From Gemmatimonadales bacterium (GTDB taxonomy: Bacteria > Gemmatimonadota > Gemmatimonadetes > Gemmatimonadales > GWC2-71-9): a DNA stretch of 64,000 bases. Positions 1-64,000 of the stretch are shown here, one piece after another. The notes beneath the pieces are model-generated. The model ran no database searches and was not told the DNA's origin. It saw only the letters and a program-made list of their open reading frames with translations. Position numbers and translations under genes: made by a program. Numbering within the stretch: position 1 is the first letter of the stretch; every line of letters starts with the position of its first letter. The stretch spans positions 124,001 through 188,000 of the forward strand of contig DATAOI010000044.1 in NCBI GenBank assembly GCA_036265815.1. The letters run 5' to 3'.

Positions 1-714
1 TCCACCCGCCGCGTTCTGGAGGAAACCCAGCCGTTCGGCCAGATCGTCCCGCGAGGTGATCAGCAGGCCTCCGACCATGTCGCTATGGCCGTTGAGGTAC
101 TTGGTGGTGGAGTGCAGCACGATGTCCGCGCCGTGCTCGAGCGGGCGCTGGAAGAACGGCGTGGCGAAGGTGTTGTCCACCACGTAGAGATAGCCGTGGG
201 CCCGGGTCAGGTCTCCCACCGCGGCGAGGTCGACCAGATTCATCATCGGATTGGTCGGAGTCTCGCAGTAGATCATCCGTGTGGCCGGGGTGAGCGCGGC
301 CTCGATGGCATCGATCCCCCGCATGTCCACGAAGCTGAATCGCACCCCGAACTCGCCGTAGACCCGCTCCATCAGCCGGTGGGTGCCGCCGTAGACGTTG
401 TCCCCGCAGACGACGTGATCGCCCGAACGCAACAGCTTGAGCACGTTGTCGAGCGCGGCGAGCCCGGAGCCGAAGGCGAACCCATGGGTCCCGCCCTCCA
501 GACTGGCGACGTTGCGCTCGAGCGCCTCGCGGGTGGGGTTCTGGGTCCGCGCGTACTCGTAGCCTTTGTGCACTCCGAGCGCGGACTGCACGTAGGTCGA
601 GGTCTGGTAGATGGGCGTCATGACGGCGCCGGAGAGCGGCTCGGGCACCTGGCCCGCGTGGACCGACCGGGTGGCGAATCGGTGCTGGGGATCTGTCGGG
701 AGAATCCGGGTCAT
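1..714 (-). CDS. Trans-sulfuration PLP enzyme (cystathionine gamma-synthase-like), 3' end outside window
   Basis: N-terminal 238 residues of a Cys/Met-metabolism PLP-dependent enzyme; the 3' end lies beyond base 1. The translation shows the family's conserved blocks: YQTSTYV near residue 35, [13 protein letters not shown], a FGSGLAAL segment that contacts PLP phosphate, and [11 protein letters not shown], whose Lys forms the internal aldimine. The family includes cystathionine gamma-synthase, cystathionine beta/gamma-lyase and O-acetylhomoserine sulfhydrylase; the visible part does not decide between them. The ATG at 714 is the first start compatible with the homologous region; no strong ribosome-binding site is visible. 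It is divergent from the HD-GYP regulator gene at 802. Confidence 0.9.
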
Positions 715-801
715 CAGGGCCGGCGCCAGTGAGGGTGGCAGAAGCGTAATGGCGCGCCCCGCTCGGTTGAAGAGGGGGTGTGCCGCGGTTAGCTTCGGTG
801 C

Positions 802-1848
802 GTGATCTCCCCGACTTCCAGCGTCGTCACCGCGCGCTGCCTCGTTGTCGACGACGATGCCTCGGTCCGGCGCGCGCTCGCTCGCGTCGTCGAGTCCCAC
901 GGACTGGCCACCCTGGAAGCATCGTCCGGCGCCGAAGCGCTCGCGCTGCTGCAGCGCGATGGCGAAGTCCCCATCTGCATCAGCGACATCTACATGCCGG
1001 AGATGGACGGGGTCACCTTCCTGCGGGAGGCGCTGCGACTCTATCCGGACATGGCCATCATCATGCTCACCGGCGTGGCCGAGGTCACCACGGCGGTCGA
1101 GTGCCTCCAGCTCGGCGCGCTCGACTACATCTCCAAGCCGGTGCTGATCGAGGAGGTTCGGGCGCGGGTCGACAAGGCGCTGGAGAAGCGCGACCTCGTG
1201 CTGCAGAACCGGTTCTACCAGCAGAACCTGGAGGGCCGGGTCCGGGAGCTCGACCGCCGCAACAAGCAGTCGCTCATCAACGGAGTGCAGACGCTGGTCC
1301 ACGCGCTGGAGGCGAAGGACGCCTACACCAGCGGCCATTCCACCCGGGTGAGCCGATACGCCGTCAAGACCGCCGTGCAGCTCGGCTACACCGGCGAGCG
1401 GCTGGAGCAGATCCGTCTGGGCGGGGAGCTGCACGACATCGGGAAGATCGGAACCCGGGAGGACATCCTGAACAAGCCGGGGCCGTTGAGTCCCGAGGAG
1501 TTCGAGCACATCAAGGGTCACGTGACGCTGGGCGAGAGGATCCTGGCGCCATCCCTCGCCGAATCGCCCATCGTCCTGCAGATCGTCCGCTCGCACCACG
1601 AGCGGCTCGACGGCGGCGGTTTTCCCGACGGGCTCCAGGCCGAGGACATCCCGGTCGAAGCGAGAATCGTCGCGGTGGTGGATGCGTTCGACGCCATGAC
1701 CACCAACCGGGCGTACCGTCCGTCCCGCACGCCGGCCGACGCCGTCGACGAGCTCAAGCGCTGTGCCGGTACCCACTTCTACCCGCCGGCCGTGGACGCC
1801 TTCCTGCGGGCGTTCAGCGACGTCTCCGCTCTTCCCATCTCCCTCTGA
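802..1848 (+). CDS. HD-GYP domain response regulator (putative c-di-GMP phosphodiesterase)
   Basis: 348-residue two-domain protein. Residues 12-127 form a CheY-like receiver with acidic pocket DDD (17-19), phospho-acceptor Asp62 in SDIYMPEMDG, and the conserved Lys112 of SKP. A helical linker (130-160) leads to an HD-GYP domain with GELHDIGKIG (His211-Asp212) and HHERLDGGGFPDG near 265-277. HD-GYP proteins hydrolyse cyclic di-GMP to pGpG/GMP. The signature tripeptide reads GFP rather than GYP here, a conservative change. The start is a GTG with poor Shine-Dalgarno. The glmM gene follows 17 bases later on the same strand. A phosphorelay input is implied, but no adjacent histidine kinase is present. 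Confidence 0.9.
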   Translation: MISPTSSVVTARCLVVDDDASVRRALARVVESHGLATLEASSGAEALALLQRDGEVPICISDIYMPEMDGVTFLREALRLYPDMAIIMLTGVAEVTTAVECLQLGALDYISKPVLIEEVRARVDKALEKRDLVLQNRFYQQNLEGRVRELDRRNKQSLINGVQTLVHALEAKDAYTSGHSTRVSRYAVKTAVQLGYTGERLEQIRLGGELHDIGKIGTREDILNKPGPLSPEEFEHIKGHVTLGERILAPSLAESPIVLQIVRSHHERLDGGGFPDGLQAEDIPVEARIVAVVDAFDAMTTNRAYRPSRTPADAVDELKRCAGTHFYPPAVDAFLRAFSDVSALPISL

Positions 1849-1865
1849 CAGTCGAGCCGCCGCCC

Positions 1866-3269
1866 GTGCCGATCTCAGACACGCTCATGATCAGCGTCTC
1901 CGGCATGCGGGGGCACGTCGGCACCGACCTCACACCCGAGCTGGTGGCACGCCACGCGGCGGCACTGGGCGCCTGGGTGCGCACGTCCCCGCTGGGACAG
2001 GTCGCCAGCGCGGACCGGCTGAGCCAGCGCCCGGCGGTCGTGCTCGGCCGGGACAGCCGGACCAGCGGCCCGATGTTCGCGCGAGCCGCGGCGGCGGGCC
2101 TGATGTCGGTCGGGGTGGATGTGATCGACCTGGGCGTAGTGCCTACCCCGACCGTTCAGATGGCCGTGGAACACCATCGCGCGGGCGCGGGTTTGATCCT
2201 GACGGCGAGCCACAACCCGATCGAGTGGAACGCGCTCAAATTCGTCGGCCCGGATGGAATCTTCCTGGACGCCGAGTCGGGCGAGCGGGTGCGGGCGCTG
2301 GCCGAAGAAGGGCCTCCGCGGATGGGGTGGGACGGGATCGGCCGAGTGCGGGAGGACCCGAAAGCGGTCGAGCGGCACCTCGAGGCGATCCTGGCGCTGC
2401 CTATGATCGGCGTCACCGCGATCCGCAACCGGCGATTCCATGTTGCGGTCGATTGTGTCCGGGGTGCCGGCGCCACGGCCGTCCCAGCATTGCTGGAGCG
2501 CTTGGGGTGCAGGATGAGCGGGATCAACCTGGAGACGGACGGACAGTTCCCGCGGGCGCCGGAGCCGATCCCTGAGAACCTCGGTGACCTCGGACGCCTG
2601 GTGCGCGAGAGCGGCGCCGCGATCGGATTCGCGGTCGATCCGGACGTCGACCGGCTGGCGCTGGTGGACGAGACCGGCCGGCCGATCGGCGAAGATTATA
2701 CCCTCGCCTTTGCGGTGCGAGCGGTGTTGAACGGGCGCACCAGTGCGGCGGAGACACCCACGGTCGTGGCCAACCTGTCGACCAGCCTGGTGGTGGAGGA
2801 CGCCGCGCGAGCCGGCGGGGCGCGCTTGGTGCGGGCCCCGGTCGGGGAAGCCAACGTAGCCCGTACCATCCGGGACCAGGGCGCCCTGATCGGCGGCGAA
2901 GGCAACGGCGGAGTGATGCTGCCGGCCCTGCATATCGGGCGCGACGCGCCTCTGGGGCTGGCCCTGATCTTGCATCTCCTTGCCTCGACTGGGGGTACAG
3001 TGTCCGAGCTGGTCGACGCCGCACCCCGGTACACGATCGTCAAGGCGAAGGGTCCACGCTCGGAGCTCCGGCCGCTGTACCGGCGGCTGGAGAAGCGGTT
3101 TCCCGATGCGGAGCAGGATGAGCGGGATGGTTTGCGGTTGTCGTGGCGGGACCGCTGGCTTCACGTCCGGCCCTCGGGAACCGAGCCGATCGTCCGTCTC
3201 ATCGCCGAAGCTCCGACCACAGCCGACGCAGACGCCTTAATCGAGGCAGCCCGGTCACTCTTGCACTGA
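1866..3269 (+). CDS. glmM: Phosphoglucosamine mutase-like phosphohexomutase
   Basis: 467-residue alpha-D-phosphohexomutase. Visible motifs: SGMRG at the N-terminus, TASHNP (113-118) with phospho-Ser115, metal loop DPDVDR (258-263, a variant of DGDADR), sugar loop GEGNGG and phosphate-binding RPSGTEP near the C-terminus. GlmM converts glucosamine-6-P to glucosamine-1-P for UDP-GlcNAc synthesis. The family also holds phosphomannomutases and phosphoglucomutases, and the motif set alone does not separate them. The immediate downstream neighbour glmS, 13 bases away, supports GlmM. The start is GTG 1866; an in-frame ATG at 1887 would remove only seven residues. Confidence 0.85.
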   Translation: MPISDTLMISVSGMRGHVGTDLTPELVARHAAALGAWVRTSPLGQVASADRLSQRPAVVLGRDSRTSGPMFARAAAAGLMSVGVDVIDLGVVPTPTVQMAVEHHRAGAGLILTASHNPIEWNALKFVGPDGIFLDAESGERVRALAEEGPPRMGWDGIGRVREDPKAVERHLEAILALPMIGVTAIRNRRFHVAVDCVRGAGATAVPALLERLGCRMSGINLETDGQFPRAPEPIPENLGDLGRLVRESGAAIGFAVDPDVDRLALVDETGRPIGEDYTLAFAVRAVLNGRTSAAETPTVVANLSTSLVVEDAARAGGARLVRAPVGEANVARTIRDQGALIGGEGNGGVMLPALHIGRDAPLGLALILHLLASTGGTVSELVDAAPRYTIVKAKGPRSELRPLYRRLEKRFPDAEQDERDGLRLSWRDRWLHVRPSGTEPIVRLIAEAPTTADADALIEAARSLLH

Positions 3270-3282
3270 GGTTCATGGCTCG

Positions 3283-5112
3283 ATGTGTGGCATCGTAGGA
3301 TACATCGGACCCCGGCAGGCGGCGGGGCTGCTGGTCGAAGGGCTGCGGCGGCTGGAGTACCGGGGGTACGACTCCTCCGGCATCGCCGTGGTAAACGGCA
3401 GCGGTCTCAAGATCGCGAAGGCGGCGGGCAAGCTCTCGATGCTGGAGCAGGAGCTGGAGCGGGGCATCCCGTCCGGTACCATCGGCATCGGGCACACCCG
3501 CTGGGCCACGCACGGCGCTCCCACCACTCCCAACGCGCATCCCCACACCGATCAGTCGGGCCGGATCGCGGTCATCCACAACGGCATCATCGAGAACTCG
3601 AGCGCCATCCGGAAGGCGCTGGAGCAGCGCGGCCACGCCTTCAACTCCGAGACCGACACCGAGGTCCTGGCACACCTGGTGGGTGAGTTCTACCAGGGCA
3701 ACCTGGAAGAGGCAGTGGCCAACGCGCTCCGGGACGTGGACGGGGCCTACGGCCTGGCGTTCATCTCCTCGGACGAGCCCGACGTCCTGGTAGCGGCCCG
3801 CAAGGGATCGCCGCTGCTGGTGGGCGTGGGCGAGAACGAGTTCTTCGTTGCCTCGGACGCATCCCCACTGCTGCAGTACACCCGCTCGGTGGTCTACCTG
3901 GACGATGGGGAGATGGTGGTGCTGACCCGCGACGGATACCGGGTCCGCAACCTGGAGACGACCCGGATCGAGAAGCCGGTGAACCAGCTCGACTGGGACC
4001 TGGCCACCATCGAGCGGAACGGGTATCCCCATTTCATGCTGAAGGAGATCTGCGAGCAGCCGGAGAGCCTCTGCAACACGCTCCGGGGCCACCTGCTCGA
4101 GGAAGAGGGCACCGCGCGGGTCAGCGGCCTCAACCTGAGCGACGACGATCTCAAACAGGTCCAGCGGATCATCATCACGGCGTGCGGCACCTCGTGGCAC
4201 TCCGCGCTGATCGGCGAGTACATGCTGGAGGAGATGGCCCGGGTGCCGGTGGAGGTGGAATACGCCTCGGAGTTCCGCTACCGGAACCCGGTAGTCGACC
4301 AGAGCACGCTGGTGATCGGCATCTCCCAGTCGGGCGAGACGGCGGACACGCTGGCCGCCATCCGGGAAGCCAAGCGGCGGGGGGCGCGGACCGTGGGGCT
4401 GGTGAACGTGGTGGGCTCGACCATCGCGCGCGAGGTGGACGGCGGCATCTATCTCCACGCGGGGCCGGAGGTGGGGGTGGCCAGCACCAAGGCGTTCACC
4501 AGCCAGGTGGCGGCGCTGGCCCTGGTGACGCTTCGGATGGCGCGGCTGCGCAACCTCAGCATCCTCCAGGGGCGGCAGTTCATCCAGGCGTTGCGGAAGC
4601 TGCCCGAGCAGATCGGCGAGATCCTGGAGCGCACCTCGGAGGTCGAGCGGCTCGCGCACCGGTTCCTGGGCACCACCCGGAACGCGCTCTACCTGGGCCG
4701 GGGCGTCAACTTCCCGGTGGCCCTGGAAGGCGCGCTCAAGCTCAAGGAGATCTCCTACATCCACGCCGAGGGGTACCCGGCGGCGGAGATGAAGCACGGC
4801 CCGATCGCGCTGATCGACGAGAACATGCCGGTGGTATTCATCGCCCCGCGCGACGCGGTGCACTCCAAGATCGTGTCGAACATCGAGGAGGTAAAGGCGC
4901 GGGGCGGGAAGGTGCTCGCGCTGATCAACGCGGGGGACAGCGAGATCGAGCGGCTGGCGGATGCGACGTTCACCATCCCGGAGACGCTGGATACGCTGAC
5001 GCCGATCCTGACCAGCATCCCGCTCCAGCTCTTGTCGTACTACGTGGCGGTGTCGCGGGGGTGCAACGTGGACCAGCCGAGGAACTTGGCGAAGTCGGTG
5101 ACGGTGGAGTAA
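3283..5112 (+). CDS. glmS: Glutamine-fructose-6-phosphate aminotransferase (isomerizing)
   Basis: 609 residues, the usual GlmS length. The N-terminal Ntn glutaminase begins MCGIVGYIG, so Cys2 becomes the catalytic N-terminal Cys; it includes the glutamine-binding HTRWATHG segment. Two SIS isomerase domains follow, with TACGTSWHS and SQSGETADT in the first and an EGALKLKEISYIHAE stretch in the second. The C-terminus DQPRNLAKSVTVE is the family's conserved tail that closes the active site. It makes glucosamine-6-phosphate from fructose-6-P and glutamine, the first step toward UDP-GlcNAc. It forms a two-gene unit with glmM. With only 13 bases upstream there is no room for a glmS ribozyme. Confidence 0.97.
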   Translation: MCGIVGYIGPRQAAGLLVEGLRRLEYRGYDSSGIAVVNGSGLKIAKAAGKLSMLEQELERGIPSGTIGIGHTRWATHGAPTTPNAHPHTDQSGRIAVIHNGIIENSSAIRKALEQRGHAFNSETDTEVLAHLVGEFYQGNLEEAVANALRDVDGAYGLAFISSDEPDVLVAARKGSPLLVGVGENEFFVASDASPLLQYTRSVVYLDDGEMVVLTRDGYRVRNLETTRIEKPVNQLDWDLATIERNGYPHFMLKEICEQPESLCNTLRGHLLEEEGTARVSGLNLSDDDLKQVQRIIITACGTSWHSALIGEYMLEEMARVPVEVEYASEFRYRNPVVDQSTLVIGISQSGETADTLAAIREAKRRGARTVGLVNVVGSTIAREVDGGIYLHAGPEVGVASTKAFTSQVAALALVTLRMARLRNLSILQGRQFIQALRKLPEQIGEILERTSEVERLAHRFLGTTRNALYLGRGVNFPVALEGALKLKEISYIHAEGYPAAEMKHGPIALIDENMPVVFIAPRDAVHSKIVSNIEEVKARGGKVLALINAGDSEIERLADATFTIPETLDTLTPILTSIPLQLLSYYVAVSRGCNVDQPRNLAKSVTVE

Positions 5113-5183
5113 GCCTACCTCACGGAGCCTTGAGACTGGCTGAGACGATCTCACCTAGTACGGCGGGGACGCTGCAGCTACGG

Positions 5184-6071
5184 CTACTCCTCCCTCGGCA
5201 TCCTCCACGTCGCCCCCACCTCACGCCCCACCACCCGCCACCGCTCCTCCCCCGCCGCCGCCAGCAGCCGCTCCAGCGGCTCGTCCACCGGCTCCCGGCT
5301 CAATCGGAACGTCGAATGGTGCACCGGCAGGACGTACTCGGCGCCGAGCATCCGCGCCATGCGCCAGGCCTCTTCCGGCGAGGCGTGATTGTAGATCCAT
5401 GGGTCGTACGCCCCGATCGGCAGGATGGCGAGATCCACCGGGCCGTGCTCGCGGAGCCGCGCGAAGGCATCGGTGTACGCGGTGTCGCCCGCGAAGACCA
5501 CGCGCCGCCCGGCCTTCTCCACCAGGTACCCGCCGTAGCCTCGGTGGCGGTCGGTGATCATCCGGGCGCCCCAGTGCCGCACCTCCACCGACTCCAGCCG
5601 GAGATCGCCGATCTCGGCCGAGCTTCCCCAGGCCAGCTCGTGGACGGAGCGGAATCGGCGGACCAAGTCCCGGTTGCCCGGCTGCACCACGACGGGCGTG
5701 CTTCGGGGCAGCCGGGCGAGGGTGCCGAGGTCGGTGTGGTCCATGTGGGCGTGGGAGAGCAGGACCGCGTTGAGCCGTGGCAGCTCGCGCGCCCGGAGCG
5801 CGGGCTGAATGAGCCGCCGGGGGCCCAGCTTGGCGAACCCTCTGCCGATCCCGATGCGCTGCTCCAGGACGGGGTCGGTGAGCAGCCAGTCGCCCAGGAA
5901 GTTGATCAGGACGGTCGCATGGCCGAGCCAGGAGACCGTGAGCGCGTCGTTCGCCCAGGTGCCGGGGCTCGGGTGGTGCAGCGCCGGGAGGACGGGCGGT
6001 GCGGGGGACCGGTGGGTCACCGCATTGCGCGCGTACCTGCCCGCGAATGCGAGCTGCTGTTTGAGTGCCAT
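5184..6071 (-). CDS. MBL-fold metallohydrolase (UlaG/NAPE-PLD-like)
   Basis: 295 residues. A beta-lactamase-fold metal site is evident: GHATVLIN near residue 50, SHAHMDHTD (the HxHxDH motif) near 108, and GDTAYTDAF supplying a later metal-bridging Asp. The PVHHSTF segment near the C-terminus provides another His. The overall arrangement resembles UlaG and N-acyl-phosphatidylethanolamine phospholipase D relatives rather than glyoxalase II. The substrate is not deducible. The gene converges with glmS and is divergent from dtd, with about 215 bases of shared upstream DNA that holds a palindromic repeat. Confidence 0.85.
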   Translation of the reverse strand: MALKQQLAFAGRYARNAVTHRSPAPPVLPALHHPSPGTWANDALTVSWLGHATVLINFLGDWLLTDPVLEQRIGIGRGFAKLGPRRLIQPALRARELPRLNAVLLSHAHMDHTDLGTLARLPRSTPVVVQPGNRDLVRRFRSVHELAWGSSAEIGDLRLESVEVRHWGARMITDRHRGYGGYLVEKAGRRVVFAGDTAYTDAFARLREHGPVDLAILPIGAYDPWIYNHASPEEAWRMARMLGAEYVLPVHHSTFRLSREPVDEPLERLLAAAGEERWRVVGREVGATWRMPREE

Positions 6072-6154
6072 ATCTCCAGTTTCGGTCGGCCTGCGACCAT
6101 CTCTATGTTGCGATACTCAACAAGCGCCGACAGTGTGATCCTGAACGTGGCGCT

Positions 6155-6192
6155 GTCATCCCGAGGGAGCGGAGCGACCGAGGGATCTTCTC
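6155..6192. repeat. Palindromic intergenic repeat (REP-like)
   Basis: Between the divergent MBL-fold and dtd genes. The sequence runs from GTCATCCCGAGGG through GAGCGGAGCGACC to GAGGGATC, so its ends pair (ATCCC with GGGAT) around a GAGCGGAGCG centre. A similar GAGCGAAGCGAGGG core appears in the hairpin downstream of dnaK (45962-46020). Such elements are commonly dispersed intergenic palindromes; no copy was seen inside genes here. Confidence 0.5.
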
Positions 6193-6288
6193 ACCCGGAT
6201 CGGACCTCCGCCGCCGCGGTCGGGGAGCAGCGAGCAAAATCCCTACACCGCGATGAACGATAATCACCTCCACCCCGGCGGTCCGGCC

Positions 6289-6732
6289 ATGCGCGTAGTG
6301 CTCCAACGAGTCTCCCAAGCGTCCGTCACCATAGACGGACGGGTGGCCGGCGCCATTGGCCAGGGGTTCTGCCTGCTCGTCGGGTTCACTCACGGCGACA
6401 CCGCCGCGCAGGTAGATTGGATGGCGGAGAAAGTGGCCGGACTCCGCCTCTTCTCCGACGCCGCCGGCAAGATGAATCTCGGCCTGTCCGACGTAGGTGG
6501 CGGGGTGCTGGTGATCTCCCAGTTCACCCTCTACGGCGATGCTGCCAAGGGGCGCCGCCCGTCGTTCATCGACGCCGCCGGTCCCGACCTCGCCGAGCCG
6601 CTGTATCAGCGCTTCGTGGCCGCGCTACGGGCCTTGGGCCTCGACGTCGCGACCGGTGAGTTCGGCGCCAACATGCAGGTGGAGATCCATAACGATGGCC
6701 CCGTCACCCTCATCCTGGACCGCACTTCATGA
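6289..6732 (+). CDS. dtd: D-aminoacyl-tRNA deacylase
   Basis: 147 residues from the ATG at 6289; the longer reading from 6253 adds twelve non-conserved residues. The start [13 protein letters not shown] is the family's standard N-terminus. Active-site blocks are SQFTLYGD and the C-terminal NDGPVT, containing the Gly-cis-Pro element that screens for D-amino acids. It recycles D-aminoacyl-tRNAs by releasing free tRNA. The stop overlaps the maf start (ATGATG across the stop), so the two genes are probably co-translated. Confidence 0.95.
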
Positions 6733-7334
6733 TGTCTGAGCCGCTCACCCTCGCCTCCTCCTCTCCCCGCCGCCGGCAGCTCCTGGAGATGCTGGGCATG
6801 CCCGTCCGGGTGTACGTCCCCAACATCGCCGAGGTGCGACGGGTGGTGGAGACGCCGGTGGACTACGTGGAGCGGCTGGCGAGGGAGAAAGCGCTGAGCG
6901 TGCCCGGCGCCCTGGTGCTGGGGGCCGACACCACAGTCGTGGTGCGGGACGAGGTCCTGGAGAAGCCCGTCGACCCCGCCGACGCGCTCCGGATGCTGAA
7001 GAAGCTGCAGGGCCGCACTCACCAGGTGGTGACCTCGGTGGCCCTGGTGGCCGCCGAGGCGCTGCATCAAGCCACCGACGTCACCAACGTCACCTTCCGC
7101 CGGCTGAGCGATCAGTACCTGAGAGCGTACATCGCGACCGGCGAGCCAATGGACAAGGCCGGTGCCTATGGCATCCAGGGATACGGCGCGGCACTGGTGG
7201 AGCGGATCGAAGGCGACTTCTTCAGCGTGATGGGCCTGCCGATCCGGCTGGTGCTGGGCCTGCTGGAGCAGGCCGGACACCCCTACCGCTTCAACGGCCG
7301 CGCCGGCACCACCGAGGTGATCGAGGCCCACTGA
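6729..7334 (+). CDS. Maf-family nucleotide pyrophosphatase
   Basis: 201 residues. The N-terminus [16 protein letters not shown] matches the Maf signature, and [18 protein letters not shown] carries the catalytic Asp. Maf proteins hydrolyse non-canonical or canonical NTPs (dTTP/UTP or m7GTP type) to the monophosphate; the subtype is not assigned. Two adjacent ATG codons at 6729 and 6732 are possible starts. It overlaps dtd by 4 bases. Its 3' end overlaps the convergent cyclase gene by about 50 bases, so both coding strands are used there. Confidence 0.92.
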
Positions 7335-8941
7335 GCAGAGACGCCGTCCGGCCGCACCCGGTAGACCTGCACCACCTGCGCCTTCCCCCTGAGCCCCATG
7401 TCGGGCAGGTATTCGCAGTCCACCTGATCGTGCAGCACCCGCAGGAACGCCTCACTGACCAGAATCTCCCCCGGCCCGGCCAGCGCGCAGAGCCGCGCGG
7501 CCACGTTCACCGGGTCGCCGATCACGGTGTACTCCAGCCGGCGGTGGCTGCCGATGTTGCCGGCGAAGACGTCGCCGTGGTTGATCCCGATCCCGACCCG
7601 GATCTCAGGGCGTCCCTGGCTGGCCCAGCGCCGGTTGAGCTCGGCGATGGCCTGCTGCATCGCCACCGCGGCGTGGATGGCGCGGTCGGGATCGCCCGGA
7701 TGGGCGATGGGCGCGCCCCACAGCGCCATGATCGCGTCGCCGATGAACTTGTCGAGCGTGCCGCCGTGCTCGAAGATCACCTCGACCATCTCGCTGAAGT
7801 ACTCACTCAGGAGCCGGGCGATCGCGTCCGGATCCATCGACTCCGCCATGGCGGTGAAGCCGCGCACGTCGCTGAAGAGCACCGTCACCGGCCGCCGGTC
7901 GCCACCGAGGGGCGTGGCGCTCTCCTGCTGGGCGATCTCCGCCGCCACGTTAGGCGCGAAGTAGCGCTCGAAGTTGGAGCGCACCATGCTCTCGTGCCGG
8001 ATCTGCTCGGCGTAGCGGCTGTTCTTGATCCCCACCGCCGCAAGACCGCTGAACGCCACCAGGAACTGCAGGTCCTCATCGGTGAAGGTGGTGGGCGCGG
8101 TGACATTGTCGACGTACAGGAGCCCCAGCACCCGCTCGGGCGAGGCCATGAGCGGTGAGCACATGGCACTCCGCACACTCTGCATCACGATCGACTTGCC
8201 CTTGAACCGGGCATCCGCCCCCGTGTTCTGGGATACCACGGCGATCCGCTCCTCGATCACCTTCTCTGCGATGGAGCGCGGCACCTGCTGGGGCTGGACG
8301 TCCCCATGACGGCTGCGGGAAATGGTGGGCACCACCTCGCCGGTCTGCTCGTTTCGGAGGGCAATGGTGACCCGGTCGACGTTCATGATCTCGAACGTCA
8401 TGTCGACGATGTTGCGGAGCAGCCGCTCCAGGTCGAGCTCGGCGGACAGCTTCTGGGAGACCTCCAGCAGCATCGACAGCTTCATCGCCTGTCGAGCCTC
8501 GCCGGTGGTGGCGGAGACTTTGAGCTGGCTGCCGGCGTTGGGGCCGTCGCGACTGGTGAGGCCCGGCGGCCCGCCGCCGCTCACCATCAGCTGTCGCACG
8601 ATGGTGCCGGCCGGCGGCGGCGCCTCCGCGGCGATCCGCGCGGCGCCCGAGGACCGGGCCGACCGGAGCCGAAAGACCATCTTGCCGAAGGTGATCGCGT
8701 CGTCCGGCCGGAGCCGGCCGCTGGTCACCCGGATGCCGTTGATGCAGGTGCCGTTGGAGCTTCCGAGATCGGTGACCTGCACCTCCTCGGGACCGGCGGT
8801 CAGCTCGGCGTGGCGCCGGGAGATGGTGGGATCGTGGAGGGGAATGTCACTACCCAGCCCGCGCCCGACGACCAGGCTCCGACCCGGGGGGAGCTCGAAG
8901 CTCTGGTCACCCTCGACGCTGACGAGGCGGAACGGAGGCAT
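7283..8941 (-). CDS. FHA-GAF-class III adenylate/guanylate cyclase
   Basis: 552 residues from ATG 8941. Domains: FHA (about 1-95) with VVGRGLGSDI and ISRRHAEL, which binds phosphothreonine; a linker rich in Ala/Pro; a GAF domain (about 160-320) beginning MKLSMLLEVSQKLSAE; and a C-terminal class III cyclase domain (about 350-530). The cyclase domain shows metal residues in FSDVRGFT and FIGDAIMALWG, and the dimer-arm NVAARLC region. It likely makes cAMP in response to a ligand and to a phosphoprotein partner. The FHA domain fits with Ser/Thr kinases elsewhere in the window, but a direct link is inference. It is the last gene of a run with trpE; the gap to the trpE stop is 14 bases. Confidence 0.9.
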   Translation of the reverse strand: MPPFRLVSVEGDQSFELPPGRSLVVGRGLGSDIPLHDPTISRRHAELTAGPEEVQVTDLGSSNGTCINGIRVTSGRLRPDDAITFGKMVFRLRSARSSGAARIAAEAPPPAGTIVRQLMVSGGGPPGLTSRDGPNAGSQLKVSATTGEARQAMKLSMLLEVSQKLSAELDLERLLRNIVDMTFEIMNVDRVTIALRNEQTGEVVPTISRSRHGDVQPQQVPRSIAEKVIEERIAVVSQNTGADARFKGKSIVMQSVRSAMCSPLMASPERVLGLLYVDNVTAPTTFTDEDLQFLVAFSGLAAVGIKNSRYAEQIRHESMVRSNFERYFAPNVAAEIAQQESATPLGGDRRPVTVLFSDVRGFTAMAESMDPDAIARLLSEYFSEMVEVIFEHGGTLDKFIGDAIMALWGAPIAHPGDPDRAIHAAVAMQQAIAELNRRWASQGRPEIRVGIGINHGDVFAGNIGSHRRLEYTVIGDPVNVAARLCALAGPGEILVSEAFLRVLHDQVDCEYLPDMGLRGKAQVVQVYRVRPDGVSAQWASITSVVPARPLKR

Positions 8942-8955
8942 GCCGAAATATAGGG

Positions 8956-10452
8956 CTAGCCCGGCTGCCTGGCCGCGAGCGCCAGGGCCAGCAGGACCGC
9001 GCGCGCCTTGGCCTCGGTCTCCCGCCATTCGGAGAACGGATCGGAGTCGGCCACGATGCCGGCGCCCGCCTGGATCCAGGCGCGTCCCCGGCTCATGATG
9101 CAGGTACGGATGGCGATCGCCGTGTCCAAGGTCCGGCCACCCCAGCCGATGTACCCCACCGCTCCGGCGTAGGGGCCTCGCCGCACCGGCTCGAGCTCGT
9201 CAATGATCTGCATCGCCCTCACCTTGGGGGCGCCGGAGACGGTACCGGCGGGGAAGCACGCGGCGAGCGCCGCGACCGCGTCGAGCTCGGGACGGAGCCG
9301 GCCGCGGACCTCGCTCACCAGGTGCATCACGTGGGAGTAGCGCTCGATCGTCATGAACGCCGTGAGCCGGACGGTCCCGAATTCGGCCACCCGGCCGACG
9401 TCGTTTCGCCCCAGATCCACCAGCATCAGGTGCTCGGCCCGCTCCTTGGGATCGGCCGCCAGCTCCTCGGCGAGCGCCACGTCCTCTGCCGGGCCGGCCC
9501 CGCGGGGCCGGGTGCCCGCGATGGGGCGAAGGGTAACCTCACCCTCCTCCACCCGGACCAGGATCTCGGGCGAGCTCCCGATGATGTGAATGTCGTCGCA
9601 GTGGAGAAAGTAGAGATACGGCGCCGGGTTGAGCGCACGGAGATAGCGGTAGGTCAGGAACGGGTCGGGGGCGCTCAGCTCCAGGCGGCGGGAGAGCACG
9701 GTCTGGAAGGTGTCTCCCGCAGCGATGTATTCCTTGATCCGGTGCACGTCCTCCTGGAACTGTTCATCATCATACGCGGTGGTCGTGGCCGGCAACGCAG
9801 GCGGCGGCTCCAGGGTGAGCGGCGGGAGGGCGGCCGGCGCGTCCAGCCGGCCGAGCCAGTTCTCGATCCGCGATTCGGCGGCGGCGTAGAGCCGCTCGAT
9901 CTCCGGTTCCGCCGCGTCCGGAGGCACCTCCACGTTGGCGATCACCGTCGCGCGATTGTAGAGGTTGTCGAGCACCAGCAGGGTGTCGGCCACCATCATG
10001 ATGGCGTCCGGCAGGTCGCGGTCGTCCGGTGGCGCATCGGGGAGCTGCTCGATGGTCCGGACGATGTCGTAGCCGAGGTAGCCCACCGCGCCGCCGGTGA
10101 ACCGGGGGAGACCGGGCACGACGATCGGCGGGTGCTTCCGCAGCAGCCGTCCGAGATGCTCCAGCGGGTCGATGTCGCTGTCGACCACCGTCCAGCCCGT
10201 GCTCGAGGTCCAGCGGGCGCACTCGCGGCCGCGGTAGCGGAACACCTCGCGGGGATCGGTGGCCAGAAAGGTGTACCGGGCCCAGCGCTCGCCGCCTTCG
10301 AGCGATTCGAGCAGAAAGCCGTACGGCCCGCGGTGCAGCTTGACGAAGGCGGTCACCGGGGTGTCGCCGTCCATCACCACTTCCCGGGTCACCGGCACCA
10401 TTCCCCCACCCGACCGCGCCCGCTCGGCGAAGCGGGCGAAGCTCGCGGTCAC
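8956..10452 (-). CDS. trpE: Anthranilate synthase component I
   Basis: 498 residues from GTG 10452. The N-terminal part holds the LLES motif near residue 50, part of the tryptophan feedback site in TrpE. The C-terminal chorismate-binding half carries PIAGTRPRG, LVDLGRNDVGRV and GTVSGAPKVRAM. This favours TrpE over the related aminodeoxychorismate synthase PabB. It combines chorismate with ammonia from a TrpG subunit, which is not encoded nearby. The start overlaps the stop of the upstream lipoprotein gene by 4 bases (GTGA), and the cyclase gene follows, so tryptophan synthesis is embedded in an unusual transcription unit. Confidence 0.93.
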   Translation of the reverse strand: MTASFARFAERARSGGGMVPVTREVVMDGDTPVTAFVKLHRGPYGFLLESLEGGERWARYTFLATDPREVFRYRGRECARWTSSTGWTVVDSDIDPLEHLGRLLRKHPPIVVPGLPRFTGGAVGYLGYDIVRTIEQLPDAPPDDRDLPDAIMMVADTLLVLDNLYNRATVIANVEVPPDAAEPEIERLYAAAESRIENWLGRLDAPAALPPLTLEPPPALPATTTAYDDEQFQEDVHRIKEYIAAGDTFQTVLSRRLELSAPDPFLTYRYLRALNPAPYLYFLHCDDIHIIGSSPEILVRVEEGEVTLRPIAGTRPRGAGPAEDVALAEELAADPKERAEHLMLVDLGRNDVGRVAEFGTVRLTAFMTIERYSHVMHLVSEVRGRLRPELDAVAALAACFPAGTVSGAPKVRAMQIIDELEPVRRGPYAGAVGYIGWGGRTLDTAIAIRTCIMSRGRAWIQAGAGIVADSDPFSEWRETEAKARAVLLALALAARQPG

Positions 10453-11039
10453 GGTGCCGCCGCCACGAGATAGCTGCCGGGGCCCGGCAGGGCGGAGCGC
10501 AGGTTGTCCGAGGCCGGCCGGGTAGACGGCAGGAGCCCAAGCTGTCCGTTCGGCTGAAGCCGTCCAATGGCCAGCGCCCGCTCGTAGAGGACGTCGCTGC
10601 CGTAAACGGCCCGGGCCCTGGCCGGTGCGGAGAAGTAGCGGGCGTACTTGAAGGTGAGGGACCCTCCCCCCGCGAGGGACACGCTGGTCGTCACGTCGAC
10701 CCCGTAGATGCCGGGCCGAGGATGGACCCGGACCGTCACCGGCCGGCCGCTGTCGGCTTTGAAGGCCGCGGGCGGAAAGTCGAGCTGGGCGAACACCAGG
10801 TTGTCCGGCGGACCGTGCCGCAGGACGATCGAGCGGGAGACGCCCGCCGTGAAGGTGACCGACGTGTCCGGCGGCGGCGCGCCAGCCGTCTCGAGCACGA
10901 AGGCCGTGTCCAGCGGCACCACCTTGGTCGCGCCGGCCGGCCCCGGGGCGTTGCGGCCGGCGGCCGCCCGGCCCCCACACGCTGCCGCCAGGCAGAGCCA
11001 GCTTGCCCGCCTCCAGCGGCTCCGGGATATTCCCGTCAT
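10449..11039 (-). CDS. Putative lipoprotein of unknown function
   Basis: 196 residues from ATG 11039. A basic N-terminus and hydrophobic stretch end in CLAAACGGR, a plausible though imperfect lipobox, so the protein is predicted to be lipid-anchored. The mature part is Ala/Pro/Gly-rich with beta-type segments (FVLETAGAPPPDTSVTFTAG, FAQLDFPP, YGVDVTTSVSL) and no motif recognised. The gene is translationally coupled to trpE and divergent from the outer-membrane protein gene; the two starts are only about 30 bases apart. Confidence 0.6.
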   Translation of the reverse strand: MTGISRSRWRRASWLCLAAACGGRAAAGRNAPGPAGATKVVPLDTAFVLETAGAPPPDTSVTFTAGVSRSIVLRHGPPDNLVFAQLDFPPAAFKADSGRPVTVRVHPRPGIYGVDVTTSVSLAGGGSLTFKYARYFSAPARARAVYGSDVLYERALAIGRLQPNGQLGLLPSTRPASDNLRSALPGPGSYLVAAAP

Positions 11040-11068
11040 CGATCCCCTGTGAACGTGGGAGGTGTACC

Positions 11069-13156
11069 GTGAGGAGCGCGGTGCGCGATGTTCGGAGGCG
11101 CGCGCCGGCCCACGTGGTGCTGACGGCGGTGCAGGTGGCCGGCCTCCTCCTGGTCCGCTGTCCGCCCCTCCTGGCGCAGGCCTGGAACACTCCCGCCGCA
11201 TTGGCGCTGGTGGGCCGGGCGGTGGAGCGCCGCCTGGTGGTGCAATCCGATTCCGCCCTCGCGAGCTATCGGACCCGGGCTCACGGATTCGTATTCTTCC
11301 TGGCCCAGGTAGGCGAAGGGCTCAACGGACCGCCCCGGCTGGTCAAGGCCGACGAGCTGGACGTGGAAGTGTATTGGCAGGCCCCCAACCGGAGCAAGCA
11401 GGTCATCCTCGGCTGGCGCGACGGGTCATTCCTTCCAACCGACATCAACTACCACCGCGATCATCTCGGCATCGTCACCAACAACTTCGGCAACGTCATC
11501 CGGATCGGGGAAGGGGACGAGGTGCGGGACGTACCCCATCCGCTCTCGCCGGCCGGTCTCGCGCTGTACGACTTCGCGCTGGGTGATTCGCTCGCGATCC
11601 GCACCAGCCGGGGCGAGACCCTGGTGCGCGAGGTGCAGGTGCGTCCTCGCTCGTTTTCCCGGCCGCTGGTGGTCGGCACGCTGTACCTGGACGTCGCGAC
11701 GGCCGAGCTGGTCCGGTTTCGCTTCAGCTTCACTCCCTCGGCCTATCTCGACCGGCAGCTCGAGGACATCGACATCGTGCTGGAGAACGCACGATTCGAG
11801 GGACGCTTCTGGTTGCCCTACCGCCAGGAGGTCGAGATCCGCCGGCGGGCCACGTGGCTCGACTTCCCGGCTCGGGGGATCATCCGCGGCCGCTGGGAGA
11901 TCCAGGGATACGACCTAAATCCGACGCTGCCGCCCGGCATCTTCACCGGGCCGCCGATCGCCGGGCTGCTCCGGCCGAGGCCTTCCGACTCGACCTGGAG
12001 CGAGCCACTCGAGCAGGCCATCGCGGGCGTCGCCGCGCCGCTCAACCGGCAGGACATGGACGCGCTCAGGGTCGAGGTCGAGCGGATCGCCGGGTCGCGG
12101 GCGTTGAGCGGGCTCCCGTCCAAACGGCTGGCGGCCGGGTCGGTGAGCGACCTGATCCACGTGAACCGGGTCCAGGGGCTCACGCTGGGCTTCGGCGGGG
12201 TGCTGGGATCGGGGAGCAGTCGAGTGCAGCTCCGCCCCACGGTGGCGTACGGAACGTCGGACCACCGGGTGACCGGAGGCATTGCTCTCACCGTCGGCCA
12301 GGGGCCGACCCAGCTCTCGCTCGGTGCGACGCGCAGGATCCGGGACCTGAGCGATCTCCCGGTGATCTCGCCGGTGCTCAACTCCGTTCTTTCGCAGGAA
12401 GGCGGGCGGGACTTCGGCGACTACGTGCTGCTCAACTCCGCGGAGCTCGCGCTCCGCCAGCGACTCGACCCGCGAAGCTCCATCGGGCTCGGCCTGGACG
12501 TGGAGGAGAGCCAGTCGGTAGGCGTGAGCGCCTCGCCGGCCACGGGAACCTACCGGGCCAACCCGGCACTCGGCGCGGGGACCTACCGGGTGGCGCGGCT
12601 CGAGTTCGAGCGGGCGAGTGGCGGGGTGGCGGTGCGCCGGGATCTCCAGGGCCGGCTCTCGCTCGAGGCGGGCGATGGGCCCCGAGGCTACGCCCGGGTC
12701 TCCGCCGACGGTCGCTGGACGGCAAGCCTGGGCGGAACCGAGCTCGAGGCGCGAGGCTACCTCGGGGTGGGAACCGACGGGGTCCCGGCCTACCGGAGCT
12801 TCGTCCTGGGGGGCCGGGGCACCCTTGTGGCCGAGCCGTTCCGGGTGTACGGCGGCCGGACCGCCGCGCTGGCCCACTTGGAGTGGCGGTTCGACACGCC
12901 GATTCCGGCCCTTCCCCTGGGCACGTTCGCCTCGACCGGCCATCGGATGACCGTCGCACCGTTTCTGAGCGCCGGCTACACCGCGCGGCCCCTCTCAGGG
13001 CTACCCTGGGACGCCAGCGATGGCGTGCGGCCGGTGGCGGGGGTCGCGCTCGAGTGGTTCATGCGCCTGCTTCGGATCGAAGCCGGTATCGGCTTGCGCG
13101 ACGGGCGGTTCGGCGTGACAGTCGACGTGAATCGGGACTGGTGGGGCCTGCTGTAG
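11069..13156 (+). CDS. Predicted outer-membrane beta-barrel protein
   Basis: 695 residues from GTG 11069, preceded by GGGAGGTGT as a good ribosome-binding site. A signal peptide (TAVQVAGLLLVRC, cleavage after LLAQ) precedes a soluble beta-rich region (about 20-330) and a Gly-rich C-terminal half (about 380-695). The latter has alternating strands (GLTLGFGGVLGSGSS, GYARVSADGRW, SFVLGGRGTLVAEPFRVYGG) typical of an outer-membrane barrel; the FRVYGG / FLSAGY patterns recall the D15/Omp85-like surface-antigen fold. The final residue is Leu rather than Phe. No specific function can be assigned. Confidence 0.7.
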   Translation: MRSAVRDVRRRAPAHVVLTAVQVAGLLLVRCPPLLAQAWNTPAALALVGRAVERRLVVQSDSALASYRTRAHGFVFFLAQVGEGLNGPPRLVKADELDVEVYWQAPNRSKQVILGWRDGSFLPTDINYHRDHLGIVTNNFGNVIRIGEGDEVRDVPHPLSPAGLALYDFALGDSLAIRTSRGETLVREVQVRPRSFSRPLVVGTLYLDVATAELVRFRFSFTPSAYLDRQLEDIDIVLENARFEGRFWLPYRQEVEIRRRATWLDFPARGIIRGRWEIQGYDLNPTLPPGIFTGPPIAGLLRPRPSDSTWSEPLEQAIAGVAAPLNRQDMDALRVEVERIAGSRALSGLPSKRLAAGSVSDLIHVNRVQGLTLGFGGVLGSGSSRVQLRPTVAYGTSDHRVTGGIALTVGQGPTQLSLGATRRIRDLSDLPVISPVLNSVLSQEGGRDFGDYVLLNSAELALRQRLDPRSSIGLGLDVEESQSVGVSASPATGTYRANPALGAGTYRVARLEFERASGGVAVRRDLQGRLSLEAGDGPRGYARVSADGRWTASLGGTELEARGYLGVGTDGVPAYRSFVLGGRGTLVAEPFRVYGGRTAALAHLEWRFDTPIPALPLGTFASTGHRMTVAPFLSAGYTARPLSGLPWDASDGVRPVAGVALEWFMRLLRIEAGIGLRDGRFGVTVDVNRDWWGLL

Positions 13157-13228
13157 CCGTCTTATCTTTTCGAGTGCCTGTCGGTCATCCGTCCCGCAGG
13201 ACCCTCACCCGATTGTCAGAGCCCAGCA

Positions 13229-15454
13229 ATGCTGTTCACCGATGAGTGGTTGGCGCCGAGCATCGAGCCGCTAGTGCCAGCCAAGGCCATCGCGGCTCTC
13301 CGACAGGAGCCGGCCTCCGCCCCGGTGTCGCTGTGGGAGACGCTGGTGCAGCGGAAGCTGGCCCAGGACGCGGAGATCCTGACCGCCGTCGCCACCCGGT
13401 TCCGGCTGCCGCCGGCCGATCTGTCACGGCTCGACCTCAAGCTCTCCGAGACCGTTCCGGAGCAGGTCGCACGCCGGTTCAACGTGCTCCCCATCCGGCA
13501 GACCGATTCCTACCTCGAGGTGGCTACCGCCAATCCATTCGACATCGACGCCGAGAAGATGCTGGCCTTCGCCACCGGGCTCGAGGTCCGCATGGCGCTG
13601 GGGTCGCCGGGACGGATCCGCGAGCGGCTGGACGACATGTACCGCAACGAGGACGTGGTCAACCGGCTGCTGGAGGGCATCGAGACCGATTTCGACGTGA
13701 AGGCGCTGCCGGACGAGGAAGAGGCCGCGGCCAGCGCCGAGGAGGCGAGCCAGCGCCCGATCATCCGGCTGGTGGACATGATGCTGGCCGACGGGGTTTC
13801 CAGCCGAGCGAGCGACATCCATGTGGAGCCGATCGAGGGTGGCGTGGTGGTGCGCTACCGGATCGACGGCGTGCTGCGCCAGGTGATGAAAGTCCCGCGC
13901 AACGCCGGGCTGCCCCTCATCTCGCGCATCAAGATCATGGCCGCGATGGATATTGCCGACCGGCTCCGGCCCCAAGACGGCCGGGCCCGCGTCTCGGTGA
14001 ACGGCGAGGCGGTGGATCTCCGGGTCTCCACTCTGCCGGCCTCGCTCGGCGAAAAGGTCGTCATCCGGATCCTGAGCCAGCGTACCACCGTGCTGACCCT
14101 CGAGTCGCTCGGCCTGCACCCGGACGAGCAGCGCGCGGTGTCGAATCTGCTCAACAACAAAGAGGGGATTCTTCTCGTCACCGGCCCCACCGGCTCCGGC
14201 AAGACCACCACTCTCTACTCGGCCATCCGGATGATCCAGAGCGAGGGAGTCAACATCGTCACGGTGGAGGATCCGGTCGAGTACCGGTTGGGCCAGAACA
14301 TCGTCCAGGTGCAGGTGCACGACAAGGCGGGCCTGACGTTCGCGTCCGCCCTCCGCTCGATCCTGCGCCAGGATCCGGACGTGGTGCTCATCGGCGAGAT
14401 CCGCGACCAGGAGACGGCGCAGATCGCGCTGCAGGCCTCGCTCACCGGCCACCTGGTCCTCTCCACGCTGCACACCAACGACGCGCCGAACGCCGTCACC
14501 CGTTTGGTGGACATGGGGCTGGAGGCGTACAAGATCGCGGCGGCGCTGCGCGGAGTGGTGGCCCAACGGCTCATGCGCCGTCTCTGCACGGCGTGCCGGG
14601 AGCCGGCCACCGAGCCGGTTCCGGAGCGCGCCGCCCGGTTCTTCCCAGCCGGGGTGAAGCTGTTTCGAGCGGTCGGCTGCCCGGAGTGCACCATGACGGG
14701 ATACCGCGGGCGCTTCAGCATCGTCGAAGTGCTGACGATGAACTCGGAGCTGGAGCGCCTGATCGGCAAGGGCGGCACCGCCGAGGAGATCGCCGAGGCG
14801 GCGCGGGCAGGCGGGATGCTGTCGCTGTGGGAGAGCGGCCTTCGGCACGTGCTGGCCGGTGAGTCGTCGGTGGACGAGCTGCTTCGGGTAACCGACGTGC
14901 CGCAGGAGCGCGCCCGGGTGTCTCCCGCCCGGCCGGCGGGGCGGAGCAGCCGGACGGCGGCGCCCGCCGCCCCTGCGGCATCGGCGCCGCCGCCGCCGTC
15001 GGCAACCACGTTCGGCTTCCCCACCGGTCTCGAGCTCATCGACGAGGACCTGCCGGAGACGCCGGGCGGCCCGAGCCGGGACACCTGTGTGCTGCTGGTG
15101 GAGGATGAAGACCAGCTGCGCCGGGTGATGAAGGACCTGCTGGAGCGTGAGGGCTACGCGGTGGCGGAGGCGCGGGATGGAGTCCAGGCGCTGGACCAGG
15201 TGGACCGGGTCGCGCCCGACATCATCGTGCTGGATCTCAATCTGCCGGGCATCGACGGCTACACGGTCCTGCAGCAGCTTCGCTCCCGTCCGGCCACCCG
15301 CACGATCCCCATCGTGGTGCTCACCGCCAAGGGTGACGAGGACAACGAAGTGCGCGTCTTTCAGCTGGGGGCCGACGACTTCATCACCAAGCCGTTCCGG
15401 GCCCGCGCCCTGTCCGCCCGGCTGGAGGCGGTGCTGGGCCGCCACCGCGCTTGA
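13229..15454 (+). CDS. GspE/PilB-family ATPase with C-terminal receiver domain
   Basis: 741 residues. An N-terminal GspE-N/MshEN-type domain (1-140) precedes the secretion ATPase. That ATPase shows DIHVEP and YRIDGVL, Walker A GPTGSGKTTT near 317, Asp box, Walker B LIGEIRDQET near 387, His box STLHTNDA, and a zinc site with CTAC (about 453) and CPEC (about 484). After an Ala/Pro-rich linker (565-600), residues 615-738 form a complete receiver: acidic LVEDED, Asp in VLDLNLPGIDG near 667 and TKPF. Such ATPases power type IV pilus or type II secretion assembly. The fused receiver suggests phosphorylation control. No other pilus genes are adjacent. Confidence 0.92.
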   Translation: MLFTDEWLAPSIEPLVPAKAIAALRQEPASAPVSLWETLVQRKLAQDAEILTAVATRFRLPPADLSRLDLKLSETVPEQVARRFNVLPIRQTDSYLEVATANPFDIDAEKMLAFATGLEVRMALGSPGRIRERLDDMYRNEDVVNRLLEGIETDFDVKALPDEEEAAASAEEASQRPIIRLVDMMLADGVSSRASDIHVEPIEGGVVVRYRIDGVLRQVMKVPRNAGLPLISRIKIMAAMDIADRLRPQDGRARVSVNGEAVDLRVSTLPASLGEKVVIRILSQRTTVLTLESLGLHPDEQRAVSNLLNNKEGILLVTGPTGSGKTTTLYSAIRMIQSEGVNIVTVEDPVEYRLGQNIVQVQVHDKAGLTFASALRSILRQDPDVVLIGEIRDQETAQIALQASLTGHLVLSTLHTNDAPNAVTRLVDMGLEAYKIAAALRGVVAQRLMRRLCTACREPATEPVPERAARFFPAGVKLFRAVGCPECTMTGYRGRFSIVEVLTMNSELERLIGKGGTAEEIAEAARAGGMLSLWESGLRHVLAGESSVDELLRVTDVPQERARVSPARPAGRSSRTAAPAAPAASAPPPPSATTFGFPTGLELIDEDLPETPGGPSRDTCVLLVEDEDQLRRVMKDLLEREGYAVAEARDGVQALDQVDRVAPDIIVLDLNLPGIDGYTVLQQLRSRPATRTIPIVVLTAKGDEDNEVRVFQLGADDFITKPFRARALSARLEAVLGRHRA

Positions 15455-16665
15455 GCCGGCCGCTCTCCCCCGAGTCCACCTCCCTCCGACCGTCCCCAGA
15501 CGACCCAACCGGCCCGGGGGGTGCGTCCCCCGATGGAGTCGAGGGACTGGCCCTGATCAAGCCCGCGGTGCGGGCGCAGGCGGCCTACACGCTGGCTGCC
15601 CAGCCGGCGCCGCGGAAGCTCAACCAGAACGAGAGTCCCTACGATCTGCCCGCCGAGCTCAAGGGTGAGATTCTGGCGACGGTGGCGGACTCCCCGTGGC
15701 AACGCTATCCGGAGTTCGCCCCAGCGGAGCTGCTGGCCGGGCTGGCCGGGCACTACGGATGGGTGCCGGACGGCGTCCTGGTCGGGAATGGATCGAACGA
15801 GCTGATTCAAGCCACGCTCTCGGTAACACTGGGCGCGGGCGACGCGGTGGTAGCGCCGACGCCCACCTTCTCGCTCTACCGGCTGCTGACCAACGTGCTG
15901 GGCGGCCGCTACTGCGCGGTCGAGCTGGGCCGCGATTTCGCGTACGACATCGGGGCCATCATCGAAGCGGCGGTGCGGGAGCGGGCCCGGGTGGTGGTGC
16001 TCAACTCGCCCAACAACCCGACCGGATCGCCGCTGCCGGCGGACGCCGTGGCGCGGGTGCTGGAAGAGACGGGCGCGCTGGTGGTGTGCGACGAGGCCTA
16101 CCAGGAGTTCGGCGGCCCCACGGCGGTGCCGCTCCTGGCCACGACCTCGCGGCTGGTGGTCCTGCGCACCTTCTCCAAGGCCTTCGGCATGGCGGGGCTG
16201 CGGTTCGGTCTGGCGCTGGCGCACCCAGCGGTCGCGCGCGAGATCGCCAAGGGCAAGCTACCGTACAACCTGAATCTGGTGACGCTGGCAGCGGCGGCGG
16301 TGGCGCTGCGGCACCGCGGGGTGCTGGCGGAGCGGGTGCGCGAGATCGCTGCTACCCGGGAACGGTTCGTCCGGCGCATCACGGGCCTCGCCGGCATCAC
16401 AGTGTATCCCACTGCGGCGAATTTCGTCCTGATACGCTGCAAGGGAGTGCCGGCGAGAGTGGTGTTCACCCGGCTGTACCAGGAGCATGGGATCCTGGTT
16501 CGCGACGTCTCCAGCGCGCCCGAGCTGGCGGAGTGCCTGCGGATCTCGGTGGGGACGCCGGAGGACATGGAGGCGGTGGCGGGAGCGCTGGAAGGGATGC
16601 TGGGGGAAGGACGGGAAGGGCGGGAAAGACGGGAAAGACGGGAAGGACGGGAAGGTGATGCATAA
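15451..16665 (+). CDS. hisC: Histidinol-phosphate aminotransferase
   Basis: 404 residues from a TTG start whose last bases form the stop of the ATPase gene (TTGA); no ATG or GTG in frame precedes the homologous region. Fold-type I aminotransferase blocks: NQNESPYD near the N-terminus, VVLNSPNNPTGSPL, DEAYQEF, and TFSKAFGMAGLRFG with the PLP Lys near residue 240. It transfers an amino group to imidazole-acetol phosphate. The last 18 residues (Arg/Glu/Gly triplets) are encoded by a 9-base tandem repeat and are not part of the normal family; the stop lies in the loop of a long hairpin. hisB follows. Confidence 0.92.
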   Translation: MSRPLSPESTSLRPSPDDPTGPGGASPDGVEGLALIKPAVRAQAAYTLAAQPAPRKLNQNESPYDLPAELKGEILATVADSPWQRYPEFAPAELLAGLAGHYGWVPDGVLVGNGSNELIQATLSVTLGAGDAVVAPTPTFSLYRLLTNVLGGRYCAVELGRDFAYDIGAIIEAAVRERARVVVLNSPNNPTGSPLPADAVARVLEETGALVVCDEAYQEFGGPTAVPLLATTSRLVVLRTFSKAFGMAGLRFGLALAHPAVAREIAKGKLPYNLNLVTLAAAAVALRHRGVLAERVREIAATRERFVRRITGLAGITVYPTAANFVLIRCKGVPARVVFTRLYQEHGILVRDVSSAPELAECLRISVGTPEDMEAVAGALEGMLGEGREGRERRERREGREGDA

Positions 16666-16736
16666 ATCGAGACCCGAGCAGATCGCGGGGCCGGGGCGGG
16701 GACCTTCCCGTCTTTCCCGTCTTTCCCGTCTTTCCG
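16603..16736. repeat. Inverted nonamer repeat (long hairpin) at hisC/hisB junction
   Basis: The left arm (16603-16656) is about five or six copies of a 9-base unit, CGGGAAAGA with variants CGGGAAGGG and CGGGAAGGA. The right arm (16702-16736) is the reverse complement. The last 34 bases of the left arm pair with the right arm with a single mismatch, leaving a 45-base loop that holds the hisC stop. No T-run follows, so it is not a standard intrinsic terminator, though it could attenuate or stabilise the message before hisB. The same unit occurs at 28340-28390 and 52602-52736. Confidence 0.8.
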
Positions 16737-16752
16737 CCCCCGCCGGCTAGCC

Positions 16753-17343
16753 ATGCGCCGCACCGCTGAGATCAGACGCACAACCAAGGAGACCGATCTC
16801 CATGTCCAGGTCGACCTGGACGGCCGGGGCACGGCCACGGTGCACACCGGGATCGGCTTCTTCGATCACATGCTGGAAGCGTTGGCCCGGCATGGACTGC
16901 TCGATCTCACCATCGAGGCGCGGGGGGATCTCCACGTGGACGGCCATCACACGGTCGAGGACACCGGTATCGCCCTCGGGCAGGCCCTCGCCCGCGCCCT
17001 CGGCGACCGCGCCGGCATCCGCCGGTACGGCGACGCACTCGTGCCGCTCGACGAGGCGCTGGTGCGCGCCGTGGTCGATGTCTCGGGGCGGCCGCATCTC
17101 ACGTACCAGATCGACATCCCCAAGTGGCAGATGTTGGGCGACTACGATGTGTTCCTGACCCCCGAGTTCTTCCGCGCGCTGGTGCTCAACGCGGGGCTCA
17201 CCGTCCATCTCGACCTGGTCCGGGGCGACAACCCGCACCACATCGTGGAGGCGGCGTTCAAGGCGTTCGCCCGCGCGCTCGACGCCGCCACCGAGCTGGA
17301 CCCGCGGGTCACCGGAGTACCATCCACCAAGGGCACGCTGTGA
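16753..17343 (+). CDS. hisB: Imidazoleglycerol-phosphate dehydratase
   Basis: 196 residues, single-domain bacterial form without the phosphatase domain. Conserved segments are [25 protein letters not shown], which supplies manganese-binding His/Glu, a second [15 protein letters not shown] block, and the terminal PSTKGTL. It converts imidazoleglycerol phosphate to imidazole-acetol phosphate, the HisC substrate. The start lies 16 bases after the right arm of the hairpin. The stop overlaps the hisH start (GTG at 17340), a 4-base coupling. Confidence 0.97.
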
Positions 17344-17960
17344 TCGTGGTGGTGGACTACGGGGTGAACAACCTCACCAGCGTGGTGCGGGCGCTCGCCG
17401 CGGGCGGCCACTCGGCGCGGCTCACCACCGATCCGGACCAAGTCCGTGCGGCCGATCATGTGCTCGTCCCGGGCGTGGGACACTTCGGCCAGGCCTCCCG
17501 CACGCTGGAGACCAGCGGCCTGGGGGCCGCCGTCCGGGAAGTCGCGACCGCCGGCCGCCCGGTGATGGGGATCTGCCTGGGCCTGCAGCTCTTCTTCGAG
17601 ACCAGCGAGGAGGCGCCGGAGGCGCACGGACTCGCTCTCCTTCCCGGGACGGTCCGACGCTTCGTGACGGCGCTGCACGTGCCGCACGTGGGCTGGGCCC
17701 GGGTGGATCTCACCGTCGCCGGCCGCCGGCACCCGGTGCTTGCGCCGCTCTTTCCCGACGGGTCCCAGTTCTTCTATCACGTGCACAGCTATCATCCGGC
17801 CGAGCTGGCCGACGATGCGGTGCTCGGCACCGGGACCTACGACGGCGTCTTTCCCACGGTGGTGGGCCGGAACAACGTGATCGGCACCCAGTTCCATCCG
17901 GAGAAGTCCCAGCGCGCCGGCATCGAGCTGCTGGACGGATTCGCCCGGTGGCGGCCGTGA
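17340..17960 (+). CDS. hisH: Imidazole glycerol phosphate synthase, glutamine amidotransferase subunit
   Basis: 206 residues from GTG 17340, overlapping the hisB stop. Class I glutamine amidotransferase: oxyanion region PGVGHFGQ, nucleophile Cys in [11 protein letters not shown] near residue 80, and catalytic His/Glu in [10 protein letters not shown] near 185. It hydrolyses glutamine and channels ammonia to HisF, whose gene lies two positions downstream with a Nudix gene in between. The stop overlaps the Nudix start region. Confidence 0.96.
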
Positions 17961-18424
17961 CCACGATCCGGGTAGCCTTGGTCGACGTCTACGTCCTCCG
18001 CGGAACGGGACCGGCCCTCGAGTGCCTGGTACTCCGGCGCGCCGCGGGCGGCCGCTGCCCCGGTTCCTGGGAAGCGGTGCACGGCCACATCGAGCCCGAC
18101 GAGCGGCCCGTGGCGGCCGCCCTGCGGGAGCTGATGGAGGAGACCGGTCTCACGCCGGTTCGGCTGTACAACCTGAGCCGGATGGAAACGTTCTACCTGC
18201 ACCGCTCGGACGAGGCTGCGCTGGTACCGGTCTTCGCCGCGTTCGTGCCGGCGGATGCCACCGTGCGCCTGGGCACCGAGCACGACCACTCGGAGTGGCT
18301 GGCGCCGGAGGCCGCGCGCCGGCGCTTCGCCTGGCCACGGGAGGCGCGGGCGCTGGAGGACATCATCGCCCTGCTCGCCGCGGGGGACGCGGGAGCCGTC
18401 GAGGACGTGCTGCGCGTATGCTAG
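17948..18424 (+). CDS. Nudix hydrolase inside the histidine operon
   Basis: 158 residues. The Nudix box is complete: GHIEPDE, then seven residues, then RELMEETGL near 45-68. Nudix enzymes cleave nucleoside-diphosphate-linked compounds; the substrate is not evident. Two starts fit: GTG 17948, or GTG 17957 which would give a 4-base overlap with hisH. The 3' end overlaps hisF by 7 bases. Being translationally locked between the two subunit genes of imidazole glycerol phosphate synthase is unusual. It could serve a missing pyrophosphohydrolase step (HisE activity) or simply be a guest gene; both are speculation. Confidence 0.88.
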
Positions 18425-19170
18425 CCCGGCGGATCATTCCCTGCCTCGACGTGGCCGGAGGCCGGGTGGTGAAAGGCGTGCACTTCGAGTCGCTCCGGGA
18501 CGCGGGCGACCCGGTGGCGCAGGCCGCCCGCTATGACGCCGAGGGCGCGGACGAGCTGGTATTCCTCGACATCTCGGCCGGCCCGGAGGAGCGGAAGACC
18601 ACCCTCGCGATGGTGACCCAGGTGGCCGAGTCGATCTTCATTCCGTTCACGGTCGGCGGCGGCATCCGCACGGTGGCCGATGCGGGTGCCGCGCTCCGGG
18701 CGGGGGCGGACAAGGTCTCGGTGAACACCGCGGCCGTGCGCGACCCCTCGCTGGTCTCCCGCCTGGCCGAAAGCTTCGGCACCCAGTGCGTAGTGGCGGC
18801 GGTGGACGTGAAGCGCATCGACGGCCGGCTCACTGTCATGGTGAACGGGGGCCGGGAGCAGACCTCGCTGGAGGCAGTCGACTGGATCCGTCAACTGGAA
18901 TCGCTTGGCGCCGGCGAGATCCTCCTCACGTCGATGGACCGGGACGGAACCGGCGCCGGCTACGACCTGGAGTTGCTCGCGGCCGCGGCGGCCGCCGTCT
19001 CCATCCCGGTCATCGCCTCGGGCGGCGCGGGACGGCTGGAGCACCTCGCCCAAGCGCTCGAGGCCGGCGCACACGGCGTGCTCGCGGCCACGATCTTCCA
19101 CTTCCAGGGATCGAGTCTGCCCGAGGCCCGCGAGTACCTCCGGGCCCGCGGCTATCCGGTGCGACCGTGA
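18418..19170 (+). CDS. hisF: Imidazole glycerol phosphate synthase, cyclase subunit
   Basis: 250 residues from ATG 18418. TIM-barrel cyclase with [14 protein letters not shown] at the N-terminus (catalytic Asp11), phosphate loops [10 protein letters not shown] and ITVIASGG-type [12 protein letters not shown], and the second catalytic Asp in VVAAVDVKR near 130. It forms IGP and AICAR with HisH. hisA, hisD, hisG and hisI are absent from the window, so histidine genes must be split in this genome. The stop overlaps the following secreted protein gene by 4 bases (GTGA). Confidence 0.97.
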
Positions 19171-20606
19171 GCGCGTGGGCATTGCTCGGCGTCACCGCCG
19201 GCCTGCTGCTCTCCGCGCCCGCCGCACGCGCCGGCACGGCCGCGGCCCCGTGTATCCGCCCCAGCCGCGCGGCCACCCAGGTGCAAGGAGAGGTCCGCAT
19301 CTGCCCCGGGCATTACCGCATCGCCGATCCGACGGAGCGTGGCGTGATCATCGCCGCGTCCTCGGGCACCAGCATCGACCTCACCGGCGTGACCCTGGAG
19401 AGCGGAGACTCGGTACCTGAGCGCTACGCCGGGATCGGAATCGCAAGCAAGGGGGTGGATGGCATCACCGTGGTCGGCGGGGTCGTGCGGGGATACCGCT
19501 TCGGGGTGCGCGTCGAAGGTGGCCATGGCCACCGGATCATCGGGGGAGACCTCTCCGGCAGCCGGGCCCAGCCGCTCCGCTCGTCCGCCCAGCGGGCCGA
19601 CTCGACCGACCGGCTGGATCCGGCCCGGGTGGAGGCCATCGAACGCTACGGCGGCGCCATCCTGCTGCGCAACACCGTGGGTGCCACCGTCACCGGCGTG
19701 ACCGCGCGTGACAGCCAGAACGGGATCGGCCTGGTGGAGGCCCGCGACTCATACCTGGCCGACAACACCCTCACCGGCAACAGCGGGTGGGCGATCCACC
19801 TCTGGAGCTCGTCGCACAACCTGATCGTGCGGAATGAGGCCACCCGCACGCGACGCTGCCCGACGCCCAGCCTGGCATGCGCCGCCGCGGCCGTCCTCCT
19901 CCGCGAGGCCAGCGATTCCAATACGATCACCGACAACGATCTCACCGCGTCGAGCACCGGGGTCCTGGTCACCGGCCAGCCGCCGCTGGCGCATGCCTCG
20001 ATCGGCAACCTGATCATTCGCAACGACGCGTCGCTCGCCCAGGAGAGCGGCTTCGCCGCGCTGTTCACCTGGAGCGTCACCTTCCTGGAGAACCGGGCCG
20101 ACAGCGCCGCCGCCGGCTTCCGGCTGATCCGGGTGAGCGCCAGCACCCTCCGGGGCAATACCGTGATCGGCGCGCGGGAATCCGGGATTACCGTCGCCCA
20201 CGGGAGCGACAACACCATCGAGTCCAACGTGCTGCTGGGCGCGCGCGTGGGGATCCGCGTGGTGGCCCCGGAGAGGGGCGCTCCGGCGAGCCGGGGCTAC
20301 CGGATCGACGACAACGTGCTGGGCGGCCTGGAGCAGGGGATCGTGCTGGAGGCCACCACGGGCAGCCGGGTTCGCGGAAACCTGTTCGACGGGGTGGGAA
20401 GCGGGCTGGTGATCGACTCGGCCGGGCACGGCACCGAGGTCACCGGCAACGTCTTTCTCCGGGCGGCGGGATGGTTCATCGACGCGCCCGATCTGGTCGC
20501 CGGAGGAAACTATTGGGCCACCACCGACGCCAACGCGGCGGCCTTGCGGGTCCACGGACGGGTCAGCGTGCTGCCGTGGAAGCCGGCGAGTGCGGCAGGC
20601 TATTAG
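19167..20606 (+). CDS. Secreted right-handed beta-helix protein (NosD/CASH-like)
   Basis: 479 residues from GTG 19167. A signal peptide ([19 protein letters not shown]) is followed by repeated strands of parallel beta-helix type: [61 protein letters not shown] and [13 protein letters not shown]. The recurring N-x-I/V-x-x-N pattern fits NosD/CASH carbohydrate-binding or sugar-hydrolase folds such as those that pack against polysaccharide. No catalytic residues can be named. It is coupled to hisF by overlap but has no obvious link to histidine synthesis. The 3' end overlaps the convergent kinase gene by 44 bases. Confidence 0.75.
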
Positions 20607-22794
20607 CGAAGACCTGTAGCGCGATCGCGTGCAGCTCGCGCAGGTTGAACGGCTTTCGCGTGCGGTACGGGGTGATGCCGGGAAACGGATCGGGCAGGTC
20701 GACCTCGCCGTTGTGGGCCAGCACCAGATACCTGCCGGCGTCGGGACATGCCTCCGCCAGCGCGTGCACGAAGAGCTCCGACGGACCCGCCAGGATGCGT
20801 GCCTCCGAGATAATCAGGTCGAAGGGGCATTCGCCGATGCGCCGCATCGCCTGCTCGCCGGTGCGCGCCGCCTCCACCAGATGCCCCTCGGGCGCGAACA
20901 GGGCGCTCACCAGCCGCTGCACCACGGGATCTTCGTCCACCACCAGGATTCGCCGGGTGCGAATCCGGCGTTCCGCCGGCTCCGCCTCGCGGAGCTCCGG
21001 CGGCGCGGCGTAGGACGGCAGTCTGACCCGGAATTCCGCGCCGCTCTCGGGTGAGGGCTCGTAACTCAACTCCCCCCCGTGCGACTTCACCAGCCCATAG
21101 CTCAGCGACAGTCCGAGCCCGGTGCCTTCGCCGGGGCCCTTGGTGGTGAAGAATGGCGTGAAGAGATGGGAGACCAGGTGGGCGGGCACGCCGGGGCCGG
21201 TGTCGCGCACCCGGAGGATCGACTCGCCGTCGGTGCGGCTGGTGGCGAGGGTGATGCGGCGCGGCTGGCCCGGCGGCAGACTGCTCACCGCCTGCACCGC
21301 GTTGGTCACTAGATTGAGCAGCACCTGCTGCAGCTCGTAGCGATCGCCCAGCACCACCACCGGCTCGCCGCTCAGCGCGGACTCCAGCTCGATACCGTGC
21401 AGCTGCAGCTCGTAGACGATGAGGAGCGAGGTTCGCGCCGCCACGTCGTTGAGGTCGACGGCGGCCTTCTCCGGCGCGCCCTTCCGTGCGAACGTCAGCA
21501 GGTTCCGCACGATCCGCCCGGCCCGCTCGGCCTGGTCGTGAATCACCCGGAGGTGCTCCCGGGGGAAGTCGGGATGGGCGTCGCGCTCCAGCAGCAGCTC
21601 GGCGAGGCCGGCGATCGAGGTCAGCGGGTTGTTGAGCTCATGCGCGACGCCGGAGACCAGCTGGCCGATGGAGGCCATCTTGTCGTTCTGGATGAGCTGC
21701 GCCTCCATGATCCGCTGCTCGGTGACGTCCTCCGCCAGGATCACCACCGGGCCGGGCGCCGCCCGCTCGGCCAGCGGAGCGGCGGTGAGCCGGAGCACCC
21801 GCTGGGCCCGCTCCAGCCGGACGACCAGGGGCGCGGTCCGCTCGCCGCGGTGGGCCGCCCGGATCAGCTCGTCCACCGTCTCCGAGATGCCGAAGAGCAC
21901 CTGGCAGAAGCTGCGGCCGACCAGCTCCGCCTCGGGCATGTCGGCCAGCGCCGCGAGCGCGCGGTTGGCCCGGAGGACGGCGTCGCCCGGTCCCACGACG
22001 GCGATGCCCTCGGTGAGCGCGTTGAAGGCGGTCTCCCATTCCTCCTTGCTGCGCCGGACCATCTCGTACAGCCGTGAGTTGGCCAGCACCACCGAGGCGT
22101 TGGTCGCGACGGTCGAGAGCAGCCAGAGATCCTCGGTGGTAAACTGCCCGCCGCGCCGGTCGGCCACCGCGAGCGCGCCCATGGTGAGCCCCTGGGAGCG
22201 GAGCGGTGCCACGGCCGCGGAGCGCACGGTGTGGCCGCCGATCAGGGTCACGGTCGGCGTGGTCACTCCCTGCGCCACCTCGATCCGCTCCCGGCTGATG
22301 GCGAACCGGACCAGCGTGGTCTCCGGGTCCTCGCTGGCCTGCCCCAGGAGCGGCTCCAGCGTGCCGGCCGCCCCCACCACCCGGAGCTTCCGGCCCTGCT
22401 CGTCGTCCGCCAGGACCACGATGGCGCCGTCCGCCTGGAGAAAGCGTCCGGCGTACTTGGCCACCTGGTCGACGATGCGCTCGAGCTGGATCGACTCGGA
22501 GAGCACGTAGCTCAGCTCCTGCAGGGAGAAGAGCTCGCTGATTCGTCGATCGAGCTGGCTGGCGAGCTGCTCGCACTTGTTCTCCGACTCGCGCAGGCGG
22601 CGCCGGCCACGGGTGATCGCCATCCAGAAGCTGGCCGAGATGGTCACCACCGCGAGGAGCGGCAGCCACCAGATCCTGCCATTCGAGAGCCAGGCCACCA
22701 GCCCGAGGAGCGCGGCCGCCATCGCGTGCAGCGGCACCTCCCATTCCTTCCGCCAGGTGGCCAGCACCACGATGAGCGCGCCGCAGACACCCAT
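20563..22794 (-). CDS. Membrane hybrid sensor histidine kinase (GAF-PAS-HisKA-HATPase-degenerate receiver)
   Basis: 743 residues from ATG 22794. Membrane helices (1-60), a coiled-coil linker, GAF (about 90-250), PAS (about 260-370), HisKA with phospho-acceptor His in SGVAHELNNPL, HATPase_c with NLVTNAVQAV, DTGPGVP and GTGLGLSLSYG, and a C-terminal receiver-like domain (about 630-735). The receiver has VVDED and RKPF but reads ISEAR where the phospho-acceptor Asp is expected, so Glu replaces Asp. Coding potential, including a further TM segment, extends about 40 codons upstream in the same frame with no ATG/GTG/TTG before the neighbour's stop; a CTG at 22914 follows a GGAG. Confidence 0.9.
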   Translation of the reverse strand: MGVCGALIVVLATWRKEWEVPLHAMAAALLGLVAWLSNGRIWWLPLLAVVTISASFWMAITRGRRRLRESENKCEQLASQLDRRISELFSLQELSYVLSESIQLERIVDQVAKYAGRFLQADGAIVVLADDEQGRKLRVVGAAGTLEPLLGQASEDPETTLVRFAISRERIEVAQGVTTPTVTLIGGHTVRSAAVAPLRSQGLTMGALAVADRRGGQFTTEDLWLLSTVATNASVVLANSRLYEMVRRSKEEWETAFNALTEGIAVVGPGDAVLRANRALAALADMPEAELVGRSFCQVLFGISETVDELIRAAHRGERTAPLVVRLERAQRVLRLTAAPLAERAAPGPVVILAEDVTEQRIMEAQLIQNDKMASIGQLVSGVAHELNNPLTSIAGLAELLLERDAHPDFPREHLRVIHDQAERAGRIVRNLLTFARKGAPEKAAVDLNDVAARTSLLIVYELQLHGIELESALSGEPVVVLGDRYELQQVLLNLVTNAVQAVSSLPPGQPRRITLATSRTDGESILRVRDTGPGVPAHLVSHLFTPFFTTKGPGEGTGLGLSLSYGLVKSHGGELSYEPSPESGAEFRVRLPSYAAPPELREAEPAERRIRTRRILVVDEDPVVQRLVSALFAPEGHLVEAARTGEQAMRRIGECPFDLIISEARILAGPSELFVHALAEACPDAGRYLVLAHNGEVDLPDPFPGITPYRTRKPFNLRELHAIALQVFANSLPHSPASTAAR

Positions 22795-22917
22795 CGCCAG
22801 GGCAAGCAGGCGGGGGAAGCCTCCCAGGATCGAGGCGATCAGGGCGCTGCCGAGCAGCGCCCAGGCCGCGATGGCGGAGGGAGAGAGGTACCAGCGCTCG
22901 TGGGATCGAGGCAGAGG

Positions 22918-23805
22918 TCAGGGCTCCGGCGAGTCCCGACGGGAGACCCGCTCGCTGATGTAGGCTTCAGGGGGCGCGTTCGGCTTCACCCGGACCGACT
23001 TGGCGGGGATGCCGACGTTCACGTGGTACGGGCGGACGTCCTTGGTGGCGACGGCGTTGGCGCCCACCATGCCGTTCCGCCCCACCCGCACGCCGGCCAG
23101 CACGGTCGCGTGATAGGTGATGCGCACGTCGTCCTCCAGGATGGTGCGCACGTTGGTGACGTCCTTCTGGTCCACGATGCTGTGGGTGTGGCTGTAGATG
23201 TTGGCGAAGTCCGAGACGCTCACCCGGTCGCCCAGGATAATCCCGCCGCGATCATCCAGCAGCACGTAGCGATGGATGACGCAGTCATCGCCCACCTCGA
23301 GATTGTACCCGTAGGAAAACTCGACGAACTGAAAGCACTTGAAGTTCCGTCCCACACGGGCAAAGAGGTGCGGCGCCAGGAGGCGGCGGAACCGCACTCC
23401 CAGGTGCACGTTGCCACCGCCCAGGGGCGAGCGGTCGAAGCTCTGCCACAACCAGTGGAGCGGCTTGACCCGGGCGTAGCGAACCGGATCGACGTCGGCG
23501 TAGTACTCGGGCTCCAGGGTGATGTTGCGCGGGTCGAGACAGAGCAGCGCGGCCCGGGTGCCGGCCGGGGTGGCCGGGTCCTGCAGCAGCGAGTCGTAGT
23601 CCGCCACGCCGGGGAAATAGATCTCGAACAGGATGTCCCGGGTGAGGCGGTACCAGTCGGCATCGGGGGCGGCGAGGCGGGCTTTGATGTCGGCCAGCCA
23701 GCCGTCGAAGATCTGCTCCGGGGTCTCGGGGAGAGAGACCGAGCGGAGTGGGAGATAAGCCATCGTGGCCTCGGTGGCCGTCGAAGAATTTGCGATCGGA
23801 TGCAA
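22918..23805 (-). CDS. Hexapeptide-repeat (left-handed beta-helix) acyltransferase
   Basis: 295 residues; ATG 23763 (14 residues shorter) is an equally good start and begins MAYLPLRSV. The C-terminal half (about 150-280) shows left-handed beta-helix hexapeptides: LEVGDDCVIHRYVLLDDRGG, ILGDRVSVSDFANI, ILEDDVRITYHATVLAGVRVGRNGMVGANAVATKDV and GIPAKSV. The catalytic-type His is in YSHTHSIVD. This resembles maltose/galactoside O-acetyltransferases. The N-terminal 150 residues are helical and not recognised. The acceptor substrate is unknown. It lies upstream of the sensor kinase in the same frame and is divergent from the Fur-box operon, so that operator could affect it as well. Confidence 0.8.
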   Translation of the reverse strand: MHPIANSSTATEATMAYLPLRSVSLPETPEQIFDGWLADIKARLAAPDADWYRLTRDILFEIYFPGVADYDSLLQDPATPAGTRAALLCLDPRNITLEPEYYADVDPVRYARVKPLHWLWQSFDRSPLGGGNVHLGVRFRRLLAPHLFARVGRNFKCFQFVEFSYGYNLEVGDDCVIHRYVLLDDRGGIILGDRVSVSDFANIYSHTHSIVDQKDVTNVRTILEDDVRITYHATVLAGVRVGRNGMVGANAVATKDVRPYHVNVGIPAKSVRVKPNAPPEAYISERVSRRDSPEP

Positions 23806-23835
23806 CCGTGCTGAAATGATGATCGGGGGGCGGTG

Positions 23836-23864
23836 TTGACACCAGTGCCAAACGGGAATAAGGT
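23836..23864 (+). promoter_or_regulatory. Candidate sigma-70-type promoter for the porin operon
   Basis: TTGACA at 23836-23841 is an exact -35 hexamer. Seventeen bases later TAAGGT (23859-23864) is a weak -10. A Fur box begins 14 bases downstream, so bound repressor would overlap the start of transcription. Confidence 0.45.
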
Positions 23865-23878
23865 AGTAGCCATTCTGC

Positions 23879-23893
23879 TGATAATCATTCTCA
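23879..23893 (+). promoter_or_regulatory. Fur box
   Basis: TGATAATCATTCTCA matches the 7-1-7 Fur operator TGATAAT-N-ATTATCA at 14 of 15 positions. It sits 20 bases before the porin ATG in the intergenic region between the acyltransferase and the porin. Such a match is rare by chance in GC-rich DNA. It implies iron-responsive control of the downstream porin-FMN protein-membrane protein-ApbE operon. Confidence 0.75.
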
Positions 23894-23913
23894 ACTAGTC
23901 TTTGAGGCCGTTG

Positions 23914-25038
23914 ATGCGCACCCTCCTCCCCTGGGTCCTCGCGCTCCTACTGACCGTCCCCCCCCTCGCCGCCCAGGAGGAGGCGAAAGAATCGACCACC
24001 ATCGGAGGCTACGGCGAGGTCCACTTCACCAACGCCACCGGCCCCGATACCCCCGGCGAGGTCAACGTCAAGCGCTTCGTGGTCTACCTGGCGCACACCT
24101 TCAACGAGCGCATCGCCTTCCACTCCGAGCTCGAGGTCGAGGACACCAAGGTGGAGGGGGGCGAAGAGGGCGGCGAGGTGGCCATGGAGCAGCTCTATCT
24201 CGACTACACCTTCTCGCCTGTCGTCACCCTCCGCGCCGGCCTGGTGCTCCCGCCCATCGGCATCATCAACGAGACGCACGAGCCACCCACCTTCAACGGC
24301 GTCGACCGCCCGCTGCTGGAGCAGGAGGTGATCCCCACGACCTGGCGCGACATCGGGGTCGGGGCCGTGGGTACCCTGCCAGGCTCGTCCGGGCTCAGCT
24401 ACCGCATCTACCTGGTCAACGGCCTCCTGGCCGAGGGGTTCTCGGCGGAGACCGGGATCCGTGGAGGGAGGCAGGAGGGGAAGGAGGCGAGCTTCGCCAA
24501 CCCATCGGTGACCGGCCGGCTCGAGTGGACCCGTCCGGGACTCCGGATCGGAGGCTCGTTCTGGTACGGCGGCACCGCCAACCAGAATCCTGCCATCGGC
24601 GACGGCGCCTTCGACGCGCCGGTGTTCCTGAGCTCCGCCGACGTCCGGTACGACGTGGGGGCGTTCGCCTTCCGCGGAGTGTTCGCCAACATCCACATCT
24701 CCAAGGCCGATCTGATCAGCGTGGCAAACGGCGCGAGCGTGGCCAGCCGGATCACCGGTGGCTACGTCGAGGGGGCCTACAACTTGCTTGCCCAGCTCGC
24801 GCCCGCATCGGCCCAGCGACTCAATGCCTTCATCCGCTACGAGAACTACGATACCCAGGCGTCGGTCCCCGACAACGCCGCCAAGGACGATGCGCTCGCG
24901 CGCCGGGTGACCACCTTCGGGCTTTCCTACAAGCCGCTCTACAACGTGATCTTCAAGGGCGACTACCAGCTCCGCCGCAACAAGGCCAGTGTGGGCGAGA
25001 ACGAGGTGCTGGCCCTCGGCGTGGGCTATGAGTTCTGA
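23914..25038 (+). CDS. Outer-membrane porin-like protein, Fur-box operon
   Basis: 374 residues from ATG 23914; an in-frame TTG lies 12 bases earlier. The signal peptide (LLPWVLALLLTVPPLAAQ) is followed by a beta-barrel-type sequence: IGGYGEVHFTN, RFVVYLAHTFNERIAFHSEL, QLYLDYTF, RAGLVLPPIGIINETHEPPT, YRIYLVNGL, and C-terminal VLALGVGYEF ending in the Phe typical of outer-membrane proteins. It resembles phosphate-selective or general porin barrels. The stretch EVEDTKVEGGEEGGEV is acidic and might bind cations. It is first in a four-gene operon with a secreted FMN-binding protein and ApbE; a role in metal entry is inference. Confidence 0.8.
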   Translation: MRTLLPWVLALLLTVPPLAAQEEAKESTTIGGYGEVHFTNATGPDTPGEVNVKRFVVYLAHTFNERIAFHSELEVEDTKVEGGEEGGEVAMEQLYLDYTFSPVVTLRAGLVLPPIGIINETHEPPTFNGVDRPLLEQEVIPTTWRDIGVGAVGTLPGSSGLSYRIYLVNGLLAEGFSAETGIRGGRQEGKEASFANPSVTGRLEWTRPGLRIGGSFWYGGTANQNPAIGDGAFDAPVFLSSADVRYDVGAFAFRGVFANIHISKADLISVANGASVASRITGGYVEGAYNLLAQLAPASAQRLNAFIRYENYDTQASVPDNAAKDDALARRVTTFGLSYKPLYNVIFKGDYQLRRNKASVGENEVLALGVGYEF

Positions 25039-25118
25039 GGTGGACCGTCACGGCGTTGTGGGGCCTCGATGTCACCGCTATTCTCAACGGCCACATGGAT
25101 CTTCCGGGGTGTGCTGAG

Positions 25119-25607
25119 ATGCGGGTCCTGCCGGTCCTCGTGCTTTCGCTGCTGGTGGCCCGGGCCTCTGCGGCTCAGTCGGCTCCCCCCGGGAAGCTGG
25201 CCAAGTCGATCGAGCGGGTCTACGGCAAAGGCGCCATGATCGACAGCATCCGGGTCGACACCACCACGGTGTTGCGCATCTCGGGGGCTGGCGCGCTGCT
25301 CGGCTTTGCTGAGGTGCGGAACGTGAAGGGCAAGGACCAGCCCATCACCTATCTGGTCGCCATCGATCCGGAGGATCGCCTCAAGGACATCGACATCCTG
25401 GTCTATCGGGAGCCGCACGGCGGAGAGGTGGCCTATGACTCGTGGCGGAAGCAGTTTCGCGGCAAGACCACCGGCGCACCGCTGCAGGTCGGGAAGGACA
25501 TCCGCAACATCTCCGGAGCCACCATCAGCTCGAATGCCGTGACCCGGAGCGTCCGGCAAGCCTTGGCGGAGCTGACCGGCTGGCATCAGTCCGGAAGGCT
25601 CAAGTGA
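25119..25607 (+). CDS. Secreted FMN-binding domain protein (covalently flavinylated)
   Basis: 162 residues from ATG 25119. A short signal peptide (VLPVLVLSLLVARASAAQ) precedes one FMN-binding domain. The flavinylation motif is SGATISS at 132-138, with Thr135 as the expected attachment site. In this family (NqrC, RnfG and single-domain relatives) ApbE transfers FMN from FAD to that Thr. ApbE is encoded two genes downstream in the same operon, a strong context match. The protein would be a periplasmic single-domain electron carrier. The stop overlaps the next gene (GTGA). Confidence 0.88.
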   Translation: MRVLPVLVLSLLVARASAAQSAPPGKLAKSIERVYGKGAMIDSIRVDTTTVLRISGAGALLGFAEVRNVKGKDQPITYLVAIDPEDRLKDIDILVYREPHGGEVAYDSWRKQFRGKTTGAPLQVGKDIRNISGATISSNAVTRSVRQALAELTGWHQSGRLK

Positions 25608-26098
25608 GCTGGCGCCGAATGCCGGCGCCGATCCGAGCGCTCGGCCGATGGATCACCATCATTCAACTGGTGGGCTACACGACCTCGTTGCTCTTCGTTC
25701 ACCATACCACCGGTATGACCCCGGCCGGCGTCGCCGCCCATTACCGAGGAAACGGCGCCGACTCCGCGGGCAGCGAAGCGGAGATGGAGTTTCCCAAGTC
25801 GTTCACGGAGATGCTCACGATCACCCACACCCATCTCTTGAGCATGGCGGTGATCTTCGTCCTGAGCGGGCTGGCCCTCGCGCTCTGCGAGTGGCCATCC
25901 GAGGCGTGGCGGCGGACGCTGATCGTGGAGCCGTTCGTGGCGCTTCTGGTATCGTTCTCCGCGATGTGGCTCATGCGGTACGTCGATGGCCGGTTCAGTT
26001 GGCTGCTCGCGGCGTCCAGCGCGCTCATGGCGATCACGTTTTACGTCCAGTCGCTTCTGGTGCTGCGGGAGCTGGCGCGGCCGGCGGAGCCCGCATGA
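25604..26098 (+). CDS. Small four-helix membrane protein of flavin operon
   Basis: 164 residues from GTG 25604 (overlapping the FMN-protein stop); ATG 25619 is an alternative. Four hydrophobic segments: ITIIQLVGYTTSLLF (about 16-32), HLLSMAVIFVLSGLALAL (about 75-95), FVALLVSFSAMWLM (about 110-125) and LLAASSALMAITFYVQSLLVL (about 133-155). His residues cluster at helix ends (FVHHTTG, AHYRGN, THTHLLSM), where they could ligate haem b or a metal. The family was not recognised. Its position between the flavoprotein and ApbE suggests a membrane electron donor or quinol oxidase partner. The stop overlaps apbE (ATGA). Confidence 0.75.
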   Translation: MSWRRMPAPIRALGRWITIIQLVGYTTSLLFVHHTTGMTPAGVAAHYRGNGADSAGSEAEMEFPKSFTEMLTITHTHLLSMAVIFVLSGLALALCEWPSEAWRRTLIVEPFVALLVSFSAMWLMRYVDGRFSWLLAASSALMAITFYVQSLLVLRELARPAEPA

Positions 26099-27048
26099 GG
26101 CGGCGTCGGTTTCTCGGGATGCTGGGCGCCGGCCTCATCGGCGTGCTCCCGGGCGCACTGCCGGCTGCCGTGCGCCGCGGGGCTGCCCGCCGCACGGGCG
26201 AGCGTCTGGTCGAGCGCTGGTCCTGGGCGATGGGCCAGCCGGTGCACTTGCAGCTCTTCGCCGCGGATGAGGCCGCCGGTTACGAAGCTGCGCAGGCCGC
26301 GCTGGCCGAGCTCTGGCGGGTTGAGCACGCGCTCTCGGGGTTCGACGACTCCAGCGATCTCTGCGAGTTGAACCGGCGTGCCGGGCGGCCGGCGATCAGG
26401 GTCGGGTCGGACCTGGCGGAGGTGCTCGTCGCGGCACTCGGTTTCGAGCGGGCCACCGCGGGGGCATTCAATCCATCGGTCGAGCCGCTGATGCGTGCCT
26501 GGGGCTTCCATGCGTCACGAACCCGGGAACCCACCGCGCCGGAGATCGCGGCGGCCCGGCGCGTGGTTCAGGCGACTCGGGTAGTGGTGGATGGGGATCG
26601 CGTGGAGCTGCCGAGCCGGGAGAGCAGGCTCGACCTGGGCGGGATCGGGGTGGGCTATGGGCTCGACCGGGCGGTCGCGGTGCTCAGGCGGGCAGGGGTG
26701 CGTCGGGCCATGCTGGACATCAGCGGCGACTGCTACGCGCTCGGCGCGCCGCCCGGGGAACCGGGCTGGCTGGTGGAGGTCGCCGATCCCCGCCCGGGTC
26801 GCGGCATGCTCGCGGCGACCCGCCTCAGCGATGCGGCGCTCGCCACGTCATCCAACTCCGTCTCGGTGGTCCGCTACGGGCGCGCGGTGTGGGGCCACGT
26901 CATGGATCCGTCGACCGGCTGGCCGGCAGACGCGTTGGCTCAGGTGTCGGTGGTGGCCCGGAGCGGGCTCGAGGCCGATGCCCTCTCGACCGCCATGCTG
27001 GTGTCAGGCGCGCCGGCACCGGGCGTGCTCCGGAGCTTCACCCTCTGA
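26095..27048 (+). CDS. apbE: FAD:protein FMN transferase
   Basis: 317 residues from ATG 26095. The N-terminus MRRRRFLGMLGAGLIG has a twin-arginine export signature, in line with ApbE's extracytoplasmic location. Family motifs: ALSGFDDSSDLCELNR, GAFNPSVEPLMRAWGF, LDLGGIGVGYGLD, SGDCYALG, HVMDPSTGWPA, and the magnesium site EADALSTAMLVSG near the C-terminus. It flavinylates Thr in SGAT-type motifs, and the substrate is very likely the FMN-binding protein two genes upstream. It ends the operon, converging with the hypothetical gene at 27053. Confidence 0.93.
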   Translation: MRRRRFLGMLGAGLIGVLPGALPAAVRRGAARRTGERLVERWSWAMGQPVHLQLFAADEAAGYEAAQAALAELWRVEHALSGFDDSSDLCELNRRAGRPAIRVGSDLAEVLVAALGFERATAGAFNPSVEPLMRAWGFHASRTREPTAPEIAAARRVVQATRVVVDGDRVELPSRESRLDLGGIGVGYGLDRAVAVLRRAGVRRAMLDISGDCYALGAPPGEPGWLVEVADPRPGRGMLAATRLSDAALATSSNSVSVVRYGRAVWGHVMDPSTGWPADALAQVSVVARSGLEADALSTAMLVSGAPAPGVLRSFTL

Positions 27049-27052
27049 TGCC

Positions 27053-27700
27053 TCAGCGGGTGCTGTCGGCGGCCGCCGTGTCGCGCACGTCGGCGCGGGC
27101 CCGGAGCGCCACCCGCGCGCGCTCGCGATCGAGCTGCCGCTGCTTGGTGGTCCAATCGCCCGAGGTCACACCGTTGTAGGAGACGGTGAACGAGTCGTCC
27201 ACGGGCAGGTCCTGCTCGAACAGAAAGACGCCGCTCACCTGCTCGCGCACGTCCAGCTGCTGGCCGGTGAACCGGCCCGAGAACGGCACGATGCCGAGCG
27301 GGCGGAAGATGCGGTTCCGTACCCCGACGGTGAGGGTCTGGGGATCGAACCGTGCGTTGGTGCGCTGGCCGAAGAAGGTCACCAGCGCGAGCCCGGGTCG
27401 CGAGACCCCCGCCATGGAGGCGACCGAATCGATCGCGGCCCGCCGCGACTGAACCAGGCTCTGGAGCGACTCCCAGGAGTCTTTCGCCAGCAGCCGGGTG
27501 ACCCGCTGATCGAGCGGAACGAAGCGCACCTCGATGTCCGGCGTGACCACCCGCAGCGCGAGATCGTTCTGGGTCAGCGACCCGTAGCCCGGCGGCGGAA
27601 GCCGGCTCGAGGCCGGGCCGGCCGCCTGAGCGGCGACGGCCGACGCGCCGATCGTGCCTGCCGCCAGCCAGCCTCCCAACCACCGCAGCGGGATCCTCAT
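27053..27700 (-). CDS. Secreted hypothetical protein
   Basis: 215 residues. A signal peptide (WLGGWLAAGTIGASAVAAQA) is followed by a soluble domain with beta segments (LALRVVTPDIEVRFVPLD, LALVTFFGQRTNARFDPQTLTVGVRNRIFRPLGIVPFS) and a basic, helical C-terminus (KQRQLDRERARVALRARADV). No family recognised. The gene start overlaps the engB stop by 4 bases, so it is the last member of the tig-clpP-clpX-engB run. Confidence 0.65.
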   Translation of the reverse strand: MRIPLRWLGGWLAAGTIGASAVAAQAAGPASSRLPPPGYGSLTQNDLALRVVTPDIEVRFVPLDQRVTRLLAKDSWESLQSLVQSRRAAIDSVASMAGVSRPGLALVTFFGQRTNARFDPQTLTVGVRNRIFRPLGIVPFSGRFTGQQLDVREQVSGVFLFEQDLPVDDSFTVSYNGVTSGDWTTKQRQLDRERARVALRARADVRDTAAADSTR

Positions 27701-28398
27701 TGCTCTCCTCCCAGGGCTGCCAGAACGCTCGCGGCGAGATCCGCGATGCCGGAGTGTGACCTGCTGCTGGTGAGCTGGATCTGCTCTTCGGGGATGCCCA
27801 ATGCAGCCGCGATCTCCCGCACATGCAATTGCTGGGCCGACCGGGTCAGCTTGTCTCCCTTGGTGAGCACGGCCAGCACCGGCCGGCCGCTCTCGCTCAG
27901 CAGGTCCTGCATCTCCAGGTCGTCGCTCGACGGATGGTGGCGGGCATCGAGCAGCCAGATGACCCCGGCGAGGGTGGATCGCTCGCGCAGATAGCGGGTC
28001 ACCAGGGTGCGATAGCCCGCCCGCGCCGCCTTGCCCGCCCGGGCGAACCCGTACCCGGGAAGGTCCACCAGGTAGAACCCGGGCAGGCGATAGGCGTTGA
28101 GGAGGGTGGTCTTGCCGGGGGTGCCGCTGATCCGCGCCAGCGGCCGCCCGAGCAGCGCGTTGAGCAGGCTCGATTTCCCCACGTTGGACCGGCCGATCAG
28201 CGCGATCTCCGGCAGCGGCGGCTCAAGCGCGACCAGGGGATCCGGGAAGGAGCCCACGAACTCGACCGGCAACTCCTCCAGCGGACTGGCCTCGACGCCC
28301 TGGCGCGCGAAGGGCGCACCGCGTGCGCCCCGACCAACGTTTCCGTCTTTCCCGCCCTTTCCGTCTTTCCCGCCCTTCCCGCCGCCCCCCGCCCTCAC
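27697..28398 (-). CDS. engB: Ribosome biogenesis GTPase EngB/YihA
   Basis: 233 residues from GTG 28398, overlapping the clpX stop by 4 bases. GTPase motifs: G1 [10 protein letters not shown]2 TPGKT, G3 DLPGYG, G4 TKGD, G5 SSRS, typical of YihA/YsxC, which assists large-subunit assembly. The family normally starts close to the EFVGSFPDP-type segment; here about 35 extra residues precede it. The first 20 are a Gly/Lys/Asp repeat (GGK, DGK triplets) encoded by the same 9-base repeat found at hisC and the ALDH gene. A GTG near residue 48 could give a family-length protein, but it lies inside the conserved region. Confidence 0.92.
28340..28390. repeat. Nonamer tandem repeat at 5' end of engB
   Basis: Five consecutive 9-base units read on the minus strand, GGCGGGAAG, GGCGGGAAA, GACGGAAAG, GGCGGGAAA and GACGGAAAC. 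They encode GGK/DGK-type triplets in EngB. No complementary arm is present nearby, unlike the copies at hisC and ALDH. The unit fits the same consensus GRCGGNAAR. Confidence 0.75.
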
Positions 28399-29642
28399 GC
28401 CTCCCGCTTGGTCCGCGCGCGCTCGGTCACGATGAGCGGCGTGGTGCCCTCGGTGATCGACTCCTTGGTGATCACGATCTCACGCACGTCGTCCCGTTGG
28501 GGGAGATCGTACATGATGTCGGTCATCATGGTCTCCAGGATCGAGCGGAGTCCGCGGGCGCCGGTGCCGCGCTTGAGCGCCTTGAGCGCCACCGCGCGGA
28601 GCGACTCCGGGTCGAAGGTGAGGCCCACGTCCTCCAGCTCGAACAGCTTCTTGTACTGCTTGGTGAGCGCGTTCTTGGGCTCGACCAGGATCCGCATCAG
28701 CGCTTCCTCGTCCAGCGCCTCGAGCGAGACCACCACCGGCAGCCGTCCGACCAGCTCGGGGATGAGGCCGAAGCGCAGCAGGTCGTCGGGCTCGACCTCG
28801 GCATAGGGGTTCTTGACGTCGAGCGCCACGGCGGTGCCGCGGGCCCCGCCGTTGAAGCCGATCTGCTGCCGGCCGGTGCGGGCCTCGATGATCTTCTCCA
28901 GCCCGTCGAAGGCGCCGCCGCAGATGAAGAGGATGTCCTTGGTGTTGATCTGGATGTATTCCTGCTGCGGATGCTTGCGGCCGCCCTGGGGCGGCACCGA
29001 GGCGATGGTGCCTTCCAGGATCTTGAGCAGGGCTTGCTGCACGCCTTCCCCGGAGACGTCGCGGGTGATGCTGGGGTTCTCCGACTTCCGGGCGATCTTG
29101 TCGATCTCATCGATGTAGACGATGCCCCGCTCGCACTCGGCGACGTTGAACTCGCCGGCCTGCAGCAGCCGGACCAGGATGTTCTCCACGTCCTCGCCGA
29201 CGTACCCGGCCTCGGTGAGGGTGGTGGCGTCGGCGATGGTGAACGGCACGTCGAGGATGCGGGCGAGGGTCTGTGCGAGCAGGGTCTTGCCGACCCCGGT
29301 GGGGCCGAGGAGGAGGATGTTCGACTTGTCCAGCTCGACGTCGACGTCCCGGCCGCCGGAGGCGTTGATCCGCTTGTAGTGATTGTACACCGCCACGGCG
29401 AGGGTCCGCTTGGCCCGCTCCTGCCCGATTACGTACTGGTCGAGGACGTCCTTGATCTCCGCCGGTGTAGGAACCTGGGTAATGCTGTCCGTGACCTCGC
29501 GTTCTTCGTCCTCCGCCAGGATCTCATTGCAGAGCGTGATACACTCGTTGCAAATGTAGACCGACGGGCCGGAGATGAATTTCCGGACCGAGTCCTTCGA
29601 TTTGCCGCAGAAGGAGCAGCGGAGGTGCTTGTCGTTGGACAT
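28395..29642 (-). CDS. clpX: ATP-dependent Clp protease ATP-binding subunit ClpX
   Basis: 415 residues. The N-terminal C4 zinc-binding domain (RCSFCGKS ... YICNECI) is followed by AAA+ motifs: Walker A GPTGVGKT, Walker [12 protein letters not shown], sensor-2 GARGLRS. ClpX unfolds substrates for ClpP. It lies 63 bases downstream of clpP and overlaps engB by 4 bases. Length and order are standard for a tig-clpP-clpX cluster. Confidence 0.97.
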
Positions 29643-29705
29643 GTGGTGCCAGATCGCGATGGAGGTGGATGGCTGCCGGAAAGGTGGTCCCCGGCCGCCG
29701 GGGCG

Positions 29706-30335
29706 TCAAGTCTCCTTCTTCCCATCCGGGAGGGGTACCACCATGTCTCTTCGAGGTGTGAAGACACTGTCGATCAGTCCGTACGCCTTGGCCTCCTCGG
29801 CGCTCATGAACCGGTCGCGGTCCATGTCCCGCTCGATGGTCTCGATCGGCTGTCCGGTATGCATCGAGTAGAGCGCGTTCATCTTGGAGCGGAGGTACAG
29901 GATCTCCCGGGCCTGGATCTCGATGTCCGACGCGGTACCCTGGGCGCCGCCCGAGGGCTGGTGGATCATGATCCGCGAGTGGGGCAGGGCGCTCCGCTTG
30001 CCCTTGGTGCCCGCGGCCAGGAGGAACGACCCCATCGACGCCGCCATCCCCATGCAGATGGTGTTCACCGGTGCGCGCAGGTGCTGCATGGTATCGTAGA
30101 TGGCCATGCCGGCCGACACCACGCCGCCCGGCGAGTTGATGTAGAGGTAGATGTCCTTGTCGGGGTTGTCGGCTTCGAGGAACAGCAGCTGGGCGATGAT
30201 GATGTTGGCGACGTCGTCGTTGATCGGCGCCCCCATGAACACGATCCGGTCCATCAGGAGCCGGGAAAAAATGTCGTAAGTCCGCTCGCCGCGGCTGGAG
30301 CGTTCGATGATGTACGGCGGATAAAGAGTGGCCAT
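29706..30335 (-). CDS. clpP: ATP-dependent Clp protease proteolytic subunit
   Basis: 209 residues. Catalytic triad context: nucleophile Ser in [14 protein letters not shown] near 100, His in [10 protein letters not shown] near 125, and Asp in [15 protein letters not shown] near 175. The N-terminus starts [18 protein letters not shown], the typical ClpP start region. It forms a 14-mer chamber that receives proteins from ClpX. The start is 2 bases from the tig stop. Confidence 0.97.
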
Positions 30336-30337
30336 CG

Positions 30338-31591
30338 TCAGGACTTCACCTCATCGACTGTGGACTGACCCAGGAGGAAACCGAACGCCTTCTCTTCGGT
30401 GATCGCGCGCTCCAGCTCCGGCAGGCGGTTGGCCTTCTGGAGCGAGCCGTAAACCTGCCCGGCCGGCACGCCCCGCGCCTCGGCCATTTGGGCGATACGC
30501 GCATCCAGCTCGGACTCGGTAGCACGGAGCCCGTGAGCCTCGACCAGGGCGTCGAGGACGAGATCGCGCCGCACCTGGGCCGCGGCCACTTCGTGGAACT
30601 GCTGCTCGAACTGCTGGAGCTGGTCGGCCGGCACCCGGTAGGTCTCGGCGTAACCGTGCATCAGCCGGTGCACCAGCGACTCGGGTGCCTGGACGCCGTT
30701 GGCCTCCACGATCTGGGCCAGCAGGCCCTGGCGCACCTGGGCGTCGGCCTCGCGGGAGGCCTCGTGCTCCAGATCGTGGCGGATGGCGGCGCGGAGTGCG
30801 TCCAGGTTCTCGAAGTCGCCCACCTCGCGCGCGAAGCCATCGTCCAGCGGGGGCAGCTCCTGGCGCTTCACCTCGTGCAGGGTCACCCGGACCCGTCGAG
30901 TCTGGCCCCGCCGGCTTTCGTCCGGGTGATCCTCGGGAAACTTGACTTCCGCGTCCGTGGTCTCGCCGGGGAGGAGCGTCATGATGCGCTCTTCCAGCTC
31001 GGGAATCGCCTGGTTCTGCCCCAGGACCAGATCGTAGGGCTGCGCCGCACCCGCGCCGGCCTCATCCAGCGGCGCCACCTCCACCCGGACCATCTGCCCG
31101 GGCGAGGGCTTGGCGCCGGTCACCGGGATCCAGGCCGCCTTCTGCTCCTGCAGGCGGGCGAGCTGCTCCTGCACCGCCTCGTCGGTCACTGGGGCCACTC
31201 GCCGCTCCAGCCGGAAGCCGCCGATGCGCTCCAGCTTGATCTCGGGCCGCACCTCGACCAGGAGCTCGAACTCGATCGGGCTCCCCTCCTCGAACTTGAG
31301 GTTCCGGATGGATGGATCGGCGATGGGCTTGAGCGACTCGGAGGTCTTGGCGGTTTCCCAGCTCTCCCGGATGACTTCCTCCAGCACCGATTGCCGGATG
31401 GCGTCGGCAAAGCGCTTGCGGACCACCCCTTCGGGGGCCTTGCCCGGGCGGAAGCCGGGCAACCGCGCCTGCCGGACGTAGTAGCGCAACGCCTTGGACT
31501 CGGCCTGGTGCACCCGGTCGACCGGTACGGTCACTCGGAGCGACTTGGAGGCCGAATCCTCGGCGGTTTTCTCCACTGTGATCTGACTCAT
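30338..31591 (-). CDS. tig: Trigger factor
   Basis: 417 residues. The N-terminal ribosome-binding domain includes [15 protein letters not shown] near 47-61, matching the GFRxGKxP signature. The middle region (about 150-235) corresponds to the FKBP-like PPIase domain, and the C-terminal half is helical and charged. It binds nascent chains at the ribosome exit. It heads the tig-clpP-clpX-engB unit; upstream lies a decayed receiver fragment. Confidence 0.94.
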
Positions 31592-31633
31592 GATGCGGGG
31601 AATCTACCCTATCGCACTCCCCAGGGTCAATTT

Positions 31634-31917
31634 TGCCCAGAGTGCTGCTGGTGGATGACGAAAGCAGGTTCGAGACGTGCTCCGCAAGCTCTTCGAGCAC
31701 AGCGGATTCGAGGTCAGCGAGGCGGAGTCCGGCCGGGGAGGCGCTGGCGACCGTCGCGGCAGAGCCGGACATCGCGGGCAACCCCCACCTGGCGACCCGC
31801 GTGGTCTTGCTCACCGGAGCGGCACGCGACCGAACCATGCGCGATCTGCTGAAGCAGCGCGGCGTGCCGCCATCTTCAGTGATCCGCGGCCGCTTCCCCG
31901 ACATCATTGGGCTGTGA
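31634..31917 (+). pseudogene. Decayed response-regulator receiver fragment
   Basis: Reading across two frames reconstructs a receiver N-terminus: PRVLLVDDESR in one frame, then VLRKLFEHSGFEVSEAESG in the next, then EALATVAAEPDI back in the first. Two frameshifts break it and the Asp-containing middle is missing. A later piece (HLATRVVLLTGAARDR) resembles the C-terminal half of hybrid-kinase receivers. Neither reading frame encodes a whole domain, so this is annotated as a remnant. Confidence 0.6.
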
Positions 31918-31941
31918 TGTAAGAGGGACGTTAGAAAAAGA

Positions 31942-31992
31942 TGCGAACGGCGGGAGTCGAACCCGCACCCCTCACGGGACAGGATCCTAAGT
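31942..31992 (-). other. 3' fragment of a tRNA-Leu gene, candidate attachment site
   Basis: On the minus strand this reads from inside an anticodon loop (ACTTAGGATCCTGT) through a variable arm and T-arm (GGGTTCGACTCCC) to the acceptor strand CGTTCGCA. It shares ACTTAGGATCCTGT, the T-loop, the acceptor strand and the following bases ATCTT with the intact tRNA-Leu at 40995-41076. The variable arm and one T-stem pair differ. The 5' half is missing. The same orientation, and the position distal to the tRNA 3' end, match an att-site remnant of an integrated element. Confidence 0.6.
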
Positions 31993-32381
31993 TCGGGTGA
32001 AGGGCGGACGGCCGACAAGAGCAGACCACGCAGGTGTTGTGGCTGTTGACCTTGCGCCTCGGTCTGTTGTCCACTGTAGTCCCCAGTTGTCTCCAGTTCC
32101 GGCACAGGTTCGGCACAGGTGACCTCTCGCCTCCACATACTCGCCGACGGGAGCGCCTGTACAAAAGGCCCGCACGATGACCCAGGACACCCCGAACCGG
32201 CTCGCGAAAGATCCGGCGCCGCGACCCAGTCGCGTGGTGCGAGGGTGTTTGAGCCATTTCAGAAACACTTTCGAAGCGCCTCGAGAAGGGTAAGTGCGGC
32301 AGCCAGTGCGCCATCCGGAATGCAATACCTGGGGCCGAGTCGTTGGCTATTTCATGCCTCGGCCCCAGTAAAGTCCTGCTG
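31993..32381. other. Gene-poor stretch within the putative island end
   Basis: About 390 bases with no convincing gene on either strand. Open frames here give no recognisable domain and no integrase signature. It contains only the palindrome at 32330-32367. Confidence 0.5.
32330..32367 (-). terminator. Hairpin downstream of lipoprotein gene
   Basis: TGGGGCCGAG (32330-32339) and CTCGGCCCCA (32358-32367) form a perfect 10-bp stem with an 18-base loop, 15 bases after the lipoprotein stop. No T-run follows on the minus strand, so it is at best a factor-assisted terminator. Confidence 0.4.
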
Positions 32382-32996
32382 CTACTGCCCCCCAACCGGA
32401 GTCAGCGACAGATGGCTGGTGACCCTTCGGAATGATCCGTCCGGCATGTTGAGCGAGCGCACTGTCCCCTGCACCCGCACCGGCTCACCGCCGGGAACCG
32501 TGGTCAGGATTCCCCCAATGTCGAGCCCGAAGGCGTTGGCGCCCGGCCCGGTAACTTCAAAGTCGTTGTCGGTGTAGACCGCGTGACCGGTACCGGCCGC
32601 AATGACCGGCGAGAAGCAAGTGTCCTCGAAAGTGTTGAGGTCGTAGACGTGGATATTGATCTCCTTGGCCACGGCCAGGACGTTGAACGCCTGTTGCCAG
32701 CCCGCGGCCTGGAGTGGCACAAGTGGAAGCTCCTGATCGCCACCGCAGCCAACGTCGGCGGTCGGATCGGAGGGCAGACCTATCCAGGCCAGCAGGCCAG
32801 TCTGGAAGTCCGGCAGTCCGAACACGAAGCCCTCAGCGGTGCGGTAGACATTGGGGGTGATGGGGCCGTTGGTGTAGAGGTACTGCGGGTGCGCCACCTC
32901 GGACGTGGCCGGCGCCGCCGGCTCGCTGTCGCTGCAGGCGCTGGCTACCAGCGCGACCGCCGCGGCCAGGATTGGACCTGCCTTGGAACGGAACAC
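32382..32996 (-). CDS. Putative lipoprotein in tRNA-bounded island
   Basis: 204 residues from GTG 32996, preceded by a strong GAGGAGGT ribosome-binding site. The N-terminus (KAGPILAAAVALVASACSD) is a lipoprotein signal with Cys after VASA. The mature protein has no recognised domain; segments such as YLYTNGPITPNVYRTAEGF and NINIHVYDL-like EINIHVYDLNTFEDTCF suggest a beta-rich extracytoplasmic fold with a possible disulfide. The gene is divergent from the BTAD-kinase operon, with a 186-base shared promoter region. Confidence 0.65.
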   Translation of the reverse strand: MFRSKAGPILAAAVALVASACSDSEPAAPATSEVAHPQYLYTNGPITPNVYRTAEGFVFGLPDFQTGLLAWIGLPSDPTADVGCGGDQELPLVPLQAAGWQQAFNVLAVAKEINIHVYDLNTFEDTCFSPVIAAGTGHAVYTDNDFEVTGPGANAFGLDIGGILTTVPGGEPVRVQGTVRSLNMPDGSFRRVTSHLSLTPVGGQ

Positions 32997-33182
32997 GGGG
33001 ACCTCCTCGATGAGTGGGTTCAGGGACGATCCCCGCCGGTCGGGCGAAGACCCTGACATGTGGTTTGCCCCGAAGAGCCTGAGCCGGTAGGTGTGGGGCA
33101 ATGAGCGGGCGGGCGGCGCGTCGTGCTTGCCCACCCCAGTAAGCGCCGGTACTATCATCCAACGGCATCATGCCGCCCTCAT

Positions 33183-34733
33183 ATGCCCCTCATACGCCGC
33201 ACGGTGCGACTGCACACCTTCGGCGGCCTCAGCTTGACGGACGGGACGGAGGTGGTGGCTTCCCAGCGCCAGCGCCTCGCGTTGCTGGCCCTGCTTGCGG
33301 TGGCCGGTGAGCGGGGGTGCACGCGCGACAAGCTCATGGCCTATCTCTGGCCCGAGAGCCCGATCGAAGGCGCGCGGCACGGGCTGCAACAGCTGCTCTA
33401 CTACCTGCGGCGGCAGGCGCAGGGCGACCTCTTTCTCGGCACCGACCCCGTCCGGCTCAACCCGGAAGCCATCAGCTCCGACGTCGCCGAGTTCGATGCG
33501 GCGCTCGCGGCCGGCGCGCTGTCCGACGCGGTCACGCTCTACCGCGGCCCCTTCCTCGACGGTTTTTACCTGGACGACTCGGCGGCGTTCGAGGAGTGGA
33601 TGGAGCAGGAGCGAGCCCGATTGGCCACGGCCCATGCCGCCGCGCTGTATCGGCTCGCCCGCCGGGCGGGCGCGGCCGAGCAACACACGCTCGAGATCGC
33701 ACACTGGCGGGAGCTGGCGGCCGCGGATCCACTGAGCGAACGGGCGGCCACCGGTCTGATTGGGGCCCTGGCGGCCGGCGGCGACTGGACTGCCGCCATG
33801 CGGCACGCCCAGGCCTACGACGCCCGGGTTCGGGCGGAGCTGGCGACGTCACCGGCATCGGACCTGATCACGCTGGTGGAACGGCTCCGCGCCGAGCACC
33901 TGATGGCGGCGCCCGCCAGATCAGTCACGGGGAATGGGGAGCAGGAGCCGCGTTACCGGGTGGAGCGGGAGCTCGGGCGAGGCACCGCCGCCACGGTGTT
34001 TCTCGCGCATGACCGCAAGCACGACCGGCCGGTCGCGCTCAAGGTGCTGAATCCGGACCTCGCCGCGACGCTGAGCGCGAAGCGGTTCCGGCGCGAGATC
34101 GCGATCCTCGCCCGCCTGCACCATCCCCACATCCTGCCGCTCTACGACTCGGACGAAGAGGGTCGCTACTTCGTCTTGCCCTTCGTGGCGGGCGAGTCCT
34201 TGCGACAGCGCCTGGCGCGGGAGGTCCAGCTCCCGCTCGAGACAGCGCTTGGGATCACCTCCCAGCTCGCCGATGCGCTGGGATATGCCCATGAACGCGG
34301 GTTCGTGCATCGGGACGTCAAGCCCGAGAACGTGCTGCTGGAGGGGCAGCACGCCTTCCTGGCCGATTTCGGAATCGCGCACGTGCTCGAGGCGGCGGGC
34401 GGGGAGCGGCTGTCCGCGTCGGGAGTCGCCCTGGGGACGCCGGCCTACATGAGTCCGGAGCAGGGTCGTGGGAGCCGCCGGCTGGACGGCCGAAGCGACG
34501 TCTACAGCCTGGCCTGCGTGCTCTACGAGATGTTGGCCGGCGTGCCTCCGTTCGCGGGACGCTCGCCCCATGTCATCCTGGCTCGCCACGCCGCCGACCC
34601 GGTGCCACCGGTTCGCACCGTCTGTCCCGAGGTGCCGGCCGGGGTGGAGCGCGCGCTGCTCCGGGCTCTGGCCAAGGATTCGGCCGACCGGTGGCCCAGT
34701 GCGGCGGCATTCCGGGACGCGCTCCGGTCATGA
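33183..34733 (+). CDS. BTAD/SARP-type DNA-binding domain fused to Ser/Thr protein kinase
   Basis: 516 residues from ATG 33183. Residues 1-95 resemble the SARP/OmpR-type winged helix (QRQRLALLALLAVAGERGCTRDKLMAYLWPE) and 95-235 the BTAD helical domain (YRGPFLDGFYLDDSAAFEEW). The C-terminal half (about 258-515) is a complete Hanks-type kinase: Gly loop ELGRGTAATVFLA, VALKVL, HRDVKPENVLL, DFGIA, GTPAYMSPEQ and DVYSLACVLYEML. There is no TM segment, so the protein is cytosolic. A kinase physically joined to a DNA-binding regulator suggests transcription controlled by autophosphorylation, which is inference. The stop overlaps the next kinase gene (ATGA). Confidence 0.9.
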   Translation: MPLIRRTVRLHTFGGLSLTDGTEVVASQRQRLALLALLAVAGERGCTRDKLMAYLWPESPIEGARHGLQQLLYYLRRQAQGDLFLGTDPVRLNPEAISSDVAEFDAALAAGALSDAVTLYRGPFLDGFYLDDSAAFEEWMEQERARLATAHAAALYRLARRAGAAEQHTLEIAHWRELAAADPLSERAATGLIGALAAGGDWTAAMRHAQAYDARVRAELATSPASDLITLVERLRAEHLMAAPARSVTGNGEQEPRYRVERELGRGTAATVFLAHDRKHDRPVALKVLNPDLAATLSAKRFRREIAILARLHHPHILPLYDSDEEGRYFVLPFVAGESLRQRLAREVQLPLETALGITSQLADALGYAHERGFVHRDVKPENVLLEGQHAFLADFGIAHVLEAAGGERLSASGVALGTPAYMSPEQGRGSRRLDGRSDVYSLACVLYEMLAGVPPFAGRSPHVILARHAADPVPPVRTVCPEVPAGVERALLRALAKDSADRWPSAAAFRDALRS

Positions 34734-37700
34734 GGAGGCCCGACGGTGGTGGCGGCATCGATGCGCTGGGCCCGGGGAGCCCGGTGTGCGGCCGGTATCG
34801 CATCGAGCGCGAGCTGGGCCGCGGCGGGATGGCGACGGTCTACCTGGCGCGTGACCTGCCCCACGACCGGCTGGTGGCGCTCAAGACGCTGCATCCGGAG
34901 CTCTCCGGGGCCCTGGGCGCCGACCGGTTTCTCCGCGAGATCTCCATCGCGTCCCGGCTCCAGCATCCGAACATCCTGCCGCTCTTCGACTCGGGCACCA
35001 CCGTGCTGGGTGGGGGTGAGGCGCGGTCGTTCTACGTGATGCCGTACGTTCCCGGGGAGTCGCTGCGTGCCCGGCTGCAGCGGGAGACTCAGCTCGGGCT
35101 GGAGGAGGCGATCGGGATCTGCCGCCAGGTCGCGGCCGCGCTGGACTATGCACACGCCCAGGGGATCGTGCACCGGGACATCAAGCCGGAGAACATCCTG
35201 CTGGACGCCGAGCGGGTGGTGGTCGCCGACTTCGGGGTCGCGACGGCGCTGGATGCCGCGGGTGGGGACAAGCTGACCCAGACGGGACTCTCGCTGGGCA
35301 CACCGGCCTACATGAGTCCCGAGCAGGCCACGGCCAGGCGGGTGGACGCACGGTCGGACGTGTACAGCCTCGCCTGCGTGATGTACGAGATGCTGGTGGG
35401 CGACCCGCCGTTCCTGGGGTCGAGCCCGCGCGCGGTCATGGCCCGTCACGCGCTCGATCCGGTCCCCTCGGTGCGCACGGCTCGGCCCGAGATTCCCGAT
35501 TACCTCGAGGCGGCGCTCCGGCGGGGGCTCGCCAAGGTCCCGGGCGACCGGTTCGCCTCGGCCGGTGAGCTCGCTGCCGCGGTTGCGGGAGCCGGGCCGC
35601 TGGTCAGAGGCTCTGCACCTGCGCGGACCCGCAGGTGGAGGATCGTTGGGGCACTCGCGCTCGGCGGCCTCGGGCTGCTCGCGCTCTGGCACTTGCGGCC
35701 GATCCCCACCACGCCGACCGAGTCCCGCCGGGTGGCAGTCCTTCCGTTCGACGTCTCGGCCGCCGCGCCGGATCTCGCCTGGCTCGGGGAGGGAATGGTC
35801 GATCTGTTCTCGACTCAGTTGAGCGGAGACACGGCGCTGCAGGTGGCCGATCCCCGGACGGTGCTGGGAGCCTGGTATCGGGCCCGGGCGCGGGGCGATA
35901 CGACCGGCGGGGCGGATGCTCGTTTGGCGCGCCGGATCGGCGCAGGTAGGGTCCTCGAAGGTGCCGTCGCCGGGAGCCCGGCTCGCCTCGTCCTCTCGGC
36001 ATCCGTCCGGCCGGTTGGTGAGCATCAGCCCGGGCCTCGCGTGACCGTCACCGGACCCGCGGACAGCCTGCCGGTCCTGGTGGACCGTCTCACGGCCCAG
36101 TTGGTCGGCATCGATGCGGGTGTCGACCGGCAACGCCTCGGGTTGTTGATGAGCAACTCGCTGGCGGCAGTGCGCGCGTTCGCGAGGGGGCGCGCCGCGT
36201 ACCGCCGCGGCCACCTGGAGGAGGCAATCCGGTACCTCCACGAGGCCACGGTGCTCGACTCGACGTTCGCGCTCGCGGCGCTGGAGCTCGAGAGGCTTTC
36301 GGGCTGGCTCGGGGTTCTTGGGGGGGACGAGGACCTGGAGCGGGCCCGCCGGCTCGTGTGGATGGGACGGGACCGGTTGAGCCCCACGGACCGCGCGCTG
36401 CTCAAATCGTCGCAACGCCCATGGGCGGGTGCGCCGGCAATGTTCGCCCACCGGCGGGCCTCAGTGACCGCCTACCCGAACGAGCCGCACGTCTGGTATG
36501 TCCTCGGCGACACCTACTTCCACTGGGGTATCCTGGCCGGGCAGGACTCGGCGCTCGAGCAGGCCCGCAGCGCATTTCAGCGTGGCTGGTCCATCGATTC
36601 GGCAACCACCCTCGACTCCAGCGCGACGGTGCGGTCGCCACTGTTCGCGGAGCCGCTCACCCACATGGTGGACCTGGCTCAGATCGCCGGAGACACGGCC
36701 GAGGTGCTTCGGCTTACCGCGCTCGGGCTCGAGGCGGACACCGCCGGCAGGCAGGCGCACTACCTCCAGTGGCACCGGGCCCTCGCGCGCGGAGACAGTG
36801 CCCGGCGAGCCTTCTGGGCCAATCAGACCCGCCCCCGCGATTTGCCCGCCCTGATATTCATGTTCACGCAGTGGACTGGCATCGCGGTCGAGGATGTGGC
36901 GAGAGCCATCGCGGAAGACATGGTCGGCGCGACCGGTGACTATGCCTCGTTGCTCCGACAAATCCGCGCGGGTCTCGCACTCAACGGCGGCCGCCCAGCG
37001 GAGGCGAACAGGGACTTGGCCGCGAACTCGTCGCGGTCCGCATTGCGGGAGCGGGTCCTTACCGCGCTCTACTGGCAGGGAGATACCGTCGGAATCCCCG
37101 AGATCGTGCGCCGGATGGTGACGCTCCCGAAGGTTCCGGCCACCGACCGGGGCGAGCGCCGGGAGCAGTACCGTGACCTGTGTGTCGGCTTCCAATGGCG
37201 GCTGAGTCAGGGGGAGACCGAGGGCGCTGCGGAGGCCGTGGCGCTGCTCCGGACCGCTCACATTCCTGGGCTTTCCGACGGCGACTCCGCCATGTTCGCC
37301 CGCTTCACCGGTCTATGCTCCGCCCTGTTGCGGGTGCTGCAGGTAGGCACAGGAGCGTTCTCGCGGTCCCAGCCTCTCGCCGACCTGGATTCGCTGGCAC
37401 GCACGGACGTGTACGAGGTCTGCTGCGCGGCGGGGTGGGACGGGAACCCGGGCGCGAACCTGGTGCTGGCACGCGCCGCCGAATATCAGGGCGACCTGCC
37501 GCTGGCGCTGCGCGCTGTCAGGCGACGGGCATCGGGATTCATGCTGGCGCCGACCTACATGTCGACCTTCCTCCGCGAGGAGGGGAGACTGTCCACGCTG
37601 AGCGGCGATACGGCGGGCGCGATCCGCGCGTACCGGCACTATCTCGCACTCCGGCGAGATCCGGAGCCGGCGCTGCAGCCGGAGGTCGAGCGGGTCCGGG

Positions 37701-37747
37701 CGGAGCTGGCTGCGCTCCTGACGGAGCCTGCGGGCAGGTCCCGATGA
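34730..37747 (+). CDS. Transmembrane Ser/Thr protein kinase with large extracytoplasmic TPR-like region
   Basis: 1005 residues from ATG 34730. The N-terminal kinase (about 22-285) shows ELGRGGMATVYLA, VALKTL, HRDIKPENILL, DFGVA and GTPAYMSPEQ. A single TM helix (IVGALALGGLGLLALWHL) lies near 310-327. The remainder begins RRVAVLPFDVSA ... LAWLGEGMVDLFSTQL, the start of the FlgO/TolB-like domain usual in this kinase group, followed by helical repeats (FARGRAAYRRGHLEEAIRYLHEAT, AGAIRAYRHYLAL) of TPR type. It overlaps both neighbours by 4 bases, placing it between the BTAD-kinase and the receptor. Confidence 0.92.
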   Translation: MRRPDGGGGIDALGPGSPVCGRYRIERELGRGGMATVYLARDLPHDRLVALKTLHPELSGALGADRFLREISIASRLQHPNILPLFDSGTTVLGGGEARSFYVMPYVPGESLRARLQRETQLGLEEAIGICRQVAAALDYAHAQGIVHRDIKPENILLDAERVVVADFGVATALDAAGGDKLTQTGLSLGTPAYMSPEQATARRVDARSDVYSLACVMYEMLVGDPPFLGSSPRAVMARHALDPVPSVRTARPEIPDYLEAALRRGLAKVPGDRFASAGELAAAVAGAGPLVRGSAPARTRRWRIVGALALGGLGLLALWHLRPIPTTPTESRRVAVLPFDVSAAAPDLAWLGEGMVDLFSTQLSGDTALQVADPRTVLGAWYRARARGDTTGGADARLARRIGAGRVLEGAVAGSPARLVLSASVRPVGEHQPGPRVTVTGPADSLPVLVDRLTAQLVGIDAGVDRQRLGLLMSNSLAAVRAFARGRAAYRRGHLEEAIRYLHEATVLDSTFALAALELERLSGWLGVLGGDEDLERARRLVWMGRDRLSPTDRALLKSSQRPWAGAPAMFAHRRASVTAYPNEPHVWYVLGDTYFHWGILAGQDSALEQARSAFQRGWSIDSATTLDSSATVRSPLFAEPLTHMVDLAQIAGDTAEVLRLTALGLEADTAGRQAHYLQWHRALARGDSARRAFWANQTRPRDLPALIFMFTQWTGIAVEDVARAIAEDMVGATGDYASLLRQIRAGLALNGGRPAEANRDLAANSSRSALRERVLTALYWQGDTVGIPEIVRRMVTLPKVPATDRGERREQYRDLCVGFQWRLSQGETEGAAEAVALLRTAHIPGLSDGDSAMFARFTGLCSALLRVLQVGTGAFSRSQPLADLDSLARTDVYEVCCAAGWDGNPGANLVLARAAEYQGDLPLALRAVRRRASGFMLAPTYMSTFLREEGRLSTLSGDTAGAIRAYRHYLALRRDPEPALQPEVERVRAELAALLTEPAGRSR

Positions 37748-40700
37748 GACAGGTGCAAGGCTTGCAACGGGCAATCGGACTTACACTGGTCCTCTCGGGC
37801 GCGGTATCCCTTCCGCTTGCAGCCCAAGCCATCACCACCGCGGCGCTTCATGGTGTGGTGACCGGTCGCGACTCGGCCGGCATCGAGGAGGCGGTGGTCA
37901 CCGTCATCAACACCGCCAACGGCGAGCGCTGGCGTACCGTGACCGCCGCCGGCGGCCGCTACGTGCTCGAGTACCTGTCGCTCGGCGGGCCGTACACCGT
38001 CGAAGCCCGTGCGGTCGGCTACGCGCCGACGGCCAGGACGGGCCTCATGCTTTCGCTCGGGGAGCGGCGCCGCGCCGACCTGAGCCTGACACCGGTGATT
38101 CTGGAGCTTCCCGAGATCGCGGTTGCGGGACGCATCGATCCCGCGCTCAACGCGGGCCGCACCGGCCCGGCCCAGACGATCGACGAGCGGCTGACCTCGG
38201 GGCTGCCGCTGCTGGACCGGGACTTCTCGCAGCTCGCCTTTCTCTCGCCCCAGGCGATCCGCACCACCGATCAGGGCATATCGATCGCCGGACAGTCCGA
38301 TCGGCTCAACAACATCGAGATCGATGGGGCCAACAATAACGATGCGGGAGGAATCGCGGGGACGTTCGGGTCCGGTACCGTCGGAGGTATCCACAACGTC
38401 CGGACCCTGTCAGCGGAGGCGTTGCAGGAGATGCAGATCCTGGTCGCGCCGTTCGACGTGCGCTATGGCATGTTCGCGGGCGGGCTGGTCAATGCCGTGA
38501 CCCGGTCGGGCTCGAACCGCTGGGAAGGAACGGTCACCAGCTTCTTCCAGTCCGAGGGACTGACCGGCCGTGACGAGCAAGGGCGGCAGGCGCAGGAGTT
38601 CTCGACCAGGGAAGTGGGCGTCACGCTGGGCGGTCCGATCGTCCGCGATCGTGTGGCGTTCTTCCTCGATGCCGGACTCCAGCGGTTCACCAGCCCCAGC
38701 CTCCCTTCGATCGGCACCGATACCACCGGCGGAGCGGACTCAGCCGGCATCGGCGTTCGGCGGTCCAGCGCGGAGCGTTTTCAGCGCATCCTCCGGAATA
38801 CCTACGGCGTGGATCCGGGCTCGATCGCCGCATCGCCATTCCGGAATCCTGGGGGCAACATCTTCGGAAAGGTGACAATCTGGCCGGGGCTGAACCAGCG
38901 CATTGAGGTGTCCCATGACTACGCGGAAAGGAATCCGCAGGGGGGATTCGCGCAAGGGGGCTATTGCTGTGGTTTCTACAGCCTCAGGTCGTGGGATGTA
39001 GTTGGACGGGAGACGGTGAACGCCACCCGCGCAACCTGGACCGCAGCCGGTCAGGGCCAATTCTCGAACGAGCTTTCCCTGTCCCGGGTAGCGGATAGGG
39101 ATCACTGCGACCCCGTGAGTCACTTCGCTGTCGTGCGCGTCTTCGGCGTCGACAACGGGGCGCTCCGCGCCGGGACCAACAATATCTGTACTGACCGGTA
39201 CGCCAACAATACAACGTGGGAGGTCACCAACAACTCCTCCTGGCTGCTCGGGCCCCATCGGGTCACCCTGGGCACCCACGATGAGCTGCTTCCGCTCGGC
39301 GGGAAGAATCGCTCGATCGACCTGATCGGGACGGGCCGCTGGTCCTTTGGGAGTCTGGACGACCTCGAGCAGAGGCAACCGTTTGGCTTCCGGCGCACCC
39401 TTCCCGGGCCCGGGCGGCCGGAGGGCGCGCGGAGCGACCTCGAGGTGCGCCAGCTCGGGCTCTACCTCCAGGACCAGTGGTCCATGGTGCCCAACCTGTC
39501 CCTCACCGCGGGGGTGCGGTTCGACGTACCGTTTCTTCGCGATGCCCCGGCGCGGAACGCGATGCTCGCCGATTCGCTGGGCGTCAGCACCGCGGCGACC
39601 CCGAGCGGGCACCTCCTCTGGTCGCCACGCCTTGGAGTCAACTATGACGTGGGGGGCCGCGGCACGACTTTCCTGCGCGCGGGGGCCGGGCTGTTCAGCG
39701 GGCGGCCCATCTACTTGTACTTCAGCAATGTCTATGAATCGACGGGCCTGGAGACGGTGGAGCTCATCTGCTCGGAAGCAGACGTCCCGGCGATCACCTC
39801 TCTGGACCTCGATGACCAGCCCACGGCCTGCGCCTCAGGCGCAACGGCGGTGGGCAATGTGAGCCTGTTCGATCGCGCCTTCCGATTTCCGCGGAACCTG
39901 CGGCTGGCGTTGGGCGCCGATGTCCGGCTTCCCTGGAACATGGTGGGGACCGCGGATCTGCTCTACATCCGCGGTGTCGATCAACTCGATTTCATTGACC
40001 TGAACCTGGCGCCGCCTACGGCGTCGGCCTCCGGTGAGGGTAGCCGGGTGCTATATGGTACCATCGATCCATCCACCGGAGAGGCGTTTCCCAATCGGCG
40101 CACCTACGCCTTCGGCCCGGTGGTGCAGATGCGAAACTCGAGCGGCGAGCGCTCCGTGAGCGCCACGCTGCAACTGCAGAAGCGGTTCCGGGCCGGAGAG
40201 CTGAGCCTGGCATACACCTACACCGATGCCCGGGACCGGATCTCGCCGCTCGGCTGGGACTTAGCCTCCAACGTGCTTATCGCCCCCCTGGATGGAACAC
40301 TGGACCACCGCCGGCTCGGCACATCTTTCTTCGAGAGGGTTCACAAGGTCACCCTGGGCGGCGTGGTGGACCTGCCGGCCCGTCTCCGGCTGGGCGTGTT
40401 CTACAACGGCCTCTCAGGTCACCCGTTCAACTACGGGATCGAGGGCGATCCGAACGCCGATGGGTATCCCTTCAATGACATCCTCTACGTGCCACGAGAC
40501 TCCTCCGATATCACCCTGGCGGACCCGACCGAGTGGGCCGCACTCGATCGGTACATCCGGTCTGAGTCCTGCCTCGAGAAACAGCGGGGGCGGATCATGC
40601 GCCGGAACAGTTGCCGCGAGTACTGGCAGACGCTGCTCAACGCGCGGCTCTCCACCGTGCTTCCGACGACGAGAGGACAATCGGTCGAGCTGATCGCGGA

Positions 40701-40896
40701 CTTGTTCAACGTGCTCAGCTTCCTCGATCGCGATTGGGGTGTCCAGCGCTTCCACTCGGGCGATCTGCTGCGACTGGTCGGCTACGATGAAGCGAACGGC
40801 CGCGGTATCTATGAGATGGGGAGGATAGACCGGAAGGTCCGTGATAACGAGGCCACTCGCTGGCGGTTGCAGCTCGGGGCGCGGTACGGTTTCTGA
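37744..40896 (+). CDS. Oar-like TonB-dependent receptor with N-terminal carboxypeptidase-regulatory-like domain
   Basis: 1050 residues from ATG 37744. The signal peptide (IGLTLVLSGAVSLPLAAQ) is followed by a carboxypeptidase-regulatory-like domain (LHGVVTGRDSAGIEEAVVTV ... GGRYVLEYLSLGGPYTVEARAVGY). The plug region contains ISIAGQSDRLNNIEIDGANN and NAVTRSGSNRWEGTVTSFFQ. The barrel ends in WRLQLGARYGF with terminal Phe. Oar-type receptors import large substrates across the outer membrane in a TonB-dependent way; the ligand is unknown. It is the third gene of a coupled operon with two protein kinases. The sequence looks somewhat less GC-rich than the housekeeping genes. Confidence 0.88.
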   Translation: MRQVQGLQRAIGLTLVLSGAVSLPLAAQAITTAALHGVVTGRDSAGIEEAVVTVINTANGERWRTVTAAGGRYVLEYLSLGGPYTVEARAVGYAPTARTGLMLSLGERRRADLSLTPVILELPEIAVAGRIDPALNAGRTGPAQTIDERLTSGLPLLDRDFSQLAFLSPQAIRTTDQGISIAGQSDRLNNIEIDGANNNDAGGIAGTFGSGTVGGIHNVRTLSAEALQEMQILVAPFDVRYGMFAGGLVNAVTRSGSNRWEGTVTSFFQSEGLTGRDEQGRQAQEFSTREVGVTLGGPIVRDRVAFFLDAGLQRFTSPSLPSIGTDTTGGADSAGIGVRRSSAERFQRILRNTYGVDPGSIAASPFRNPGGNIFGKVTIWPGLNQRIEVSHDYAERNPQGGFAQGGYCCGFYSLRSWDVVGRETVNATRATWTAAGQGQFSNELSLSRVADRDHCDPVSHFAVVRVFGVDNGALRAGTNNICTDRYANNTTWEVTNNSSWLLGPHRVTLGTHDELLPLGGKNRSIDLIGTGRWSFGSLDDLEQRQPFGFRRTLPGPGRPEGARSDLEVRQLGLYLQDQWSMVPNLSLTAGVRFDVPFLRDAPARNAMLADSLGVSTAATPSGHLLWSPRLGVNYDVGGRGTTFLRAGAGLFSGRPIYLYFSNVYESTGLETVELICSEADVPAITSLDLDDQPTACASGATAVGNVSLFDRAFRFPRNLRLALGADVRLPWNMVGTADLLYIRGVDQLDFIDLNLAPPTASASGEGSRVLYGTIDPSTGEAFPNRRTYAFGPVVQMRNSSGERSVSATLQLQKRFRAGELSLAYTYTDARDRISPLGWDLASNVLIAPLDGTLDHRRLGTSFFERVHKVTLGGVVDLPARLRLGVFYNGLSGHPFNYGIEGDPNADGYPFNDILYVPRDSSDITLADPTEWAALDRYIRSESCLEKQRGRIMRRNSCREYWQTLLNARLSTVLPTTRGQSVELIADLFNVLSFLDRDWGVQRFHSGDLLRLVGYDEANGRGIYEMGRIDRKVRDNEATRWRLQLGARYGF

Positions 40897-40994
40897 TTCC
40901 CGGCCCACCCTCTCAGAGCCCGCCATCGAGTCTCTTCGTTTTCCGGACCGCGCGGTGAGTGAGCTATGACGTAAGGTGGGACATCGGAAGAAGA

Positions 40995-41076
40995 TGCGAA
41001 CGCCGGGAGTCGAACCCGGATGGGTTTCCCCACAGGATCCTAAGTCCTGCGCGTCTGCCAGTTCCGCCACGTTCGC
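40995..41076 (-). tRNA. tRNA-Leu (anticodon UAG)
   Basis: 82-base cloverleaf on the minus strand. Acceptor GCGAACG pairs with CGTTCGC and the discriminator is A. The D-arm contains GGCGGAACTGGCAGACGC. The anticodon stem CAGGA/TCCTG encloses loop CTTAGGA, giving anticodon TAG. The class II variable arm (TGTGGGGAAACCCA) is followed by T-arm CCGGGTTCGACTCCCGG. CCA is not encoded. The 3' end faces the kinase/receptor island. Confidence 0.95.
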
Positions 41077-41118
41077 AAAGCTGAATAGTATCCCTGCGCG
41101 AGCCAGCGCTGAGCCGCT

Positions 41119-41952
41119 CTAGCTGACCCGCTCCCGGGCCCACTCCTCGAAGACCGCCTCGCAGTACGGATTCCTCGCGGAGTTGGCGGTCTTGATGCGG
41201 CGGCCATCTTTCAGCACGGCAAACGCACAGAACTGCGCTACCGTCGGCTTGCCGTTGGGTCCGGTGCAGTCGGGTACGGCGGTTCGATTCACCTCGATCC
41301 ACACCGACTGACCGGGATGTTGCTGCTGCCACCGCGCGCACCGACCTCCCAGGTCGGGGTCCACCTGCTGCCCCTCCGGGTGAATCACGATGCGAGCGAT
41401 CCGCGGCGCGCCGCCGGCGGCCGGGTCGTGCCCGCCGGACTTGCGCGGCGAGGTATTCGCGAGCGCAGAGTCCGGGGCCACGGCCGTGGCGGACGGACGC
41501 ACGAACTGCCACGGCGTACAGCGCTCATGAGAAAGGCGGCCAAGACTGAGCGTGGCGACGCAGGAGGTACCGCCGGTGGCCTGTCCCAGCGGAGTCACGC
41601 CGAAACGGAGGGTATCCACACCGCGGGAGGCCGGGGACATCGTCACCCGGGAGCTGTCGCTGCTCGCGACGTCGACCTCGATCCGGACCGAGTCGACCAG
41701 GCCGGCGAGCGGCCCCTTCCCCAGCACCCAGGCCACGACCACATCGAGCGAGTCACCGTGCTGCGCCACCTCGGAGGTCACGGCGTCGACCTGGGCTTTG
41801 GGCACGAGCGGCGCCGACGGGAACAGCCGCGCACCAAACAGCCAGCCGGCCAGCGCCAGCACCGCGATCAGGGCCGCGAGCACGAGCGGCCAGCGCCGCG
41901 GCTTGGGCGGCAGCTCGATCTCGATCACCTCGGGGGTCACCCGGCGCGGCAT
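41119..41952 (-). CDS. Single-pass membrane protein of unknown function
   Basis: 277 residues. A short cytoplasmic Pro/Glu-rich N-terminus precedes one TM helix (WPLVLAALIAVLALAGWLFGARLF, about 21-44), then an extracytoplasmic region. Two mixed alpha/beta portions flank a Pro/Gly linker near 165-180. The C-terminal part has several Cys residues (GGRCARWQQQ, VPDCTGPNG, QFCAFAVL, PYCEAVF) that could form disulfides. No family recognised. It follows the M49-like peptidase gene by only three bases. Confidence 0.7.
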   Translation of the reverse strand: MPRRVTPEVIEIELPPKPRRWPLVLAALIAVLALAGWLFGARLFPSAPLVPKAQVDAVTSEVAQHGDSLDVVVAWVLGKGPLAGLVDSVRIEVDVASSDSSRVTMSPASRGVDTLRFGVTPLGQATGGTSCVATLSLGRLSHERCTPWQFVRPSATAVAPDSALANTSPRKSGGHDPAAGGAPRIARIVIHPEGQQVDPDLGGRCARWQQQHPGQSVWIEVNRTAVPDCTGPNGKPTVAQFCAFAVLKDGRRIKTANSARNPYCEAVFEEWARERVS

Positions 41953-41955
41953 GGC

Positions 41956-43635
41956 CTAGTGCTCCAGGCCCAGAACAGCTGGACCCTGCTGGTAGACTAC
42001 ATCCACCGGGATCCCCCTGCTGCGCAGACGGCCGAGATCGGCTTGGGCAACAGGAGAAATTCGGCCGCGCGTGGCCATGAACTGCTTCACCCCCTCGTAG
42101 TCGCCATCCCCCTGGAAACGCAGGATACGCTCACCCAAGGCCCGCACGGCCTCCTGCATCTTGGCAAGATCGACCCGGTACCGCCCGCTCGCCGAATCCC
42201 GGGTGAACGCGCCGTGCTCCTCGAAGAACGAGAGCTGCGCCGCATTGGCCCGGCCGTGGGCATCCGATGCACCGAACCGGATGGAGCGGAAGATGCTGGC
42301 CAGATAGGTCACGTAGTGTTGCTCCGCCGTGGTGCCCTTGAGCTCTCCCTGCTGCAGCAGCTGAGTGACCAGGTGCAGGCCCAGGATGTCGGCCTTGGCC
42401 TCTTCCAGCGCACTGGCCTGCTCCTTGAGCGCCGCCCGCACGGTGCCCTTGCCGTCGATCGTGTTCTTAATGCCGAGGCCATGCGCTACCTCGTGGAACA
42501 TGACGTTGGCGAAGAACGCGTCGAAGTTGATGTCGGTCTGCTGGTCGCTGGCGATCAGCTCCGCCGCGATCGGCCGCAGGATCTTGTCGAACTTGGCCCG
42601 CATCACGTTCTTGAGCTGGAGCCTGCGGGTGCCCTTTCTGAGCTGCACCTGCTCGTCGTTGGGCAGATTGATGGCGATGGTCTTGGATCCCGCGTTCGCC
42701 TCACCCGCGCAGAAGACGGCGTCGTATGCGTTGAGGTCCGAGCCGGTGCCGGGCTGCTCCCGCTTGTACGCTGCCGGAACCGGCAGGCCGCGCTGTAGTG
42801 CCGGCAGGAGTGCGGCGTACCGGGCCAGTCGGGAGCTCCACTCCTTGTCCTTGATCAGCACGAAGGCTTCGGCCGCTGTCCTGTACCCGAACAGCTCGTC
42901 GGCGTACGATTCGATCGGCCCGATCACGATGTCCAATGTGTTGTGCTTCATATCGAGCCAGGCGAGATCGCTGGCCTGGTAGCGGTCCGTCATGAGCGCC
43001 TGGGAGCGCAGCAGCAGGTATCGCTTGAGCCCGGGGTCCTCCGCCAGTGCCGCCGCCTCGCGGAGCTTGGCGGCGGCATGCTGGACCTCCGGACCGTAGA
43101 CCTTGTGATAGGGGACGGTCGTCAGGGTCCCGCTCGAGTCCCGCCGCACCACAGAATACTGGCCACGGAGCGCCTCGGCGGCCGTGGGCGACCTGTCCGC
43201 GGCCTGTTCCAGCTGCTCCTTGGTCATCTCGTGGGGATAGAACTCCACGCCGGGCGGACGCTCGCCGACTCCGGGAACGAACGGCGCGTTGCCGTCCAGC
43301 CGGTCCCAGGGGCCGTAATTGATCTCAACGAAACGTCGAATACTGGAGTCTGGCAAGGTGGTCAGCAGCGAGTCGTAGCCCGGAAAGATCTGCCGCCGGA
43401 AGACCGTATCCATGGTGGCGGCCGCGCCGATCAGCAGGGGGAGCATCCGACGCTCCTTGTCGGTCAGGCGGCCCAGGTCCGAGGTGAGGCGCACAGGCGC
43501 GTATTGGGCCACCTTGGCCGCGATCGGGCTTTCCGTGGGCGCGGACGCCGCGGTGCCAGGCGAGCCGTCTCCACGCTTCCCACACCCCGCGATCCCGGCC
43601 GCCAGAGCCATCAGCCAGGCCGGCCAGCGTTGCAT
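41956..43635 (-). CDS. M49-like (dipeptidyl-peptidase III-type) metallopeptidase lipoprotein
   Basis: 559 residues from ATG 43635. The lipoprotein signal MQRWPAWLMALAAGIAGCGK gives Cys18 as lipid anchor. The zinc site appears as HEVAHGLG near 378 and EEAKADILG near 408. The pairing of a His/Glu motif with EExxAD about 30 residues later is characteristic of the dipeptidyl-peptidase III clan. The first motif has HExxH spacing rather than HExxxH of classical M49, a notable difference. It probably acts in the periplasm on short peptides or in a related hydrolase role. Confidence 0.75.
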   Translation of the reverse strand: MQRWPAWLMALAAGIAGCGKRGDGSPGTAASAPTESPIAAKVAQYAPVRLTSDLGRLTDKERRMLPLLIGAAATMDTVFRRQIFPGYDSLLTTLPDSSIRRFVEINYGPWDRLDGNAPFVPGVGERPPGVEFYPHEMTKEQLEQAADRSPTAAEALRGQYSVVRRDSSGTLTTVPYHKVYGPEVQHAAAKLREAAALAEDPGLKRYLLLRSQALMTDRYQASDLAWLDMKHNTLDIVIGPIESYADELFGYRTAAEAFVLIKDKEWSSRLARYAALLPALQRGLPVPAAYKREQPGTGSDLNAYDAVFCAGEANAGSKTIAINLPNDEQVQLRKGTRRLQLKNVMRAKFDKILRPIAAELIASDQQTDINFDAFFANVMFHEVAHGLGIKNTIDGKGTVRAALKEQASALEEAKADILGLHLVTQLLQQGELKGTTAEQHYVTYLASIFRSIRFGASDAHGRANAAQLSFFEEHGAFTRDSASGRYRVDLAKMQEAVRALGERILRFQGDGDYEGVKQFMATRGRISPVAQADLGRLRSRGIPVDVVYQQGPAVLGLEH

Positions 43636-43663
43636 GCCGCTCGGTCTCTCCGCTCGAAACACG

Positions 43664-43876
43664 CTACGCCAGCTGGATCTGGCCCTCGACCGCGATCTCG
43701 GCATCGAGCCCCTCCACGATCATGACCGCACGGGCGTTGAGGGCACTGCGGCCCGCCAGGGCCCCGGAGCGCTGGGCCGCGTCGACCGCCTTTTCCACCT
43801 CGCGCTGGGCGGTCACTCCGAAATGCTTGAGCAAGCTCCGGAGAGAGATGTTGAATCGCTCCTCGTCCATGACCAC
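43664..43876 (-). CDS. Small conserved protein, DUF6494-like
   Basis: 70 residues. MVMDEERFNISLRSLLKHFGVTAQREVE resembles a short conserved family annotated as DUF6494, with a helical N-terminus and a VEGQIQLA beta tail. Function unknown. It is preceded by a Met-Val-Met start where ATG 43876 or ATG 43870 could serve. It lies in a minus-strand cluster of small genes next to the M49-like peptidase gene. The family assignment is from memory of the pattern. Confidence 0.65.
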   Translation of the reverse strand: MVMDEERFNISLRSLLKHFGVTAQREVEKAVDAAQRSGALAGRSALNARAVMIVEGLDAEIAVEGQIQLA

Positions 43877-43899
43877 CTCGGATGAAAAGGTATGTGACC

Positions 43900-44169
43900 T
43901 CAGCGTCCCTCGAGCTCCCGCTCACCGGGAACGTGTCGCTCCGCCCGACCCTGGCCCGGATGGGCCTTCGCCTCGAGATAGCGCTCGCCCTTGAGCCGGA
44001 TGAAGTTCACGAACTTCTCGTACTCCTCCTCCGAGAGCGCGTCGGCGATTCCGGGAATCAGTCCCTTGACGACCGTGATCCGCTCCTCGATGGCCAGCTC
44101 GCCGGCTCGATCGATCAGCGCGCGGATGGCGGGGTGGTCCATCCAATCGGTCTCCTGACTCGTCGTCAT
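43900..44169 (-). CDS. Small conserved hypothetical protein
   Basis: 89 residues from ATG 44169; the longer reading from 44229 crosses the degP terminator and is less likely. The sequence is helical and charged (ALIDRAGELAIEERITVVKGLIPGIADALSEEEYEKFVNFIRLKGERYLEAK), with the C-terminal 20 residues rich in Arg/Glu. No membrane segment or motif seen. Possibly co-transcribed with the downstream 70-residue gene. Confidence 0.6.
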   Translation of the reverse strand: MTTSQETDWMDHPAIRALIDRAGELAIEERITVVKGLIPGIADALSEEEYEKFVNFIRLKGERYLEAKAHPGQGRAERHVPGERELEGR

Positions 44170-44227
44170 ACGTGCTCCCAGGTCCGGGGATACTGGAGGT
44201 CGAGCTCCCATGAGGTTCATTCTAGCC

Positions 44228-44253
44228 AAAAGGGGCCGGCAATGCCGACCCCT
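44228..44253 (-). terminator. Intrinsic terminator after degP-type gene
   Basis: On the minus strand GGGGTCGGCA and TGCCGGCCCC form a GC-rich stem with one mismatch, followed directly by TTTT. It lies about 30 bases after the protease stop. Confidence 0.7.
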
Positions 44254-44284
44254 CCGGGTACCACGGATGCCGGCCGGGCCGGGG

Positions 44285-45859
44285 TCAGCGGGCCAGCTTC
44301 AGCCGTTCGACGTGCCGCTGCTTGATGCGGGCGTTGTAGGCATTGACGGTCACGATGTCGCCCGGCTTGAAGCCCTTGAGGATATTACGGAGCTCCGCCT
44401 GGCTTCGCACCGACTTCCCCTCCACCGCCGTGATCACATCCGGCCCGCCGTCTTCGGCGTCGCGCAGCAGCGGCCACGCCGGCCCGCCGGGCGTGACACC
44501 AGTGATCACCACGCCGCGCAAGCCCGGAGAACCCAGCTCGCTCGCGATCTCCGGCGTGAGCGCCTCCCCGGAGATGCCCAGCGGGCTCAGCGCGTTCGAG
44601 GCGTTGTTCGGGCCGCCCCGGTCACCGTCCTTGTTCCCGTCCTGCTCGTCGCCCTGCGCCAGCTCGGGCTGGTCCGCCAGCGCCTGCAGACGGACGTTGA
44701 ACGTCTTACGGACGCCGCCCTTGCGGGCCACTTCGACCTTCACCACTTCGCCCGGCTTGCGGAAGCCGACGATCTGCTGAAGCTGGCCGACGTACTCGAC
44801 CGGCTTGCCATCTACGGCCACGATGATGTCGCCCGGCTCGATACCGGCCGCTTTGGCCGGGGAGTCCTCGGTGGGGATGTCCTTGACCGCCACGCCCCTG
44901 ATCTCCGGCAGGCCAACGTAGGCCGCGTCGTTCAGCGTGACTTCGGCGATCTGTACCCCCAGGGCCGCGCGGTGGACCGTTCCGGTCTCGATGAGCTGGG
45001 TCATGACGGTGCGGACCAGGTTCATCGGGATGGCAAAGCCGTAGCCCGAATAGAACCCCGTCTCGCTGGCAATGGCGGAGTTGATGCCGATGACCTCACC
45101 CCGGACGCTCACCAGCGGACCGCCCGAGTTGCCCGGGTTGATCGCCGCGTCGGTCTGGATGAAGTCCTGGATGCTGCCCTGGCCCCGGCCCGGAAGCCCA
45201 GCCAGCGCACGGCCTTTGGCGCTCACGATGCCGGAGGTGACGGTGAAGGTCAGGCCTTCGCCGAGCGGGTTGCCGATGGCGAGAACCCATTCGCCCACCC
45301 TGGCGTCGTCGCTGTTGCCCAGCGCCACCGGCGGCAGACTCTTGGCGTCGATCTTCACCACCGCCACGTCGGTGTTGGGATCGGTGCCGATCACCTTGGC
45401 CTTGAACTCCCGGTGGTCCAGCAGGCGCACGGTGACCACTTCCGCGCCTTCGACCACGTGGTTGTTGGTGAGGATGTAGCCATCCGCCGAGACGATGAAC
45501 CCCGACCCGCTGCCCTGCTCGATCTCGGGCTGCTGCGGGCGGAACTGGGGGAAGAAGCGCTCCATGCCGGGGGGGATCCGCTGCTGGGAGGCCCGCTCGG
45601 TCCGCTGGGAGCGGATGTACACCACGCTTGGTTTCACATGCTCGGCCACCGCGGCGAAGGCCTCGCTCAGGTCCTGTAACGGCCGGGCCGCGGGGATGGA
45701 CGGGGTGGGCACCGGCGCGATAGCCGCGGCCTGGCGTCCCTGCTGCTGCGCCGAAGAGCGATTGGGCAGGTCGAGCAATCCGGCGAACAGCAGCCCGAGC
45801 GCGAACGCCAGGGCCACCAACCCACCGAATTTGAGCCAGTTCAACGATCGTGCGGACAT
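44285..45859 (-). CDS. DegP/HtrA-type periplasmic serine protease
   Basis: 524 residues from ATG 45859. An N-terminal TM/signal segment (FGGLVALAFALGLLFAGLL) is followed by a trypsin-like domain with triad His near 132 (TNNHVVEGA), Asp near 163 (NTDVAVVK) and Ser near 244 (NPGNSGGPL), then two PDZ domains (about 300-390 and 440-520). Do-family proteases degrade or refold damaged envelope proteins. The spacer between the PDZ domains is Asp/Asn/Gly-rich. A GTACA-N4-TGTAC palindrome lies about 55 bases upstream of the start (45914-45927). Confidence 0.93.
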   Translation of the reverse strand: MSARSLNWLKFGGLVALAFALGLLFAGLLDLPNRSSAQQQGRQAAAIAPVPTPSIPAARPLQDLSEAFAAVAEHVKPSVVYIRSQRTERASQQRIPPGMERFFPQFRPQQPEIEQGSGSGFIVSADGYILTNNHVVEGAEVVTVRLLDHREFKAKVIGTDPNTDVAVVKIDAKSLPPVALGNSDDARVGEWVLAIGNPLGEGLTFTVTSGIVSAKGRALAGLPGRGQGSIQDFIQTDAAINPGNSGGPLVSVRGEVIGINSAIASETGFYSGYGFAIPMNLVRTVMTQLIETGTVHRAALGVQIAEVTLNDAAYVGLPEIRGVAVKDIPTEDSPAKAAGIEPGDIIVAVDGKPVEYVGQLQQIVGFRKPGEVVKVEVARKGGVRKTFNVRLQALADQPELAQGDEQDGNKDGDRGGPNNASNALSPLGISGEALTPEIASELGSPGLRGVVITGVTPGGPAWPLLRDAEDGGPDVITAVEGKSVRSQAELRNILKGFKPGDIVTVNAYNARIKQRHVERLKLAR

Positions 45860-45961
45860 CGAGCGATCCTTCGGCAGAGCGTGAGGGTAGCGGGCATCCT
45901 GCCCGTCTGAATAGTACACAGATGTACCGGGCCGCGGCTGGGCCGCGGTGGGCGCTGTCAC

Positions 45962-46020
45962 CCCTGAACGGAGTGAAGGGGGCACGCCCTAAGGGTATGC
46001 CCCCCTCGCTTCGCTCAGGG
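45962..46020. terminator. Compound hairpin between dnaK and degP-type gene
   Basis: The centre AGGGGGCA-CGCCC-TAA-GGG-TATGCCCCCCT is a strong stem; outer ends CCCTGA and TCAGGG also pair, with GAACGGAGTGAAG facing GAGCGAAGCGAG. It lies 17 bases after the dnaK stop and probably ends dnaK transcription. The GAGCGAAGCGAGGG sequence resembles the repeat at 6155-6192. Confidence 0.55.
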
Positions 46021-46036
46021 CGATAAGGAGCTACTT

Positions 46037-47953
46037 CTACTTCTTATCGTCCACGATCTCGTAGTCGGCCTCGACCACGTCCTCCTGCCCACCCGGTGGT
46101 GTGGCGCCCGGCTCGGCGCCGGCCGGCTCCCCGCCGGGCTGACCCTGGGACTGGGCACCCTGGTAGAGGGAGGCCCCCGCCGCGGAGTAGGCGGCGTTCA
46201 GCTCGTCCAGGGCCCGGCGGATGCCGTCAGCCTCGCCCGTCCGGAGCGCCTGCTTGCCGCCCTCCAGCGCCGCGTCGAGCCGTGTCTTGGCCTCGGCGGG
46301 AAGCCGGTCGACCCAGTCCTTGCTGTCCTTCTCGACCCGGTAGACCAGGCTGTCGAGCTGGTTCCGCGCCTCGATCTGCTCCCGGCGCTCCTTGTCCTCC
46401 TGGGAGTGCTGCTCGGCGGCCTTGACCATCCGGTCGATCTCGGTGTCGCTGAGGCCACTGGAGGCCTCGATCCGGATCTTCTGCTCCTTGTTGGTGGCCT
46501 TGTCCTTGGCCGACACGTGCAGGATGCCGTTGGCGTCGATATCGAACGTCACCTCGACCTGGGGCATGCCCCTCGGTGCCGGCGGGATGCCGGTGAGCTG
46601 GAACTTGCCGATGGTCCGGTTGTCGACGGCCATCTGCCGCTCGCCCTGGAGCACATGGATCTCCACCGTGGTCTGGTTATCCTCCGCGGTGGAGAACACC
46701 TCCGACTTCTTGGTCGGAATGGTGGTGTTCCGGGGGATCAGCACCGTGGTGACGCCGCCAAGGGTCTCGATGCCCAGCGAGAGCGGGGTCACGTCCAGCA
46801 GCAGCACGTCCTTCACGTCACCGCCGAGCACGCCGCCCTGGATGGCCGCGCCAATGGCGACGACCTCATCCGGGTTGACCGAGCGGTTGGGCTCCTTCCC
46901 GAAGAAGTCCTTGACGATCTGCTGGATCTTGGGGATCCGGGTCGATCCGCCCACCAGAATCACCTCGTCGATCTGCTTGGGATCGAGTCCGGCGTCCTTG
47001 AGCGCCTGCTGCATCGGCGGGATGGTCCGCTGGATCAGGTCGTCCACCAGCTGCTCGAACTTGGCGCGGGTGAGCGAAAGATTCAGGTGTTTGGGGCCGC
47101 TCTGGTCCGCCGTGATGAACGGCAGGTTGATGTCGGTCTGGGTAGTGCTCGACAGCTCCATCTTGGCCTTCTCGGCGGCTTCCTTGAGCCGCTGGAGCGC
47201 CATCGGATCCTTGGAGAGGTCGATGCCCTGATCGCGCTTGAACTCGGTGATCAGCCAGTCGATCAGCCGCTGGTCGAAGTCGTCGCCGCCCAGGTGGGTG
47301 TCGCCGTTGGTGCTCTTGACCTCGAAGACGCCTTCGGCCAGCTCGAGCACCGAGATGTCATAGGTCCCGCCGCCCAGGTCGAAAACGGCGATCTTCTCTT
47401 CCTTCTTCTTGTCGAGGCCGTAGGCCAGCGCCGCCGCGGTGGGCTCGTTGATGATGCGCAGGACGTCCAGGCCGGCGATCTTGCCGGCGTCCTTGGTGGC
47501 CTGCCGCTGGGCGTCATTGAAGTAGGCCGGCACGGTAATGACCGCCTTGTCCACCGTGTGGCCCAGGTAATCCTCGGCGGTCTGCTTCATCTTCTGCAGG
47601 ATCATCGCCGAGATCTCGGGCGGGGTGTAGCGCTTCCCCCCGATCTCCACGGAGGCGAGTCCGTTCTGACCCTCGACCACCTTGTAGGGGACCCGCTTGG
47701 TCTCCTCGGTGATCTCGTTGATCCGGCGGCCCATGAACCGCTTGATCGAGAAAATGGTTTGCTTGGGGTTGGTGACGGCCTGGCGCTTGGCCACTTGCCC
47801 GACCAGCCGCTCACCGTCCTTGGTGAAGGCCACGACCGAGGGGGTGGTCCGCCCACCTTCGGCGTTGGGAATGACGACCGGGTCGCCACCCTCCATCACC
47901 GCCACGACCGAGTTGGTCGTGCCCAGGTCGATGCCAATAATCTTGGAAGCCAT
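46037..47953 (-). CDS. dnaK: Hsp70 chaperone DnaK
   Basis: 638 residues from ATG 47953 ([16 protein letters not shown]). Nucleotide-binding domain motifs [21 protein letters not shown] and [14 protein letters not shown], followed by the linker [16 protein letters not shown], substrate domain and lid. The C-terminus ends in a Gly/Glu-rich tail with YEIVDDKK. It refolds and protects proteins. grpE and dnaJ are not adjacent. Upstream there is no CIRCE element, but a 15-base palindrome lies about 75 bases from the start. Confidence 0.98.
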
Positions 47954-48027
47954 GTCGACTCCGGTTGAGTGCGAATGTTGGGTACACGTTCGGGCGGGGG
48001 GAGAAGCAAGCGCCATACCCTATTTCC

Positions 48028-48042
48028 CTGCCGAATTGGCAG
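48028..48042. promoter_or_regulatory. Palindrome upstream of dnaK
   Basis: CTGCCGAATTGGCAG is an inverted repeat (CTGCC/GGCAG around GAATT) in the dnaK 5' region, about 75 bases before the ATG. It could be an operator for a heat-shock regulator. Neither the CIRCE nor the HAIR consensus is matched. Confidence 0.35.
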
Positions 48043-48176
48043 TACATGCCGCCCCCCCAGGGGTAGCCGGACGCCACCCGTGACACGTATCACGACCCCC
48101 GCCAGGGGACGGCGCTAAGCTCTAGACTCGTGCGTGGGCCGTGCTGCTGGCTGATGGTAAACATGAGGAGGGAACC

Positions 48177-48326
48177 ATGCTGTGGACCATCTTCGTGATC
48201 CTACTGGTGTTGTGGCTGCTGGGAGTGGTCACGTCGTACACGCTGGGTGGCTTCATCCACGTGCTGCTGATCGTGGCGGTCATTCTCGCCGTGATGCAGC
48301 TGATCCAGGGACGACGGGCGCTGTAG
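48177..48326 (+). CDS. Small two-helix membrane protein (lmo0937-like)
   Basis: 49 residues from ATG 48177, with GAGGAGGGAACC as an excellent ribosome-binding site. The whole protein is two hydrophobic helices (LWTIFVILLVLWLLGVV and FIHVLLIVAVILAVMQLI) joined by TSYTLGG and ending QGRRAL. This is the pattern of the short lmo0937-type membrane proteins often linked to stress. The polymerase gene begins 5 bases after its stop. Confidence 0.8.
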   Translation: MLWTIFVILLVLWLLGVVTSYTLGGFIHVLLIVAVILAVMQLIQGRRAL

Positions 48327-48330
48327 CCCG

Positions 48331-49263
48331 GTGGGCGCCGGCACCACGGCGGACTCCCGTGTCCGTGTGGGCGGGCGAGCGGTCGCAGTCTCGAGCCTCG
48401 ACAAGGTGCTCTTCCCGCAGGATGGCATCACCAAGGGAGAGCTGATCGAGTACTACGGCACGGTCGCCACCCACATGCTCCCCCACCTCAAGGACCGCCC
48501 CATCAACCTGGAGCGGTTTCCCGGCGGTATCGATCGGGCCGGGTTCTTTCAGCAGGCCATGCCGGAGTCCTTCCCGGACTGGATCGAGGGCGTCACCGTC
48601 GAGAAAGCCGAGGGCCGAGTGCGGCATGTCGTGGTCCAGACCGCCGCCACGCTGGTGTACCTGGCGAACCAGGGCTGCATCACTCCCCATGCCTGGCTCA
48701 GCCGGCGCGACCGCCTGGACTCCCCCGACCAGCTGATCTTCGATCTCGACCCCCCTGCCCAGGATCCCCCGCGTGTCCGGGAGGCGGCGCTCCTCCTGGG
48801 CGAGCTTCTGCGCGAGCTGGAGCTGGTGCCTTTTCTCAAGACGACGGGTTCCCGCGGGTACCACGTCCTGGTGCCGCTCGACCGGCGGGAGGACTTCTCC
48901 GCGGTGCGGGAGTTCGCGCAGGCCGTGGCAGCGCTGCTGGTGCACCGGCACCCCAAGCTGCTCACCGTGGAGGGCCGGAAGGCCAAACGGGGGAACCGGA
49001 TCTACCTGGATACCCTGCGGAACGCATACGCCCACACCGCCGTCCCTGCGTATGCGGTTCGGGCACGGCCTAAGGCGCCGGTCGCGACCCCGATCGGATG
49101 GGATGAGCTGGAGGTCCGGGCCATGCACCCTGCCCGGTTCACGCTCCGGAGCCTGCCGGCCCGTCTCCGGGACGACCCCGACCCGTGGCGCGACCTCCGG
49201 CGCCGCCCCCGCTCGCTCGCCCCGGCTCGCCGGCGGCTGGAGGAGCTGTCCGTCGCGCGCTAG
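48331..49263 (+). CDS. LigD-type polymerase/primase domain protein
   Basis: 310 residues from GTG 48331. Archaeo-eukaryotic primase-polymerase fold of the LigD polymerase domain: VSSLDKVLFPQDGITKGELIEYY at the start, FDLDPP near 142 with the metal-binding Asp pair, TTGSRGYHVLVPL, and KRGNRIYLDTLRN. In NHEJ it fills gaps and adds ribonucleotides at breaks. It is a stand-alone polymerase here, without ligase or nuclease domain and without a Ku gene in the window. It is preceded by the 49-residue membrane protein gene with a tiny gap. Confidence 0.9.
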   Translation: MGAGTTADSRVRVGGRAVAVSSLDKVLFPQDGITKGELIEYYGTVATHMLPHLKDRPINLERFPGGIDRAGFFQQAMPESFPDWIEGVTVEKAEGRVRHVVVQTAATLVYLANQGCITPHAWLSRRDRLDSPDQLIFDLDPPAQDPPRVREAALLLGELLRELELVPFLKTTGSRGYHVLVPLDRREDFSAVREFAQAVAALLVHRHPKLLTVEGRKAKRGNRIYLDTLRNAYAHTAVPAYAVRARPKAPVATPIGWDELEVRAMHPARFTLRSLPARLRDDPDPWRDLRRRPRSLAPARRRLEELSVAR

Positions 49264-49302
49264 CGCCGTGGCCGAGCGGCCTCGCCTCCGTATATTGATC
49301 CA

Positions 49303-50037
49303 ATGTTCCCCTACCGGGACGACAACCCGACCATCGGCACGCCGTTCGTGACGCTACTCATCATCGTGGCGAACGCGGCGGTGTGGGTGTTGGTGCAGGG
49401 CGCGGGGATGGAGCCAGGGCTTTCCAAGTCAGTCTGCGAGCTGGGGCTGATTCCGGGGGAGTTCCTTGGGCGAGTGGCCGAAGGGACCAGCATCCCGCTC
49501 AGCCCGACGGCTGCCTGCGTGCTGGGGGTGGAGCGCCATCTGTACACCCCGCTCACCTCGATGTTCCTCCACGGCGGCTGGCTCCACCTCATCGGCAACA
49601 TGTGGTTCCTCTGGCTCTTCGGGAACAACGTAGAGGACAGCATGGGCCACGTCCGCTACCTCGCGTTCTACCTGCTGGCCGGGATCGCGGCGGCCGCCGT
49701 GCAGACCTACATGAATCCGTCCAGCGTCATTCCGATGGTGGGTGCCTCCGGAGCGATCAGCGGGGTCATGGGAGCCTACGTCGTGCTCTATCCCCGGGTT
49801 CGGGTGCACATGCTGGTGGTCCTGGTCATCTTCGTCACCCGGATCGTGGTGCCGGCCTACCTGATGCTGGGCTACTGGTTCCTCCTGCAGTTGCTGGGCG
49901 GCAGCGCCGCGACGGGGAATGGGGGCGTTGCCTTCTGGGCCCACGTCGGCGGCTTTCTGGCCGGCGCGCTGCTCATCTCGCTGTTCAAGGACCCTGACCT
50001 GGTGGCGAAGCACCGAGCACTGGCGCGCTACGTCTGA
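49303..50037 (+). CDS. Rhomboid-family intramembrane serine protease
   Basis: 244 residues with about six TM segments. Catalytic Ser lies in GASGAISGVMG near 148 and His in WAHVGGFLAGA near 213; the L1-loop signature HGGWLHLIGNMWFLWLFG is clear. A longer loop follows TM1 (residues 35-75). Rhomboids cut membrane-embedded substrates; the target is not predictable. Transcribed with the same strand as LigD-pol and deoC. Confidence 0.93.
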   Translation: MFPYRDDNPTIGTPFVTLLIIVANAAVWVLVQGAGMEPGLSKSVCELGLIPGEFLGRVAEGTSIPLSPTAACVLGVERHLYTPLTSMFLHGGWLHLIGNMWFLWLFGNNVEDSMGHVRYLAFYLLAGIAAAAVQTYMNPSSVIPMVGASGAISGVMGAYVVLYPRVRVHMLVVLVIFVTRIVVPAYLMLGYWFLLQLLGGSAATGNGGVAFWAHVGGFLAGALLISLFKDPDLVAKHRALARYV

Positions 50038-50086
50038 AGCTTCCCCGGGGCGGGGGGTTCATGGCGCGCGAGTCGTCCCGGGCAGT

Positions 50087-51109
50087 ATGTTCTCACCTAT
50101 GCTCGATCCCGCCCCACATCGCGTGCTTGCTCGGTCGACCGCCTCGCTCGAGGTCCCCGTGGCGCTCCGCAACCCGGGCACCGCGCTGGAGCTCGACTGG
50201 GTCGAGGAGGTGCGGGTCAACCGCAGCGCCGTCGAGCGCCGGGCGGCCACCCTCCGGAGCCGGCGGACGGTAAAGAAGGAATGGCAGGCGGCGTGGCTGC
50301 TCCGGGCCATCACCCTGATGGATCTCACGACACTCTCGGGCGACGATACGCCCGGCCGGGTCCGCCGGCTCTGCGCCAAGGCGCGCCGGCCCGTCCGGGA
50401 GGACCTGCTCCAGGCGATGGGTGCCGCGGAGCTCCCCATCCGGGTCGGGGCGGTGTGCGTGTATCACAGCTTCGTCGAGACCGCTGTCGAGGCGCTCGAT
50501 GGCTCGGGAATTCCGGTGGCGGCCGTGTCCACCGGGTTTCCGGCTGGGCTCTCGCCGCTCGCGCAGCGGCTGGGAGAGATCCGGGCCTCGGTGGCCGCGG
50601 GCGCCGAGGAGATCGACGTGGTGATCACCCGGGCGCACGCACTGACGGAAAACTGGCGCGCCCTCTACGACGAGGTGCGCGCCATGCGGGAGGCCTGCGG
50701 TGACGCGCACATCAAGACCATCCTCGCCACCGGTGAGCTCGGCACGCTGCGCACGGTGGGTCGGGCGAGTCTCGTCTGCATGATGGCGGGCGCCGACTTC
50801 ATCAAGACCTCCACCGGAAAGGAGAGCGTCAACGCCACCCTCCCGGTGGGCCTGGTCATGGCACGGGCGATCCGCGAGTACCGGGAGCGGACCGGCATGC
50901 TCGTGGGGCTCAAGCCCGCGGGCGGCATCCGCTCGGCGAGAGACGCGCTGGACTGGCTGGCACTGATGAAGGACGAGCTGGGCGACCGCTGGTTGCGCCC
51001 CCACCTGTTCAGGTTCGGCGCGAGCTCGCTCCTGACCGACATCGAGCGCCAGCTGGAGCACTTCGTCACCGGCCGGTACTCGGCGGTCCACCGGCACCCC
51101 ACCGGGTGA
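50087..51109 (+). CDS. deoC: Deoxyribose-phosphate aldolase
   Basis: 340 residues from ATG 50087; an ATG at 50099 is also possible. DeoC motifs: EIDVVITRAHAL, KTILATGEL, Schiff-base Lys in FIKTSTGKES near 235, and LKPAGGIRSARDAL. About 90 extra N-terminal residues, longer than the E. coli enzyme, are typical of eukaryote-like long DeoC. It splits deoxyribose-5-P into acetaldehyde and glyceraldehyde-3-P. The neighbouring aldehyde dehydrogenase could oxidise the acetaldehyde. Confidence 0.93.
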   Translation: MFSPMLDPAPHRVLARSTASLEVPVALRNPGTALELDWVEEVRVNRSAVERRAATLRSRRTVKKEWQAAWLLRAITLMDLTTLSGDDTPGRVRRLCAKARRPVREDLLQAMGAAELPIRVGAVCVYHSFVETAVEALDGSGIPVAAVSTGFPAGLSPLAQRLGEIRASVAAGAEEIDVVITRAHALTENWRALYDEVRAMREACGDAHIKTILATGELGTLRTVGRASLVCMMAGADFIKTSTGKESVNATLPVGLVMARAIREYRERTGMLVGLKPAGGIRSARDALDWLALMKDELGDRWLRPHLFRFGASSLLTDIERQLEHFVTGRYSAVHRHPTG

Positions 51110-51134
51110 GGCCACCCTTCACGCTCGAGGTCCC

Positions 51135-53576
51135 ATGACGTCCATTCCCGACATCTTCGGGACGATGGCCTACGGGCCCGCCCCCGAGGCGGGGGCGCCG
51201 GCGCAGGCCTGGCTGGAGCAGCACGGCCAGCAGTTCGGACTGTTCATCGGCGGAGCGTGGACGGCGGTGGGCGCCGAGACGTTCGAGACCCTCAACCCGG
51301 CAACGGCCCGACCGCTGGCCCGGCTCACCCAGGCCGGCCCGGCCGACGTCGATCGTGCGGTGAGCGCGGCCCGTGCCGCGCAGCCCGGCTGGTGGGCGCT
51401 CGGCGGGCACGCGCGGGCGCGCTACCTCTACGCCCTCGCACGTGGCATCCAGAAACACAGCCGGCTCTTTGCGGTGATCGAAACGCTGGACAACGGCAAG
51501 CCGATCCGCGAGTCGCGCGATATCGACGTGCCGCTGGTGGCGCGGCACTTCTATCATCACGCCGGATGGGCCCAGCTCATGGCGCGCGAGCTGCCGGGTC
51601 GGGAGCCGGTGGGCGTGATCGGGCAGATCATCCCCTGGAACTTTCCCCTCCTCATGCTCTCCTGGAAGATTGCGCCCGCGCTGGCCATGGGGAACACGGT
51701 GGTGCTCAAGCCGGCCGAGTTCACCTCCTTGACCGCGCTCCGATTCGCGGAGCTCTGCCAGGAGGTGGGACTGCCGCCCGGCGTGGTGAACATCGTCACC
51801 GGCGACGGCCGGACCGGCGAGGCGATCGTGGCTCACCCGGACGTCGACAAGATCGCGTTCACCGGCTCGACCGAAGTTGGGCGCATCATTCGCACCGCGA
51901 CCGCGGGGAGCGGCAAGAAACTCTCGCTGGAGCTCGGTGGGAAGTCGCCATTCATCGTGTTCCCCGACGCCGATCTCGACAGCGTGGTCGAGGGCGTGGT
52001 GGACGCGATCTGGTTCAACCAGGGGCAGGTGTGCTGCGCCGGCTCGCGTATCCTGGTGCAGGAGGGGATCGCGGATCGGCTGGTGGTCAAGCTCAAGGCC
52101 CGGATGGAGACGCTGCGGGTAGGAAACCCGCTCGACAAGGCAGTGGACATGGGCGCGATCATCGCGCCGGTCCAGCTGCAGAAGATCGAGGAGCTGGTGC
52201 GCCGCGGGCAGGACGAGGGCGCCCAGATCTGGCAGCCGCCCTGGAGCTGCCCCACGGACGGGTGGTTCTACCCGCCGACACTCTTCACCGAAGTCGCCCC
52301 GGCCGCGACCATCGCGCAGGTGGAGATCTTCGGACCGGTGGTGGTGCTCATGACGTTTCGCACGCCGGCCGAGGCGGTCGAGCTGGCCAACAACACCCGC
52401 TACGGGCTCGCGGCGAGCCTCTGGACCGAGAACATCAATGTTGCACTGGACGTGGCGCCGGAGCTCCAGGCCGGGACGGTCTGGATCAACTGCACGAACG
52501 TGTTCGACGCAGCCAGCGGGTTCGGGGGCTACCGGGAGAGCGGCTTCGGGCGGGAAGGGGGACGGGAGGGGCTGAGGGAGTACGTGCGGTGGGGTGGTGG
52601 TGGGAAGGGCGGGAAGGGCGGACAGGACGGTAAGGGCGGGAAGGACGGTAAGGGCGGGAAGGTTGTCGCTCGGCGGGGCGATGCGAACACGCATCGTGGA
52701 TCGGTAACCTTACCGTCCTTCCCGTCCTTACCGTCCATCGACCGCACCCCCAAGCTCTACATCGCCGGCAAGCAGGCGCGGCCGGACTCGGGGTATAGCC
52801 TGCCCGTGGTCGACGCGGCCGGGCGGCGGATCGGCGAGGTGGGGCACGGCAACCGGAAGGACATTCGGAACGCGGTCGAAGCGGCGCGGAAGGCGGCGGG
52901 GTGGGGGCGTCTGACCGCGCACCACCGGGCGCAGGTGCTCTTCTATCTGGCCGAGAACCTGGCGGCGCGCGGGGACGAGCTCGGCCGTCGGATCGCGGCA
53001 CTCACCGGCGATCAGGCCGGGGCCGAGCGGGAGATCGGGATCGCCATCGAGCGGATCTACGCCTCCGCGGCCTGGGCCGATAAGTACGACGGCCTGGTGC
53101 ACCACACGCCCTACCGGAACGTGACCCTCGCGATGCCGGAGCCGATCGGGGTGCTCGGCATCGTCTGCCCCGAGGCCCCGCCGCTCCTGGGGTTCCTCTC
53201 GACCGTGCTGCCCGCCATCGCGATGGGCAATACCGTGGTGGCGGTGCCCTCGACTCCCGCGCCGTTGCTCGCCACCGATTTCTATCAGGTGCTGGATACC
53301 TCCGACGTGCCGGCCGGTGTGGTGAACATCGTCACCGGGCTACGTGACGAGCTGGCGCCGGTCCTCGCCGCGCACGACGACGTCGACGGCATCTGGTACT
53401 TCGGAAGCGCCGACGGCTCGGCCGAAGTGGAGCGGCTCTCCGCCGGCAACATGAAGCGCACCTGGGTGGATTACGGCAGGGGGCGGGACTGGACCGACGC
53501 ACTGCAGGGCGAAGGCGAGGAGTTTCTGGAACAGGCCACCCAGGTGAAGAACATCTGGGTTCCCTACGGGGCGTGA
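51135..53576 (+). CDS. Two-domain aldehyde dehydrogenase (ALDH16-like) with repeat-derived linker
   Basis: 813 residues. Domain 1 (about 1-480) is a full ALDH: IPWNFP near 170, FTGSTEVG near 240, ELGGKSP near 268, and catalytic Cys in NQGQVCCAGSR near 300. Domain 2 (about 540-813) repeats the fold (GVLGIVCPEAPPLLG, AIAMGNTVVAVPS) but is shorter and lacks a Cys/Glu pair, as in ALDH16-type proteins with a non-catalytic second half. The joining segment (about 485-535) is a GGK/DGK repeat followed by a Ser/Pro stretch, encoded by an inverted nonamer repeat that keeps the frame. It follows deoC by 25 bases. Confidence 0.9.
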   Translation: MTSIPDIFGTMAYGPAPEAGAPAQAWLEQHGQQFGLFIGGAWTAVGAETFETLNPATARPLARLTQAGPADVDRAVSAARAAQPGWWALGGHARARYLYALARGIQKHSRLFAVIETLDNGKPIRESRDIDVPLVARHFYHHAGWAQLMARELPGREPVGVIGQIIPWNFPLLMLSWKIAPALAMGNTVVLKPAEFTSLTALRFAELCQEVGLPPGVVNIVTGDGRTGEAIVAHPDVDKIAFTGSTEVGRIIRTATAGSGKKLSLELGGKSPFIVFPDADLDSVVEGVVDAIWFNQGQVCCAGSRILVQEGIADRLVVKLKARMETLRVGNPLDKAVDMGAIIAPVQLQKIEELVRRGQDEGAQIWQPPWSCPTDGWFYPPTLFTEVAPAATIAQVEIFGPVVVLMTFRTPAEAVELANNTRYGLAASLWTENINVALDVAPELQAGTVWINCTNVFDAASGFGGYRESGFGREGGREGLREYVRWGGGGKGGKGGQDGKGGKDGKGGKVVARRGDANTHRGSVTLPSFPSLPSIDRTPKLYIAGKQARPDSGYSLPVVDAAGRRIGEVGHGNRKDIRNAVEAARKAAGWGRLTAHHRAQVLFYLAENLAARGDELGRRIAALTGDQAGAEREIGIAIERIYASAAWADKYDGLVHHTPYRNVTLAMPEPIGVLGIVCPEAPPLLGFLSTVLPAIAMGNTVVAVPSTPAPLLATDFYQVLDTSDVPAGVVNIVTGLRDELAPVLAAHDDVDGIWYFGSADGSAEVERLSAGNMKRTWVDYGRGRDWTDALQGEGEEFLEQATQVKNIWVPYGA
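52602..52736. repeat. In-frame inverted nonamer repeat inside ALDH gene
   Basis: The left arm (52602-52663) is about seven 9-base units of GGCGGGAAG / GACGGTAAG type. The right arm (52706-52736) is complementary: bases 52625-52653 pair with 52708-52736 with one mismatch. The loop of about 54 bases holds a second small hairpin, CGATGCG-AACA-CGCATCG, at 52679-52696. The reading frame is open through both arms. Confidence 0.8.
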
Positions 53577-53577
53577 G

Positions 53578-53726
53578 GGGGAAGGTGGGGCAAGGTGAGG
53601 CAGGGTGGGGCAGGGTGGGGCAGGGTGAGGCCAGGGTTCGCGCGCGGTGGGGCCTGCTGTGTGTCCTGACCTTGCCCCACCTTGCCCCACCCTGCCTCAC
53701 CTTGCCTCACCTCCCCTCACCTTGCC
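53578..53726. repeat. Inverted decamer repeat between convergent ALDH and ppx genes
   Basis: The left arm (about 53583-53631) is a 10-base tandem repeat of GGGTGGGGCA type; the right arm (about 53670-53726) is CCTTGCCCCA / CCTTGCCTCA type, its complement. A stem of 40 or more pairs with some mismatches is possible around a loop of about 40 bases. It fills the space between the two stops and could terminate transcription in both directions. Confidence 0.75.
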
Positions 53727-55297
53727 GCGGTCGTAATCTCCACATCCCGCCCCAGCAGCTTCCCCATCACGTCCGCCTTCCGCGAGGCGCCCCAGCACTC
53801 CAACCCTAGATCGGCCTCGGCCATGCGGGGCACGATGAGAATCCGCAGCGCCTCGGGAGTGAGCTCGACCCGAAGGGTCTCGACCGCCGCCGTGTGCCCC
53901 CGATCGAGCCCGTCCGCCACCCGGAGGAGCGCGCTCACCCGCCGCACCACGTCCTGATCGGCAGGGGGCAGAGCGGCGAACTCCGGGTGCTTGCGGCGGG
54001 GGCCGGTGCGCCGGTGGTAGCGGCTGATCAGCGCGACCAGCATCCGGTCCCGCGCGGGCAGGCCGAGCCGCTCCGCGTGGGTGAGGAGCTGATAGCTGTG
54101 CTTGTGGTGCTTGCGGTAGCTGACCAGCTGGCCGACATCGTGCAGCAGGCCGGCGGCCTCCAGCAGTCCGCGCTCCTCCGGCTGGCACCCCAGCTCGCCG
54201 GCGAGCTGATCGAACAGCAGGAGCGCCAGGTAGCGCACCTGCTCCACGTGCCGGCGATCGGACTGGCATCGCTCCGCGAACTCGCGAAACAGCCGCAGCG
54301 GATCCGGCGCGCTGATCTCCTTGGCGCCGGCCATATCGAGCAGCAGCCCTTCCCGCAGGCCGAACGCGCTCACCGTGATGCTCCGGGCGCGCACCCAATC
54401 GAGCAGCTCGGCCGTAACCGCGAGGCCGGCCAGGATGATGTCGGCCCGCTCCGGATTCAGGCCGGGCACCTGTCGGCGCTGCTCCGGAGTCCGGGTACCC
54501 AGCCAGTCCAGCAACTGCTCGAGCTCGGCCGCGGTCACCTCGACGCCGTGCACCGTCTCGCCCGGCGGCAGTCCTCGGCGTGCCTGGACCATGCGGCCAA
54601 GGCTGGTGAACGTGCCACCAGACCCGATGACCGTTGCGGCGGACCATTCCCGGCCGGAGATGCCGCGCTTGACCTGCTTCCGGATCTGAACGCGAAGCGC
54701 CGCCACTTCCTTGTACGCGGCCCGGTCTCCCGGCAGGTGGAGCTCGGTGAGCCGCACCGCCCCGAGGGGAAGTGACACGGAGAGCTCCACCAGTCCATCC
54801 ACCGCGCCGATCAGCTCCAGGCTTCCGCCACCGATGTCGGCCACCAGGGTGCGCTCGCCGGCCAGGCGGAAGTGGTGCGCTACGGAGCGATAGGAGAGCG
54901 CGGCCTCGGTCTCGGCGTCGATGATGCGGAGCGGGATGTCGAGCTCCTGGCGCACCCGGCGGACGAACCAGGGGCCGTTCTCCGCCTCGCGGACCGCGGC
55001 GGTAGCCACCGCGGCGATCCGGCGCACGCCGCGCCGCTGGCACACCTCGCGCATGCGGGCGAGTGATTGCATGGCGCGCTCGATGGCGGCCTCGTCGAGG
55101 CAGCCGGTGGCCGCCAGCCCGGCGGCGAGGCGGGGCTGGTCGCGCAGCTCGTCGATGATGGAGAGACCGGAGGCGGGATCGTATTCGGCGACGAGCAGCC
55201 GCACCGAGTTGGAGCCCACATCGATGGCGGCGATGCGCTCGCGGGGCGCGGGCGCCGGTGGGAGCGATGCCGGCGCGGGCACCGGCTGGGCGCTCAT
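53717..55297 (-). CDS. ppx: Exopolyphosphatase / pppGpp phosphohydrolase (Ppx/GppA)
   Basis: 526 residues from ATG 55297, overlapping the phoU stop (ATGA). N-terminal ASKHA-fold domain: AAIDVGSNSVRLLVAEY, AVATAAVREAENG, DIGGGSLELIG and IGSGGTFTSLGRM. A C-terminal HD-type domain (about 320-510) contains AAGLLHDVGQLVSYRKHHKHSY. It removes terminal phosphate from polyphosphate and/or pppGpp. Position at the end of the pst-phoU operon supports a role in phosphate storage turnover. Confidence 0.92.
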   Translation of the reverse strand: MSAQPVPAPASLPPAPAPRERIAAIDVGSNSVRLLVAEYDPASGLSIIDELRDQPRLAAGLAATGCLDEAAIERAMQSLARMREVCQRRGVRRIAAVATAAVREAENGPWFVRRVRQELDIPLRIIDAETEAALSYRSVAHHFRLAGERTLVADIGGGSLELIGAVDGLVELSVSLPLGAVRLTELHLPGDRAAYKEVAALRVQIRKQVKRGISGREWSAATVIGSGGTFTSLGRMVQARRGLPPGETVHGVEVTAAELEQLLDWLGTRTPEQRRQVPGLNPERADIILAGLAVTAELLDWVRARSITVSAFGLREGLLLDMAGAKEISAPDPLRLFREFAERCQSDRRHVEQVRYLALLLFDQLAGELGCQPEERGLLEAAGLLHDVGQLVSYRKHHKHSYQLLTHAERLGLPARDRMLVALISRYHRRTGPRRKHPEFAALPPADQDVVRRVSALLRVADGLDRGHTAAVETLRVELTPEALRILIVPRMAEADLGLECWGASRKADVMGKLLGRDVEITTAAR

Positions 55298-56013
55298 TTG
55301 ATCGAGGCCGCCGGGAAGCTGCCGGTGGTTCGAGCCTCGCCCCGGTCCTCCGCGTGGTGCTTGATCGACTTGCCCTCCACCAGGAACACCACGTCCTCCC
55401 CGATGTTGGTGGCCAGGTCGGCAACTCGCTCGAGGTTCCGGCTGACCAGGAAGAGCTCCATGCCGACGCCGATCATGTGGGGATCCTCCATCATGTGGGT
55501 CAGCAGGATCCGGAAGACCGAGCGGTGCAGCGCGTCGACCTTGTCGTCCCTGAGGCAGACCTCCCGGCCCGACGCGGCATCGCCCCGGATGAAGGCCTCC
55601 AGCGCGTCGGAGAGCATGTCGCGCGCGAGTCGCGCCATCTCCACGATCTCGGGCTCCGGCGCGATCGGCCGGGCCTGCGTCAGCCGCTCGGCCGACTGGG
55701 CGATGTTCACGGCATGATCGCCCACCCGCTCCAGGTCGTTGGCGATCTTGAGCGCGGAGGTGAGCATGCGCAGGTCGCGCGCCATCGGCTGCTGCAAGGC
55801 GAGGAGGTTGATGCACATCTCCTCGATCTCGACTTCCATGCTGTCGATGATCCGGTCGCCGCTGATCACCCGCTGGGCCTTGTCCCCGTCCCGCTCCAGC
55901 AGGGCCTCGACCGCCAGGCCGAGCGCCGCCTCCGCCTCGCCGGACATGGTGAGGAGGCGGACCTTGACGTGGCTCAGCTCATCGTGAAAGTGCCGATGGA
56001 CGTCGACGCTCAT
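55294..56013 (-). CDS. phoU: Phosphate signalling protein PhoU
   Basis: 239 residues, two PhoU three-helix repeats. Metal-binding E/DxxxD-type motifs appear as [16 protein letters not shown] near 100 and [18 protein letters not shown] near 200. It represses Pho signalling and modulates Pst transport. The start overlaps the second pstB stop by 4 bases, and its stop overlaps ppx, so it is translationally locked in the operon. Confidence 0.96.
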
Positions 56014-56858
56014 CCGAATCTCCCCGTAATGTAGGCTTCGGTGCGCTCGTTCGCCGGCTTGGTGAAGATGCGCTCGGTCTCGTCGAACTCGAGCAGCTCG
56101 CCGCGATCGAAGAAGCCGGTGTAATCGGACACCCGCGCCGCCTGTTGCATGTTATGCGTGACGATCACGATCGTGTAGTCCTTCTTGAGCTCGAAGATGA
56201 GCTCTTCCACCCGCTGAGTGGCGATCGGGTCCAGCGCCGAGCAGGGCTCATCCATCAGCAGGACCTCGGGCTGGTTCCCCAGCGCGCGCGCGATGCAGAG
56301 CCGCTGCTGCTGCCCGCCCGAGAGCCCCGCCCCCGATTCATCCAGCCGGTCCTTCACCTCGTCCCAGAGCGCCGCCTGGCGGAGGCAGCGCTCCACCAGG
56401 TCGGGCAGATCCCGGCGGGTGGCGAGCCGGTTCAACGCCGGGCCGTAGGACACGTTGTCGTAGATCGATTTGGGGAACGGGTTGGGCCGCTGGAACACCA
56501 TGCCCACCCGCTGCCGGAGTGCCACCAGGTCGGTGGCCGGGGAAAACACCGAGGTGCCCTCGACCAGGATGTCGCCCTCGTGCCGCACCGCCGGGATCAG
56601 ATCATTGAGCCGGTTGATCGACCGGAGGAAGGTCGACTTGCCGCAGCCGGAGGGGCCGATGATGGCGGTCACCGACTTGCGCGGGATCGAGAAGCTCAGG
56701 TGCTTCAACACCTGGCGGTTGCCGTAGGCGAAGCTGAAATCCTTGACGTCCACCGCTGGCGTGCCGCGCGGGCCCGGGCTCGCGGCGGGCGGACGAGGCG
56801 CCAGGGTGGCCCGGGGCGTCCCGATGAACGGCTGCGGCGCGTGCGCCGTGGTGCTCAT
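56010..56858 (-). CDS. pstB: Phosphate ABC transporter ATP-binding protein, second copy
   Basis: 282 residues from ATG 56858. ABC motifs: Walker [11 protein letters not shown]-loop [20 protein letters not shown], signature LSGGQQQRL, Walker [14 protein letters not shown], switch VIVTHN. About 35 extra Pro/Ala-rich residues precede the ABC domain. It is more like canonical PstB ([13 protein letters not shown]) than the first copy. Overlaps the first pstB stop by 4 bases. Confidence 0.95.
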
Positions 56859-57664
56859 CCAAACCTCCCAGTGATATAGGCCTCGGTCTGCTCGTTCCGG
56901 GGTGCGGTGAAGATCTGGCGGGTGGCGCCGGTCTCGACCATGGTCCCGAGATAAAAGAACGTCGTGGTGTCCGACACTCGCGCCGCCTGCTGCATGTTGT
57001 GGGTCACGATGATGATGGTGAAGTGCTGCTTGAGCTCGAACAGGAGCTCCTCGATCCGCTGGGTGCCCTGCGGATCGAGCGAGGCGGTCGGCTCGTCGAG
57101 CAGAATCACCTGGGGCGAGGGGGCAATGGTGCGCGCCAGGCAGAGCCGCTGCTGCTGGCCGCCGGACAGCGCCATGGCGCTGGCCCGGAGCCGGTCCTTC
57201 ACTTCCTCCCACAGCGCCGCCTGGCGAAGCGACCGCTCGACAACCGCGTCGGTCTCCGCCCGCGACAGCCGCATACCTACCCGGAGGCCGGCCGCCACGT
57301 TGTCGTAGATCGACATGGTCGGAAACGGGGTGGGCCGCTGGAACACCATGCCGATCCGCCGCCGGAGCTGCATCGCGTTCACCTTGGGTGCGTAGATGTC
57401 GTCCCCGTCCAGCAGCACGCGTCCGGTGATCCATCCCAGCTCGGAGAGCTCGTGCATCCGGTTGATCGTGCGCAGGAAGGTCGACTTGCCGCAGCCCGAC
57501 GGACCGATCAGCGCGTGCACCCGGTTGGTGTCGAACGTGAGTGAGACGCCCTTCACCGCCGTGAACTTGCCGTACATGGCCGTGAGCTTGTCGGTCTCGA
57601 CCCGGACCGTCGGGGCCTGGGGCGGCCGCTGGGCCGGCGCGGCTCGGAGGGCGGCCTCAGCCAT
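56855..57664 (-). CDS. pstB: Phosphate ABC transporter ATP-binding protein, first copy
   Basis: 269 residues from ATG 57664. ABC motifs: Walker [40 protein letters not shown], Walker [20 protein letters not shown]. It differs clearly from the downstream copy, so this is an old duplication, not a recent one. Both copies keep every catalytic motif, so a mixed ATPase dimer is possible. It follows pstA with its ATG overlapping the pstA end region. Confidence 0.95.
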
Positions 57665-58502
57665 TGAGGTCGAACCTCCGCCGGATCGCCAGCCGCGCAC
57701 CGATGCTCAGGATGAACACCACGAGGATCAAGACCAGGGCGGCAGCCCAGGCGTTCTGATGCCATTCCTCGTACGGGCCGGTGGCATAGGTGAACACGGT
57801 CAGCGGCAGCGCCGCCATCGGCTGGTTCAGGTTGAAGCTGAGATACTGGCTGCCCAGGGCGGTGAACAGCAGGGGCGCGGTTTCCCCTGCGATGCGTGCC
57901 ACGGCCAGCAGGCTCCCGGTGACGATTCCCGGCAAGGTGGTCCGGACCACGATGCTGAGGCTGGTCCGCCAGCGCGGATAGCCCAGCGCCAGGGCGGCTT
58001 CGCGCAGCGAGTTGGGCACCAGCTTGATCATCTCCTCGCTGGTCCGGAGCACCATCGGCACCATCAGCATGGCCAGCGCGGCGCTCCCGGCGAAAGCGGA
58101 GAAGTGCTTCTGCTTCGCGACGATCCAGGTCCAGGCGAAGACTCCCACGACGATGGACGGCGTGCCGTTCATGACGTCGGCGACGAAGCGGGTGACCCAG
58201 GTGATCCGGCTGGTGGGGTACTCGGCGCAGTAGATCCCGGCCGCGATCCCGATGGGAAGCCCGATGAGGCTCGCGACCCCGACGATGAGCAGGGTCCCGA
58301 TGATGGCGTGCACCACGCCGCCGCCGTGCTCTCCCGCCGGCGCGGGTGTCTTGGTGAAGAAGTCGAGCGAGAGACTGCCGGCGCCCTTGAGCAGCAGGTT
58401 CACCAGGATGAAGAAGAGGGGCAGCAGGGCCACGATCACGGCGCCCACCATGAGCCCCACCATCACATTGCTGAAGCCGCGGCGGAGCAGTCGACGGTTC
58501 AC
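57657..58502 (-). CDS. pstA: Phosphate ABC transporter permease PstA
   Basis: 281 residues from GTG 58502, overlapping the pstC stop (GTGA). Six TM segments, with the permease EAA-type loop [22 protein letters not shown] near 170-190 and a [14 protein letters not shown] segment near 110. The start places an RRLLRRGF basic stretch before TM1. Longer reading frames upstream would overlap pstC and are not used. Confidence 0.95.
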
Positions 58503-59488
58503 AGCGCCTTGCTCCCGGCGCCCGACCCGCGGGCCACCCGCCAGATCAGCAGCCGCGCGCCGGCGTTGACGATCACCGTGACCAGGAAGAGCAGGAAGGC
58601 GACGTAGGCCAGCGCCGAGAGGTGCATGTCTCCCACCGCCTCGGAGAACTCGTTGGCGATCGCCGCGGCCATGGTATATCCTGGCGCGAAGAGCGAGGAC
58701 GCGATCTCGTGCCGGTTGCCGATCAGCATCGTCACTGCCATCGTCTCCCCCAGCGCGCGCCCGAGGCCGAGGATCACGGCCCCGATGATTCCCGACCGGG
58801 CGTAGGGCACCACGGTCGTGATCACGGCTTCCCAGCGGGTGGCGCCCAGGGCGAGGGAGGCCTCCCGCTGGGTGTTGGGGACTGCCATGAGGACCTCGCG
58901 CGAGACCGACATGACGTAGGGCATCACCATGATGGCCAGGATGATCCCCGCCGCCAGCATCGACGGTCCGTAGATCGGCCCGTGGAACAAGGGCAGGAAC
59001 CCCAGCCCGGAGCGGAGCAGGGGGAAGACGCTGTGCCGGAGCAGCGGGATGAGGACGAAGATGCCCCAGAGTCCGTAGACCACGCTGGGGATGGCTGCCA
59101 GCAGGCTGATCAGGAAGGCGACCGGCTGGCGCACCGACTTGGGAGCGAACTCGGTGAGGTAGATGGCGACGCCGAGCGACAGCGGCACCGCGATCACCAG
59201 GGCGATGAGGGAGGAGACCAGGGTCCCGAAGATCAGCGGGAAAGCCCCGAACTCCTCGGTGACCGGATCCCACACGCTGCTGGTCGCGAAGCCCAATCCG
59301 AACTTCGCGATCGCCAACCTGGCGCCCTGCCACAACTCGAAGACCAGGAAGCCGAGCAGCACGGGCACACTCACGGCACCGATTGTGAGGAGCAGCTTGA
59401 ACAGCCGGTCCCCGTAACTGCGGACTTCCAGGGAGGCCGGGGCCGCTGCCGATGCTCGGGGCGGCTCGCGCTCGGTCAGTGCCGTCAT
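58499..59488 (-). CDS. pstC: Phosphate ABC transporter permease PstC
   Basis: 329 residues. TM segments at about 30-50, 80-110, 130-150, 165-190, 225-245 and 290-315. Permease loop NTQREASLALGATRWEAVITTVVPYARSGI near 210-240; SLGVAIYLTEFAP near 105 and AIPSVVYGLWGIFVL near 140 are conserved in PstC. The gap to the pstS stop is 56 bases and contains an evenly spaced direct repeat (see 59520). Confidence 0.96.
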   Translation of the reverse strand: MTALTEREPPRASAAAPASLEVRSYGDRLFKLLLTIGAVSVPVLLGFLVFELWQGARLAIAKFGLGFATSSVWDPVTEEFGAFPLIFGTLVSSLIALVIAVPLSLGVAIYLTEFAPKSVRQPVAFLISLLAAIPSVVYGLWGIFVLIPLLRHSVFPLLRSGLGFLPLFHGPIYGPSMLAAGIILAIMVMPYVMSVSREVLMAVPNTQREASLALGATRWEAVITTVVPYARSGIIGAVILGLGRALGETMAVTMLIGNRHEIASSLFAPGYTMAAAIANEFSEAVGDMHLSALAYVAFLLFLVTVIVNAGARLLIWRVARGSGAGSKAL

Positions 59489-59519
59489 GCCGGGAGTCTA
59501 CCCTGCGCGTCCGGACGGA

Positions 59520-59548
59520 CCGTCACGGCATTGTAACGGATCGGTCAC
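59520..59548. promoter_or_regulatory. PHO-box-like direct repeats before pstC
   Basis: Three 7-mers, CCGTCAC, TTGTAAC and CGGTCAC, are separated by exactly 4 bases each (11-bp spacing), the geometry of PhoB boxes. They overlap the upstream pstS stop. Read in the CTGTCA-like sense they lie on the plus strand, opposite to transcription, which weakens the call. Confidence 0.4.
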
Positions 59549-60612
59549 GAGGGACCGAGGCTGGTGCGGACCAACTCCACCACCGGACCGGGCAACGGTG
59601 CGTAGTGCAGCTCGGACGCCATCCGTTGAGCGGCCGGTGTCAGCATCCAGCGGAGAAAGTTCTCCAACGCCTTGGACTTGCCGGCGTCGCGCGGGACCTT
59701 CGGCACCAGCAGCCAGGTGAACGACGAGATCGGATACGCCGCGTCACCCAGCGCGTTGGTGATGGAGACCCGGAAGTCGGTATCGGGCCCGAGCTCGGCG
59801 GAAGCGGCGGCGGCCGTGACACTCTCCAGCGTCGGCTCGACGAAGCGGCCGGCCGCGTTCTGCAGCACGGCCGATGGCAGGCCGTTGGAGATGGCATAGA
59901 TCAGCTCCACGTAGCCCACGGCTCCTTCCGACTGCTTCACCTGCTGGGTCACACCCTCGTTCCCCTTGCCGCCCAGACCGGTCGGCCACTCGACCGACGT
60001 GGCACGCCCGACCTTCTCCTTCCAGTCCGGAGAAATCTTGGCGAGGTAGTCGCTGAAGATGTAGGTGGTGCCCGACCCGTCGGACCGATGGGCCACGATG
60101 ATGTCCTGCGCCGGCAGGGCCGCCCCGGGATTCAAGGCGGCGATCCGCCGGTCGTTCCACCGGGTGATTCGCCCCAGGAAGATGTCCGCCAGCGTGGTCC
60201 CGTCGAAGCGAAGCCGGGTACGGCCGACCGAGGGCAAGTTGTACGTGATCGCCACCGCACCGAGCACGGTGGGGACATGCCGGACGTTTCCCTTCACCGC
60301 CGCGATCTGTGCGTCGGTCATCGGGCCATCGGTCGCCCCGAAATCCACCGTCCCCTGGCTGAACTGGCGGATGCCCCCGCCCGAGCCGATCGACTGATAG
60401 TTGATCCGCACCCCGGTCTCCCGGGCGTAGGCGTCGAACCATTTGGTGTAGATCGGGTTGGGGAAGGTGGCCCCGGCGCCGGTCAGCATCGCGCCGGCCG
60501 CGCCGCCTGCCGGCTGTCCCCCGGCACGGTCCTTCGATCCACTATCGCCGCCTGAGCAGGCCAGTGCCATGGCGGCCCATCCGGCGGCCATCGCGAGCGT
60601 GTGTCTCCGCAT
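59545..60612 (-). CDS. pstS: Phosphate-binding protein PstS, second copy (lipoprotein)
   Basis: 355 residues from ATG 60612. The lipoprotein signal ends MALACSGGD. Phosphate-binding residues are in GAGATFPNPIYTKWF, SIGSGGGIRQF, DFGATDGPM and HRSDGSGTTYIFSDYL. About 60 percent of residues appear shared with the first copy upstream. It is separated from that copy by 135 bases containing a strong hairpin. Confidence 0.95.
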   Translation of the reverse strand: MRRHTLAMAAGWAAMALACSGGDSGSKDRAGGQPAGGAAGAMLTGAGATFPNPIYTKWFDAYARETGVRINYQSIGSGGGIRQFSQGTVDFGATDGPMTDAQIAAVKGNVRHVPTVLGAVAITYNLPSVGRTRLRFDGTTLADIFLGRITRWNDRRIAALNPGAALPAQDIIVAHRSDGSGTTYIFSDYLAKISPDWKEKVGRATSVEWPTGLGGKGNEGVTQQVKQSEGAVGYVELIYAISNGLPSAVLQNAAGRFVEPTLESVTAAAASAELGPDTDFRVSITNALGDAAYPISSFTWLLVPKVPRDAGKSKALENFLRWMLTPAAQRMASELHYAPLPGPVVELVRTSLGPS

Positions 60613-60680
60613 CGAGTCCTCCCTTTCCGCCTGGCACCTCATGGCGGACCCCAAGCTACTGCCGCGAGCCTCGCCAAAGC

Positions 60681-60712
60681 GAGCGGCCGGCGCCCAAAGG
60701 CACCGGCCGCTC
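60681..60712 (-). terminator. Strong hairpin between the two pstS genes
   Basis: GAGCGGCCGGCGCC (60681-60694) pairs with GGCACCGGCCGCTC (60699-60712), a 14-bp stem with one mismatch and a CAAA loop. No T-run follows directly on the minus strand. Likely an mRNA-stabilising or attenuating element after the first pstS. Confidence 0.5.
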
Positions 60713-60747
60713 CGGCCCACTGGGGCCTGCTTATCAGCCGTCGGAGC

Positions 60748-61788
60748 TCAGTTGAGCGCGATCGCCTTGCCGGCGGCCTTGAGGGTGGGGAGCCGCGCCT
60801 GGATCAGCGACACCACCTCCGCCGGAAGCGGGGCATACTTGAGCTCCGCCGCCATCTTCTGCGCGTCAGGGGTGATCATCCAGGTCAGGAAATCCTTGAG
60901 CAGTTTCGCCTTGGCGGCATCCTTCGCGTCCTTGTGCACCAGGAGCCAGGTGAACGAGGAGATCGGGTACGCGGTGGCGCCTTCCGCGTTGGTGATCGAC
61001 ACCCGGAAATCGGTGTCCTTGGGCAGCTTGGTCCCGGCCGCGGCGGCGGTCACGCTCTCCAGGGTCGGCTCGACGAACTGGCCCGCCGCGTTCTTGATGC
61101 TCGCGTACGGAAGATTGTTGCTCAGCGCGTAGATCAGCTCGACATAGCCGAGCGCGCCCTCGGTCTGCTTGATCTGCTGGGTCACCCCTTCGTTGCCCTT
61201 GCCGCCCAGCCCCACCGGCCAGTTCACCGAGGTCGCGTACCCCACCTTGTCCTTCCACTCGCGGGAGAACTTGTTCAGGTAATCGGTGAAGATGTAGCTG
61301 GTGCCCGAGCCGTCGGACCGGTGGACCACGATGAGATCGGTATCGGGCAGCTTGACCCCGGGGTTGAGCGCGGCGATCCGCTTGTCGTTCCAGGTGGTGA
61401 TCCGGCCCATGAAGATGTCGACCAGCACGTTGCCATCCAGCTTGAGCTTGGTGGCTCCCAGTGACGGCAGATTGTAGGTGACCACCACGGCCCCGAGCAC
61501 GGTGGGGACGTGGAGCACGTTGCCGTTGACGGCCGAGATCTGCGACTCGTTCATCGGTCCGTCGCTGGCGCCGAAGTCGACCGTCCCCTCGGTGAACTGG
61601 CGGATACCACCGCCGGACCCGATCGACTGATAGTTGATCTGGACGCCGGTCTTCTTGTTATAGGCGTCGAACCACTTGGTGTAGATCGGATTGGGGAAGG
61701 TCGCCCCGGCTCCGGTGAGGGTCTGGCCGGCCGCAGGCACCGCCGCGGTCAGCGCGGTGAAGGCGACGAGCAGATGGCGTCCTGTCAT
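60748..61788 (-). CDS. pstS: Phosphate-binding protein PstS, first copy (secreted)
   Basis: 346 residues. A Sec signal peptide (HLLVAFTALTAAVPAAGQ) instead of a lipobox, so this copy is soluble in the periplasm. Ligand segments GAGATFPNPIYTKWF, SIGSGGGIRQF, DFGASDGPM and HRSDGSGTSYIFTDYL are all present. It starts 32 bases after the porin stop, so it is the second gene of the operon. A free and an anchored PstS in tandem could extend capture from the barrel to the permease. Confidence 0.96.
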   Translation of the reverse strand: MTGRHLLVAFTALTAAVPAAGQTLTGAGATFPNPIYTKWFDAYNKKTGVQINYQSIGSGGGIRQFTEGTVDFGASDGPMNESQISAVNGNVLHVPTVLGAVVVTYNLPSLGATKLKLDGNVLVDIFMGRITTWNDKRIAALNPGVKLPDTDLIVVHRSDGSGTSYIFTDYLNKFSREWKDKVGYATSVNWPVGLGGKGNEGVTQQIKQTEGALGYVELIYALSNNLPYASIKNAAGQFVEPTLESVTAAAAGTKLPKDTDFRVSITNAEGATAYPISSFTWLLVHKDAKDAAKAKLLKDFLTWMITPDAQKMAAELKYAPLPAEVVSLIQARLPTLKAAGKAIALN

Positions 61789-61820
61789 GGGTCGGTCCTT
61801 GGGTTGGGTCGTAGGTCGGG

Positions 61821-63005
61821 TCAGAAGCTCACCGTCAGCGCGCTACGCACCCCGCTGATGCTCGGCACGTTGGCGCCCTGGAAGCTCTGGCGCTCGTAGG
61901 CCACGCGGAACTGCGCCTTGCTGGACATGTAGAAGCCCAGAACGGCGGTGATGAGCGTCGACCGGTCGTTGTCCAGGTCGGTGTTCGGATCGGCGACGTC
62001 GATGCGGAACGCAGGCTCGATGGCGTACAGCCAGGAAGTCGGGCTGGTGAGACGGTAGTTGTACGCCGCGATCCCCTGGATGCCCTGAATCTTGCTCTTG
62101 AGGGCCGTGGCATCCTTCCCGTGGAGGAACTCCCCGATGACGAGGAGCCCTTCGTCGCCGGGCTTGCCATACTGCGCGTCCACATCCCAGGCACTGTTGG
62201 TGAAGCTCGAATCGGGCAGGCCGCTCACGGTGGTGATGCCGTCGTGGGAGAACCAGGAGCCGCCGATCTCGATCTTCGGTGTGACGGCCGCCGTGACCCG
62301 GGCGCCGAAGCTCTTCTTGTCGTTCACGTCGTTGAGGCTCTCACCCTGCCCGTTGTAGACCCCGAACTTGGCCGTGACCAGCTGCTGGTCGTTGATCTTG
62401 TACTCGTAGCGCGCGCTGGCTCCGACGTCGTGCGAGAGAAAGCCGTTGCCGGCGAACAGGTCGTTCGACGCCCGCGGCAGGATTCCCTGGCCGCCACCCC
62501 GCTCGATGGACGGGAGGTTGTTGGAGGACGTCAGCTCGTAGCGGCTGAAGGGACGCTTCTCCTGGCCACCGCGGATGAAAAAGGTGCCCTTCGACCCCTC
62601 TTTAGCGAAGCGCACGTCGATCCACGCGTCGCGCAGCCGGAGACCGCTCCGCCCGTTGGTTTTGCAGGTGATGATCGGAGTCCCGCCGCCGGCCGGCACA
62701 TCGGTCGAGGTGCAGGTGGTGGTGACGCCGGACAGGTTCCGGCCACCCTCGAAGGAGGGCTGGATATAGACGACGACGTTCTCAGAGATGTTTCCCCGCG
62801 CCTCGATGCGCGCCCGGCGGGTGAAGAAGTTCGCCTGGGACCCGGTGATGGCTGTGTAGTCTTTGTTATCGAAGTAGTAAAACTGCTCCTGCAGACGGCC
62901 GGTCACCTTCACGTTGGGGTACGTCGTCTGGGCGCGGGTGGTGCCGAATGCTGCCACGAGCAGGAGCGAGACACCACCAAGAGTCCTCCGAGCCAGCGGT
63001 CGCAT
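61821..63005 (-). CDS. Phosphate-selective porin (OprO/OprP-like)
   Basis: 394 residues from ATG 63005. The signal peptide (TLGGVSLLLVAAFGTTRAQ) precedes a 16-strand-type barrel with VTGRLQEQFYYFD, FFTRRARIEARGNISENVVVYIQPSF, LRLRDAWIDVRF, FFIRGGQEKRPFSRYELTSS and the C-terminal SGVRSALTVSF with terminal Phe. The lysine/arginine-rich strands and the partner pst genes point to OprO/P-type phosphate uptake. It heads the nine-gene phosphate operon. Confidence 0.88.
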   Translation of the reverse strand: MRPLARRTLGGVSLLLVAAFGTTRAQTTYPNVKVTGRLQEQFYYFDNKDYTAITGSQANFFTRRARIEARGNISENVVVYIQPSFEGGRNLSGVTTTCTSTDVPAGGGTPIITCKTNGRSGLRLRDAWIDVRFAKEGSKGTFFIRGGQEKRPFSRYELTSSNNLPSIERGGGQGILPRASNDLFAGNGFLSHDVGASARYEYKINDQQLVTAKFGVYNGQGESLNDVNDKKSFGARVTAAVTPKIEIGGSWFSHDGITTVSGLPDSSFTNSAWDVDAQYGKPGDEGLLVIGEFLHGKDATALKSKIQGIQGIAAYNYRLTSPTSWLYAIEPAFRIDVADPNTDLDNDRSTLITAVLGFYMSSKAQFRVAYERQSFQGANVPSISGVRSALTVSF

Positions 63006-63067
63006 GCGCAGCCTTTCAAATTTGGGGGAACCCGCCTGCCAGCTTCGGGTGATAAGAAGCCGGCGGC

Positions 63068-63107
63068 CGGTCACGGATGCCACGTGACATTGTAACAGCC
63101 GCGTAAA
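63068..63107. promoter_or_regulatory. PHO-box-like region upstream of porin operon
   Basis: 7-mers CGGTCAC, GCCACGT, TTGTAAC and GCGTAAA occur at 11-bp intervals; two match the repeats before pstC, and CATTGTAAC is shared exactly. It lies 63-102 bases upstream of the porin start in the 118-base gap to the PAP2 stop, the likely promoter region of the whole operon. Two of the four units are poor matches. Confidence 0.35.
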
Positions 63108-63123
63108 TGGGAGCCCTGACGCT

Positions 63124-63648
63124 TCAGAATGCCGCGCGCACGCCCACTGCCGTCGCGCCGGCGATGAGTTGTCCGACCAGCACGTCGCTGGGGTAGTGCA
63201 CGCCCAGCCGGATGCGGGAGAATCCCACGAGGGCGGCAAGAGTGGCCAGGGGAATCGACCAGTCCGGGAAGACGCCACCGTAGGCCAACGCCACCGCCAT
63301 GGAAGCCGTAGCGTGGCCCGACGGGAAGGAGAAGCGATCGGGATCCCGCACCAGGCCGGAATGCCGGCAGGTGATCGAGGGCCGGAGCCGCACCACCGTC
63401 CGCTTGACCAGCTGCACGATCAGGTGGGAGACCGCGAGCGTGACCAGCGCGGTGGCGGACGCTCGGTGGGCGGCACAGCAGGCGAACCAGGGCAGCCCGG
63501 CCGCGACAACACTCGGGCCGGTGCCTCCGAGGTGAGTCACCGCGGTCCAGGTCGCGCGCGCGCGCCGGGAGGCCGACGGCGCGATCGCGCAGCGGAGCAT
63601 GAGCGCCCGGTCATGGGCGCCGAGCCGTCCCAGCACGGCTATGGTCAT
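63124..63648 (-). CDS. PAP2-family membrane phosphatase
   Basis: 174 residues from ATG 63648; the longer frame to 63720 adds no conserved sequence. The three PAP2 motifs are present: KRTVVRLRP, FPSGHA and SRIRLGVHYPSD. Several TM segments (VVAAGLPWFACCAA, ALVTLAVSHLIVQLV, SMAVALAYGGVF, PLATLAALVGFS). It removes phosphate from lipid phosphates such as phosphatidate or undecaprenyl pyrophosphate. It lies upstream of the phosphate operon and is divergent from the glycosyltransferase gene. Confidence 0.88.
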   Translation of the reverse strand: MTIAVLGRLGAHDRALMLRCAIAPSASRRARATWTAVTHLGGTGPSVVAAGLPWFACCAAHRASATALVTLAVSHLIVQLVKRTVVRLRPSITCRHSGLVRDPDRFSFPSGHATASMAVALAYGGVFPDWSIPLATLAALVGFSRIRLGVHYPSDVLVGQLIAGATAVGVRAAF

Positions 63649-63746
63649 GTCTCCGCACTCTAAGAATCCAGCGCCACCGTCGTGGAGCGAGGAGGCCACG
63701 CTCGAGTAACGCCTTGGCACGCCTCAAGACGGCGATCGAAACCAGG

Positions 63747-63775
63747 CCGTCACCGGACCGTGACGGTGGTTGGAC
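63747..63775. promoter_or_regulatory. PHO-box-like repeat upstream of glycosyltransferase
   Basis: CCGTCAC, CCGTGAC and GTTGGAC lie at 11-bp spacing; CCGTCAC and GTGACGG also form a perfect 7-bp inverted repeat. About 35 bases before the glycosyltransferase ATG. CCGTCAC matches the first unit before pstC. Confidence 0.35.
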
Positions 63776-63808
63776 AGCTTGGCGCATCCAGAACCCGCCG
63801 GAGACTCG

Positions 63809-64000
63809 ATGCGCGTGCTGTTCTGTACAGACACGTACCCTCCGCAGGTCAACGGCGTATCGATCGTGACGGCACTCTCCGTCGCCGGGCTCACCCGGCT
63901 GGGCTGGGAGTGCGCCGTGGTGGCTCCGGACTACCCCGAGGCGGCTCGCGCGGAATGGCAGGGCGAGCCCAATCCGGCCGGCGTTGAGATCATGAGCCTG
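63809..64000 (+). CDS. Family-4 glycosyltransferase (partial, 5' end)
   Basis: First 64 residues of a GT4 enzyme; the rest is outside the window. MRVLFCTDTYPPQVNGVSIV ... VVAPDYPEAA is the N-terminal Rossmann start of GT-B transferases of the PimB/MgtA/SqdX group that add sugars to lipids. The ATG at 63809 follows GCCGGAGACTCG, a moderate ribosome-binding site. Neighbourhood with a PAP2 phosphatase and Pst genes suggests, but does not prove, a role in phosphate-free glycolipid synthesis. Confidence 0.85.
   Translation, partial: MRVLFCTDTYPPQVNGVSIVTALSVAGLTRLGWECAVVAPDYPEAARAEWQGEPNPAGVEIMSL

Follow-up and report, generated by a model that had tools for sequence, protein, structure and literature searches.

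The four-gene operon at positions 23836-27048 of the analysed window (64,000 nucleotides from a Gemmatimonadota MAG) probably encodes an iron-starvation-induced, flavin-based system of extracytoplasmic electron transfer that would serve iron acquisition, with a four-helix membrane (4TM) protein acting as the electron carrier and ferric iron being reduced. This reading draws on the gene content of the operon, its predicted control by Fur, the composition of the Fur regulon in related genomes, and the independent grouping of the 4TM gene with iron and heme genes in Flavobacteriaceae.

All four genes lie on the forward strand. The first encodes an outer-membrane porin with a signal peptide and a C-terminal phenylalanine (23914-25038). 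It is followed by a secreted FMN_bind protein (25119-25607), for which a TTG codon at 25056 offers an alternative start giving a longer product, by the 4TM protein (25604-26098, GTG start), and by the FAD:protein FMN transferase ApbE (26095-27048). The last three genes are joined by 4-base overlaps, GTGA at 25604-25607 and ATGA at 26095-26098. On re-reading the sequence, the gene order, both overlaps, the SGAT motif of the FMN_bind protein and the operator were all found where the initial annotation had placed them. The 4TM and ApbE reading frames extend far upstream, but the extensions were rejected as longer proteins; they are out-of-frame overlaps with the preceding gene in GC-rich DNA. The divergent neighbor, a hexapeptide acyltransferase on the reverse strand (22918-23763), is not counted in the four-gene system. 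Locus comparison showed that its adjacency is conserved in a part of the clade, and it could share the Fur operator.

The promoter ahead of the porin gene (23836-23864, forward strand) consists of a perfect -35 box, TTGACA, a 17-bp spacer and a poor -10 box, TAAGGT. A generic promoter scan found nothing at this promoter; of the 15 loci, 14 share the pattern TTGACN-N17-TANNNT (the present one and 13 of the 14 further Gemmatimonadota loci), and the promoter is therefore probably real, with a weak -10 box. The predicted Fur operator, TGATAATCATTCTCA, is located 15 bp downstream of the -10 box (23879-23893). Described earlier as a 14/15 match, it proved to be the sole good Fur site in the window; a match with two to three mismatches at position 36852 is at chance level. 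The whole host genome (4.59 Mb) contains two sites with at most one mismatch to TGANAATNATTNTCA, compared with zero for the reversed-pattern control, and encodes a Fur protein (105.9 bits). Fur-like sites with at most three mismatches precede the porin gene in 11 of the 14 other Gemmatimonadota loci, and the off-promoter background amounts to one such site in approximately 239 kb scanned, window included. No site at this threshold was found upstream of the porin in L042, L044 and L049; in L042 a decayed version is still visible.

The second Fur site of the host genome is located at the start of a gene for a cytochrome c-fused FTR1 iron permease (PF13442 and PF03239), and the same pairing of cluster and FTR1 sites was observed in three further genomes (G002, G008 and G030). 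Among 101 relatives, the pattern TGANAAYNATTNTCA is present in 48, and its reversed control in only two. In a tally of sites counted by hand in 61 genomes of the family, 24 sites belong to FTR1; they precede the FTR1 domain by roughly 1 to 1.5 kb, which puts them near the gene start. Nine sites belong to the cluster, two of them in G030. The remaining 12 sites include those of FeoB, three TonB receptors, a heme oxygenase, and a porin adjacent to fur. Given these targets, the motif can be taken as a report of iron control. Control of the four-gene operon by Fur is therefore a supported prediction, based on phylogenetic footprinting together with the composition of the regulon. FTR1 as an obligatory partner of the cluster was rejected: the permease is encoded in 76 of the 101 relatives, whether the cluster is present or absent, and is thus independent of it.

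The scan of genome contigs for the cluster yielded 19 loci. The order porin, FMN_bind, 4TM, ApbE is kept in all 14 further Gemmatimonadota loci, so that separation of the genes in close relatives, which would have spoken against a functional unit, was not seen. Where both flanks are readable, the genomic position is constant, with a histidine kinase (with or without the acyltransferase) on one side and engB/clpX on the other. Within the genus the distribution is patchy (4 of 10 genomes). In all eight genomes searched, including the host genome, the ApbE of the cluster is the only one encoded, and the flavinylation machinery thus appears to be dedicated to this FMN_bind substrate.

The annotated functions of the porin, the FMN_bind protein and ApbE held up. 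The porin is weak by sequence (12.9 bits against PF07396, below the cut-off of 20.9) and clear by structure: its AF2 model (pLDDT 82.7) is a 16-stranded beta barrel that matches the OmpF/OmpC fold at E 1e-13, and together with the signal peptide and the terminal aromatic residue it has the features of a general outer-membrane porin. The FMN_bind protein (PF04205, 44.4 bits, cut-off 22) and ApbE (PF02424, 204.5 bits, cut-off 25.6) both exceed their Pfam cut-offs. The flavinylation motif reads ISGATIS, with the codon of its threonine at 25521-25523, and is retained in all members of this FMN_bind type if AGAT is allowed for SGAT. The operon thus places an ApbE with a twin-arginine-like N-terminus (RRRRFLGM) next to a secreted substrate with a flavinylation motif, the signal peptides being read from the sequence only. 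The combination of ApbE and SGAT strongly suggests covalent attachment of FMN to the FMN_bind protein.

Within the operon, only the 4TM gene encodes an inner-membrane protein. This protein matched no family in Pfam or NCBIfam. Seventeen members of its family, searched for NapH, MsrQ, PepSY, DsbD, Nqr/Rnf and DUF4405, gave no Pfam match to any of these classes at E<=1, and no Pfam family was matched consistently across the family; matches of single members to MHYT, LysE and DUF2298 were at chance level. The PDB contained no relative by sequence and none by fold (best E 1.0, to generic four-helix bundles). The structure model, which is of high confidence (pLDDT 87, pTM 0.79), has four long helices at residues 8-36, 67-93, 100-126 and 129-158. 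By our reading of the positive-inside rule, both ends would be cytoplasmic and the long loop 37-66 periplasmic, which would place His75 and His77 within the third of helix 2 closest to the periplasm. The protein had been described as a His-rich four-helix protein; the four helices stand, but "His-rich" was overstated, because only His75 (25826-25828) and His77 (25832-25834) of its five histidines are invariant. Across the wider family the invariant residues are Tyr47, His75, His77 and two phenylalanines, and in the closer family Met61, Lys65, Met70, Met81, Glu109 and Pro110, among others, are invariant as well. The conserved residues would suit a cofactor site that faces the periplasm and is possibly completed by dimerisation, as modelled for the heme sites of FezC (PMC11334425); we infer a heme or another cofactor at this site. 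Kinship to a known electron-transfer family is not detectable by sequence, the sole hint being a match of the distant member L036 to cytochrome b561 (PF01292, E 3.8e-4) at 20.7 bits, below the cut-off of 30.1. Cytochrome b561-like proteins have bis-His heme ligands; of its histidines, the family of the window protein keeps only His75 and His77.

The same residues leave room for another role of the 4TM protein, that of a metal-ion permease or chaperone lined by His, Met and Glu, or of an assembly factor, with the flavin receiving its electrons from another donor. The invariant His75, His77, Met61, Met70, Met81 and Glu109 would fit such a role, as would a four-helix fold that matches no known cytochrome. 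In addition, the gene is retained at loci that lack a local flavinylated protein: the paralogous cluster L033-L035 encodes a porin, a 4TM protein and an FMN_bind-like protein without SGAT, and no ApbE, and the Bacteroidota locus L148 carries an array of DUF4856, imelysin, HTTM, TonB receptor and 4TM genes with no flavinylated neighbor. The role of the 4TM protein may therefore be wider than the present operon. We nevertheless regard a non-carrier function as rather unlikely, since the protein is the sole inner-membrane component of the operon and adjoins FMN_bind in nearly all loci, like the membrane electron-transfer parts of described flavinylation systems (PMC8238504, PMC11334425).

Outside Gemmatimonadota, two Bacteroidota loci contain all four genes, the porin being divergent, and a third contains porin, FMN_bind and 4TM, with ApbE elsewhere in the genome. 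The 4TM protein was found in 96 of 249 genomes of one family, labelled Flavobacteriaceae, and the order porin, FMN_bind, 4TM in 18 of the 20 Flavobacteriaceae loci sampled. Most of these porin genes are preceded by a palindrome that approximates TTATTTAGA-N5-TCTAAATAA, a candidate operator unlike the Fur box. Searched in eight genomes, it gave 4-16 sites each, compared with 0-5 per strand for the reversed control. The palindrome was also observed at two TonB receptors, at a locus of TonB receptor, DUF6607 and FMN_bind genes, at AraC regulators beside ferrochelatase or hemA (three loci), and at DUF4856. Some sites, for example L169 and L179, belong to genes with no obvious link to iron. Two further loci combine FMN_bind and 4TM with genes for HmuY, DUF6607 and a TonB receptor. 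Thus, under a separate operator the 4TM gene again falls among genes that acquire iron and heme, and this provides independent evidence for the proposed role.

These observations can be combined in the following pathway: (i) when iron is scarce, Fur would leave the operator and the four genes would be co-transcribed, (ii) ApbE, after export that probably uses the Tat pathway, would link FMN to the threonine of SGAT in the FMN_bind protein, (iii) the 4TM protein would deliver electrons to the flavin, drawn either from the quinol pool or from the cytoplasm, probably via a cofactor that the invariant His-x-His binds close to the periplasm, (iv) the reduced flavoprotein would reduce ferric iron, or a ferric chelate, admitted by the porin, and (v) the Fe(II) product would be imported by the co-regulated FTR1-type permease, or by FeoB in some relatives. 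The analysis establishes the gene order, the protein families, the Fur motif and its regulon, the conservation of the cluster, the flavinylation motif and the fold classes. The confidence that we place in the steps of the pathway differs. Electron flow through the 4TM protein and ferric iron as the acceptor are proposed with moderate confidence; so is delivery of Fe(II) to FTR1, which follows from the regulatory link only, FTR1 being present in relatives with or without the cluster. The porin is a plausible, putative entry route for the substrate.

The main rival to reductive iron acquisition is iron sparing, in which the Fur-induced cluster replaces a heme- or Fe-S-dependent periplasmic carrier, as flavodoxin replaces ferredoxin, and iron is not the substrate. 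Such a role would fit Fur control equally well and has already been raised for flavinylated systems (PMC8238504), and the four-gene operon itself includes no iron transporter. On the other hand, the presence of a porin suggests acquisition, as do the Flavobacteria loci that neighbor HmuY and TonB receptor genes or imelysin and TonB receptor genes, and no terminal oxidoreductase is encoded with the cluster; iron sparing is thus an unlikely explanation. Similar boxes are bound by members of the Fur family, Mur and PerR for example, and a porin leaves the identity of the compound free, so that the acceptor might be another oxidised metal or an organic compound and the box an overlap of metal regulons, but the FTR1, FeoB, TonB receptor, heme oxygenase and fur targets of the motif, and the second, unrelated operator of Flavobacteria that again groups the cluster with iron and heme genes, make this quite improbable.

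A link between flavinylation and Fur-controlled iron uptake has precedents. Clusters of PepSY, DUF2271, DUF4198 and ApbE genes are Fur-repressed in Caulobacter (CC_3059-3063) and Shewanella, and PepSY-like flavinylation clusters have been proposed to act in iron reduction and assimilation (PMC8238504, PMC3751524). The present operon has in common with them Fur control, ApbE, a secreted flavinylation substrate and a membrane protein. It differs in that PepSY, DUF2271 and DUF4198 are absent (a Pfam search of the cluster found no PepSY or DUF2271 protein), FMN_bind serves as the substrate, and the partner in the membrane is a 4TM protein without a Pfam family. The initial annotation had considered the four-gene combination under Fur not to be a described system. 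This stands in part: in the literature surveyed, which did not extend to the supplementary tables of the flavinylation papers, we found no description of this gene set, of the cytochrome c-FTR1 fusion, or of the DUF4856/imelysin/HTTM combination, but flavinylation with Fur-controlled iron uptake was already known (PMC8238504, PMC3751524). Only the membrane partner and the gene set are therefore new.

The membrane classes described as associated with flavinylation are NapH, MsrQ, PepSY, DsbD and Nqr/Rnf, and later DUF4405 (PMC8238504, PMC11334425). DUF4405/FezC cytochromes, which are associated with flavinylation or with iron organelles (PMC11334425), are likewise membrane proteins with conserved histidines. 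The 4TM protein, in contrast, has no PF14358 match, and it combines four helices with His-x-His on one helix, whereas DUF4405 has six helices and four central histidines. The P19/FTR1 clusters carry an FMN_bind protein (PMC8238504) and thus also link a flavinylated protein to the FTR1 iron permease; there, the genes form one cluster with P19, whereas here the cytochrome c-fused FTR1 maps elsewhere in the genome and is connected to the operon through Fur control alone. RnfG and NqrC share the FMN_bind domain with a Thr-FMN motif; membership in either family was rejected, as the scores are far under the cut-offs (31.3 versus 102 bits and 20.1 versus 144 bits, respectively). Further rnf or nqr genes are absent from the operon.

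The 4TM family, which has no Pfam entry, is offered here as a missing electron-transfer part, and with it a large, uncharacterised gene set of soil Gemmatimonadota and of the sampled Flavobacteriaceae genomes would be tied to iron acquisition. Flavobacteria are culturable and engineerable, which opens the claim to direct tests. So far, flavin-based extracytosolic electron pathways have been mapped from known membrane families, and their set would be enlarged accordingly. In yeast reductive iron assimilation (Fre/Fet3/Ftr1), a surface ferric reductase and an FTR1-family permease are both induced by iron lack. A bolder reading, which we hold tentatively as possible rather than probable, is that the His-x-His 4TM protein is the founding member of a new class of electron carriers in the membrane that feed flavinylated proteins and that, together with the porin and the Fur-co-regulated cytochrome c-FTR1, it would constitute a bacterial reductive iron assimilation present across Gemmatimonadota and, for the reductase part, in approximately 40% of Flavobacteriaceae genomes. 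The reductase is not homologous to that of yeast and no multicopper oxidase was identified here; the logic proposed for the bacterial system is the same as that of Fre/Ftr1.

Residues 112-145 of the window porin, which presumably form the constriction loop, are strongly conserved and contain the motif NETHEPPTFNG; Asn119, Glu120, His122, Glu123, Pro124, Phe127, Asn128, and Gly129 are invariant among 16 sequences. This loop is a possible metal or substrate filter.

A second cluster (L033:5666-7952, L034:7147-9141, and L035:6250-8418), found in the same genome (G000:C28) and in relatives, encodes a BBP2-type porin, a paralog of the four-helix membrane protein (4TM), and an FMN_bind-like protein, in this order. 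The latter protein has lost SGAT, ApbE is absent from all three loci, and the cluster looks like a non-flavinylated sister system. In one Gemmatimonadota locus of the four-gene porin-FMN_bind-4TM-ApbE cluster, the 4TM gene is broken into two frames (L051:7001-7481) by either a frameshift or an assembly error, with the rest of the cluster intact.

In Bacteroidota, a conserved palindrome lies where the porin and FMN_bind genes diverge (L052 and L053, about 6290-6330) and upstream of porins in L149-L167, in the form CTTATTTGAAC-TTT-GTCCAAATAAG or TTATTTAGA-N5-TCTAAATAA. The palindrome is common to TonB receptor, heme, and ferrochelatase loci, and is likely a Bacteroidota iron operator. This iron-type palindrome also precedes the DUF4856-imelysin-HTTM/gamma-carboxylase-TonB receptor-4TM array of one Flavobacteriaceae genome (L148:6982-13819); our literature search found no description of this array.

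L037:4093-6267 encodes an iron permease in which FTR1 carries a c-type cytochrome domain at its N-terminus as a fusion. In the longest reading frame of this gene, the Fur box (6186-6200) overlaps a start codon that lies inside the frame; thus, the true start is probably further downstream than that of the ORF. In relative G053, a Fur box and then a porin-like gene come immediately after fur (L217:127-1961). A hexapeptide acyltransferase gene lies beside Fur boxes both in the window (22918-23763) and in L210 (1594-2439). In L210, this gene adjoins a TonB receptor gene and shares the Fur box with it, as if the outer-membrane component in this place had been swapped.
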